Notes under the pieces: model-generated
Seen by the model: the letters and a program-made list of their open reading frames with translations, nothing else
Told to the model about the DNA's origin: nothing
Databases searched by the model: none
Shown here: positions 1 to 36,550 of the stretch, piece by piece
Layout: each line of letters begins with the position of its first letter
How positions within the stretch are numbered: the first letter of the stretch is position 1
Translations under genes and position numbers: made by a program
NCBI GenBank assembly: GCA_026708685.1
Contig: JAPOUL010000101.1
Span: forward strand, 1-36,550
Origin: Bacteroidota bacterium
GTDB lineage: Bacteria; Bacteroidota; Rhodothermia; Rhodothermales; Bin80
DNA length: 36,550 bases
Direction of reading: 5' to 3'

Positions 1-495
1 CACGGATCGTTTACCCTCTTTTTCGTGCTTCACCCACTTAAAAAACGGAAGCCCCCTAATGTTAGATATGGATTGTGACTCAGTAATATCATGATATAGA
101 TCCACCACTTCCTGAGAGGGAACAATATCTATGCGGTCTATTTCTTTGTAACTTGAACTATAAAATGTTGCTTCTTGTAAGAAGTATCCGGTAAGAGTAT
201 ACAGGGTATCTCCTATAATGAGTTGATCCTGATACTTCACAAATGCCAACTCCTCTGATTGAATAAAGTATTGGTACACTAAATACTGCATGAGAGCCTC
301 ATGGATCAGAATAGGTGCACCGTAAAGCGATAATTTTCGGTAGTCATAGTCGGTAGATGTATTAGATCTAAATCGCTTGATCGGCTGTTGATAGTCATAG
401 AACTCAAATGGGGGGGGGGGACTCCCTACCAACAGCATCCTTTCAGAGATTTGACCCAACTTCGCCATATTCGTACTCAAGTTCTTGTTGATCAT
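1..495 (-). CDS. Unrecognised protein, 5' part only (runs off left edge), contains poly-proline from an 11-C tract
   Basis: A minus-strand frame is open from the first base of the window to at least base 783; it has no stop because the gene leaves the window. I chose the ATG at 495, which gives 165 codons beginning MINKNLSTNMAKLGQ. In-frame ATGs at 585 and 732 are alternatives; the 585 start would add a hydrophobic, cysteine-rich N-terminus that could be a signal or membrane segment, but the DNA there is AT-rich and looks non-coding. The product is rich in Tyr, Gln and Ser and has no motif I recognise. Codons about 26-29 are encoded by a run of 11 cytosines (PPPP followed by FEFYDY). With 12 C the frame stops two codons after the tract; with 10 C it stops about 36 codons further on. 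Coding status is inferred from the long open frame and plausible composition; the function is unknown. Confidence 0.6.
   Translation of the reverse strand, partial: MINKNLSTNMAKLGQISERMLLVGSPPPPFEFYDYQQPIKRFRSNTSTDYDYRKLSLYGAPILIHEALMQYLVYQYFIQSEELAFVKYQDQLIIGDTLYTLTGYFLQEATFYSSSYKEIDRIDIVPSQEVVDLYHDITESQSISNIRGLPFFKWVKHEKEGKRSV
410..420. repeat. Homopolymer of 11 G (C on the coding strand)
   Basis: Eleven consecutive G on the plus strand lie inside the minus-strand frame at the left edge. Tracts this long are prone to slipped-strand mispairing. The assembled length keeps the frame open, and a change of one base either way ends it. It could be a phase-variation tract or a homopolymer length error. 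Confidence 0.9.
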
Positions 496-950
496 AATCT
501 TCACTAAACAGCCCAGGACCTGAACAACTCCGTAATACACAATGCTACAACAAGAACTACATGAAACGATAAAATAACTGTTCATTATAGTACAATGAAT
601 GTGACCATGAAAATTGTTGAGAAGCAAAACAATTAGAAAACGTACGCTTATACCAACGTTTTTACTATAGTTCCGAAATATTTCGCAAATTTGAAATCTT
701 AACAGAAAATTAACATTTAACTGCAAAAACATACATTCATTCGGACTTTCGATCTCTATTAAATCATAATTCGTGATATGTCTACTCCTTCATGTTCACC
801 GCGTGAAACGTAACATTGCAAATGATGAACCATCGCAGAGCTACCAATAAAAAGCATAGTCAACATTTGAAACCATACCCGTTCACTTGAGTAGAATGGG
901 ATTTGTTGCAATTTTCATTAACATTTTGAACCAAAATTCATTGATTTCGG
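496..950. other. AT-rich intergenic region between divergent genes
   Basis: No plus-strand gene is visible. The minus strand stays open from 783 into the left-edge gene, so part of this stretch may be an N-terminal extension, but its composition suggests leader DNA. A weak plus-strand promoter candidate lies at 867-897. No tRNA, repeat or terminator was seen. Confidence 0.5.
867..897 (+). promoter_or_regulatory. Candidate sigma70-like promoter for the TPR protein gene
   Basis: TTGAAA at 867-872 and TAGAAT at 892-897 are separated by 19 bases, slightly longer than optimal. A start near 905 would leave a leader of about 45 bases before the ATG at 951. Bacteroidota-type organisms often use a different -7 element, so this is weak. 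Confidence 0.3.
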
Positions 951-1769
951 ATGAAACCTCTTCGCATTCTCTTATCCACATCTTTCTTGGTCACAACACT
1001 GGTGTTGACTTCCACTGTATATGCCCAGAAATACAAAGAAGATTTTAATTCCGCTCAGGAAGCAGCGAAAAGTTCTGATTGGTCAGGAGCTCGTGCATTC
1101 TTTGCAAGTTCTGCCACTGGGGCTGAAGAAGCATCTGATCCAGATGTTGCACAACGAGCTCGCTACGCCGCAGCCCAGATTGATTACAAATTGGGAACAA
1201 CTGCGTTCAGATCTGATGATTTTGAAACTGCACTTGAGCACTATACCAATGGCGAGAAGATCTACCCTGCCTATATTAAAAATAAATATGGCCAAGGACT
1301 GGCTCTCAAAAATCTGGGCCAAATTGACGAAGCCATCAATAGTTGGATGGAGGTATCTGCTGCACCCGGCGACCGGAAAACCAGTATCGCAGCTGAAAAA
1401 GCAATTCGTGACCACTTTATTAGTGAAGCTTCTTCAGCTCTTGCCAAACGCAACGCAACATCTTCGGATGCAGATATTGCCAAGGCTGCACTTGCAAGCT
1501 TGTCTGAACTCATGGAGCCAGATGCTGATGTGCACTATTATATGGCATTGGCACACTATACCAAAGGTGAAGTGAACGAAGCAATCTCCGCTGCACAGCA
1601 AGCACTGGCTGTTCATTCTGGTAGTCGCTCTGATAAGGCTAAAATCTATTATGTCTTAGGAGAAGCCCATGTTAGAATCAATGATATTGAATCTGCAAAA
1701 GACGCATTCCAGAATGCAGTCTATGGTACATGGAAACAATCCGCCGAGCACTATCTTGAAACGCTCTAA
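951..1769 (+). CDS. Secreted tetratricopeptide-repeat protein
   Basis: The 272-residue product starts with a clear signal peptide (basic MKPLR, hydrophobic core, probable cleavage after VYA at residue 25), so it is expected in the periplasm or at the outer membrane. After a helical region with Ala/Ser-rich segments, TPR-like helix pairs occur at about residues 70-108, 109-135, 196-222 and 231-259, with typical small-residue/Tyr/Gly spacing (for example KYGQGLALKNLG and KIYYVLGEAHVR). TPR proteins act as scaffolds for other proteins; no catalytic motif is present and the partner is unknown. The gene stands alone: divergent from the left-edge gene and followed by a strong terminator before the sugar operon. 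The start is supported by the signal peptide; no good Shine-Dalgarno sequence precedes it. Confidence 0.85.
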   Translation: MKPLRILLSTSFLVTTLVLTSTVYAQKYKEDFNSAQEAAKSSDWSGARAFFASSATGAEEASDPDVAQRARYAAAQIDYKLGTTAFRSDDFETALEHYTNGEKIYPAYIKNKYGQGLALKNLGQIDEAINSWMEVSAAPGDRKTSIAAEKAIRDHFISEASSALAKRNATSSDADIAKAALASLSELMEPDADVHYYMALAHYTKGEVNEAISAAQQALAVHSGSRSDKAKIYYVLGEAHVRINDIESAKDAFQNAVYGTWKQSAEHYLETL

Positions 1770-1796
1770 TCCTGTACCTCCTTGTGTTACATTCGT

Positions 1797-1827
1797 GCCT
1801 GCAGTCCCTTGGACTGCGGGCTTTATT
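1797..1827 (+). terminator. Rho-independent terminator after the TPR gene
   Basis: GCCTGCAGTCC (1797-1807) pairs with GGACTGCGGGC (1811-1821) across a 3-base loop, an 11-bp stem with one G-U pair, followed by TTTATT. It lies 27 bases after the stop codon and should separate this gene from the downstream operon. Confidence 0.85.
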
Positions 1828-1841
1828 GTGATTGAATCTTG

Positions 1842-2558
1842 ATGATTTCATCAGAATCAGTTCTAGGTGAAGGATGTGTGATTGATGATGATGTTGAAAT
1901 CGGTTCAGGTTGTATCATCGGCAATCATGTGACCATCCACGCTGGAACCCAGATTGGAACCGGAGTTCATATTGGAGATCATAGTGTTCTTGGTGTCCAA
2001 CCCATGCGTGCCAGACACAGCACACTCCAAAAGTGTATTGACCTTGATCGTTTAGTTCTGGGAGATTCTTGTTTGATTGGAACTCATGTGATCCTTTACA
2101 GGGGTTGTTCACTGGCATCTCATATTATGGTTGCTGATTTGGCAAGCGTTCGTGAACGGGTTTCAGTGGGACCATCCACAATTATTGGTCGAGGAGTGGC
2201 TATCGAAAATGACTGTACGATTGGCTCTCTATGTAAACTGGAAACCAATTCCTATATCACTGCCTACTCAACCTTGGAAGATTCGGTCTTCATCGCCCCT
2301 GGTGTGATCACCTCCAATGATAACTTCGCTGGCCGCACCAAAGAACGATCAAAGTATTACAAAGGGGTTACGGTGCTTCGCGGTGGGCGTATTGGGGCTG
2401 GTGCTACAATTTTGCCCGGCAAAGTCATCGGACCGGATGCAATGCTGGCTGCTGGTAGCGTCCTCACGCATGATATCCCTGCACATGAACTTTGGGCTGG
2501 AAATCCAGCCCGTTACATGAAGATGGTTCCCGAAAATCAATGGCTGGACAATCAATAA
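1842..2558 (+). CDS. Left-handed beta-helix N-acetyltransferase (WbpD/WlbB-like)
   Basis: Hexapeptide repeats ([LIV]-G-x4 rungs) run from about residue 5 to 215, typical of trimeric left-handed beta-helix acyltransferases using acetyl-CoA. The C-terminal part has the features of UDP-sugar 3-N-acetyltransferases of the WbpD/WlbB type: VFIAPGVITSNDNF, then GRIGAGATILPGKVIG, and the terminal AGNPAR motif. At 238 residues it is longer than the roughly 190 of WbpD, having additional N-terminal rungs. A TTG at 1839 abuts the ATG at 1842, which I prefer. It is first of three tightly packed genes (4-base gap to the aminotransferase, then an 8-base overlap), matching acetyltransferase, aminotransferase and dehydrogenase of UDP-2,3-diacetamido-2,3-dideoxy-uronate synthesis. 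The enzyme class is secure; the exact substrate is inferred from the neighbours. Confidence 0.85.
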   Translation: MISSESVLGEGCVIDDDVEIGSGCIIGNHVTIHAGTQIGTGVHIGDHSVLGVQPMRARHSTLQKCIDLDRLVLGDSCLIGTHVILYRGCSLASHIMVADLASVRERVSVGPSTIIGRGVAIENDCTIGSLCKLETNSYITAYSTLEDSVFIAPGVITSNDNFAGRTKERSKYYKGVTVLRGGRIGAGATILPGKVIGPDAMLAAGSVLTHDIPAHELWAGNPARYMKMVPENQWLDNQ

Positions 2559-2562
2559 ATCC

Positions 2563-3681
2563 ATGAATATCCAGATGGTGGACCTCAAGGGGCAGTATGT
2601 GAGGCTCAAAGATGAGATTGATGCCGCTATCCATGAAGTTCTGGATTCCGCACGCTTTATTCGTGGCCCTGTCGTATCCCAATTTGAGAATGCACTCACT
2701 GAATGCACGAAAGCAAAGTATGCGATTGGCGTTGCTAACGGTACGGATGCCCTTCAAATCTCTTATATGGCTCTTGATATTGGGCCTGGTGATGAGATCA
2801 TTACCCCCTCATTTACCTTTATTGCCACTGCCGAAGCCGCATCTCTTTTAGGAGCGACCCCCGTGTTCGCTGATATTGACCCAAAAACGTTTTGTCTTGA
2901 TCCTGATAGTGTTGAACAATGCATTACTCCCAAAACGAAAGCGATTGTTCCCGTCCATCTATTCGGACAACCCGCCGAGATGGATTCTCTGACGAAACTT
3001 GCGTCAAAATATAACCTACCTATCATTGAGGATAACGCACAAGCCATTGGTGCTACCTATAATGGAACTTCTACCGGAAGTATGGGAACTATGGCTTGCT
3101 GTTCCTTTTTTCCCTCTAAAAATTTGGGTGCCTATGGGGATGGTGGAGCAATTCTCACTTCGGATCCTGAATTGGAAACTCGGTCGCGTATGATTACCAA
3201 CCATGGTGGTCGACACAAGTATTTGAATGAAACCATTGGGGTGAATAGCCGACTTGATGCATTGCAAGCGGCAATCTTAACCGTCAAACTCAAACATTTA
3301 GAATCGTTTACCTTGGCTCGCCGTAGTGCTGCATCCTACTACCATTCGCTCTTTGAAACGATTGATGAAATTACACGACCCTACGAAACCCCCGAAGGAT
3401 TCCATGTATACCATCAATACGTGATTCGCACCAAAAAGCGTGACGAACTTGCCGATGCACTAACGAACGCAAAAATTCCCTACGGAATCTACTACCCCGT
3501 TCCATTACATCAACAACCCGTCTTTCAAGGAGATATTACCCCAAACATAACCCTCCCCGAAACTGAAAAGGCCTGCGAGGAAGTACTTGCTCTACCCATG
3601 CATACGGAATTAACTCATGCTCATCAGGATCGGGTTGCAGAGATCGTTATCAAACATGCGAAAACCTTGATCTATGCCTAA
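2563..3681 (+). CDS. DegT/DnrJ/EryC1 PLP aminotransferase (WbpE-like sugar transaminase)
   Basis: The 372-residue product has the whole family signature. NGTDALQ (about 60-66) binds PLP phosphate, EDNAQAIGA (156-164) carries the Asp that contacts the pyridine nitrogen, and SFFPSKNLGAYGDGGA contains the Schiff-base Lys (K186). The HGG region near residue 214 and the GVNSRLDALQAAIL segment are also typical. Members transfer an amino group, usually from glutamate, to a keto-sugar nucleotide. Lying between an acetyltransferase and a Gfo/Idh dehydrogenase, it most likely aminates C3 of a 3-keto-GlcNAc-uronate, as WbpE/WlbC do. The ATG lies 4 bases after the previous stop, and the 3' end overlaps the dehydrogenase gene by 8 bases. 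Confidence 0.9.
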   Translation: MNIQMVDLKGQYVRLKDEIDAAIHEVLDSARFIRGPVVSQFENALTECTKAKYAIGVANGTDALQISYMALDIGPGDEIITPSFTFIATAEAASLLGATPVFADIDPKTFCLDPDSVEQCITPKTKAIVPVHLFGQPAEMDSLTKLASKYNLPIIEDNAQAIGATYNGTSTGSMGTMACCSFFPSKNLGAYGDGGAILTSDPELETRSRMITNHGGRHKYLNETIGVNSRLDALQAAILTVKLKHLESFTLARRSAASYYHSLFETIDEITRPYETPEGFHVYHQYVIRTKKRDELADALTNAKIPYGIYYPVPLHQQPVFQGDITPNITLPETEKACEEVLALPMHTELTHAHQDRVAEIVIKHAKTLIYA

Positions 3682-4690
3682 TATTCGACTTGCTCAGATT
3701 GGTGTCGGACACTGGGGAAAAAACTTGCTTCGAAATTTTAATTCTATTCCTGAATGTGATGTCATTGCAGTTTGTGATTCAAATTCAAGCGTTTTAGACT
3801 TTGTTGAGTATCAGTATCCTCATGCCGAAACGACGAATTCTGTTGATGAAATCCTACACCGTGATGACATTGACGGAATCGTCATTGCCACGGAAACACC
3901 TTCACACTTCTCCATTGCTCGCGCAGCTTTAGAAAGTGGACGACATGTGTTTGTTGAAAAGCCCATGGCTGAATACACCCATGAAGCGGAAACCTTAGTA
4001 TCGCTTTCAGATGAAACTGGATGTCATTGCATGGTGGGACATTTACTCCTGTATCATCCTGCATTCAACTATGTTGAGGATCTGATCCAAGCCAACGCTC
4101 TTGGAGATCTCTATTATATCTATAGTGTTCGCGTCAATCTAGGGATTGTGCGTCAGAAAGAAAATGCCTTGCAGAGCCTCGCTCCACATGATCTCTCAGT
4201 AGCACTGGCATTTTTGAATCAAAAACCCGTAGCTGTTGCTGTACATGCTCACGCCTATTTGCAACCCGATATTTGTGATGTCGCTTTCTCTACCATTTTT
4301 TTTGAAAACGGTGCCCTTGCTCATCTCCATACCAGTTGGCTTGATCCGCACAAAGTGCGCCGCGTCACCTTGGTTGGAAGTAAAAAAATGGTCGTCATTG
4401 ATGAAATGAGCAGTGCCGAGAAAGTGAGGATCTATGATAAGGGTGTGCATCCCCCCGAATATGTAGGGTTTGCAGAATCCATGACGACTCGCGTGGGGGA
4501 CATCAGTATCCCAAAAATTCAAATGTCAGAACCACTCCAGTTAGAGTGTTCTCACTTTGTTGATTGTATTCGCACAGGGCAATCACCTCGATCTGATGCC
4601 CGTAATGGCCTATCGGTCGTGCGACTCCTCGAAGCTGCACAACAATCACTTGAGTCTGGAGGAGATAAGGTTCTTGTTCAGTATTCTTGA
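3674..4690 (+). CDS. Gfo/Idh/MocA NAD-dependent sugar dehydrogenase (WbpB/WlbA-like)
   Basis: The N-terminal Rossmann fold has GVGHWG at residues 10-15, and the family EKP motif is at 95-97 (FVEKPMAE) with K96 as the expected catalytic lysine. An HD pair at 172-173 (APHDLSVAL) matches the conserved histidine region of this family. In diacetamido-uronate synthesis WbpB/WlbA oxidises C3 of UDP-GlcNAc-uronate before transamination, and the two upstream genes here supply the transaminase and acetyltransferase. The start overlaps the aminotransferase gene by 8 bases, implying coupled translation. Length (338) is normal. The family call is firm; the sugar substrate rests on context. The pathway's UDP-GlcNAc 6-dehydrogenase appears to be the distant minus-strand gene at 12578-13915. 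Confidence 0.88.
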   Translation: MPNIRLAQIGVGHWGKNLLRNFNSIPECDVIAVCDSNSSVLDFVEYQYPHAETTNSVDEILHRDDIDGIVIATETPSHFSIARAALESGRHVFVEKPMAEYTHEAETLVSLSDETGCHCMVGHLLLYHPAFNYVEDLIQANALGDLYYIYSVRVNLGIVRQKENALQSLAPHDLSVALAFLNQKPVAVAVHAHAYLQPDICDVAFSTIFFENGALAHLHTSWLDPHKVRRVTLVGSKKMVVIDEMSSAEKVRIYDKGVHPPEYVGFAESMTTRVGDISIPKIQMSEPLQLECSHFVDCIRTGQSPRSDARNGLSVVRLLEAAQQSLESGGDKVLVQYS

Positions 4691-4737
4691 TTTGTTGATC
4701 ATTCGGGTTCCTTGCAACCCCTTAATGCTGACTTTGC

Positions 4738-5508
4738 GTGCTTAACGTATCTGAACTTGATCGACTGGTCGACTATTTTGAACAACCTGCATTTATAGCT
4801 GACGATCCTATCAGTATATGTCATGCGTTCTCTGATAGAGCTGACCAAGAGGTGATCGGCCTCTATGCGGCCACATTGGCTTGGGGCTCTCGCACAATAA
4901 TTCTTTCAAAACTTGAAGATCTCTGCATACGAATGCAATTCAAGCCTTGGAGTTTTGTTCGTAATTTCAATCCTGATCGTGACAGCGAAATTCTTCGTAC
5001 CTTTGTGCATCGTACATTTCAACCAGAAGACTGTATTGCTTTCACACATAATCTCAGCCTTTTGATTCACCAATATGGAAACGTTGAGAACATTTTTGGC
5101 TGTTCACCTGATGAGCCAGATGCCCGTCAATCCATTGAGCGCTTTAGTACACGGATGATGACGATTCACCCCGATACACCTGCAAGACTCTCTAAGCACT
5201 TGGCTCGCCCCAGTCGGGCAAGTGCCTGTAAACGGCTTTCATTATATCTGCGTTGGATGGTTCGATCGGGACCGGTAGACCTCGGACTTTGGAGAAAGAT
5301 CAAACCATCTCAGTTACTCTTGCCCTTGGATATTCACTCTGGTCGCCAAGCCCGTATCTTAGGATTGTTACAACGAAAGATGAATGACTGGAAGGCCGTC
5401 ATAGAGTTAACCGATACGTGCAGATCCTTGAACCAGAGTGATCCTGCCCGCTATGATTATGCCTTGTTTGGTCTTGGTATGTATGGAAATCCCTTTGCAG
5501 ATTCATGA
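4738..5508 (+). CDS. TIGR02757-family protein of unknown function
   Basis: The 256-residue product matches the small uncharacterised TIGR02757 family common in Bacteroidota relatives. Visible hallmarks are the N-terminal PAFIADDPISICHAF, the AATLAWGSR segment, FVHRTF, and the C-terminal block where LDIHSGR precedes a helical region ending in RYDYALFGLG. The N-terminus is reconstructed from a GTG start at 4738, which places the conserved block at the usual distance. No signal peptide or membrane segment is visible, so it should be cytosolic. The helical architecture and the late D-x-H recall HhH-type DNA glycosylases, but I see no catalytic residue that establishes this. It overlaps the next gene by 4 bases (ATGA), so it is co-translated with a glycosyltransferase. 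Confidence 0.8.
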   Translation: MLNVSELDRLVDYFEQPAFIADDPISICHAFSDRADQEVIGLYAATLAWGSRTIILSKLEDLCIRMQFKPWSFVRNFNPDRDSEILRTFVHRTFQPEDCIAFTHNLSLLIHQYGNVENIFGCSPDEPDARQSIERFSTRMMTIHPDTPARLSKHLARPSRASACKRLSLYLRWMVRSGPVDLGLWRKIKPSQLLLPLDIHSGRQARILGLLQRKMNDWKAVIELTDTCRSLNQSDPARYDYALFGLGMYGNPFADS

Positions 5509-6458
5509 TGAAACGGCAGAATACCCAACCAGAGATTTGCCTGATCTTCCCTTGCTACAATGAAGAGGAAGTTCTGCCAGATTTACTTCAAGTCCTTCAT
5601 TCATTGGATTTGGGGGTTCCTATGCGATTTCTATTCGTTGACGATGGTAGCCAAGATGATACTCTTCGCATTTTGAAGGAAGCTTGCCTCTTAGATGACC
5701 GCATAGCTTGTTTGAGTTTGTCCAGAAATTTTGGACATCAGGTTGCCGTAGGTGCTGGTTTGAAGCATGCTACTGGTGATATCGTTGCTGTTTTGGATGC
5801 AGATCTTCAAGATCCCCCAGAACTCTTAAAAAAATTCATCCAAAAATGGCAGGAAGGCTATGATGTTGTCTATGGGATCAGGTCCAATCGTAAAGAGTCA
5901 TGGTTTCTACGAATGTGTTATTCCAGTTTTTACCGACTACTGGACCGAACGGCCAACATTCAAATTCCCAAAGACGCAGGAGATTTTGCCCTTATGGATC
6001 GCAAAGTAGTTGATGTGCTCAGGTCCATGTCTGAACATAATCAATTTGTCCGTGGATTACGGGGTTGGATTGGATTTAAGCAGATTGGGATCAAGTATGC
6101 ACGCCCTGCCCGACATGCAGGTAAACCCAGTTATAACATCAGACGACTGACACGTCTTGCCTTGGATGGCCTCCTTTCATTCTCGTCTGCTCCTCTGAGA
6201 CTATCCGCTTGGCTGGGACTTGGGTCTGCATTTCTGGGTTTCTGTTATCTTGTCTATGCGTTAATCACATTTATGAGTGGCAAGAATCTTCCCCCCGGAT
6301 GGACATCTACCGTCGTATTAATTCTGTTTTTAGGAGGAATTCAGTTGATTGTTTTAGGAATTCTTGGCGAGTATTTAGGACGAATCTTTGATGAAGTCAA
6401 AGGTCGCCCTCACTATATTCTCAACGAACGTGCTGGATGGCTTTCAGACTCATTATAG
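5505..6458 (+). CDS. Membrane GT2 glycosyltransferase, polyprenyl-phosphate type (GtrB/DPM1/ArnC-like)
   Basis: The 317-residue product has a GT-A domain: FPCYNEEE near residue 15, VDDGSQDDT at 45-53 and DADLQDPP at 98-105, the metal- and nucleotide-binding acidic motifs of the DPM1/GtrB group. Two C-terminal hydrophobic segments at about 235-258 and 265-290 end in the typical GEYLGRIFDEVKGRP tail. Such enzymes move a sugar from a nucleotide donor to undecaprenyl phosphate on the cytoplasmic face for later use outside the membrane. It overlaps the TIGR02757 gene by 4 bases and follows the diacetamido-uronate genes, so a role in envelope glycan decoration is likely. The actual sugar cannot be read from sequence. 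Confidence 0.9.
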   Translation: MMKRQNTQPEICLIFPCYNEEEVLPDLLQVLHSLDLGVPMRFLFVDDGSQDDTLRILKEACLLDDRIACLSLSRNFGHQVAVGAGLKHATGDIVAVLDADLQDPPELLKKFIQKWQEGYDVVYGIRSNRKESWFLRMCYSSFYRLLDRTANIQIPKDAGDFALMDRKVVDVLRSMSEHNQFVRGLRGWIGFKQIGIKYARPARHAGKPSYNIRRLTRLALDGLLSFSSAPLRLSAWLGLGSAFLGFCYLVYALITFMSGKNLPPGWTSTVVLILFLGGIQLIVLGILGEYLGRIFDEVKGRPHYILNERAGWLSDSL

Positions 6459-6537
6459 AAAATGAGAGAGTTGACACTATGATGATGACCAAAAATGCTT
6501 CTATGTGTTTTATGGAATCTACTTCTGTAAGTATTGA

Positions 6538-7428
6538 TCTTCTTTAATTGGCACACGCCGTAGGACTATTCATGAAAAACACTCAGTTTCTATCGGTCCT
6601 ATCTCCGATAAAGATTCACTGAAAATTGAGATTACTGATATTAAAGATTTACCTCAATCAAAACAAGAATTATTTCCGAAACTTACCAGTGGCAATCATC
6701 AAGCATTGAAAGTTACATTTCACAATGCAGAAGTTTCTGTGCTCCCTTGGCTCTCTGAAATTACTGATTTATCTGTATCCGAATTAACTCCCCCTGTACC
6801 TCGTATATTCAAGAGACTCAGTTTTGGTCAAGAAAATATGGGTGATCCTATCAGGTGTGAATCTCTTGGACCCGGCCTTATTACCAATCATACCCCAGCA
6901 GAGTTCTGGGATAAAGTTGTTCTTACTCCACAAGAAAATCTTTCGCTCAAAGTCGTCAATTTAACTGGACAGAATATTGAACGAATAGCGGTTGTAGGGC
7001 AGAAGTATTCTCGGGTTTTACGAAGTAATGGACGAAGATTTTCAGTTAAGGTTGAGGGAAAAGAAAAGCCCGTACCTTTGAAAACCTTGGGAGATGTCAT
7101 TACTCGACTGTATGCTGTAGGTTTAGCAATGGCGGTAAGCAAAAATGGTTTTCTCCTTATTGACGAGATGGAAAATGGAATTCATTTTACTATTCAACGA
7201 AACTTATGTCGTATGATTTTGGAAACTGCCAGAATACTAAATGTTCAGGTATTTGCTACCACTCACAGTATTGAGTGTATCAAAGCATTTTCTCACGCGG
7301 CATCGGAGAGTGAAGAATCTGATGTGGCCTTGATTCGATTGGACGAATTTAATGGAAATTTGAGGGCATTCGAGTATTCAGAGGAAGAATTGGAAATAGC
7401 AAGGACTCAAAATATTGAAGTGAGATAG
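6538..7428 (+). pseudogene. 5'-truncated AAA family ATPase (partner of DUF3226)
   Basis: An open frame of 296 codons runs from just after a TGA (6535-6537) to a TAG at 7428. No convincing ATG heads it; the first usable start is TTG at 6706. The C-terminal half is well conserved with a family of single-domain AAA/OLD-like ATPases: FWDKVVLTP, IERIAVVG, VPLKTLGDV, Walker B GFLLIDEMENGIH, and the switch-histidine segment VFATTHSIECIKAF. It ends in the characteristic EVR. The Walker A region and about 130-150 N-terminal residues are missing; traces may persist in another frame before 6538 (an ATG frame at 6480 ends at 6544). It cannot bind ATP normally. The next gene is its usual partner, DUF3226, which is also broken, so this is a dead operon. 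Confidence 0.75.
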
Positions 7429-7431
7429 TGC

Positions 7432-8142
7432 ATGGAAACTCCTGAAAATCCAAATAAAATCTTACTTGTTGAAGGTAATGATGATCAACATATTGCTGAA
7501 CATATCTGGTACGCTCACTCACATAAAAGTCAATACCTTTTTACAAAAAATTCAAAGGAATTGAACGTTTACCATCATCACTTCCAGTTGAATTAAAAAA
7601 CATATATCACCTATCAATCGGAATTTTGATTGATGCCAATGCTGAGCCCGTCAAACGATGGAATAAAGTACTACGCAGTATTGCCGAAATACCCCTATTG
7701 ATACTCAAATTAGACCAGACAAGGACGGAACAATTATAAACTCCGATACTATCAAAATCGGAATTTGGCTAATGCCTGACAACGAATCCCCAGGCGAAAT
7801 TAAGAATTTTATTTCTCAACTTATTCCTAATAATGATCCTATGTGGCCCCTTGCTGAACAGTATATAGATAACATTCCTACTGATACTCGAAGTTCAGAG
7901 ATTCTAAGGAACTCAGAGCGAAGATTCATGCATGGCTTGCTACCTGCAAAGATCCCTACCGAATGGGAACTGCTATCAGGACACGTGATTTGAATTCATC
8001 TGCTCCTATTGCTATGCGTTTTTTTTCAATGGATGAATATCTTATTTTCGGACCCCAAACAATCGATTTAGATCCTTCCGTATATGGTGATGATCTGACT
8101 AATTTAATTGGCACTTGTACCGAATCTCGTTCATGGAAATAA
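7432..8142 (+). pseudogene. Frameshifted DUF3226 (TOPRIM-like) protein
   Basis: Similarity to DUF3226 proteins is spread over several frames. An ATG at 7432, 3 bases after the ATPase stop, opens with NKILLVEGNDDQHI, the TOPRIM-like acidic start. The match shifts frame in an A-rich run near 7550 (then GIERLPSSLP and IGILIDANAEPVKRW), again near 7690-7700 (then IGIWLMPDNESPGEI and NNDPMWPLAEQYID), and again near 7930-7945 (then WLATCKDPYRMGTAIRTRDL). The last frame ends at 8142; the final 35 or so residues are not recognisable. At least three frameshifts make this a pseudogene. Intact relatives pair with the AAA ATPase above and resemble ATPase + TOPRIM defence modules such as OLD/PARIS-type systems; that functional link is inference. 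Confidence 0.75.
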
Positions 8143-8197
8143 GTACACTATATATTCGGATGAATTGCCGACTTGTACAAGGGCTATCATTGAAGAT

Positions 8198-8263
8198 GCC
8201 TAATCTGGAGGGAATGAAGTTCTGCAATATTCCAGTAATTTCTATGATCGTAGCAGATTAGGC
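8198..8263. repeat. 9-bp inverted repeat flanking the 3' end of the DUF4143 gene
   Basis: GCCTAATCT (8198-8206) is repeated inverted as AGATTAGGC (8255-8263), with a 48-base loop that contains a smaller imperfect hairpin (CTGGA...TCCAG). The right arm lies within the last codons of the minus-strand DUF4143 gene. It could act as a transcript end or be a scar of an element, or it could be chance. Confidence 0.4.
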
Positions 8264-9426
8264 CTTGAAAGCAGTTGGGCCATTTCACGAAGTCCAATGA
8301 CTTCAATTGATTCCCCCACTGGATAGCGCTCTTCGCCCCCATACACTATAAAGGCACGTTCTGGCTCAATATCATTAATGGCATTTTGGAATCCTTTACT
8401 GAGACTTGGAGTGAGCGAACGCTTGATTTCTATGGCTATAGGTCGTTGGAATTCAGGAATCTCCACTACAAGGTCAAGTTCAGCTCCCGCAGATGTTCGG
8501 TAAAAACTCGCACGCGTTCTTGGATAAGCATCTGAAAGGAGGTTTTCAATTACAAATCCTTCCCAACTAGCTCCAATGATTGGGTGTCCTGCAAGGTCAT
8601 GGAACTGTTCAATACCCAACAGAGCATGTAACAGGCCACTGTCACGGATGTAGATCTTTGGAGACTTTACAAGCCGCTTCCGGGTGTTGGTAGAATAGGG
8701 TGTAAGCCGTCGTATGAGGAGTAAGCGAGTTAGTATATCAATGTACTGTGACACCGAAGGGGCACTCATGGCAAGGTTGCTCGCCAATCGTGCCAAGTTC
8801 AGAAGTCCCCCTTGGCCATGAGCCAACATAGTCCAAAGTCTCTCAAGAGTCTCAGCGGGTATTCGAACCTGTACAAATTCTGCCAAATCACGCTCCAAAT
8901 AGGTGCGAATGAAATTCTGGCGGAATATCAGGCTATCATGATCTGTGTTAGCGAGGAAACTATCCGGGAAACCACCCCGAACCCACAGAGAATCCAGAGC
9001 ATCTGGATCCGATTCAAGGATACTTAAAGGATTGAGAGATACAAATTCAATTCGCCCTGCTAAACTCTCCCCTGTCTGTTTAAGCATGTCCATGGTTGCT
9101 GATCCGAGAAGGAGAAATCTTCCGCTTCTCAGGCCGCGCCGTCTCCCTTCGTCAATGAGACCGCGTAATTCTGAAAATAGATCAGGTACCCTGTGAATTT
9201 CGTCCAGTATCACAAGTTGATCTTCGTAGTGACGCAAATATAACTTAGGATCAACCAGACGTGCGCGATCACTGTTGGACTGTAGGTCAAGGTAGAGTGC
9301 TTTGGTCGCTTTTGCAATCTCTAAGGCCAGCGTAGTCTTACCCACTTGACGGGGCCCAAGCAATGCCGTAGCAGCTTGTCGATTCAGTGCTTTATATACC
9401 TGCGGTAACGCGTTACGGGGCAACAT
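8242..9426 (-). CDS. ATP-binding protein, AAA_14 + DUF4143 domains
   Basis: The 394-residue product is a normal-length member of the AAA_14/DUF4143 family. Walker A GPRQVGKTT lies at 24-32 and Walker B VILDEIH at 72-78, followed by the sensor-like LLLGSATMD. The C-terminal half holds DUF4143: IRDSGLLHALLG, then GASWEGFVIENLL and AGAELDLVVE...IAIEIKRSLTPS. This last block resembles the D/E-x-K core of restriction-endonuclease-like folds. Family members are abundant and often horizontally acquired; no general biochemical function is settled. The gene is intact and read opposite to the decayed ATPase pair, within the accessory island. The ATG at 9426 places the P-loop at the usual distance. No clear partner gene is adjacent. 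Confidence 0.9.
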   Translation of the reverse strand: MLPRNALPQVYKALNRQAATALLGPRQVGKTTLALEIAKATKALYLDLQSNSDRARLVDPKLYLRHYEDQLVILDEIHRVPDLFSELRGLIDEGRRRGLRSGRFLLLGSATMDMLKQTGESLAGRIEFVSLNPLSILESDPDALDSLWVRGGFPDSFLANTDHDSLIFRQNFIRTYLERDLAEFVQVRIPAETLERLWTMLAHGQGGLLNLARLASNLAMSAPSVSQYIDILTRLLLIRRLTPYSTNTRKRLVKSPKIYIRDSGLLHALLGIEQFHDLAGHPIIGASWEGFVIENLLSDAYPRTRASFYRTSAGAELDLVVEIPEFQRPIAIEIKRSLTPSLSKGFQNAINDIEPERAFIVYGGEERYPVGESIEVIGLREMAQLLSRPNLLRS

Positions 9427-9660
9427 GCTTGTAAAATAAAATCATATTTTCGATTTGCAAGGATAAATGATTGTAAATGTAGATTGTTTCCGTATGTTGA
9501 AGGAGTCGTTGGTTCTAAACGCTCATGTTCAAGGGGAAAGGGTTCATCATCAACCAGCGTATGAATCAGCCATAGCCTTCTGATAACACTTGAAGCGAGC
9601 CTGTCGAATGATCAAAGGATTATGAGGATGTATTAGATTGCTCTGAACATACAGTATATC

Positions 9661-11361
9661 TTAATCGAGTGCTTTATATTCAATGAGCGATGATTGACCC
9701 GTAATATCTAAGATCTTAATGATTTTATTGATTCCAAAAGCATCAGTCAGTTGCAATGGCATGCCCACACGAAAAGTAACTGGTTGCTGTTTTCCCTCGT
9801 CAATTGCAATATTGTCGGCATACAGGTAGGTCCGATCCAAAGCATCCCTCTTGGGATTGAGCCGTCCATTAAGCCCTGGTATAAGCCCGGTACTTTGCGG
9901 AATAATCATTGAACCTCCATCATTCAATGGCGTGATTTCCATTAACAACCCTCCATGAGATGGGACCCATTTTCTTGCCAAACCAGCGGTATAACCAGAC
10001 ATGGCGACATAAACAGTCATCGGGAAGTGAGTTGTATAGAGGTTTAAATCTGCCTCTCCATTTTCGTCCGTAACCGCCTGCTGCCATGTCTTGTTTGGAA
10101 AAAGAACCAGAATATCTGCACCAACCATAGGTTCCCCCTCAGAATGCACAGTGATGATTGCTTTTGATGGGATTGGATCAAGGCGAGCGGTAGGAATCGT
10201 CAAAACTAAATTCGTAGAATCCATAATTCTGTACTCTGGAGGTACGCCTACAATTTCCCTTGTTTCGTTTAGGATCAAGGGAACGCCGTTACCTCTACGT
10301 TCCATGATGTATTTTCGGTGGTTTGATCCGTGTATGGTGCCCACAGGAATTCGTCCAAAAATTGAAGCAAGCACTTCGTTGCGGGTTGCTTGGCTGGAAT
10401 TCATACCCTCAATGGTCATCCCATTGGGAAGTAAACCAGGTGAATCAATTTCCAAACGATCTTTGAACATTGAAAGTCGAATTCTCCGTGTAGCCATGGA
10501 GTAATCTCGGTGAACCACTGCATTTACAATCGCTTCAAATACGGCAGTCAAACTATATTGTGGAACATCCTCACGTGCGGGGATTTTTTGAGCCGCGACC
10601 CGCATATTGCGGGCGATAAATTTCATGGATTCATTAATCTGAACTAGTAATGGTCCTTGAATCTCTTGGGCATCCATCTGAGCGGATGCTCGATCTTTTC
10701 CACGATACATGGTAGCCATGATCGTAGCCTGGGGCAACCATTGCTGAGGGGTATCCGAACAAAACAAGATACCAGCAACCGTCGCACGATCCACACCCCT
10801 TTCATCCGTAATGAGTAGCCTCAAATTCGTAAGTGCACGGCGAGGATCGTCTTCAAGGGGCACACCTATCAGCGGTGCCCATAAATGTTCCATAAGAGAA
10901 TGAAATCCAGTATGAGGAACCGCTTGTTGATCAAACCATAGATATCTACTTTGTCCACGCCTCTGAGCAAGACGGAGTCGCTCATCTGCCCCCATAGCAC
11001 GTTTGGTGGGACCAACTCGAATATAGGCATATCCAGCCCGTTCATAGACAAAATCGCCTTTGGGTACATCAACTAAGACGATTAATTTTCCGTCAAGTTG
11101 TCGGTATTGCACACCAATGCGTAAGGGAGGAGTGATGGTATCAGTGCTTAATTCAGCAAGCATATGACTCAGGGAAGTAGCCTGATTTTTACTCATCCCA
11201 ATTATCTCGCCCGCGTCAGAAACTCCGCAGAGCAGGATTCCTCCATCAGCATTCGCAAAAGCCCCTATTTCATCGGCAAGATCATCTCGTAGAGAGCTTT
11301 TTGGACGATCACCTATGAACTCAATTTCTTTGAATTGGCAAATCGATTTCAGAGGCCTCAT
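9661..11361 (-). CDS. AlbA_2 (Schlafen-like) DNA-binding + GHKL ATPase-like protein with C-terminal Ig-like domain
   Basis: The 566-residue product starts with an AlbA_2/Schlafen-type domain (about 8-125): IEFIGDRPKSS, then ADEIGAFANADGGILLCGVSD and YIRVGPTKRAM. A middle region leads to a GHKL/HATPase_c_4-type segment at about 270-395 with EAIVNAVVHRDYS, IDSPGLLPNGM and ERRGNGVPLI. This is the usual AlbA_2 regulator architecture, often annotated as a transcriptional regulator or ATP-dependent DNA helicase-like protein. Residues about 398-465 then look like a carboxypeptidase-regulatory/Ig-like beta domain (IITVHSEGEPMVGADILV, DENGEADLNLY), and the last 90 residues are unassigned. No signal peptide is present, so the protein should be cytosolic despite that domain. 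It may be a defence or regulatory protein; function is not established. Confidence 0.82.
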   Translation of the reverse strand: MRPLKSICQFKEIEFIGDRPKSSLRDDLADEIGAFANADGGILLCGVSDAGEIIGMSKNQATSLSHMLAELSTDTITPPLRIGVQYRQLDGKLIVLVDVPKGDFVYERAGYAYIRVGPTKRAMGADERLRLAQRRGQSRYLWFDQQAVPHTGFHSLMEHLWAPLIGVPLEDDPRRALTNLRLLITDERGVDRATVAGILFCSDTPQQWLPQATIMATMYRGKDRASAQMDAQEIQGPLLVQINESMKFIARNMRVAAQKIPAREDVPQYSLTAVFEAIVNAVVHRDYSMATRRIRLSMFKDRLEIDSPGLLPNGMTIEGMNSSQATRNEVLASIFGRIPVGTIHGSNHRKYIMERRGNGVPLILNETREIVGVPPEYRIMDSTNLVLTIPTARLDPIPSKAIITVHSEGEPMVGADILVLFPNKTWQQAVTDENGEADLNLYTTHFPMTVYVAMSGYTAGLARKWVPSHGGLLMEITPLNDGGSMIIPQSTGLIPGLNGRLNPKRDALDRTYLYADNIAIDEGKQQPVTFRVGMPLQLTDAFGINKIIKILDITGQSSLIEYKALD

Positions 11362-11541
11362 CCTCTACGACTTTTAGAAATTTTGAATAAATACTGTGTA
11401 CCCATCCTACAAAATTGAAATTGACGTAAAGAACTGGGACCGCATCATCATCATATATCGGCACCCCTTCACCTACTTATGACGGTTGTTTTAACCTACC
11501 TTTAGCTAACCCTGCATCGTAGTGAGGGAAACATCAACCAC

Positions 11542-11670
11542 TTAAACCCACATCATGGTAACCAGTGTAGAGTTGCAATGCAAATCATCCTCATTCTCCT
11601 GCACCACTTGGCCCCTTGCATCAACTGGCGACAAAAACAACACTGATGGAATAAATCTAAATATCTTCAT
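11542..11670 (-). CDS. Small (42 aa) truncated paralogue of the adjacent lipoprotein
   Basis: The ATG at 11670 overlaps the stop of the upstream lipoprotein gene in an ATGA. The 42-codon product starts MKIFRFIPSVLFLSP, clearly related to MKILSFIPLVLLFAG of the neighbour, and the DNA of the two 5' ends is also alike. The lipobox cysteine is absent here. After the signal-like part the sequence (GQVVQENEDDLHC) differs from the neighbour, and a stop comes at 11542. It may be a genuine tiny secreted protein translated by coupling or the remnant of a tandem duplicate. Confidence 0.45.
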   Translation of the reverse strand: MKIFRFIPSVLFLSPVDARGQVVQENEDDLHCNSTLVTMMWV

Positions 11671-12107
11671 CGGTAAATATCCATCAACTCTTTTTTGACC
11701 GCACAAGCATCACTATTGGCTTCAAGATATTCATCAATAAACTGCTCAATCATCTCTTTTATTTCTTGCATAACTGGCGTATACCCCGTGCTACTTACTC
11801 TGCTTTTCATCTCCCAAGTTGGTTGAAAATCTTTTCCGTTTCTGTACCATAGATCTATAAAAAACGTCCGTGCAGAACTCCTGACTTGAACCGAAAGAGA
11901 CGGATATGGATAATGCCTTTCTGTGGTAAAAAATCCCAACTGTGCCATTATAAATGTTTCAATCCGCCCTTTGTTTACCCCTGCATCGTTTTTTTCTATT
12001 TCTGAAACCAACAACCCTACCCCTGCACATTCAGCATAGAGTTCACCTGATTGTCTCCCACAACCAGCAAACAATAAAACCAACGGAATAAAACTTAATA
12101 TCTTCAT
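11667..12107 (-). CDS. Small lipoprotein of unknown function
   Basis: The 146-residue product has a lipoprotein signal peptide: MKILSFIPLVLLFAGCGRQ, with the lipobox LFAGC placing the lipidated cysteine at residue 16. The mature part is short and mixed alpha/beta with no recognised domain; it ends in an acidic, helical segment (EMIEQFIDEYLEAN) and has further cysteines at about 27 and 134. It should be anchored in the cytoplasmic or outer membrane facing the periplasm. The stop codon overlaps the ATG of a 42-codon paralogue by ATGA. It lies in the accessory island beside a probable recombinase relic. The start is supported by the signal sequence. Confidence 0.75.
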   Translation of the reverse strand: MKILSFIPLVLLFAGCGRQSGELYAECAGVGLLVSEIEKNDAGVNKGRIETFIMAQLGFFTTERHYPYPSLSVQVRSSARTFFIDLWYRNGKDFQPTWEMKSRVSSTGYTPVMQEIKEMIEQFIDEYLEANSDACAVKKELMDIYR

Positions 12108-12128
12108 CTTAATCGGCTAATAATTGGG

Positions 12129-12239
12129 TTACAGCACATGGCCAGCCGCCTGATTACGAACATAAATGGACGGCATTGACGAGCTTTTCCATTGCCTTGC
12201 GTTCATTAAATCCACCATTGACGCAAAAAGCCGAGTCGT
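12129..12239 (-). pseudogene. Probable C-terminal remnant of a tyrosine recombinase/integrase
   Basis: A short minus-strand frame between a TAG and the TAA at 12129-12131 encodes 36 residues including LMNARQWKSSSMPSIYVRNQ then AAGHVL. The pattern R-W-K-S-x-x-M-P-x-x-Y-x-R-x-x-A-A-G resembles the C-terminal end of phage-type tyrosine recombinases, where the Tyr is the DNA nucleophile. Upstream the frame is closed and no other part of an integrase is visible. It sits at the edge of the accessory island, consistent with a decayed integrative element. The match is by eye and short, so it is tentative. Confidence 0.4.
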
Positions 12240-12577
12240 CTAGCCCCTATTGTTGGGGTTGGTTTCTGTCGTTGGGTTGAGTCTTATTCAGATTGAAATG
12301 ACCTTAATGCCTCTGGTTAGAGCTATTCTAATATACGAAAAACTTTTCTAACTGTGAATAGCGAAAAAATTTAAGAATTCAAAATCATCGGTAATAAATG
12401 TTGACATTTTGAAAATATCATTGTTTCTATTCTCCACTTCTTCAGTGATAGATATCTGTATCCACACAATTCCTGATAGAACCAATGAAAATTCTCACAC
12501 GACTTCTCTCCTCTCCTACCCTTTTCGAACCTTACAGATAGAACATAAGTACCCGATGTACTGAGTCAAAGAATGCT
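12240..12577. other. Intergenic region without a recognisable gene
   Basis: This 338-base AT-rich stretch lies downstream of the nucleotide-sugar dehydrogenase gene on the minus strand. It contains a weak hairpin (AGTAC-5-GTACT near 12550-12570) that could help end the minus-strand operon, and a short CCCC/GGGG hairpin near 12245. Nothing else is supported. Confidence 0.4.
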
Positions 12578-13915
12578 TCATGGACTTGATCTCTCCTTTG
12601 CATACTGGAGAATTTCATCGTGCTCTTGATGTAAGGTTGCACGCGTATCAACAATCATCCGTGCTTTTGCATGGATGTAAGGCCAATCGTACTCATCGTG
12701 ATCGGTCGTGATCAACACACAATCAGCAGATTCCAATGTACCATCCAAATCTTCTACTGAAACCATCTCCATTCCATCCAACTCAAAACTAGGTACATGC
12801 GGATCATGATAGCTGATGTTAGCACCTTTCTTTTGTAACAATTGAAGAATATCTAATGCTGGAGATTCACGTAAATCAGATACATTTTTTTTGTAGGCAA
12901 CGCCAATCATCATTATATGACTTCCACGCAGAGCTTTTCCCTGATCATTGAGATGATCCTGAACTCTATGCACCCAGTAACGCGGCATATCAGTGTTGAT
13001 TTCGGTCGCCAATTCTATAAACCGGGCAGTATAGCCAAGGGTACGTAATTTCCAAGAGAGATATTGAGGATCAATCGGTATACAATGTCCCCCCAAGCCC
13101 GGCCCTGGAAGAAACTTCATGAACCCAAATGGCTTAGTCCCCGCAGCCTCAATAACTTCCCACGCATTCAAACCTAATTTATGACAAATCAAGAGCACCT
13201 CATTGGCTAATCCAATATTGACCGCCCGAAATGTATTCTCTACGAGCTTGGTCAATTCAGCAACCTCAGTACTTGAAACAGGAACAACCGTCTCAATCAC
13301 CGATTCGTACAATGCCTTTCCCATCTCAAGGCAGGGTGAAGTGACCCCACCCATGACTTTGGGTGTATTCTGCGTTGTCCAATCCTGACGACCAGGATCT
13401 ACCCGCTCTGGAGAAAAACAAAGAAAAAAATCTTTGCCAACCTCCAATCCACTGGCTTCTTGTTGAAAGTGGGGTAAAATGATTTCGGTCGTTGTACCCG
13501 GATAGGTCGTACTTTCAAGAACAACAATCATCCCTGGATGGAGATGTTTTGCAATCGCATCCGTAGCACTCAAGATATACGAAACATCAGGTGCACCAGT
13601 TTTGCGAAGCGGCGTTGGCACGCAAATACTGACGGCATCACAACTGTCTAAAACATCAAAATCGCTGGTGGCTCTCAACCTCTGATTGGACACCAGTGGA
13701 GTTAATCGATCGTTCGGGATATCCTCAACGTAAGATGTGCTTTGGTGGATCAGACCCACTTTTTTTGCGTCAATATCAATACCAGTGACATAGAATCCAG
13801 CCTCTGCAAAAGCCACTGCAAGAGGTAGTCCAACGTATCCAAGTCCAATCACAGACACCTGGAGATCAACGGACTGAATCTTGCTTAACAGAACGGTTTG
13901 AATTGAATCTTCCAT
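12578..13915 (-). CDS. wbpA: UDP-N-acetylglucosamine 6-dehydrogenase-type nucleotide-sugar dehydrogenase (WbpA-like)
   Basis: The 445-residue product has all parts of the UDP-glucose/GDP-mannose dehydrogenase superfamily. NAD binding is at GLGYVGLP (24-31), ESTTYPGTT is at 134-142, the catalytic Lys lies in ELTKLVENTFR (K223), and the nucleophile is C278 in GPGLGGHCIPIDP. The GGHCIPIDP form with the long ESTTYPGTT motif is typical of the WbpA/WecC group acting on UDP-HexNAc, not of UDP-glucose dehydrogenase proper. It would oxidise C6 of UDP-GlcNAc twice to the uronate, the substrate for the WbpB/E/D-like enzymes at 1842-4690. It is the last gene of a minus-strand unit, 4 bases after the Sat-CysC stop. 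The group is firm; the exact hexosamine epimer is inferred. Confidence 0.88.
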   Translation of the reverse strand: MEDSIQTVLLSKIQSVDLQVSVIGLGYVGLPLAVAFAEAGFYVTGIDIDAKKVGLIHQSTSYVEDIPNDRLTPLVSNQRLRATSDFDVLDSCDAVSICVPTPLRKTGAPDVSYILSATDAIAKHLHPGMIVVLESTTYPGTTTEIILPHFQQEASGLEVGKDFFLCFSPERVDPGRQDWTTQNTPKVMGGVTSPCLEMGKALYESVIETVVPVSSTEVAELTKLVENTFRAVNIGLANEVLLICHKLGLNAWEVIEAAGTKPFGFMKFLPGPGLGGHCIPIDPQYLSWKLRTLGYTARFIELATEINTDMPRYWVHRVQDHLNDQGKALRGSHIMMIGVAYKKNVSDLRESPALDILQLLQKKGANISYHDPHVPSFELDGMEMVSVEDLDGTLESADCVLITTDHDEYDWPYIHAKARMIVDTRATLHQEHDEILQYAKERSSP

Positions 13916-13919
13916 TCAA

Positions 13920-15638
13920 TCAATCGTTATCTAAGAATGCCAATTCTTTGAGTTTTTCCATAATAAGAGCTATACTTTGATCAACCGTTTCTTGTTCAGT
14001 TTTGCAGATCACTTCGGGGGTTTCTGGAACCTCATAAGGATCATCAATTCCCGTAAATCCTTGGATCAATCCGGCTCTTGCCTTGGCATACAATCCTTTC
14101 ACATCACGGCGTTCACAGACCTCTATTGAAGCATTGACAAAAACTTCAATATAACCGCCGTGCATCTGAATACGTTGTCGGTTGATCTTTCGGTCATCTT
14201 CATATGGAGCTATAGGAGCACAAATCACAATACCACGATGCTTCACAATTTCGGAAGCAACATAACCTATTCTCTGTACATTGGTAGATCGATCCTCTCT
14301 TGAGAATCCAAGCCCTTTACTCAAATTCGTACGAACAACATCTCCATCTAATAAGGTCACTGGACAGGAAATCGTTTCCAATAGACGCGACTGAAGTGCA
14401 TTCGCAATGGTTGACTTACCAGAACCTGAAAGCCCCGTCAAAAATACTGCAAACCCCTGTCGATTCCGTGGTGGATAGGTTTTTTGGAGTTCCTCTATGA
14501 CACGCGGATAGGAAAACCACTCTGGAATATCCTCCCCGTTCATCAGTTTTCTGCGTAGCTCAGTCCCAGAAATACTCAACGTTTTTTCATCCTCTTGGAC
14601 TTCATCAATCGGTTTGTATGCATCGGAATCAACGGCATATACCATCAGTCTAAACGGTACGATCTCAATCCCTAATTCATCCGAATATGCTTTGACAAGT
14701 GATTGAGCATCGTAGGGTCCATAAAATGACTGACCATTGCTCATCATTCCCGGACCTGCGTGATCTCTTCCAACAATCAAATGAGAACAACCATAGTTTT
14801 TGCGGATAATGGCATGCCACAGGGCTTCACGAGGCCCTCCCATCCTCATTGCAAGTTGCAATAAACTTAGGATGGCGTTGCCTTTCGGATAATATCCTAG
14901 GAGTTGTTTGTAGCTCCGCACACGGGTGTAATGATCAATATCTCCCGGTTTGGTCATCCCAACGACAGGATGAATCAGTAGATCACCTCCAATCTCTTGA
15001 GAAGCCCGATCTGTGAGTTCTTTATGGGCTCGATGCATCGGATTCCTTGTTTGGAATGCTACAATACGAGAAGTACCTCGAGATGTGAAGACCTCACGCA
15101 GTTTTTGCGGGGTATGTCTGAAATTCTGAAAATCGTAATGTGGTAAGAGTTGAATCCCCTCCACAGATCCACCAAGGTAGTGAGTCCCTGCTCGATTCAT
15201 AAGGTAATCCACTGCGGGATGCTCTGTACTGGTCGTCCCAAATACCCATTCTGCTTCTTCTTTCTTGTCTGGCATCCAACAATCTTCTGGATGAAGAACA
15301 GCTACGAGCAGTCCAGTGACATCTCGTAGGGCAATGAGTCTATGTCCCATGAGCCTTTCTGCATCCTGTTCGGTAATATCAAGTGTTATGGGAATGGACC
15401 ATAGCAGTCCAGAGGAGAGGCGCATAGTTTCCAACACACATCGATAATCAGCTTGGTTCAGAAAGCCATTAAGGGGAGAAAAAGCCCCCGTAAGCAATAA
15501 CTCCAAATCACATAACTGACGATCTGTCAAGAAGATGGACGGAAAATGAACCGATTCCCGAAGTAAGATCTCGCGGCGTTGAGAGTCAACGATCAGCTCT
15601 GAAAGTGAGCCTCCATGTGGTTGAATGAGTTCAGACAT
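13920..15638 (-). CDS. sat/cysC: Bifunctional sulfate adenylyltransferase / adenylylsulfate kinase
   Basis: The 572-residue product fuses two enzymes. Residues 1 to about 390 are a Sat-type ATP sulfurylase with QTRNPMHRAH (196-205), GRDHAGPG (290-297) and ISGTELR (356-362), making APS from ATP and sulfate. Residues about 395-572 are an APS kinase with P-loop GLSGSGKST (402-410) and DGDVVR (431-436), converting APS to PAPS. Both active sites look complete. The order is the same as in fungal and some bacterial Sat-CysC fusions, opposite to animal PAPS synthetase. It lies between an SLC13 anion permease and a UDP-sugar dehydrogenase. PAPS may serve assimilation or sulfation of polysaccharide; no sulfotransferase or PAPS reductase is in the window. 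Confidence 0.95.
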   Translation of the reverse strand: MSELIQPHGGSLSELIVDSQRREILLRESVHFPSIFLTDRQLCDLELLLTGAFSPLNGFLNQADYRCVLETMRLSSGLLWSIPITLDITEQDAERLMGHRLIALRDVTGLLVAVLHPEDCWMPDKKEEAEWVFGTTSTEHPAVDYLMNRAGTHYLGGSVEGIQLLPHYDFQNFRHTPQKLREVFTSRGTSRIVAFQTRNPMHRAHKELTDRASQEIGGDLLIHPVVGMTKPGDIDHYTRVRSYKQLLGYYPKGNAILSLLQLAMRMGGPREALWHAIIRKNYGCSHLIVGRDHAGPGMMSNGQSFYGPYDAQSLVKAYSDELGIEIVPFRLMVYAVDSDAYKPIDEVQEDEKTLSISGTELRRKLMNGEDIPEWFSYPRVIEELQKTYPPRNRQGFAVFLTGLSGSGKSTIANALQSRLLETISCPVTLLDGDVVRTNLSKGLGFSREDRSTNVQRIGYVASEIVKHRGIVICAPIAPYEDDRKINRQRIQMHGGYIEVFVNASIEVCERRDVKGLYAKARAGLIQGFTGIDDPYEVPETPEVICKTEQETVDQSIALIMEKLKELAFLDND

Positions 15639-15740
15639 GAACAGTGGTCAAGAGAATGTAACCATCATCAGTAGAGAGGAGTCCCTACTGTTCGGGAGGA
15701 AAAAATATTGTGGGCGAACCGAAGGATTCAAGACCTGCTT

Positions 15741-17507
15741 CTACAACCACTTCATGGAAATGATGATCACCGCTGTCGTCATCACCAGAAAACTAATTGG
15801 CAAGCCGACACGGATATAATCGAGTACTTTGTAGTTTCCAGCGGCCATCACCATCAGATTGGTCTGATACCCAACAGGAGTCATAAAGCTGGCAGCCGCC
15901 GCAACGGCAACCGCCAGAATAAATGCTTTCGGCTCTATATTCAGAGATGCCGACATCGAGAAAGCAACGGGTAGCATTAAAACGGCTGCTGCTTTATTGG
16001 CAATTAATTCGGTCAAAACATTGGTACACGCATAGAGACCAAACAAGGCCAGGATGGGGCTGAATGCAGCCAATCCAATCAGTGCCTGAGCAAGTCCATC
16101 AGCAACCCCGGTATTCTCTACGGCGACTCCTATCCCTAGCGCCGCGGCAATGAGCAGGAGGACCTGCAAGTCCAACGCATTGCGAGCCACCCGAATGCCG
16201 ATGCATCGTGTCATGACCATCGCCAGTGCACCACCAAACGCAACCGTCGGCAGTGGAAGCAGTCTGAATGCAATCATGATGACCATGACCACCAAAATAC
16301 CTAGTGAGACAAGGATTTTTCGATTGGGGGGCTTGCCATGAGAAGTCCCTCGGGGCAAGACATAATAGAATTCTGTATGGCTTGCACTCCATCGTTCTTC
16401 AAAGTCTCCTACCGCTCCTACCAGAATCAAATCACCCGCCCTTAAGGGGACATTGGCCATGGCCCCTTCCAGTCCTCCCGAACGTTGCTGAATCGCAAGG
16501 ACAACCCCTCCATAGATGGACAGGAAGTCCACATCCTCAAGTGACTTTCCAACTAGGTTGGAAGTGTCACTAATGACAGCCTCGTACATGGGAAGCAAAT
16601 TCGTTGTGCGCTCCTTTGAAATCGCCACGCCAGATTCAAGCCCTGGACGAACCAAAAGATCTTCCATGACCGAAACATCACCACTGAAACAAAGCACATC
16701 CCCCTCCCCTAAGACAAATTGACGATCTACGGGCATCACATGTTTCCCGCGTCGCACCTGAACGATAGCAGCTGAATCATCCTCGGTGTCCAGCTTTGCC
16801 TGATCCAGGGTGAGCCCTGCAAATGATGACCCATCACTGATACGGATTTCAAATAAACACTGCTGGAGACGAGACCTTGTAAAAACGGGCTCACCGGTAC
16901 GATCGGGTAAAAATCGAACCCCAACGAAAGCCAAAAAGACCAACACCACGATCGCCGCTGGAAATCCAATCAAAGAAAAATCAAACAGTCCTAAAGACGG
17001 AAACCCATGACTTTCTACCAGACCTGCGACCACCACATTGGTTGATGACCCCATTAGGGTGACCATCCCACCAGCGATGGATGCATAGGAAAGTGGAATC
17101 AGCATCTTTGATGGCGAGATTTTAGAACGATATGCCCAACGCTGAACGGGCTTGATCCACATGGCCACGACCGGCGTGTTGTTCATAAATGCAGAGATCA
17201 ACGCTGTGGGCACCATCATGCGTAGCAGTGAAATAGGCAATTGATGAACCCGCCGCAGTAATCGCCACTCAATGCGGCGCAAAAGTCCACTTTCCTCAAT
17301 TCCCGCAGCGACTACAAACAGAGAGGCAAGTGCAATTACGGCTCCATTTGAGAATCCTGCAAATGCTTCACTCGGGGTGATGATCCCCGCAGCGAGCAGA
17401 ATCCCCAGAGCACTCAGGAAAATCGCATCCGGCCTTGCAAGATCCTTCACAAGTGCCACGGCAATTCCTACAATGGTACCAACCGTTAACCAAGCCTGCC
17501 AATCCAT
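15741..17507 (-). CDS. SLC13-family anion (probably sulfate) permease with two TrkA_C/RCK_C domains
   Basis: The 588-residue membrane protein has the SLC13/DASS organisation. Transmembrane segments fill about 1-200, with the N-terminal substrate/sodium motif FMNNTPVVAMW (107-117) and GSSTNVVVAG (153-162). Two cytoplasmic TrkA_C (RCK_C) domains follow at about 210-285 and 300-375, for example GEGDVLCFSG and RAGDLILVGAV. A second block of transmembrane segments (about 398-588) has ELIANKAAAVLMLP and TPVGYQTNLMVMAAG. SLC13 proteins with inserted RCK_C pairs are commonly sulfate transporters in bacteria and algae. It is next to the PAPS-making enzyme, which supports sulfate as substrate. The start lies 2 bases after the upstream dehydrogenase stop. 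Confidence 0.9.
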   Translation of the reverse strand: MDWQAWLTVGTIVGIAVALVKDLARPDAIFLSALGILLAAGIITPSEAFAGFSNGAVIALASLFVVAAGIEESGLLRRIEWRLLRRVHQLPISLLRMMVPTALISAFMNNTPVVAMWIKPVQRWAYRSKISPSKMLIPLSYASIAGGMVTLMGSSTNVVVAGLVESHGFPSLGLFDFSLIGFPAAIVVLVFLAFVGVRFLPDRTGEPVFTRSRLQQCLFEIRISDGSSFAGLTLDQAKLDTEDDSAAIVQVRRGKHVMPVDRQFVLGEGDVLCFSGDVSVMEDLLVRPGLESGVAISKERTTNLLPMYEAVISDTSNLVGKSLEDVDFLSIYGGVVLAIQQRSGGLEGAMANVPLRAGDLILVGAVGDFEERWSASHTEFYYVLPRGTSHGKPPNRKILVSLGILVVMVIMIAFRLLPLPTVAFGGALAMVMTRCIGIRVARNALDLQVLLLIAAALGIGVAVENTGVADGLAQALIGLAAFSPILALFGLYACTNVLTELIANKAAAVLMLPVAFSMSASLNIEPKAFILAVAVAAAASFMTPVGYQTNLMVMAAGNYKVLDYIRVGLPISFLVMTTAVIIISMKWL

Positions 17508-17509
17508 GA

Positions 17510-18874
17510 TCAGTCCAATCCAAGATCCGATGATGCCCTGTGAACCCTCTCAGGACGACCAATACTGTAATATACAAATCCCCGCTCTGTCATTCTATTC
17601 GCATTATACAAATTCCTCCCATCAAAGATAAGCGGTGTTCGCATCAGTCCCTTCATTCGGTTAAAATCTGGGCGTCGGAATTCCGGCCATTCGGTACAGA
17701 TGATCAGCATATCTACATCGGGGAGTGCACCATAAGCATTTTCAGCATACTCAATTGAATCTCCTAATACTCTACGAGAAGTATGGATGGCTTCAGGATC
17801 AAATGCAGTGACTTGTACACCGAGTTCTAAAAGTCCTTGAATGACGACATGGGATGGAGATTCTCTCACATCATCTGTATTGGCTTTGAATGCAAGTCCC
17901 CAGACGGCGGCATGTTGACCCTTGAGTTGATCCCCAAAATGTTCACGAATGCGATCAACCAATAGCATTCGTTGAGATTCATTGACATCCAATACCGCTT
18001 GAAGGATTTTGAATTCATACTCATGATTTTGTGCAGTTCTCAACAGGGCCTGCACATCTTTGGGAAAGCAGCTTCCCCCGAATCCAATTCCTGCATAAAG
18101 AAAATGCCGACCAATGCGACTGTCGCTACCGATTCCAATCCGCACCTTATCGACATTGGCTCCGACTCGGTCACACAAATTGGCCACCTCATTCATAAAA
18201 CTAATCCGCGATGCTAGAAACGAATTCGCTGCATACTTGGTGACCTCGGCCGAACGCTCATCCATGATAAGAATCGGATTCCCCTGTCGGACAAACGGTT
18301 CATACAACCTCCTCATTTTTTTGGCAGCTTTGGTGGTACTGGTGCCGAGAACGATTCGTTCTGGCTTCATAAAGTCATCAACAGCGGCCCCCTCACGAAG
18401 AAATTCAGGATTGGATACCACATCAAAATCTTGCCCAGAAATGGCTCCCTGTTGGTGAAGCATATCTCGCACTTGATCAGCGGTGCCTACGGGTACGGTA
18501 CTCTTGTTGACTACAATCCGATAAATAGATCCACTACGAGGTCCAATCCACTGTCCAATGTTTTGTGCAACATCAAGCACAAACGAGAGATCAGCCTCTC
18601 CATCAGCATTGGGTGGAGTCGGTAGGGCTAAAAAAATGATTTCAGAATGTTCAAGAGCTTCGTGGAGCGATGTCGTAAAGATCAATCGCTGATTACGAAG
18701 ATTCCGCTGAAGCAGAATATCAAGATCGGGTTCGTAGATGGGCATTTTTCCTTGCCGAAGGTCTGCCACCTTTTTATCATCCACATCAACGCACCACACG
18801 TCGTTGCCCATCTCTGCAAAACATACACCAGAGACCAAGCCCACATACCCTGTTCCAACAATTCCTATTTTCAT
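17510..18874 (-). CDS. ugd: UDP-glucose 6-dehydrogenase
   Basis: The product (454 residues from the ATG at 18874; an in-frame TTG at 18886 would add four) begins with the Rossmann motif GIVGTGYVGL. It has NKSTVPVGT, NPEFLREGAAVDDFMKP, the catalytic-lysine segment EVTKYAANSFLA, and the nucleophilic Cys in GIGFGGSCFPKD. This pattern defines UDP-glucose dehydrogenase, which makes UDP-glucuronate using 2 NAD+. It is first in the minus-strand unit and is followed after 2 bases by the SLC13 permease. ATG is chosen because MKIGIVGTGYVG is the standard start. UDP-glucuronate feeds acidic exopolysaccharide or O-antigen units. Confidence 0.95.
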   Translation of the reverse strand: MKIGIVGTGYVGLVSGVCFAEMGNDVWCVDVDDKKVADLRQGKMPIYEPDLDILLQRNLRNQRLIFTTSLHEALEHSEIIFLALPTPPNADGEADLSFVLDVAQNIGQWIGPRSGSIYRIVVNKSTVPVGTADQVRDMLHQQGAISGQDFDVVSNPEFLREGAAVDDFMKPERIVLGTSTTKAAKKMRRLYEPFVRQGNPILIMDERSAEVTKYAANSFLASRISFMNEVANLCDRVGANVDKVRIGIGSDSRIGRHFLYAGIGFGGSCFPKDVQALLRTAQNHEYEFKILQAVLDVNESQRMLLVDRIREHFGDQLKGQHAAVWGLAFKANTDDVRESPSHVVIQGLLELGVQVTAFDPEAIHTSRRVLGDSIEYAENAYGALPDVDMLIICTEWPEFRRPDFNRMKGLMRTPLIFDGRNLYNANRMTERGFVYYSIGRPERVHRASSDLGLD

Positions 18875-18954
18875 AATAATTTGCAATTAAATCCATATTC
18901 CCTAATTTTACGCAAGAATGCTGACTTTGGGGCAAGATTGACCTCACATTGCGT

Positions 18955-18960
18955 ATTATA
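18955..18960 (-). promoter_or_regulatory. Candidate -10 element for the ugd operon
   Basis: Reading the minus strand, a perfect TATAAT lies at 18960-18955, about 80 bases before the ugd ATG. The nearest -35-like hexamer (TGGACA) is 20 bases upstream, so spacing is poor. The region also serves the divergent manC gene. Confidence 0.3.
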
Positions 18961-19026
18961 CAGTGGACTTGATCTTATTTTGTCCATAATGGATCCAGAT
19001 TCCTGTTGAACTTCACACTATCACAA

Positions 19027-20094
19027 ATGATTTACAGCGTCATTATGGCGGGCGGAATTGGAAGCCGATTCTGGCCTCGCAGCCGAGAGGCTCATCCAAA
19101 ACAGTTTATGCCTGTCTTTGATGAGCAGAGCCTGCTTCAGAAAACCCTCCAGCGCATGCGTCCACTGGTTCCACCCGAACGAACCCTCGTCGTCACCCAT
19201 GAGCGTTATGTCCCTTTAACACAACAGCAGCTTCCTGAAATTCCCGAAGGCAATATCCTCGGAGAGCCCATCAGCCGAAATACTGCTCCATGTATCGCTT
19301 ATGCTGCATTTAAACTCCGTGAAATGGACCCTGATGCAGTGATGATTGTCCTTCCATCGGATCATCTGGTCAAACATGAAAACCGCTTTATGAACATTAT
19401 TGGTCAGGCGACTGACGCAGCACAGACTTCAGGTTCGCTGCTCACCATTGGGATTCAACCCTCCTATCCAGCTACGGGGTATGGCTATATACAGTTTGAT
19501 CCATCTGACAAGGAATCCAGCGACATCTACCCAGTGCGTACCTTTGCTGAGAAGCCCAATGAATCCACTGCCGAACGATTTCTGGATTCGGGCGATTTTC
19601 TCTGGAACAGTGGGATCTTTATCTGGCGAGCCGATACCATTCTATCTAACATGCAGATTCACTTAAAGTCTACCTGGAAAGCCTTTGATGTCGCTTCCAC
19701 GCATTTTGGAACCGATCAGGAATCGGATGCCATCCGTGAGGCCTATCACAAGAGTACACGCATTTCGATTGACGTTGGAGTCATGGAACGTGCCGGTAAC
19801 GTTCAGGTGATTCCTGGAAATTTTGGATGGAGTGATATCGGAGACTGGAAAGCCGTTTACGATTTGAGCAAAAAAAATCGTCATGGAAATGTTCTCCAGG
19901 GTAATGTCATCGTACATGACACCAGCCGTTGCATGGTGGATGCAGGCAAGAGACTGATTGCAGTCGTTGGAATGCACGATGTTGTTGTCGTAGATACCGA
20001 TGACGCTCTGCTCATCTGTCATCGAAATAGTACGCAACAAGTAAAAAATGTTGTGGACTATCTCCATGCCCACCAGCACAAAGATTTTTTATGA
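19027..20094 (+). CDS. manC: Mannose-1-phosphate guanylyltransferase
   Basis: The product (355 residues from ATG 19027; an in-frame TTG at 19006 would add seven) opens with YSVIMAGGIGSRFWPRSR, the nucleotide-binding signature of GDP-mannose pyrophosphorylase. EPISRNTAPCI, VLPSDHLV, FAEKPNE, FLWNSGIFIWRAD and FGWSDIGDW follow in the family order. It lacks the C-terminal phosphomannose-isomerase domain of bifunctional ManC, which is normal for the 350-residue form. It makes GDP-mannose from mannose-1-phosphate and GTP for mannose- or fucose-containing glycans. It is divergent from the ugd operon with a 150-base gap, and 93 bases precede the Sel1 gene. Confidence 0.95.
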   Translation: MIYSVIMAGGIGSRFWPRSREAHPKQFMPVFDEQSLLQKTLQRMRPLVPPERTLVVTHERYVPLTQQQLPEIPEGNILGEPISRNTAPCIAYAAFKLREMDPDAVMIVLPSDHLVKHENRFMNIIGQATDAAQTSGSLLTIGIQPSYPATGYGYIQFDPSDKESSDIYPVRTFAEKPNESTAERFLDSGDFLWNSGIFIWRADTILSNMQIHLKSTWKAFDVASTHFGTDQESDAIREAYHKSTRISIDVGVMERAGNVQVIPGNFGWSDIGDWKAVYDLSKKNRHGNVLQGNVIVHDTSRCMVDAGKRLIAVVGMHDVVVVDTDDALLICHRNSTQQVKNVVDYLHAHQHKDFL

Positions 20095-20187
20095 TTCGTT
20101 CCATCAGGTCTTTTCTTAGGTTGATGACGATTTTTCCATCCATTGATCTTCAAGTAGACCTCCATGATCTTCCACTCATAGCCCAAT

Positions 20188-21837
20188 ATGTTTGAAACTG
20201 ACCTGATTTATTTGATCTCTTCTGCAATAGCATTTGTATGCCTGCCCATTGCCCTGTCACAAATTTCTTCACAAACCATTGACAAGATTCGTCAAGCTGC
20301 ACAAGAGGGGCATATGGATGCCCAGCATTATCTTGGGTTGATCTATCTGGAAGGTGAAGGCATTCCTGAAGACCATGGTGAAGCGATTGAATGGTTTGGG
20401 GCTGCAGCAGAGCAGGGCCATGCAGATGCTCAATACCATCTTGCCATGATGCATCAAGAAGGCAAAGGAGTCCCTGTAGATAGTTCTGAAGCAATTCAAT
20501 GGTTTCAGAAAGCGGGTGAGCAGGGACAGAGGGATGCCCAGTTTCATCTTGCGGTGATGTATCACACGGGGGAAGGAGTCTCGGTCAACATTCAAAAAGC
20601 CATTGAGTGGAATAGAAAATCTGCTGACCAGGGACATGTAGGTGCACAATTTCTTTTGGCTACGATGTACCAAAATGGCATAGGAGTCTCCACTGACATG
20701 GAGGAAGCCACAAAGTGGTATCGGCTTGCAGCTGAACAGGAATTTATCCCAGCACAATTTCATCTTGGACTGATGTACTACTCTGGTGAGGAGATTGAAG
20801 CGGATCATCATGAAGCAATGAAATGGCTAAAGATGGCCGCAGAAAGTGGGCACGCAAAATCACAATTTATTCTTGGAATGATCTATGCCGATGGCGAAAG
20901 TGATCTCATTGATCACCATAAAGCCTTCCAATGGATCCGTACGGCTGCCGAACAGGATGACGCGAGTGCGCAGTTAAAATTGGGAACCATGTACAGTGAC
21001 GGTATTGGGATCCCTGCTGATCCTGAAGAATCCATCAAATGGTACACGAAGGCAGCAGAGCTGGGAAACGCTACCGCTCAATTAAATCTGGGCGTGATGT
21101 ATCAAGAAGGTGTTGATGTGGAAGCTGACCAAGAGCAGGCCCTGAAATGGCTACGCAAGGCAGCCGATCAAAAACATGTGGAGGCACTCTTCTTTTTGGG
21201 ATTTCTCTACTTGGAAGGTCAAGGAGTTCCGTCTGACCCAGCCGAAGGTGTCAAGTGGCTTCGCTTGGCTGCGGAACTGGGACACAAGACCGCACAATAT
21301 TTTACAGGGTGTATTTACGAAGCGGGGGATGGAGTCCCCGTTGATCTTGAAGAAGCTCAGAAATGGTACCGTTTGGCAGCTGAGCAGGGGTTTGCCCGTG
21401 CACAGTTTTCTATGGGACGATTATACGAGGATGGCAAAAGCAAGGCTATGGATGAACAGGAAGCACTGGAGTGGTACCGTATGGCAGCTGATCAGGAATA
21501 CCCCGAAGCACAGTTCACCATGGCACGGTTATACGAGCGAGGCATCTATGTGGAATCTGACCAAGCAGTAGCCTTCAAATGGTATCAGAGGGCAGCCCTA
21601 CAGGGGCATTCCGAAGCACAGAATCTCCTCGGAATCTGCTACTCTCTTGGTTTAAGTGTGGATGAAAACTATATTGAGGCTTACGCATGGTTTGACTTGG
21701 CACTCTCGGGAGGATACAGCTCGGCAGAAAGACACCTCATTGAACTGCGCAAGCTTATGAGTCCAGCACTAATCAAAAAAGCAGAGAATCTCAGTGCTGA
21801 AAAAGCTGAACAGATCAAGCCTGCTGGTGCAAAATAA
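20188..21837 (+). CDS. Sel1-like repeat protein, 13 repeats, exported
   Basis: The 549-residue product begins with a hydrophobic segment (about residues 5-25, IYLISSAIAFVCLPIALSQ) that is probably a signal peptide or anchor. From about residue 35 to 503 it consists of thirteen consecutive 36-residue Sel1 units with the consensus AAEQGHxxAQxxLGxMYxxG followed by a D-x-x-EAxKWYR helix. A shorter degenerate unit and a charged tail follow. Sel1 proteins are solenoid adaptors, often periplasmic, that bind other proteins and in some cases peptidoglycan-associated complexes; no catalytic residue is expected. It lies between manC and the efflux set with sizeable gaps on both sides, so its partner is not given by context. 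Confidence 0.9.
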   Translation: MFETDLIYLISSAIAFVCLPIALSQISSQTIDKIRQAAQEGHMDAQHYLGLIYLEGEGIPEDHGEAIEWFGAAAEQGHADAQYHLAMMHQEGKGVPVDSSEAIQWFQKAGEQGQRDAQFHLAVMYHTGEGVSVNIQKAIEWNRKSADQGHVGAQFLLATMYQNGIGVSTDMEEATKWYRLAAEQEFIPAQFHLGLMYYSGEEIEADHHEAMKWLKMAAESGHAKSQFILGMIYADGESDLIDHHKAFQWIRTAAEQDDASAQLKLGTMYSDGIGIPADPEESIKWYTKAAELGNATAQLNLGVMYQEGVDVEADQEQALKWLRKAADQKHVEALFFLGFLYLEGQGVPSDPAEGVKWLRLAAELGHKTAQYFTGCIYEAGDGVPVDLEEAQKWYRLAAEQGFARAQFSMGRLYEDGKSKAMDEQEALEWYRMAADQEYPEAQFTMARLYERGIYVESDQAVAFKWYQRAALQGHSEAQNLLGICYSLGLSVDENYIEAYAWFDLALSGGYSSAERHLIELRKLMSPALIKKAENLSAEKAEQIKPAGAK

Positions 21838-22147
21838 TCAGTCTGTTGACCCACTCTCTTTCATACCGCAAGTATATCCCACTGAGAATCATGATGCTCT
21901 TCTAAATCCTCTCCATCACTGGTGTCCACCGAATGGACGGTCTACTCAATGAGCTGACACTGTGAGACCCATGAATGAATGCTATCTTAGATCCCCCCTA
22001 TTGAGTCGTAAACAGTTCAAAGTCATTTCAGCCACACAACACTAGGGGATCATTCTCCCCATGATTCTTGGTTGTCATCTTCAACCAATTTCAATTTAGT
22101 GCGTTCAAGCCGTGATGTGCCAAGTTCGCCTGTGTTACTCTCCAACC
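21838..22147. other. Intergenic region before the efflux operon
   Basis: No gene or strong promoter is recognisable. A small GGGGA/TCTCCCC hairpin occurs near 22045-22060. The leader of the TolC-like gene probably lies here; an in-frame ATG at 22112 would extend that protein but adds a non-signal-like stretch. Confidence 0.4.
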
Positions 22148-23782
22148 ATGTACGCCATGTTCAACCTCTTGTCACCCTTCTCGTCACTTGCTGTGCGTTT
22201 ACGATTCATCTTCATTCTGCTTTTGTTTCCATGCCTCACGGTCCAGGGACAAGACGCATCCACCCCTATTCGTGTGACCCTTGAAGAGGCACTTGAGATC
22301 GCATTAATGCGAAACTATCAACTTCAGGCCGCCCGTGTGGCAGAAGAAGATTTTCTACTAGAGGTCAAGTCGGGATTCAGTATTGCCTATCCCACGATTG
22401 AAGGTTCAAGTTCGTATACACGCAACATCAAGGAGGCCAACCCCTTCGCGGGAAGCTCCGCTGGTGATTTCTTCTCTGGATTTGCATTCATTGAGTGGCT
22501 CGGCTACAACGAAACCGTTCGTACAGATGGGCTCAATACAACCAACCCCATCACATTTGCAGAGTTTAGCAATCGGCAGCTACAAGGCTTAAATGCCGCT
22601 GGCATTACTCTGGGCGATTCTGGTGACAATCCCTTCTCAGTTGCCAATCAGTATTTTAACTCCATCACCGCAACCTACGAAATCTTCAACGGACCCAACT
22701 GGATCACCCTGTTCCAGAAAAGTGGAATCCGTACGCGAATTAAGCAGGTCTCCAAGGCAACTGACCGGCAGGAGCAGGTGGTGATTGGCCAAGTTCGTGA
22801 AGCCTTCTACAATGCACTCCTTGCAGAAGAAGAGGCACGGGTAGCTGCTCAAAGTGTTGAACGAACCCGAGCCTCCAGAGATGAAACGGCCATCCGAGTC
22901 AGCAATGGTATTCTTCCTAAAATCGATCGGCTCACTATGGATGTAGAGCTGGTCAATCAGGAATCCAATCTAGTTCAGGCACGTAGCCGTGCATCCAATA
23001 GTTTAGATCAGTTGAAATTTCTTCTGGGGATGCCACTAGAGCAGGAGCTTTCTCTCAATGGACGACTTGATGTTGACGATTTAGCACCTTATCTCTCGCT
23101 GGTGGGAATGGATCTGTTTGAACGTGCCTCCGTAGCACGACCCGACCACGAAGAAGCCCGACTGGCCCACGCTTTTGCCCTGAACAGGTTTCGAGCCAGC
23201 AAGGCAAGCCGTCTTCCCGTCTTGGAAATCTTTGCCAATTTCAACTACACGGGTCGAGTTCCAGATAACCGAAACTTTACCATCAGTGACCCGAACGATC
23301 CATTTTCGTTCTCTCAGGGGTCAAATGACTACTTTAGCAAAGCCTACTGGCAGTCTGCATTCAATGTTGGGTTTAATCTCACCTGGACGATCTTCAATGG
23401 ATTTGCACGCAGGAGTGCCATCGCTCGTGCCGAGGTGGTTGCTCGTCAGGCATCTCTCAATATTGATATACTCAATGCTTCCACCAAGGCAGAAATTAAT
23501 AGTGCCATTCGAAGCCTTGAGACTGCTTACCATCAAATCAAACATCAGGAAGCGAACGTCGCCAATGCTGAGTTGAACTATGAATACACCCTCGCCCGTG
23601 TGAATGAAGGAGTTGCCAATACCTTTCAATTACGAACTGCATCAACCCAGTTAGACACCAGCAAACTCAACTACCTACGTGCTGTCCATAGTTTCATGAC
23701 TTCCAAGAGTTCCCTAGAGGTCGCATTAGGGACCCCCCTTGACCATACGTTAGATACACAATTAGCATCCTCAATCAAGTGA
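22148..23782 (+). CDS. TolC-family outer-membrane efflux protein
   Basis: From the ATG at 22148 the product is 544 residues; an in-frame ATG at 22112 gives 556 but puts 12 polar residues before the signal peptide, and ATG 22157 is also possible. The hydrophobic RFIFILLLFPCLTVQGQ segment is the signal sequence. The mature part has two similar halves of long amphipathic helices, each starting with a TolC-type block (VTLEEALEIALMRNYQLQAARV; and RPDHEEARLAHAFALNRFRASKA), plus NGILPKIDRLTMDVELVNQESNL. Such proteins form the trimeric channel through the outer membrane. The membrane-fusion gene follows immediately and then the RND pump, giving a complete tripartite set in order. Confidence 0.9.
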   Translation: MYAMFNLLSPFSSLAVRLRFIFILLLFPCLTVQGQDASTPIRVTLEEALEIALMRNYQLQAARVAEEDFLLEVKSGFSIAYPTIEGSSSYTRNIKEANPFAGSSAGDFFSGFAFIEWLGYNETVRTDGLNTTNPITFAEFSNRQLQGLNAAGITLGDSGDNPFSVANQYFNSITATYEIFNGPNWITLFQKSGIRTRIKQVSKATDRQEQVVIGQVREAFYNALLAEEEARVAAQSVERTRASRDETAIRVSNGILPKIDRLTMDVELVNQESNLVQARSRASNSLDQLKFLLGMPLEQELSLNGRLDVDDLAPYLSLVGMDLFERASVARPDHEEARLAHAFALNRFRASKASRLPVLEIFANFNYTGRVPDNRNFTISDPNDPFSFSQGSNDYFSKAYWQSAFNVGFNLTWTIFNGFARRSAIARAEVVARQASLNIDILNASTKAEINSAIRSLETAYHQIKHQEANVANAELNYEYTLARVNEGVANTFQLRTASTQLDTSKLNYLRAVHSFMTSKSSLEVALGTPLDHTLDTQLASSIK

Positions 23783-23796
23783 GCTATCCTCCATTG

Positions 23797-24960
23797 ATGA
23801 AACATACTTATCTCGTCTTTCTCTGCTGTATTTTGTGGCTTTCATGTGCCTCCCCGGAAGGGAGCGTTGACACCGAAACGCCAGCTCCTGACGTGACAGC
23901 GAAGCGCGTAGAAGTGCTTGATCTGTCTCCATCTACCTTTCATGATGTCATTGAACTCACGGGTATCGTTGAGGCACGAAATGATGTGATCGTCTCTTCA
24001 CGTTCCACAGGTAGACTAGAATACATTGCAGAGTTAGGCCGAAGAGTTCGTGCGGGTGATGTGGTTGCTTCCACCGAAGATGACCTTTTAACCACCAACC
24101 TTTCACAGGCTGAAGCTCAGGTAGATAACGCCCAGGCCGCATTTAAAATTGCAGAAGAAAGTTACACCCGCCAGAGTCCACTCTTTGCTGATTCAATCAT
24201 CAGCGAATTGGAATTTATTAGGCTGGAAGCGACCTACGAACAGGCCAAATCTGCCCTTGCCCAGACCGAAGCTCTCTTTCAACAAGTAAGTCTCCAAGTG
24301 CAATACACTTCCATGACCGCTCCGATCTATGGAGTCGTTGAAGATCACTATGTTGAAGCGGGCGAACAAGTGATCCCAGGAACTGAGATTCTCCGACTGG
24401 TTGACGCTCGCAATGTGTATATCTCGGCCGGCATTTCCGAACGATACGCAGGGGATATTGAAGTCGGTACTCCCGCAGAAATACGCCTTCCTGCATCCAG
24501 TATTTCATCCCGACTGGGCCAGGTCATCTTCTCTGGAAGTGTGATCAACCCGGAAAGCAGATCCTTTGAAGTCAATATTGAAGTCCAAAATGAAGATGGG
24601 AGGCTCAAGCCAGAAATGATCGTGGAGCTTGGCATCGTGCGGATGACCCTTGACAGTGCACTCGTGATTCCAGGCAATGCAATCATCAGAACTGAAGATG
24701 GGCTTTCCGTCTTTGTGATCACAGATGTGGACGGTCGTCAAATTGCCCAGATGCGTGATATTACACCTGGTCCAGAATATGCTAATCAAAGCGTCATTCT
24801 TGATGGACTCCATGATGGAGATCATGTTGTCATTCGAGGACAGTCGACCCTTGGCAACCAAGATCTTGTCATCATTGACGAGACCTTCAACGAATTGGAT
24901 GAGTATGGAGTGCCCGTGATGAATTCATCCTCTGTGATGTCAACCGACACTGACCTTTAA
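23797..24960 (+). CDS. RND efflux periplasmic adaptor (membrane fusion protein), lipoprotein-like N-terminus
   Basis: The ATG at 23797 gives 387 residues; a GTG at 23779 overlaps the TolC stop and is less signal-like. MKHTYLVFLCCILWLSCAS resembles a lipoprotein signal with an imperfect lipobox at C17. The HlyD/AcrA-type order is visible: beta-barrel/lipoyl half IELTGIVEARNDVIVSSRST, the coiled-coil hairpin LSQAEAQVDNAQAAFKIAEESY to EATYEQAKSALAQTEALF, the second lipoyl half TAPIYGVVEDHYVEAGEQV, and a membrane-proximal domain ending LGNQDLVIIDE. It links the TolC channel to the RND pump; the pump gene starts 5 bases downstream. Substrate is unknown. Confidence 0.92.
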   Translation: MKHTYLVFLCCILWLSCASPEGSVDTETPAPDVTAKRVEVLDLSPSTFHDVIELTGIVEARNDVIVSSRSTGRLEYIAELGRRVRAGDVVASTEDDLLTTNLSQAEAQVDNAQAAFKIAEESYTRQSPLFADSIISELEFIRLEATYEQAKSALAQTEALFQQVSLQVQYTSMTAPIYGVVEDHYVEAGEQVIPGTEILRLVDARNVYISAGISERYAGDIEVGTPAEIRLPASSISSRLGQVIFSGSVINPESRSFEVNIEVQNEDGRLKPEMIVELGIVRMTLDSALVIPGNAIIRTEDGLSVFVITDVDGRQIAQMRDITPGPEYANQSVILDGLHDGDHVVIRGQSTLGNQDLVIIDETFNELDEYGVPVMNSSSVMSTDTDL

Positions 24961-24965
24961 TTTCC

Positions 24966-27900
24966 ATGAAAATTGTTGACCTTGCCATTCGGTATCGTCC
25001 AAGTGTGGCAATCCTTACGATCATGCTCACGATTGGAGGCTTGGTGAGTTACCTGACGATTTCGAAGGAAGCCTTCCCTTCCATTGAGATTCCAACGGTG
25101 GTTGTGACCACGCTCTATCCTGGTGCCAGTCCAAGCGATATTGAATCCCTGGTGACGCGGATCATTGAGGAAGAGATCCAGTCCGTAGCAGACATTGAAG
25201 AAATTCGATCCACTTCGGTCAGGGGTGTCTCTACCATTACGGTTGAATTTACCACGGGCGTGTCGCTTGACTTTGCTTATCAAAGAGTCAGGGACAAAGT
25301 TCAGATTGCGAAGCCTCGCCTTCCCAGTGACATTGAAGAACCCATTGTCAGCGAGTTTGATGTTGAAGATATTCCCATCATGAGCATCAATCTGGCAGGA
25401 GCATTCTCGCTCACACAACTCAAGGAGGTCGCAGAGGATCTAGCCGATGAAATCGAGAAAAACCCCAAGATTCTTGAAGTCGCCCTCATCGGAACCCTAG
25501 AGCGGGAGGTCAAGGTAGATGTAGACATCCGTGCACTCCAGGGGTATGACCTAACCTTTTCCGATCTGATTGAAACCATCAATGTAGAAAATTCCAACAC
25601 CCCTGGTGGGACCATCCGCGTGGATAGTAAAGATTACCTCGTACGTATTGATGGAGAATTTCGCGATATCCGACAGGAAATTGAAGGCCTCGTCTTAAAA
25701 AATCCCAATGGATTCCCCGTCTATGTACGGGATGTCGCTGATGTCTATCTCGGTTTTAAGGAACGCTCCTCCTACTCCCGTCTGCAGTTACTGCAAGAAG
25801 AAGAGGGCAAGCGTTTGATCCGTTTGGCAGAAAATGAAAGTTATCCCGTCATCACCCTGAACGTCAAAAAACGCAGTGGTGCGAATATTCTGGATACCGC
25901 TGACGAAATTCAAGAGATACTGGATCAATTCCCACTTCCTCGGGGAACACAGGTGGCCATCACTGGGGATCAAAGTGATACGGTACAGCTTCTGGTGGAT
26001 GATCTGGAAAACAATATCATTAGCGGATTGATCTTTGTCGTCCTGGTCCTGCTCTTCTTTTTAGGATTCCGTACTGCCGTTCTAGTCGGCATTGCGATCC
26101 CTCTTTCGATGTTTCTAACGTTCCTAGTCTTTCAGGCGATTGGCCAGGAATTGAATTTCATCATCCTGTTTTCGCTCATTATCGCTCTCGGCATGCTGGT
26201 CGATAATGCTGTTGTGATTGTAGAAAATATCTATCGATTTCGGGAGATGGGACACTCTCGTTTTGAGGCGGCGAAACTCGGAACCTCTGAAGTTGGGAGT
26301 GCTGTGGTCGCATCCACTGCAACCACAGTTGCTGTCTTTATTCCCATGCTCTTCTGGCCGGGTATTACGGGGGAGTTCATGGGCTATTTACCCCTAACCC
26401 TGATCATCACGCTCAGCTGTTCTTTGTTTGTGGCGATTATCATCAATCCCGTGATTACGGGCTTCTTCGTTCAATTGGATTCTGATCCCCGAGTGAAATT
26501 TTCGCTTACTATCCGAGCACTCCTCGCGGTGCTGATGGGAGGAGTCGCTCTGATCATAGGACTGGCAAACTGGCAAACCCTTCTGGTACTCGCAACAGCT
26601 ATCCCTGTACTGATGCTTGCACACCGGTATTTATTTAGCCCCATCACTCGGGGGTTTGTCGGAAAGGCCCTACCAAATCTGATTATTTGGTATATGGGGT
26701 TTCTGACCTCTCAATTACAACGTGACTACGATCTCAAGGAGCCCATTTTTTCACGAAAAATCTTATGGATCGCGATCGCTTCCATCTATATGCTTGGTCT
26801 GGCACTCGCTCTTGTCCATGTATACATCACCATTCCCGGAGGAGGCAACTCCCCCCTGCTTGGTGTTGCTTCCCTTTTGGGCTTTGTGATCATCATCCTG
26901 TTGATCGTTGCCGTCTTTCGGACCCCGAATTCCTATCTCCGAAATTCCCTCTGGTTTATCGCTCTGACTCTCGGATTCGTCTTTGGACTCCTTGGAGGAG
27001 TGGTCAACGGATTTGCCAATCCTGTTGCTGCAACCGTCCTCCTTTATCCTGGTGCGATTCTATTCGTACTTGGACTGCTGATGGTTTTCATTCACTGTAT
27101 TGAGACGCTTTATCTCAGCGGACTTACCATTGTGAAAGCGGGAGGGTTATTCGCAGCCTTTTCGTTGGCCTTTCTTGGCTTGATGTCCCTAGTTCGTGGG
27201 GTTGAGTTTCAGGTGATCTTTATTCTCTTGACCCTACCAGCACTGATCATGGGAATTGGTGCTTTAGGTTGGCTGCTCAATGGCCGCGTATGGAAGCAGA
27301 GAAGCCACCTTTTGCTCACCGATCACCGATCACGCCTCCTTGCCGCCGTTTCTGGAGGATTTGTTGCCATCATCGGACTTTTTGCTGCTGCTCCTACGGG
27401 TGTTGAATTCTTTCCTGACACCGATCCAAATATCATTACCGTTGATCTGGAGCTTCCCCTTGGTACGCACCTTGATGCAACCAATAGCATCACCGACATT
27501 GCCCAGTCACGCATTAACGCACTCTTGGAAAACAATCAGTCCGATCAGGGTAATATCAAAAATATTCTCGTCAATGTTGGGACCAGCAGTAGTGGGGGGG
27601 ATTTGATGGGAGGTGGGTCCGGCAGTTCCGAGAACTCTGTGGTGACCCTAAATGTCGTTCAATACGGTAATCGGGCTGAGACCAGTCGCAACACTCTACT
27701 ACGGCTTCGTGAGTCCCTTCAGGGAATTCCTGGCGTGATCTTCGAAATCAATAAAGACAATGCTGGCCCGCCCGTGGGGAAACCCGTCAATATTGAAATC
27801 ACGGGTCAGGAGTTTTCCGAAATCACACGGATCACCAAAGAGATTACTGACATCCTTTCCGAGGCCTCCCAAAACAATACGATTCCTTTCCTAGTGGATG

Positions 27901-28964
27901 TCAATAACAATCTGAACACGGGCCGCCCCGAGGTGCAGATCCAAATCAACCGTGAACGTGCAGCACGCATAGGATTAGATTCGCGCGAAGTGAGCAATGT
28001 CATCCGGTCTGCCATTCTGGGAAGTGAAGCGACGAAGTACCGTTCAGGGGAAGATGAGTATGATGTGATTGTTCGCTTAAAAGAGGATCAGCGTGCAAGT
28101 TTGGAAACACTGGATGCTCTGACCATCATTCATGAAGATTCCCAGATCCCACTGTCATCTATCGCTGACTTTAATGTTGGTGCTGGATTTGGATCCATTA
28201 CCCGACTAGACCTCAATCGTGTCGCTACAGTCTCTGCCGATGTCGTCGCAGGTGCAAATGGTGCCGCGGTGCTTCAGCAGGTGCAAACGCATCTCCAGGA
28301 GTATCAGGATGCCATGCCTCTTGGCTATCAGATGACGTATACGGGTGAAAGTGAGGATCAGGCCGAAGCATTTGGATTTTTGCAGGTGGCGATGGGGGTT
28401 GGTATTGCGGCGATTACGCTGATTTTGATTGCGCAGTTCAACAGCATCATTGTTCCCATCATCATCATGCTTGCTGTCACTCTCGGATTGATTGGCGTTT
28501 TGCTTGGGCTGATTTTGACTCGTACTCCCTTTGGACTGATGACGTTTATCGGGCTGATCAGTCTGGCCGGGATCGTGGTCAACAACAACATCGTTCTGAT
28601 TGATTACATTCGCCAGTTACGTGATCGTGGGATGAGCAAACTGGATGCGATTGTCCTTGGTGGATCCACCCGGCTTCGCCCCGTACTGCTTACATTTCTG
28701 ACCACTGTCATCGGACTGGTCCCTCTCACCTTTGGACTCAATGTCGACTTTGTGGGCTTCCTGGCAGATCTGGCTCCTAATTTTGAGTTTGGCTCTCAGA
28801 ATACCCAGTTCTGGAGCCCCATGGGGATTGCCATCATCAGTGGACTGACCTTTGCAACCTTTTTAACCCTCGTCATTGTACCGGTCATGTATTCCTCCCT
28901 GGATTCAGTGGTCGGCTTTTTAAGCAGACGTAAAGAGACCAGTACAGATCAGCCCGAAGAATGA
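24966..28964 (+). CDS. RND family efflux transporter with a large extra membrane insertion
   Basis: At 1332 residues it is about 280 longer than a typical AcrB-type pump. The first half is normal: an N-terminal TM helix, porter domain with YPGASPSDIE (51-60), and TM2-TM6 with the proton-relay region GMLVDNAVVIVEN (D412; the second Asp of AcrB is Asn here, common in this group). Residues about 505-790 are inserted before the expected TM7 and contain roughly eight hydrophobic segments of membrane length. The second half resumes with TM7 (about 791-808), GVEFFPDTDPN and a porter domain with a Gly/Ser-rich stretch. It closes with FIGLISLAGIVVNNNIVLIDYI and RLRPVLLTFLTTVIGLVPL. It overlaps mpl by 4 bases. 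Substrate cannot be assigned. Confidence 0.93.
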   Translation: MKIVDLAIRYRPSVAILTIMLTIGGLVSYLTISKEAFPSIEIPTVVVTTLYPGASPSDIESLVTRIIEEEIQSVADIEEIRSTSVRGVSTITVEFTTGVSLDFAYQRVRDKVQIAKPRLPSDIEEPIVSEFDVEDIPIMSINLAGAFSLTQLKEVAEDLADEIEKNPKILEVALIGTLEREVKVDVDIRALQGYDLTFSDLIETINVENSNTPGGTIRVDSKDYLVRIDGEFRDIRQEIEGLVLKNPNGFPVYVRDVADVYLGFKERSSYSRLQLLQEEEGKRLIRLAENESYPVITLNVKKRSGANILDTADEIQEILDQFPLPRGTQVAITGDQSDTVQLLVDDLENNIISGLIFVVLVLLFFLGFRTAVLVGIAIPLSMFLTFLVFQAIGQELNFIILFSLIIALGMLVDNAVVIVENIYRFREMGHSRFEAAKLGTSEVGSAVVASTATTVAVFIPMLFWPGITGEFMGYLPLTLIITLSCSLFVAIIINPVITGFFVQLDSDPRVKFSLTIRALLAVLMGGVALIIGLANWQTLLVLATAIPVLMLAHRYLFSPITRGFVGKALPNLIIWYMGFLTSQLQRDYDLKEPIFSRKILWIAIASIYMLGLALALVHVYITIPGGGNSPLLGVASLLGFVIIILLIVAVFRTPNSYLRNSLWFIALTLGFVFGLLGGVVNGFANPVAATVLLYPGAILFVLGLLMVFIHCIETLYLSGLTIVKAGGLFAAFSLAFLGLMSLVRGVEFQVIFILLTLPALIMGIGALGWLLNGRVWKQRSHLLLTDHRSRLLAAVSGGFVAIIGLFAAAPTGVEFFPDTDPNIITVDLELPLGTHLDATNSITDIAQSRINALLENNQSDQGNIKNILVNVGTSSSGGDLMGGGSGSSENSVVTLNVVQYGNRAETSRNTLLRLRESLQGIPGVIFEINKDNAGPPVGKPVNIEITGQEFSEITRITKEITDILSEASQNNTIPFLVDVNNNLNTGRPEVQIQINRERAARIGLDSREVSNVIRSAILGSEATKYRSGEDEYDVIVRLKEDQRASLETLDALTIIHEDSQIPLSSIADFNVGAGFGSITRLDLNRVATVSADVVAGANGAAVLQQVQTHLQEYQDAMPLGYQMTYTGESEDQAEAFGFLQVAMGVGIAAITLILIAQFNSIIVPIIIMLAVTLGLIGVLLGLILTRTPFGLMTFIGLISLAGIVVNNNIVLIDYIRQLRDRGMSKLDAIVLGGSTRLRPVLLTFLTTVIGLVPLTFGLNVDFVGFLADLAPNFEFGSQNTQFWSPMGIAIISGLTFATFLTLVIVPVMYSSLDSVVGFLSRRKETSTDQPEE

Positions 28965-30430
28965 AATCTCTGGCAGATTTTCCAGACGCGAATCTTCGAA
29001 TTTTTGATCGACCACCGCCCCCTGATCATCCCCGCGATATCTATCTGATTGGCATTTGTGGAACGGGGATGGGAGCGCTGGCGGGGTTGCTGACCGAGGC
29101 AGGGTTTGCAGTACGGGGATCTGACAGCAATGTATACCCCCCGATGAGCACCTTCCTTCAGGGTAGGGGCATCACGGTTTATGAAGGCTTTTCGCAACAG
29201 AATCTCAGTCCACTGCCCGATCTGGTCATCCCCGGAAATTCCTGCGTACCCACCCATGTCGAAACCACCGTTGCGCGGAAGCATTCTCTGGCCCAACTGT
29301 CTTTTCCAGAAGCCCTGAATCATTTTTTCCTGAAGGATCGCAGGAGCCTTGTTGTTGCAGGAACCCATGGCAAGACGACGACCTCTGGAATGCTGGTCCA
29401 TGTGCTGTGCTCTGCGGGGCGTGATCCTGGATTCATGGTGGGAGGCGTTCTCCAGCAATTTGATAAAAGTTTTTCCGTGGGAACGGGATCCCAGTTTGTC
29501 ACTGAAGGAGATGAATACGACAGTTCCTATTTCGATAAGAATCCAAAATTTCTGCACTACGCTCCACACGTCGGTGTGGTGACTTCTGTTGAATTTGACC
29601 ATGCCGACATTTATTCCTCTTGGGAAGAGTACCAGCAGGCTTTTGAGGCCTTTGCTGATCTCATTGGTGAGGATGGACTCCTGGTGGTCTCTGGGGAGGA
29701 TCCAGTGGCGGTCCAACTCAAAACCCAATCGGCTCCAAAATGGACCTATGGAATCGGTGTGGACTACGATGTTTCCGCTCGCATCATCCATACTTCAGAG
29801 GATGGCATTGCATTTGATCTCATCTTTCAGGGAAACAATCTGGGTCAGATGAAGCTGCCCATGAACGGCAGCCACAATCTGCGCAATGCCCTTGCGGTCA
29901 GTGCAGTCACTCTCCATGAGGGTCTCAATGCCGAGGAGATCGCATCTGGACTTGCCAGCTTCCCAGGTGTCAAACGACGACAGGAAATCCTGGGGGAACC
30001 CGGCGGTATTCTGGTCGTGGATGATTTTGCACATCATCCGACGGCAGTGCGAGCTACGATTGAGGCCACCCGAGAGCGATGGCCCCATCGACGTTTACTT
30101 GCCGTGTTTGAACCCCGCTCCAATTCTAGCCGGCGTAAAGTTTTTGAAACGGCGTATGGAGAAGCATTCAAGGATGCTGCGTGTGCATATATCTGTTCGC
30201 CCCCCTTTCGCCATAACGATGATGAAGAGCATTTTATGGATATTCATGTGGTGTTAGATCGCATCCACCAGACTGGATCCAAAGCAAAGTCCTTCTCTTC
30301 GGCCTCCTCCATCCTTGACGCTCTGATTGAGGATGCCCGGCCGCAGGATGTGATCCTCATCATGAGCAATGGCAGCTTTAGCGGTTTACATCAGGATTTA
30401 CTCACCTCACTGTCCGATTACTGGAGCTAG
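28961..30430 (+). CDS. mpl: UDP-N-acetylmuramate:L-Ala-gamma-D-Glu-meso-DAP ligase
   Basis: The 489-residue product is a Mur ligase. The N-terminal Rossmann domain has IYLIGICGTGMGALAG (27-42), and the ATP-binding P-loop is GTHGKTTT (134-141). EGDEYDSSYFDK is the Mpl form of the Mur metal/substrate motif (compare EADEYDTAFFDK of E. coli Mpl). A central NGSHNLRNALA and the C-terminal VVDDFAHHPTAVRATIEA and EPRSNSSRR complete the pattern. Mpl joins recovered murein tripeptide to UDP-MurNAc in peptidoglycan recycling and acts in the cytoplasm. The start overlaps the RND gene (ATGA) and ccmF follows after 3 bases, so it is likely co-transcribed with genes of unrelated function. Confidence 0.92.
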   Translation: MKSLADFPDANLRIFDRPPPPDHPRDIYLIGICGTGMGALAGLLTEAGFAVRGSDSNVYPPMSTFLQGRGITVYEGFSQQNLSPLPDLVIPGNSCVPTHVETTVARKHSLAQLSFPEALNHFFLKDRRSLVVAGTHGKTTTSGMLVHVLCSAGRDPGFMVGGVLQQFDKSFSVGTGSQFVTEGDEYDSSYFDKNPKFLHYAPHVGVVTSVEFDHADIYSSWEEYQQAFEAFADLIGEDGLLVVSGEDPVAVQLKTQSAPKWTYGIGVDYDVSARIIHTSEDGIAFDLIFQGNNLGQMKLPMNGSHNLRNALAVSAVTLHEGLNAEEIASGLASFPGVKRRQEILGEPGGILVVDDFAHHPTAVRATIEATRERWPHRRLLAVFEPRSNSSRRKVFETAYGEAFKDAACAYICSPPFRHNDDEEHFMDIHVVLDRIHQTGSKAKSFSSASSILDALIEDARPQDVILIMSNGSFSGLHQDLLTSLSDYWS

Positions 30431-30433
30431 TCC

Positions 30434-32845
30434 ATGTACGGAATTGTTGGACATCTGCTGATCCTTACTGCTTTTGTCAGCAGTATCCTATCTGTTTTTG
30501 TCTTCTATCAGGCATCAAGTGATCAATCCCCTCGCCAGCCGTACTATCGGCTTGGGAAACGATTATGGTCCGTGATGACCGTATGTCTGCTGAGTGCATG
30601 GCTTCTATTGATCGTTCTGATTGCGACGCATCAGTTTCAATACAACTATGTATGGGCACACTCTTCACATGATCTTCCTTTCCACTTCCTGTTCTCTGCG
30701 AGTTGGGAAGGTCAGGAAGGATCTTTTCTGCTGTGGATCATCATGAATTGCTTGATGGGGCTTGCACTGATTCGATGGGCTGCTCCAGCCTATAAAGCAC
30801 CTGTGATGACGGTGGTCGCATTCTGTCAGACCTTCCTGTTGACAATGATTGCTGGAATCCAGCTTGGACCCCTGGAGATTGGAGCTGCTCCGTTTGCAAC
30901 CATTGCAGAGGCCAATCCAGATGCCCCCATCTTTCAGGCCAATCCTGATTTTGTACCTGCCGATGGAACAGGGCTCAATGATCTCTTGCAAAACTACTGG
31001 ATGGTCATTCACCCTCCGATGCTCTTTGTTGGATTCACAACGATGATTGCACCGTTTGCCTTCGCTGTCGTCGCTCTCTGGAAACGGCGGTATACGCAGT
31101 GGGTGCGCCCTGCCCTTCCATGGACCCTTGTCAGTGTGATGTGTCTGGGAATTGGCATTGCCATGGGGGGATACTGGGCTTATGAAACCCTTAATTTTGG
31201 TGGCTACTGGGCATGGGATCCCGTGGAAAATTCATCGTTTGTCCCGTGGCTGGTGGGGATTGCCGCTGTCCATCTCATGCTGATTCAGCGAAAAGGAGGG
31301 ATCGGGCACAAGGCCGCTTTGTTTTTATCCATTCTCTCCTATATCCTCGTCGTCTATTCCACCTTTCTCACTCGCAGTGGCATCTTGGGCGATGCATCGG
31401 TACATGCGTTTGTTGATCTTGGACTCTACAATCAATTACTGATCTGGATTGTTGCCATGGGTGGACTGGGGCTCGGACTGTTTCTATGGCGATATCGCGA
31501 ACTGCCGTCTGCCGAACAGGAGGCACATTTTCTCTCTCGTGAATTTCTGGTGTTTTCGGGGGCAGTTCTTCTGACGGTGGTTGCCACGGTTGTGATTCTC
31601 GGAACCAGTGCACCCATCTTTGGGCAATTGTTCTACAATAACCCGGCCACCGTTTCCATTGATTTTTATAATGAATGGACTTTGCCGCTGACCATTGGAA
31701 TTCTGTTTTTTGCCGGACTGGGACAGCTGTTCTGGTGGACCAAAATGAAGATTCAGAAAGTGAATCGCGTGCTGCTATGGCCCCTGCTGTTGACATGTGT
31801 CTGTACGGTGCTGATTTTAGTCCTTACTCCTTTCGCTGCTGAAACGGTTTCTGATGGAGAGCAGTTCTGGGAGCGTCATGGTTATGGTATTCAGTTGATG
31901 CTCCTCCTCTTTATGTCCTTCTTTGCTTTGTTTGGCAATGCCTCGGTGCTATGGAGGGTTGGGCGTGGAAATATCAAATTAGCTGGCGGTGCACTTGCAC
32001 ACATTGGACTGGCCGTCATGGTGATCGGTATCATTGCCTCCTCTGGATTTAGTCGAGTGATTACTTCTGCCCCGCGGGGCAGTGATCGCAATAATTTTGT
32101 CGTAGAACAGGGTCAGCCGGTTCGCGTGGCTGGATATGAAGTCAGCTACGTCGGTACTGAACCCGGCAACCGTGGACACACCCGATTTTTGCTGGATGTG
32201 ACCGACCCGAAGGGAAACTCGTTTCGCCTGAAACCCGTTGCTTATGAATCCAATACGGGGCAATGGATCCAGCACCCCGATCTGAAAGCCTACTTCGAAA
32301 AGGATATCTTCGTTGCCGTCACCCCTCGCGACATGGTTGACAGTGAAGCATCCAATAATGAACTCACGCTACGTCGTGGCCAGAGCACCCTTATCAATAA
32401 TGGTGCTCTCAGAGTGACCTTCATCGGCTATGAGACTAGGCTTGATCTTGGCTCTTTTCTCTCGGATGAACAAATAGAACAAACGGAAATTGCTGTGGGA
32501 GCGGTCTTGCAGGTTGCAGATACTAATACGAGGTTTATTGAAGAAATTGTGCCGATCTATCTGATCCAGAAAGACCGAAGAGTCACTCCCATTGCTGCAG
32601 AATCTCAGGGGATTGGATATTACTTTACGGGAATGAACGTTGATACTGGTGAGATCACCCTTACCCTAGATGGTGCCACTGCAGCAGACTTTGTAATCGT
32701 TCAGGCCCAGGAGAAGCCTGCGATCAGTCTCGTTTGGATTGGCATTATTTTACTGAGCGGGGGCTTTCTCTTATCCGCGGCCCGCCGTGTCGTTGACCTA
32801 CGCCGAAGTCGACACTTCAATCGTACGTCTGTGATCACTGCTTAG
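30434..32845 (+). CDS. ccmF: Cytochrome c heme lyase subunit, CcmF/CcsA-type
   Basis: The 803-residue product is a polytopic membrane protein with the heme-handling WWD domain at about 248-272 (WAYETLNFGGYWAWDPVENS then SFVPWL). IHPPMLFVGF (192-201) contributes a conserved heme-ligand His, and a second His lies in AAVHLM (H280). Early residues HSSHDLPFHFLFSASWEGQEGS (split by a short gap in conservation) and LTRSGILGDASVHAF are also CcmF hallmarks. A large periplasmic beta domain occupies about 540-765 and a final TM helix lies near 768-786. It attaches heme to apocytochrome c at the periplasmic face. Other ccm genes are not in the window. Its stop overlaps the convergent permease stop. Confidence 0.93.
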   Translation: MYGIVGHLLILTAFVSSILSVFVFYQASSDQSPRQPYYRLGKRLWSVMTVCLLSAWLLLIVLIATHQFQYNYVWAHSSHDLPFHFLFSASWEGQEGSFLLWIIMNCLMGLALIRWAAPAYKAPVMTVVAFCQTFLLTMIAGIQLGPLEIGAAPFATIAEANPDAPIFQANPDFVPADGTGLNDLLQNYWMVIHPPMLFVGFTTMIAPFAFAVVALWKRRYTQWVRPALPWTLVSVMCLGIGIAMGGYWAYETLNFGGYWAWDPVENSSFVPWLVGIAAVHLMLIQRKGGIGHKAALFLSILSYILVVYSTFLTRSGILGDASVHAFVDLGLYNQLLIWIVAMGGLGLGLFLWRYRELPSAEQEAHFLSREFLVFSGAVLLTVVATVVILGTSAPIFGQLFYNNPATVSIDFYNEWTLPLTIGILFFAGLGQLFWWTKMKIQKVNRVLLWPLLLTCVCTVLILVLTPFAAETVSDGEQFWERHGYGIQLMLLLFMSFFALFGNASVLWRVGRGNIKLAGGALAHIGLAVMVIGIIASSGFSRVITSAPRGSDRNNFVVEQGQPVRVAGYEVSYVGTEPGNRGHTRFLLDVTDPKGNSFRLKPVAYESNTGQWIQHPDLKAYFEKDIFVAVTPRDMVDSEASNNELTLRRGQSTLINNGALRVTFIGYETRLDLGSFLSDEQIEQTEIAVGAVLQVADTNTRFIEEIVPIYLIQKDRRVTPIAAESQGIGYYFTGMNVDTGEITLTLDGATAADFVIVQAQEKPAISLVWIGIILLSGGFLLSAARRVVDLRRSRHFNRTSVITA

Positions 32846-33954
32846 ACATGTACCATCGCTTGGTGTGCCAGATTTCGACCTGATGGGGTGAGTTCAAGGT
32901 ATTCCCCTACCGAGCGTATCAATTTTCTGGATAATGCCCGTGCGACGACCCCTTCAGCAAACGGTTGTTCCCATGCCAAATGATCCTGCAAGTGGTCCAC
33001 ACGGCATTCCTGCTCTGATTCAGGGGTATCTTCATGCTGCAGAAGATGGATCACCAGCATCTTGATCGCGAAGGCCCATCTCTGATGTCTACGACGCTTC
33101 CATGCAACGAGTAATCCCTGATGTGGGGCAACACAAAATAGAACGGCAAACTCCACCCCAACCATAGTAGCCATACATCCTGCAATGGATGCATCCAAGA
33201 GGTATGCAGCCCAATATCCTGAGATTGCGGCAAGGATCGCCAGAATAATACTGTACAGGATCATTTTACTGAGCTGATGGGTCATCAGATAGGCACTGGC
33301 AGGAGGCCCTACCATCAGTGCAATCACCAGTATGGATCCTACGGCATCAAATGCAGCCACCGCAGTCATTGATACCAATCCCATCAGCGAATAATGAAGA
33401 ACTCCTGGTAAAAACCCAAGTGTAGCACACAGGGCACTATCAAACGTTGCTAGCTTCAGCTCTTTATAGAACAGCAGAATAAACCCCGCACAGAGTAGTC
33501 CAACAATGCCCGTTGCATACAGTGCCTGGGGACCAAGGTCTCGACCAAACAGCATTAAGCGGTCAAAAGGCACAAACGCCAATTCTCCCAAGAGGACTGC
33601 ATCGATATCAAGATGGACATCATTGGCAAACTGAGCGATCATGAGTACCCCCAGTGCAAACAGCGTTGAAAAGACCAATCCTATCGCCGCATCTTCCCGA
33701 ACCCGATCTGTCTTGCGAATCCACTCGACCAGTGCAACCGTGAGGAGTCCTGCTACTGCTCCACCAAGAATCAATAGCGGAGAGGATAGGTTTTCGGTCA
33801 GAAAAAAGCCGATGACAATCCCTGGCAGGATGGCATGACTGATGGCATCACTCATCATCGCCATTTTTCTGAGAACCAGAAAGGTACCTGGAAGTGCACA
33901 TGCCGTAGCAACGACCATGGAAACGAGCTGGATTTCCCAATGAAAAGCACTCAT
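32842..33954 (-). CDS. Metal (Mn/Zn/Fe) ABC transporter permease with C-terminal winged-helix-like domain
   Basis: The ATG at 33954 overlaps the upstream permease stop (ATGA) and gives 370 residues; the frame continues upstream but without a better start. Residues 1 to about 270 are an ABC-3 permease: FLVLRKMAMMSDAISHAILPGIV, VREDAAIGLVFSTLFALGV, and FDAVGSILVIALMVGPPASAYL, with eight or nine TM helices. The tail (about 285-370) is soluble: VIHLLQHEDTPE, EGVVARALSRKLI and ELTPSGRNLAHQAM. This is a winged helix of the DtxR/MntR N-terminal kind, ending before the metal-binding dimerisation domain. Third gene of the ATPase > permease > permease operon; it converges on ccmF with overlapping stop codons. 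Confidence 0.88.
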   Translation of the reverse strand: MSAFHWEIQLVSMVVATACALPGTFLVLRKMAMMSDAISHAILPGIVIGFFLTENLSSPLLILGGAVAGLLTVALVEWIRKTDRVREDAAIGLVFSTLFALGVLMIAQFANDVHLDIDAVLLGELAFVPFDRLMLFGRDLGPQALYATGIVGLLCAGFILLFYKELKLATFDSALCATLGFLPGVLHYSLMGLVSMTAVAAFDAVGSILVIALMVGPPASAYLMTHQLSKMILYSIILAILAAISGYWAAYLLDASIAGCMATMVGVEFAVLFCVAPHQGLLVAWKRRRHQRWAFAIKMLVIHLLQHEDTPESEQECRVDHLQDHLAWEQPFAEGVVARALSRKLIRSVGEYLELTPSGRNLAHQAMVHV

Positions 33955-35066
33955 GGTGTCCGCTCTTTGATAAGTTGATGACATCGGATCACGCCATCGG
34001 GTGTTAACGCCCATGCACCGTGCTCATTTCTCATCACGAGTCCCTTGGACTGTAATCCCTGCAACTGTCGGAGAAGAGAGCCCGACTGGGGATAGATGAC
34101 TCGCAGAACTTCCTCCATATGAGGATACTCAGGGGTTTCGTGCTGTTTCGCTAAATCAAATAAGTCCAGCAAAACGGCTTCTGCCCGTAGCCTACGATTC
34201 TGCAGGATCTGCCGAATTTTGTTCCACAGGATCCCACGATGGGGGGCAGCAAGAATAGACATCACAACCACCCCAGATGTACAGACAACGATGATGGGGC
34301 CTGTGGGGAGATTGGATGTTGTCGCACTGAGGATACTCCCACCAGTTCCACAAAGCATGCCAATGATCATAGAGATCAGTGTCATCATCCCAAAATGATC
34401 GGTCCACTGCCGGGCGGCAGCGGCGGGGGCAATGATCATGGCACTCATCAACACGACTCCTACGGTCTGCAGTCCAATGACAATGACCACGACCAGCAGG
34501 GTGGTACATCCAACATCCAGCCATCGCACTGGCAACACAAGACTACGAGCAAAATCGGGATCAAAGGCCAACAGCTTGAATTCCTTCCAAAACAGCAGGA
34601 TCACCACCAGAGCAAGCCCACCTACAACGGTCATGGTCAGGACATCTTCCATGACCAGAGACGCTGCTTGGCCAAATAAAAAGGAATCTAGTCCAGCTTG
34701 ATTAGGCAATGAGGATTTCTGGATAAACGTCAGCAGAACGAGTCCTATGCCAAAGAAGACGGACAGGACCAATCCGAGGGCACTGTCATATTTGACACGT
34801 GAACTATGGGTGATCAGCAGCACCAAGGCTGTACCCAGCCATCCAGCAATCCCTGCTCCTATCATTAAGATTAACGATGCTTTACTGCCGGTAATCAGAA
34901 AGGCCAGTCCGATCCCAGGCAGTGCGGCATGGGAGACAGCATCCCCTAGAAGGCTTTGCTGGCGTAGCACAACGAAGGTACTCAGGACTCCACTGACAGC
35001 CCCAAGGATCGCGGCTCCAAGCGTAACCGTCCGAAGCGTATAGTCACCCAGTAATTGCTCTATCAT
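33951..35066 (-). CDS. Metal (Mn/Zn/Fe) ABC transporter permease with C-terminal winged-helix-like domain
   Basis: The 371-residue product has an ABC-3 family membrane part (about 1-275): [43 protein letters not shown], and [24 protein letters not shown]. The soluble tail (about 285-371) has a helical segment followed by [20 protein letters not shown] and [20 protein letters not shown]. That is the helix-turn-helix and wing of an iron-dependent-repressor-like domain, stopping where the DtxR metal-binding domain would begin. The start overlaps the ATPase stop by ATGA and the end overlaps the next permease in the same way. The two permeases are paralogues that would form a heterodimer. Metal specificity cannot be read directly. 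Confidence 0.88.
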
Positions 35067-35800
35067 GAAGTGGGTTCTTTGATGATGGCTACGCGCCCCC
35101 CATAGGTGAGCTTCAGATTCTGATCGGTAAATACTTCAGAAACTGGACCGCTGCTAATGCGTCGGATATTCAGGAGGAATACCTCGTCAAAGTAGGAAGA
35201 TACGGTCTGCAGATCGTGATGGACGACAACCACAGTTTTACCTGAGGAACGCAGTACTTGAAGGAGATCAATGATGGCATGTTCGGTCGTCGCATCTACT
35301 CCTTGCAAGGGCTCGTCCATGAAATAGACCTGTGCCTTTTGAACCAGTGCACGAGCCAGAAAGACTCTCTGCTGCTGTCCTCCAGAGAGCTGGCTGATTT
35401 GCTGGTGTGAGTAATCCACCATATCCACTTTCTCTAGTGCGGCCAGGGCTTCTTTGCGTTGCATTGAACCAGGCCGACGAATCCAGCCAAGCCTCCCATA
35501 GAGTCCCATGAGAACAACATCCAGCACGCTGGTGGGAAAATCCCAGTCTACACTCCCACGTTGAGGGACATATCCTACGCTGGTAGCGACCTTATGATAA
35601 GGTTGACCAAGGATGCGGATTTGTCCAGCCGCGGGCTTAATGAGCCCAAGAATGGTTTTGATGAGGGTGGTTTTGCCTGCACCATTCGGACCGACAATGG
35701 CCATCAGTGTACCCGATCCTACATCTAGATCAATATCCCACAATACGGGATTTTCTCTGTATGCTACGGTAAGATCACGAACCTCAATCACAGTCGACAT
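35063..35800 (-). CDS. Metal (Mn/Zn/Fe) ABC transporter ATP-binding protein
   Basis: From the ATG at 35800 ([14 protein letters not shown]) the product has 245 residues; an ATG at 35860 would add 20 residues that do not fit the family. Walker [10 protein letters not shown] is at 37-45, the ABC signature LSGGQQQR at 138-145, Walker B VYFMDEP at 158-164, and the H-loop in VVVHHDL near 195. The Q-loop stretch [17 protein letters not shown] is characteristic of manganese/zinc/iron importers of the MntA/ZnuC/TroB type. It powers the two permeases encoded just downstream, with a 4-base overlap. No gene for a periplasmic TroA/ZnuA-type metal-binding protein is in the window. Confidence 0.93.
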
Positions 35801-35869
35801 AATGGATACAATAGGAGTGATGAAGGGTGGCCCTAAGGCCCTATGATTGAATAAAAACACTTAGGCTGA

Positions 35870-35956
35870 CTACTCTGACAGTTGATCATAGTAAGCAAAA
35901 GGATCCTCTTCGTAATTGATGGGGTTGACGATGGATGAAGTCCCATTGCACGGCAT
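35870..35956 (-). CDS. Very short unassigned ORF (28 aa), possible C-terminal gene remnant
   Basis: A minus-strand frame with ATG at 35956 and TAG at 35870-35872 encodes 28 residues ending NPINYEEDPFAYYDQLSE. The acidic, aromatic end looks like a genuine protein C-terminus, and an upstream stretch in another frame could belong to the same broken gene. It precedes the metal ABC operon on the same strand. No homology is recognised, and it may be chance. Confidence 0.2.
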   Translation of the reverse strand: MPCNGTSSIVNPINYEEDPFAYYDQLSE

Positions 35957-36148
35957 CAATGAGTACGACTCGTTCTACCACAGACTCTGAATAACTTTAC
36001 AGATAGACTGTTGGGAGATTTCGTGATCTCATCCAAATCAAGGATCATCAGAAGGTGTTTTTGAAAATTTAGTCTTGCCTAAAACTGATCAGTGTGAAAA
36101 CTGTTTCGCTCGTATGTACGTGACTCACCTCTACACCCCTTTATTGGC

Positions 36149-36286
36149 ATGATGTATCTCATTGATCCTGTATTATTGATTGAAAATCCAATGGGAGTTG
36201 GCGGTATTTCTCTAAGGAGATCCAACATGGGAACGCTTCGGGAATTCAGAAATAGAATTGTTCGTTACTTATCAACCTTAAAATGA
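36149..36286 (+). CDS. Small unassigned ORF (45 aa)
   Basis: ATG at 36149 (or 36152) opens a 45-codon frame reading MMYLIDPVLLIENPMGVGG and then a basic helix (TLREFRNRIVRYLS). A strong Shine-Dalgarno-like AAGGAG at 36214-36219 lies 7 bases before an internal in-frame ATG at 36227, which would give a 19-residue peptide. The stop overlaps the next small ORF by ATGA. No family recognised. The coupling and the ribosome-binding site are the only support. Confidence 0.3.
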   Translation: MMYLIDPVLLIENPMGVGGISLRRSNMGTLREFRNRIVRYLSTLK

Positions 36287-36432
36287 CTGATTCGGTTATT
36301 AATCCGAGTATTTCAAGAGATAGAGAGAAAGGAGGAGGTATATCTCATATCAGTGCAGTTGCGAATTATTTCATTGACCGCTTAAGGAAAGAAAAGATTT
36401 TCTTGAGTTATCTATGGAAATTATATGCTTAA
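36283..36432 (+). pseudogene. Short ORF (49 aa) resembling the start of a Panacea/DUF4065 protein
   Basis: The ATG at 36283 overlaps the preceding stop. The 49 residues include ISAVANYFIDRLRKEK and then FLSYLWKLYA. This resembles the N-terminal helix pair of Panacea (DUF4065/SocA) domains, which typically read VANYFI followed by LTxLKLQKLLYYA. The frame then stops at 36430-36432, where the domain would continue for about 80 residues, so it would be a truncated fragment. Panacea proteins are antitoxins in several toxin-antitoxin families. The match is short and made by eye, so it is tentative. Confidence 0.3.
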
Positions 36433-36550
36433 GTAACCACAAATGGAACCTTTTTATTTGGGAGAGTATAACAGTCACACTGGAACAGGCCTGCTAACCT
36501 GCCCATTGCTTATCATACTATCAATCAACCTTGATACCATGCCTGTTAAG

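What the first reader, a model, noticed from the sequence alone, without database searches (positions are those of the whole stretch)
1..585. Possible phase-variable gene with an 11-C coding tract at the left edge
The minus strand is open with no stop from base 783 to base 1, and an 11-base C run sits about 25 codons after the preferred start. Reading it with 10 or 12 C stops translation within about 36 or 2 codons, so slippage would switch the gene off. Long homopolymers inside otherwise non-repetitive coding sequence are typical of contingency loci but uncommon in this group of bacteria. No other run this long was noticed in the window.
Basis: partly seen in the sequence, partly recalled or inferred. 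Interest (0 to 1): 0.55.

Follow-up and report, generated by a model that had tools for sequence, protein, structure and literature searches.

The report
Slippery G-tract in a broken gene
The 11-base G/C run is real and of the kind that lets bacteria flip genes on and off, and this uncultivated bacterial group is full of such runs in restriction-modification and surface genes, but the particular gene carrying this one is a decayed fragment cut off by a mobile element, so here the switch most likely controls nothing.

Summary
The 11-G run (window 410-420; C11 on the minus strand) and the long open minus frame are real. The gene reading is not what was proposed. Window 1-55 is the end of a multicopy mobile element (12 other copies at contig ends), so the frame's last 18 codons are not gene. 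The rest is a remnant of a ~360-residue lipoprotein-type gene that sits, in three same-genus genomes, just before a TonB-dependent receptor and a DUF4249 gene. Upstream of the tract the conserved residues lie in a different frame, with three stops and a 24-base deletion; downstream another conserved stretch is out of frame. Intact relatives need no frameshift. So this is very probably a pseudogene.

The suspicion of phase variation is right for the organism. Its Rhodothermales genus is rich in G/C tracts of 10-16: of 72 examined, 24 lie in or beside restriction-modification/DNA-methyltransferase genes and 12 in surface-type genes, with lengths differing between homologous loci and frames both on and off. 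Unexpectedly, 38 of the 72 have an A-run (A4+) directly 5' of the G-run, against 1.9% of short G-runs. That genus-specific signature is the most interesting result; the window tract carries only a weak version (AAAT).

The parts
410..420 (-). 11-C homopolymer tract (G11 on +), preceded on the G strand by CAAAT
   Evidence: Direct reading; longest G/C run in the window
1..55 (-). End of a multicopy mobile element (GGGGCTTCCGTTTTTTAAGTG... read outward on the minus strand), cutting the gene remnant
   Evidence: Identical 55 bases at 12 other contig ends, always read outward, with unrelated flanks, some inside other genes (HerA-like ATPase, Calx-beta protein; names from reading)
56..409 (-). Remnant of the lipoprotein-type gene downstream of the tract, mostly in the open frame
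   Evidence: 42-44% identity to G009 and G002 homologues, E 1e-21 and 2e-20
421..574 (-). Remnant of the conserved N-terminal part (signal-peptide-like region, LFSEDYDQQELEYEYGEV, KDAVGRE) in another frame, with TAG, TAG and TGA
   Evidence: Score 51 against homologue N-termini; 0 of 500 dinucleotide shuffles reach it, maximum 45; frames
443..445 (-). TGA stop inside the conserved N-terminal frame
   Evidence: GSNL*KDAVGRE; seven codons between it and the tract
165..188 (-). DTSYKKQH, a conserved stretch (S-Y-x-x-x-H) in a third frame
   Evidence: Frameshift-aware alignment to all four homologues
421..431 (+). ACTCCCTACCA, equal to the first 11 bases of the transposon end that adjoins G-runs elsewhere in the family; chance resemblance not excluded

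Best explanation
The tract is a poly-C run of the contingency type, of which this Rhodothermales genus has many, but it lies in a pseudogene. The gene was a ~360-residue exported lipoprotein-type protein, first of an apparent operon with a TonB-dependent receptor and a DUF4249 protein. In this genome it has several frame lesions and stops, and a mobile element cut off its 3' half. The long open minus frame is a patchwork: an unrelated frame upstream of the tract, the old coding frame downstream, and 18 codons of the element. Shown: the tract, the repeat at the edge, the frame lesions, the intact relatives. Inferred: that the gene is dead, and that the tract arose by slippage-driven expansion as at the other loci.
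For: Homologues in G009, G002, G001 are 357-362 aa and intact; the receptor and DUF4249 genes follow them. Frameshift-aware alignment: window piece 4, 4 and 2 frameshifts against three homologues (one stop in the first), against 0 for every same-genus comparison and the C76 paralogue. Upstream conserved segment out of frame. Codon usage over 510-421 is better in the ancestral frame (0.106) than in the open frame (-0.249); true genes average 0.192 in frame and -0.208 off frame. Element end at 1-55. Same-genus homologues have no G/C run above 4.
Against: A given frame staying open for the 123 codons upstream of the tract has probability about 0.0002 (any frame 0.0004) in composition-matched sequence; for the 55 codons from the ATG 0.019 and 0.058. 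That could mean the open frame is used; it was picked for being open, so the number overstates. Within the open frame there is a hydrophobic start with a lipobox-like VLGC. The two G014 copies (another genus) also show 2 frameshifts or 1 stop, so broken copies are not unique to this genome or the alignment method can err between genera. Single-assembly sequence; no reads seen.
Confidence: 0.8

Rival explanations
1. A live phase-variable gene that is on with 11 C, translated from the ATG 25 or 55 codons before the tract.
For: Open frame through the tract; long openness unlikely by chance; phase variation is common in the genus.
Against: Conserved N-terminus in another frame with three stops; upstream codon usage not coding-like; a third-frame conserved stretch downstream; truncated by an element end.
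Confidence: 0.08
2. The tract marks a junction or scar of a transposon whose end sits directly beside G-runs: G-run then ACTCYCTACCATTTATGCAAG. The element landed at, or left, a G-run in the gene.
For: TGGTAGRRAGTCCCC occurs 43 times in 16 family genomes against 1 for the reversed control, and the window tract is one of two matches in its genome; elsewhere it is a repeated element end beside G4-G12, or C10-C15 in further loci.
Against: Only 11 bases match, and homologue coding DNA at that spot (GATGCTGTTGG-AGGGGAACC) already resembles it.
Confidence: 0.15
3. Neutral homopolymer growth from lost mismatch repair, without selection.
For: Some tracts sit in or beside housekeeping genes (ribonucleotide reductase, folD, ftsY/pgsA), and this one sits in a dead gene.
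Against: MutS and MutL are found without stops in 10 of 10 genus genomes; 24 of 72 tracts are in or beside R-M/DNA-methyltransferase genes, while none of the 25 Pfam families listed for 58 control ORFs is one (most single-member families not shown).
Confidence: 0.1
4. Assembly artefact (poly-G reads, contig-end error).
For: Contig edge; one draft assembly.
Against: The tract lies 355 bases inside the element boundary with coding homology on both sides; tracts recur at the same codon in five type ISP genes in three genomes.
Confidence: 0.03

Closest known systems
Poly-G/C contingency loci (phasome) of Campylobacter
   Same: G/C runs in R-M and surface genes with in-frame and out-of-frame states. 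Passages of PMC6321876 report poly-G/C as the commonest repeat type in Campylobacter and R/M groups among the variable genes.
   Different: Here the bacteria are uncultivated Rhodothermales; [quoted passage not shown] and an A-run precedes the G-run at 38 of 72 tracts.
Type ISP restriction-modification enzymes (LlaGI, LlaBIII)
   Same: Tract-bearing protein L049 matches LlaGI 5ffj (E 1.9e-153) and LlaBIII 4xqk (E 2.9e-125).
   Different: Five copies here carry a G10-G14 tract at one conserved site in the C-terminal specificity domain.
Lipoprotein-type gene before a TonB-dependent receptor and a DUF4249 gene
   Same: The window piece (55-468) is homologous over about 130 residues.
   Different: The window copy is broken and truncated; the family itself matches no Pfam model.

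Membership tests
Simple-sequence contingency (phase-variable) gene | Long homopolymer beyond chance | tested here: met
   G11; 0.008-0.014 expected per window
Simple-sequence contingency (phase-variable) gene | Tract joins two parts of one otherwise intact gene, so length switches the product | tested here: not met
   Homologous parts either side are in non-joining frames, with stops, and the gene is truncated
Simple-sequence contingency (phase-variable) gene | Tract length differs among cells or strains | not testable with these tools
   No reads or second strain; for other tracts in the genus 17 of 21 homologous pairs with both flanks aligned differ in length
Lipoprotein-type gene of the TonB-receptor/DUF4249 operon | Sequence homology to the family | tested here: met
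   E 1.1e-21, 2.0e-20 and 1.6e-16 to same-genus copies
Lipoprotein-type gene of the TonB-receptor/DUF4249 operon | Intact signal peptide and full-length frame | tested here: not met
   Signal-like region out of frame with two TAG stops; 3' half not found
Mobile element end (window 1-55) | Same end at many unrelated sites | tested here: met
   12 further copies at contig ends, different flanks
Mobile element end (window 1-55) | Transposase and target-site duplication | tested here: inconclusive
   Contigs stop 55 bases into the element; the flanks printed show no obvious duplication pairs by eye

The most novel reading that the evidence does not exclude
This genus has evolved a compound slippage cassette: an A4-A7 run, up to two other bases, then G8-G16, placed in either coding orientation in unrelated restriction-modification and surface genes, giving a large phase-variable epigenome and surface in bacteria outside the usual pathogens. 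The A-run is part of the mechanism (for example raising slippage or being recognised by a protein), not a by-product of coding, and a transposon uses the same tracts as landing sites.
Probability: 0.3. Interest if true: 0.75.

Novelty: new member of a known kind. Interest (0 to 1): 0.45.

Why it matters
The single gene matters little. The setting matters: poly-G phase variation of restriction-modification and surface genes is known mainly from host-adapted pathogens (recalled; passages on Campylobacter in PMC6321876), and no paper holding 'phase variation' with 'Rhodothermales' or 'phase variable' with 'Rhodothermaceae' was found in the held library. At least one relative is a sponge symbiont (bin80 of Aplysina aerophoba, accession MPNB, PMC5649159, passages), and that paper reports enrichment of restriction-modification genes in sponge symbionts. 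A genus-wide set of switchable methyltransferases would make epigenetic and surface diversification of animal symbionts testable from existing reads, and the A-run/G-run signature poses a direct question about what makes tracts slip.

Tried and rejected
Pfam on the fragment and on three intact homologues: no family; solved structures with the homologue profile: best E 0.067, no usable match. AlphaFold model of the family: mean pLDDT 32, unusable, so no fold search was made. The C76 3' half was first taken as the missing half of the gene; rejected, because it overlaps homologue residues 145-188 already present in the window piece with a different sequence: it is a paralogue also cut by the same element. 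Lost mismatch repair rejected. Naming the G-run-adjacent transposon: the inner ORF looks IS110-like from memory, but no Pfam search was left and the solved-structure search found nothing, so the name is untested. Literature: (search listings); passages read in PMC2831843, PMC6321876, PMC5649159; all others seen only as listings.

Limits of the counts: 72 tracts were examined of 114 runs of 10+ counted in 10 genus genomes: all 12 own, 16 G009, 13 G002, 15 G004, 5 G007, 1 G003, 2 G001, 8 of 20 G005, none of 20 in G006 (7 of them crowded in one 340-base stretch) and none of 10 in G008. Pfam was run singly on pieces beside 53 of the 72 (9 own, 44 others) plus the window fragment; 16 others and own L047 and L053 had no piece scanned singly. 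The control listing shows only the top 25 of 118 families, so single R-M hits among the 58 controls cannot be excluded; PADLOC gave mad2 in 2 of 58 against 13 of 74.

Full report
The observation. The window holds 11 G at 410-420 and the minus strand is open from about 785 to base 1. It is the only G/C run longer than 7 in the window, and runs of 11 or more are expected 0.008-0.014 times per window from Markov models of order 1 to 4. The window is contig C71 of a 3.83 Mb draft genome in 170 contigs, which has 12 G/C runs of 10 or more against 3.4-5.7 expected from the window's composition. Named members of the same genus are Rhodothermaceae/Rhodothermales metagenome assemblies, one of them bin80 of the sponge Aplysina aerophoba (for the record titles, for the paper; the equation of G009, G002 and G001 with those records rests on equal contig lengths and positions).

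The left edge. Bases 1-55 recur at 12 other contig ends of this genome, always read outward and always followed by different sequence. At two of these ends a long open frame of another gene runs into the repeat. This is the end of a multicopy mobile element, so the frame from 54 to 1 is not part of the gene and the contig stops because of the repeat. The element's interior and transposase were not recovered.

What the gene was. Homologues of window 55-468 are found in 3 of the 9 other genomes of the genus at E below 1e-15, and twice in G014 of another genus; of the 59 genomes searched 10 have any match at E up to 1, most of them weak. The three same-genus copies are 357-362 residues, begin with a lipoprotein-type signal sequence, and are followed by a TonB-dependent receptor with a carboxypeptidase-regulatory domain and a DUF4249 gene. 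They match no Pfam model and have no G/C run above 4; the longest in the two G014 copies and the paralogue is 6.

Why this copy is broken. A frameshift-aware alignment needs 4, 4 and 2 frameshifts against the three homologues (with one stop in the first), while all same-genus comparisons and the paralogue on C76 need none; the G014 copies need 2 frameshifts or 1 stop. The conserved segment before the tract (LFSEDYDQQELEYEYGEV, then KDAVGRE) scores 51 against homologue N-termini, above all of 500 shuffles (maximum 45), and lies in a frame that has TAG, TAG and TGA and lacks 24 bases. At the present length the tract does not join that frame to the conserved frame that follows it. Farther on, DTSYKKQH (165-188) sits in a third frame. 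Codon usage over 510-421 favours the ancestral frame. Against this, the open frame's 123 codons upstream of the tract are unlikely to be open by chance (about 0.0002-0.0004), which I cannot fully explain beyond the fact that the frame was selected for being open.

The other tracts. In this genome tracts of 10-13 lie in or beside a type I-like methylase gene, two type ISP genes, a type III-like mod gene, a glycosyltransferase, a Calx-beta type gene, fibronectin III genes and others. One ISP copy is in frame at G10 and its paralogue out of frame at G11. Over 72 tracts in 8 genomes of the genus, 24 are in or beside R-M/DNA-methyltransferase genes (4 of 12 own, 5 of 16 G009, 4 of 13 G002, 3 of 15 G004, 3 of 8 G005, 2 of 5 G007, 1 of 1 G003, 2 of 2 G001) and 12 in or beside surface-type genes by Pfam (the counts are mine from those tables). 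Five type ISP genes carry the tract at the same place in the specificity domain with lengths 10, 11, 11, 11 and 14; two are in frame, three out. Among 21 pairs of homologous tract loci with both flanks aligned up to the tract, 17 differ in length, for example G14/G10 and G16/G11 with about 90% identical flanks. These are consensus sequences of different species or paralogues, not cells of one population.

A signature. On the G strand, 38 of the 72 tracts have four or more A within two bases 5' of the G-run, 27 as A4+T exactly. Among 2,208 G-runs of 4-7 in the same held DNA the figure is 43. After grouping homologous loci, 17 of 37 groups have it, and 10 of 29 loci without a relative. It occurs with G on the coding strand (14 of 21) and with C on the coding strand (20 of 35). 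AAAAATG8 occurs 70 times in the 10 genus genomes against 1 for the reversed pattern, 6 times in the other 6 genomes of the family, and 3 times in the 98 other genomes of the order. MutS and MutL are present in 10 of 10 genus genomes. The window tract has only AAAT before it. I found no print mention, but only the searches were made.

A second G-run context. In G014, 6 of 20 tracts are the edge of a repeated element, and the pattern TGGTAGRRAGTCCCC occurs 43 times in the family against 1 control match. In 28 of the 29 loci listed (window copies excluded) the bases after the G-run are ACTYYCTACCAT, the end of a transposon directly beside G4-G12 (the 29th reads ACTCCCTACCAG). In two loci (L231, L239) A-run plus G8 is directly followed by this end, and L224 and L239 align on their outer flank with tract loci lacking the element (L131, L136, L137), consistent with insertion at the tract. 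The window tract is followed by ACTCCCTACCA, 11 matching bases, but the homologues' coding DNA already resembles this, so I leave it open.

Verdict. Observation confirmed. Interpretation right in kind for the organism and very probably wrong for this gene. Interest is moderate because of the genus-wide system, not the gene.

Noticed in passing
Genus loci L039-L056, L106-L165 and window (72 tracts): A4+ run directly 5' of long G-runs in 38 of 72 tracts, in unrelated genes and both coding orientations; AAAAATG8 is nearly confined to this genus.
   Followed up: partly
L049, L054, L107, L130, L138: Five type ISP restriction enzymes carry a G10-G14 tract at one conserved site of the specificity domain, two in frame and three out.
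   Followed up: yes
L220-L249, L201-L217, window 410-431: Transposon end ACTCYCTACCATTTATGCAAG directly beside G4-G12 runs in the family; two cases sit on an A-run/G8 tract. Family of the transposase untested.
   Followed up: partly
G000:C76 (L033), both ends: A paralogue of the window gene is also cut by the same element and is followed by its TonB receptor; the missing halves of both genes were not found in the genome.
   Followed up: partly
G006:C3:10118-10451: Seven G/C runs of 10+ crowded into about 340 bases, unlike other tracts; possibly an assembly oddity.
   Followed up: no
L037:2137-3189: A tyrosine-recombinase-like ORF (label from reading only) begins about 90 bases after a 21-base copy of the window-edge element end.
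   Followed up: no
L158: An in-frame G11 tract within a ribonucleotide reductase gene, an unexpected place for a switch.
   Followed up: no
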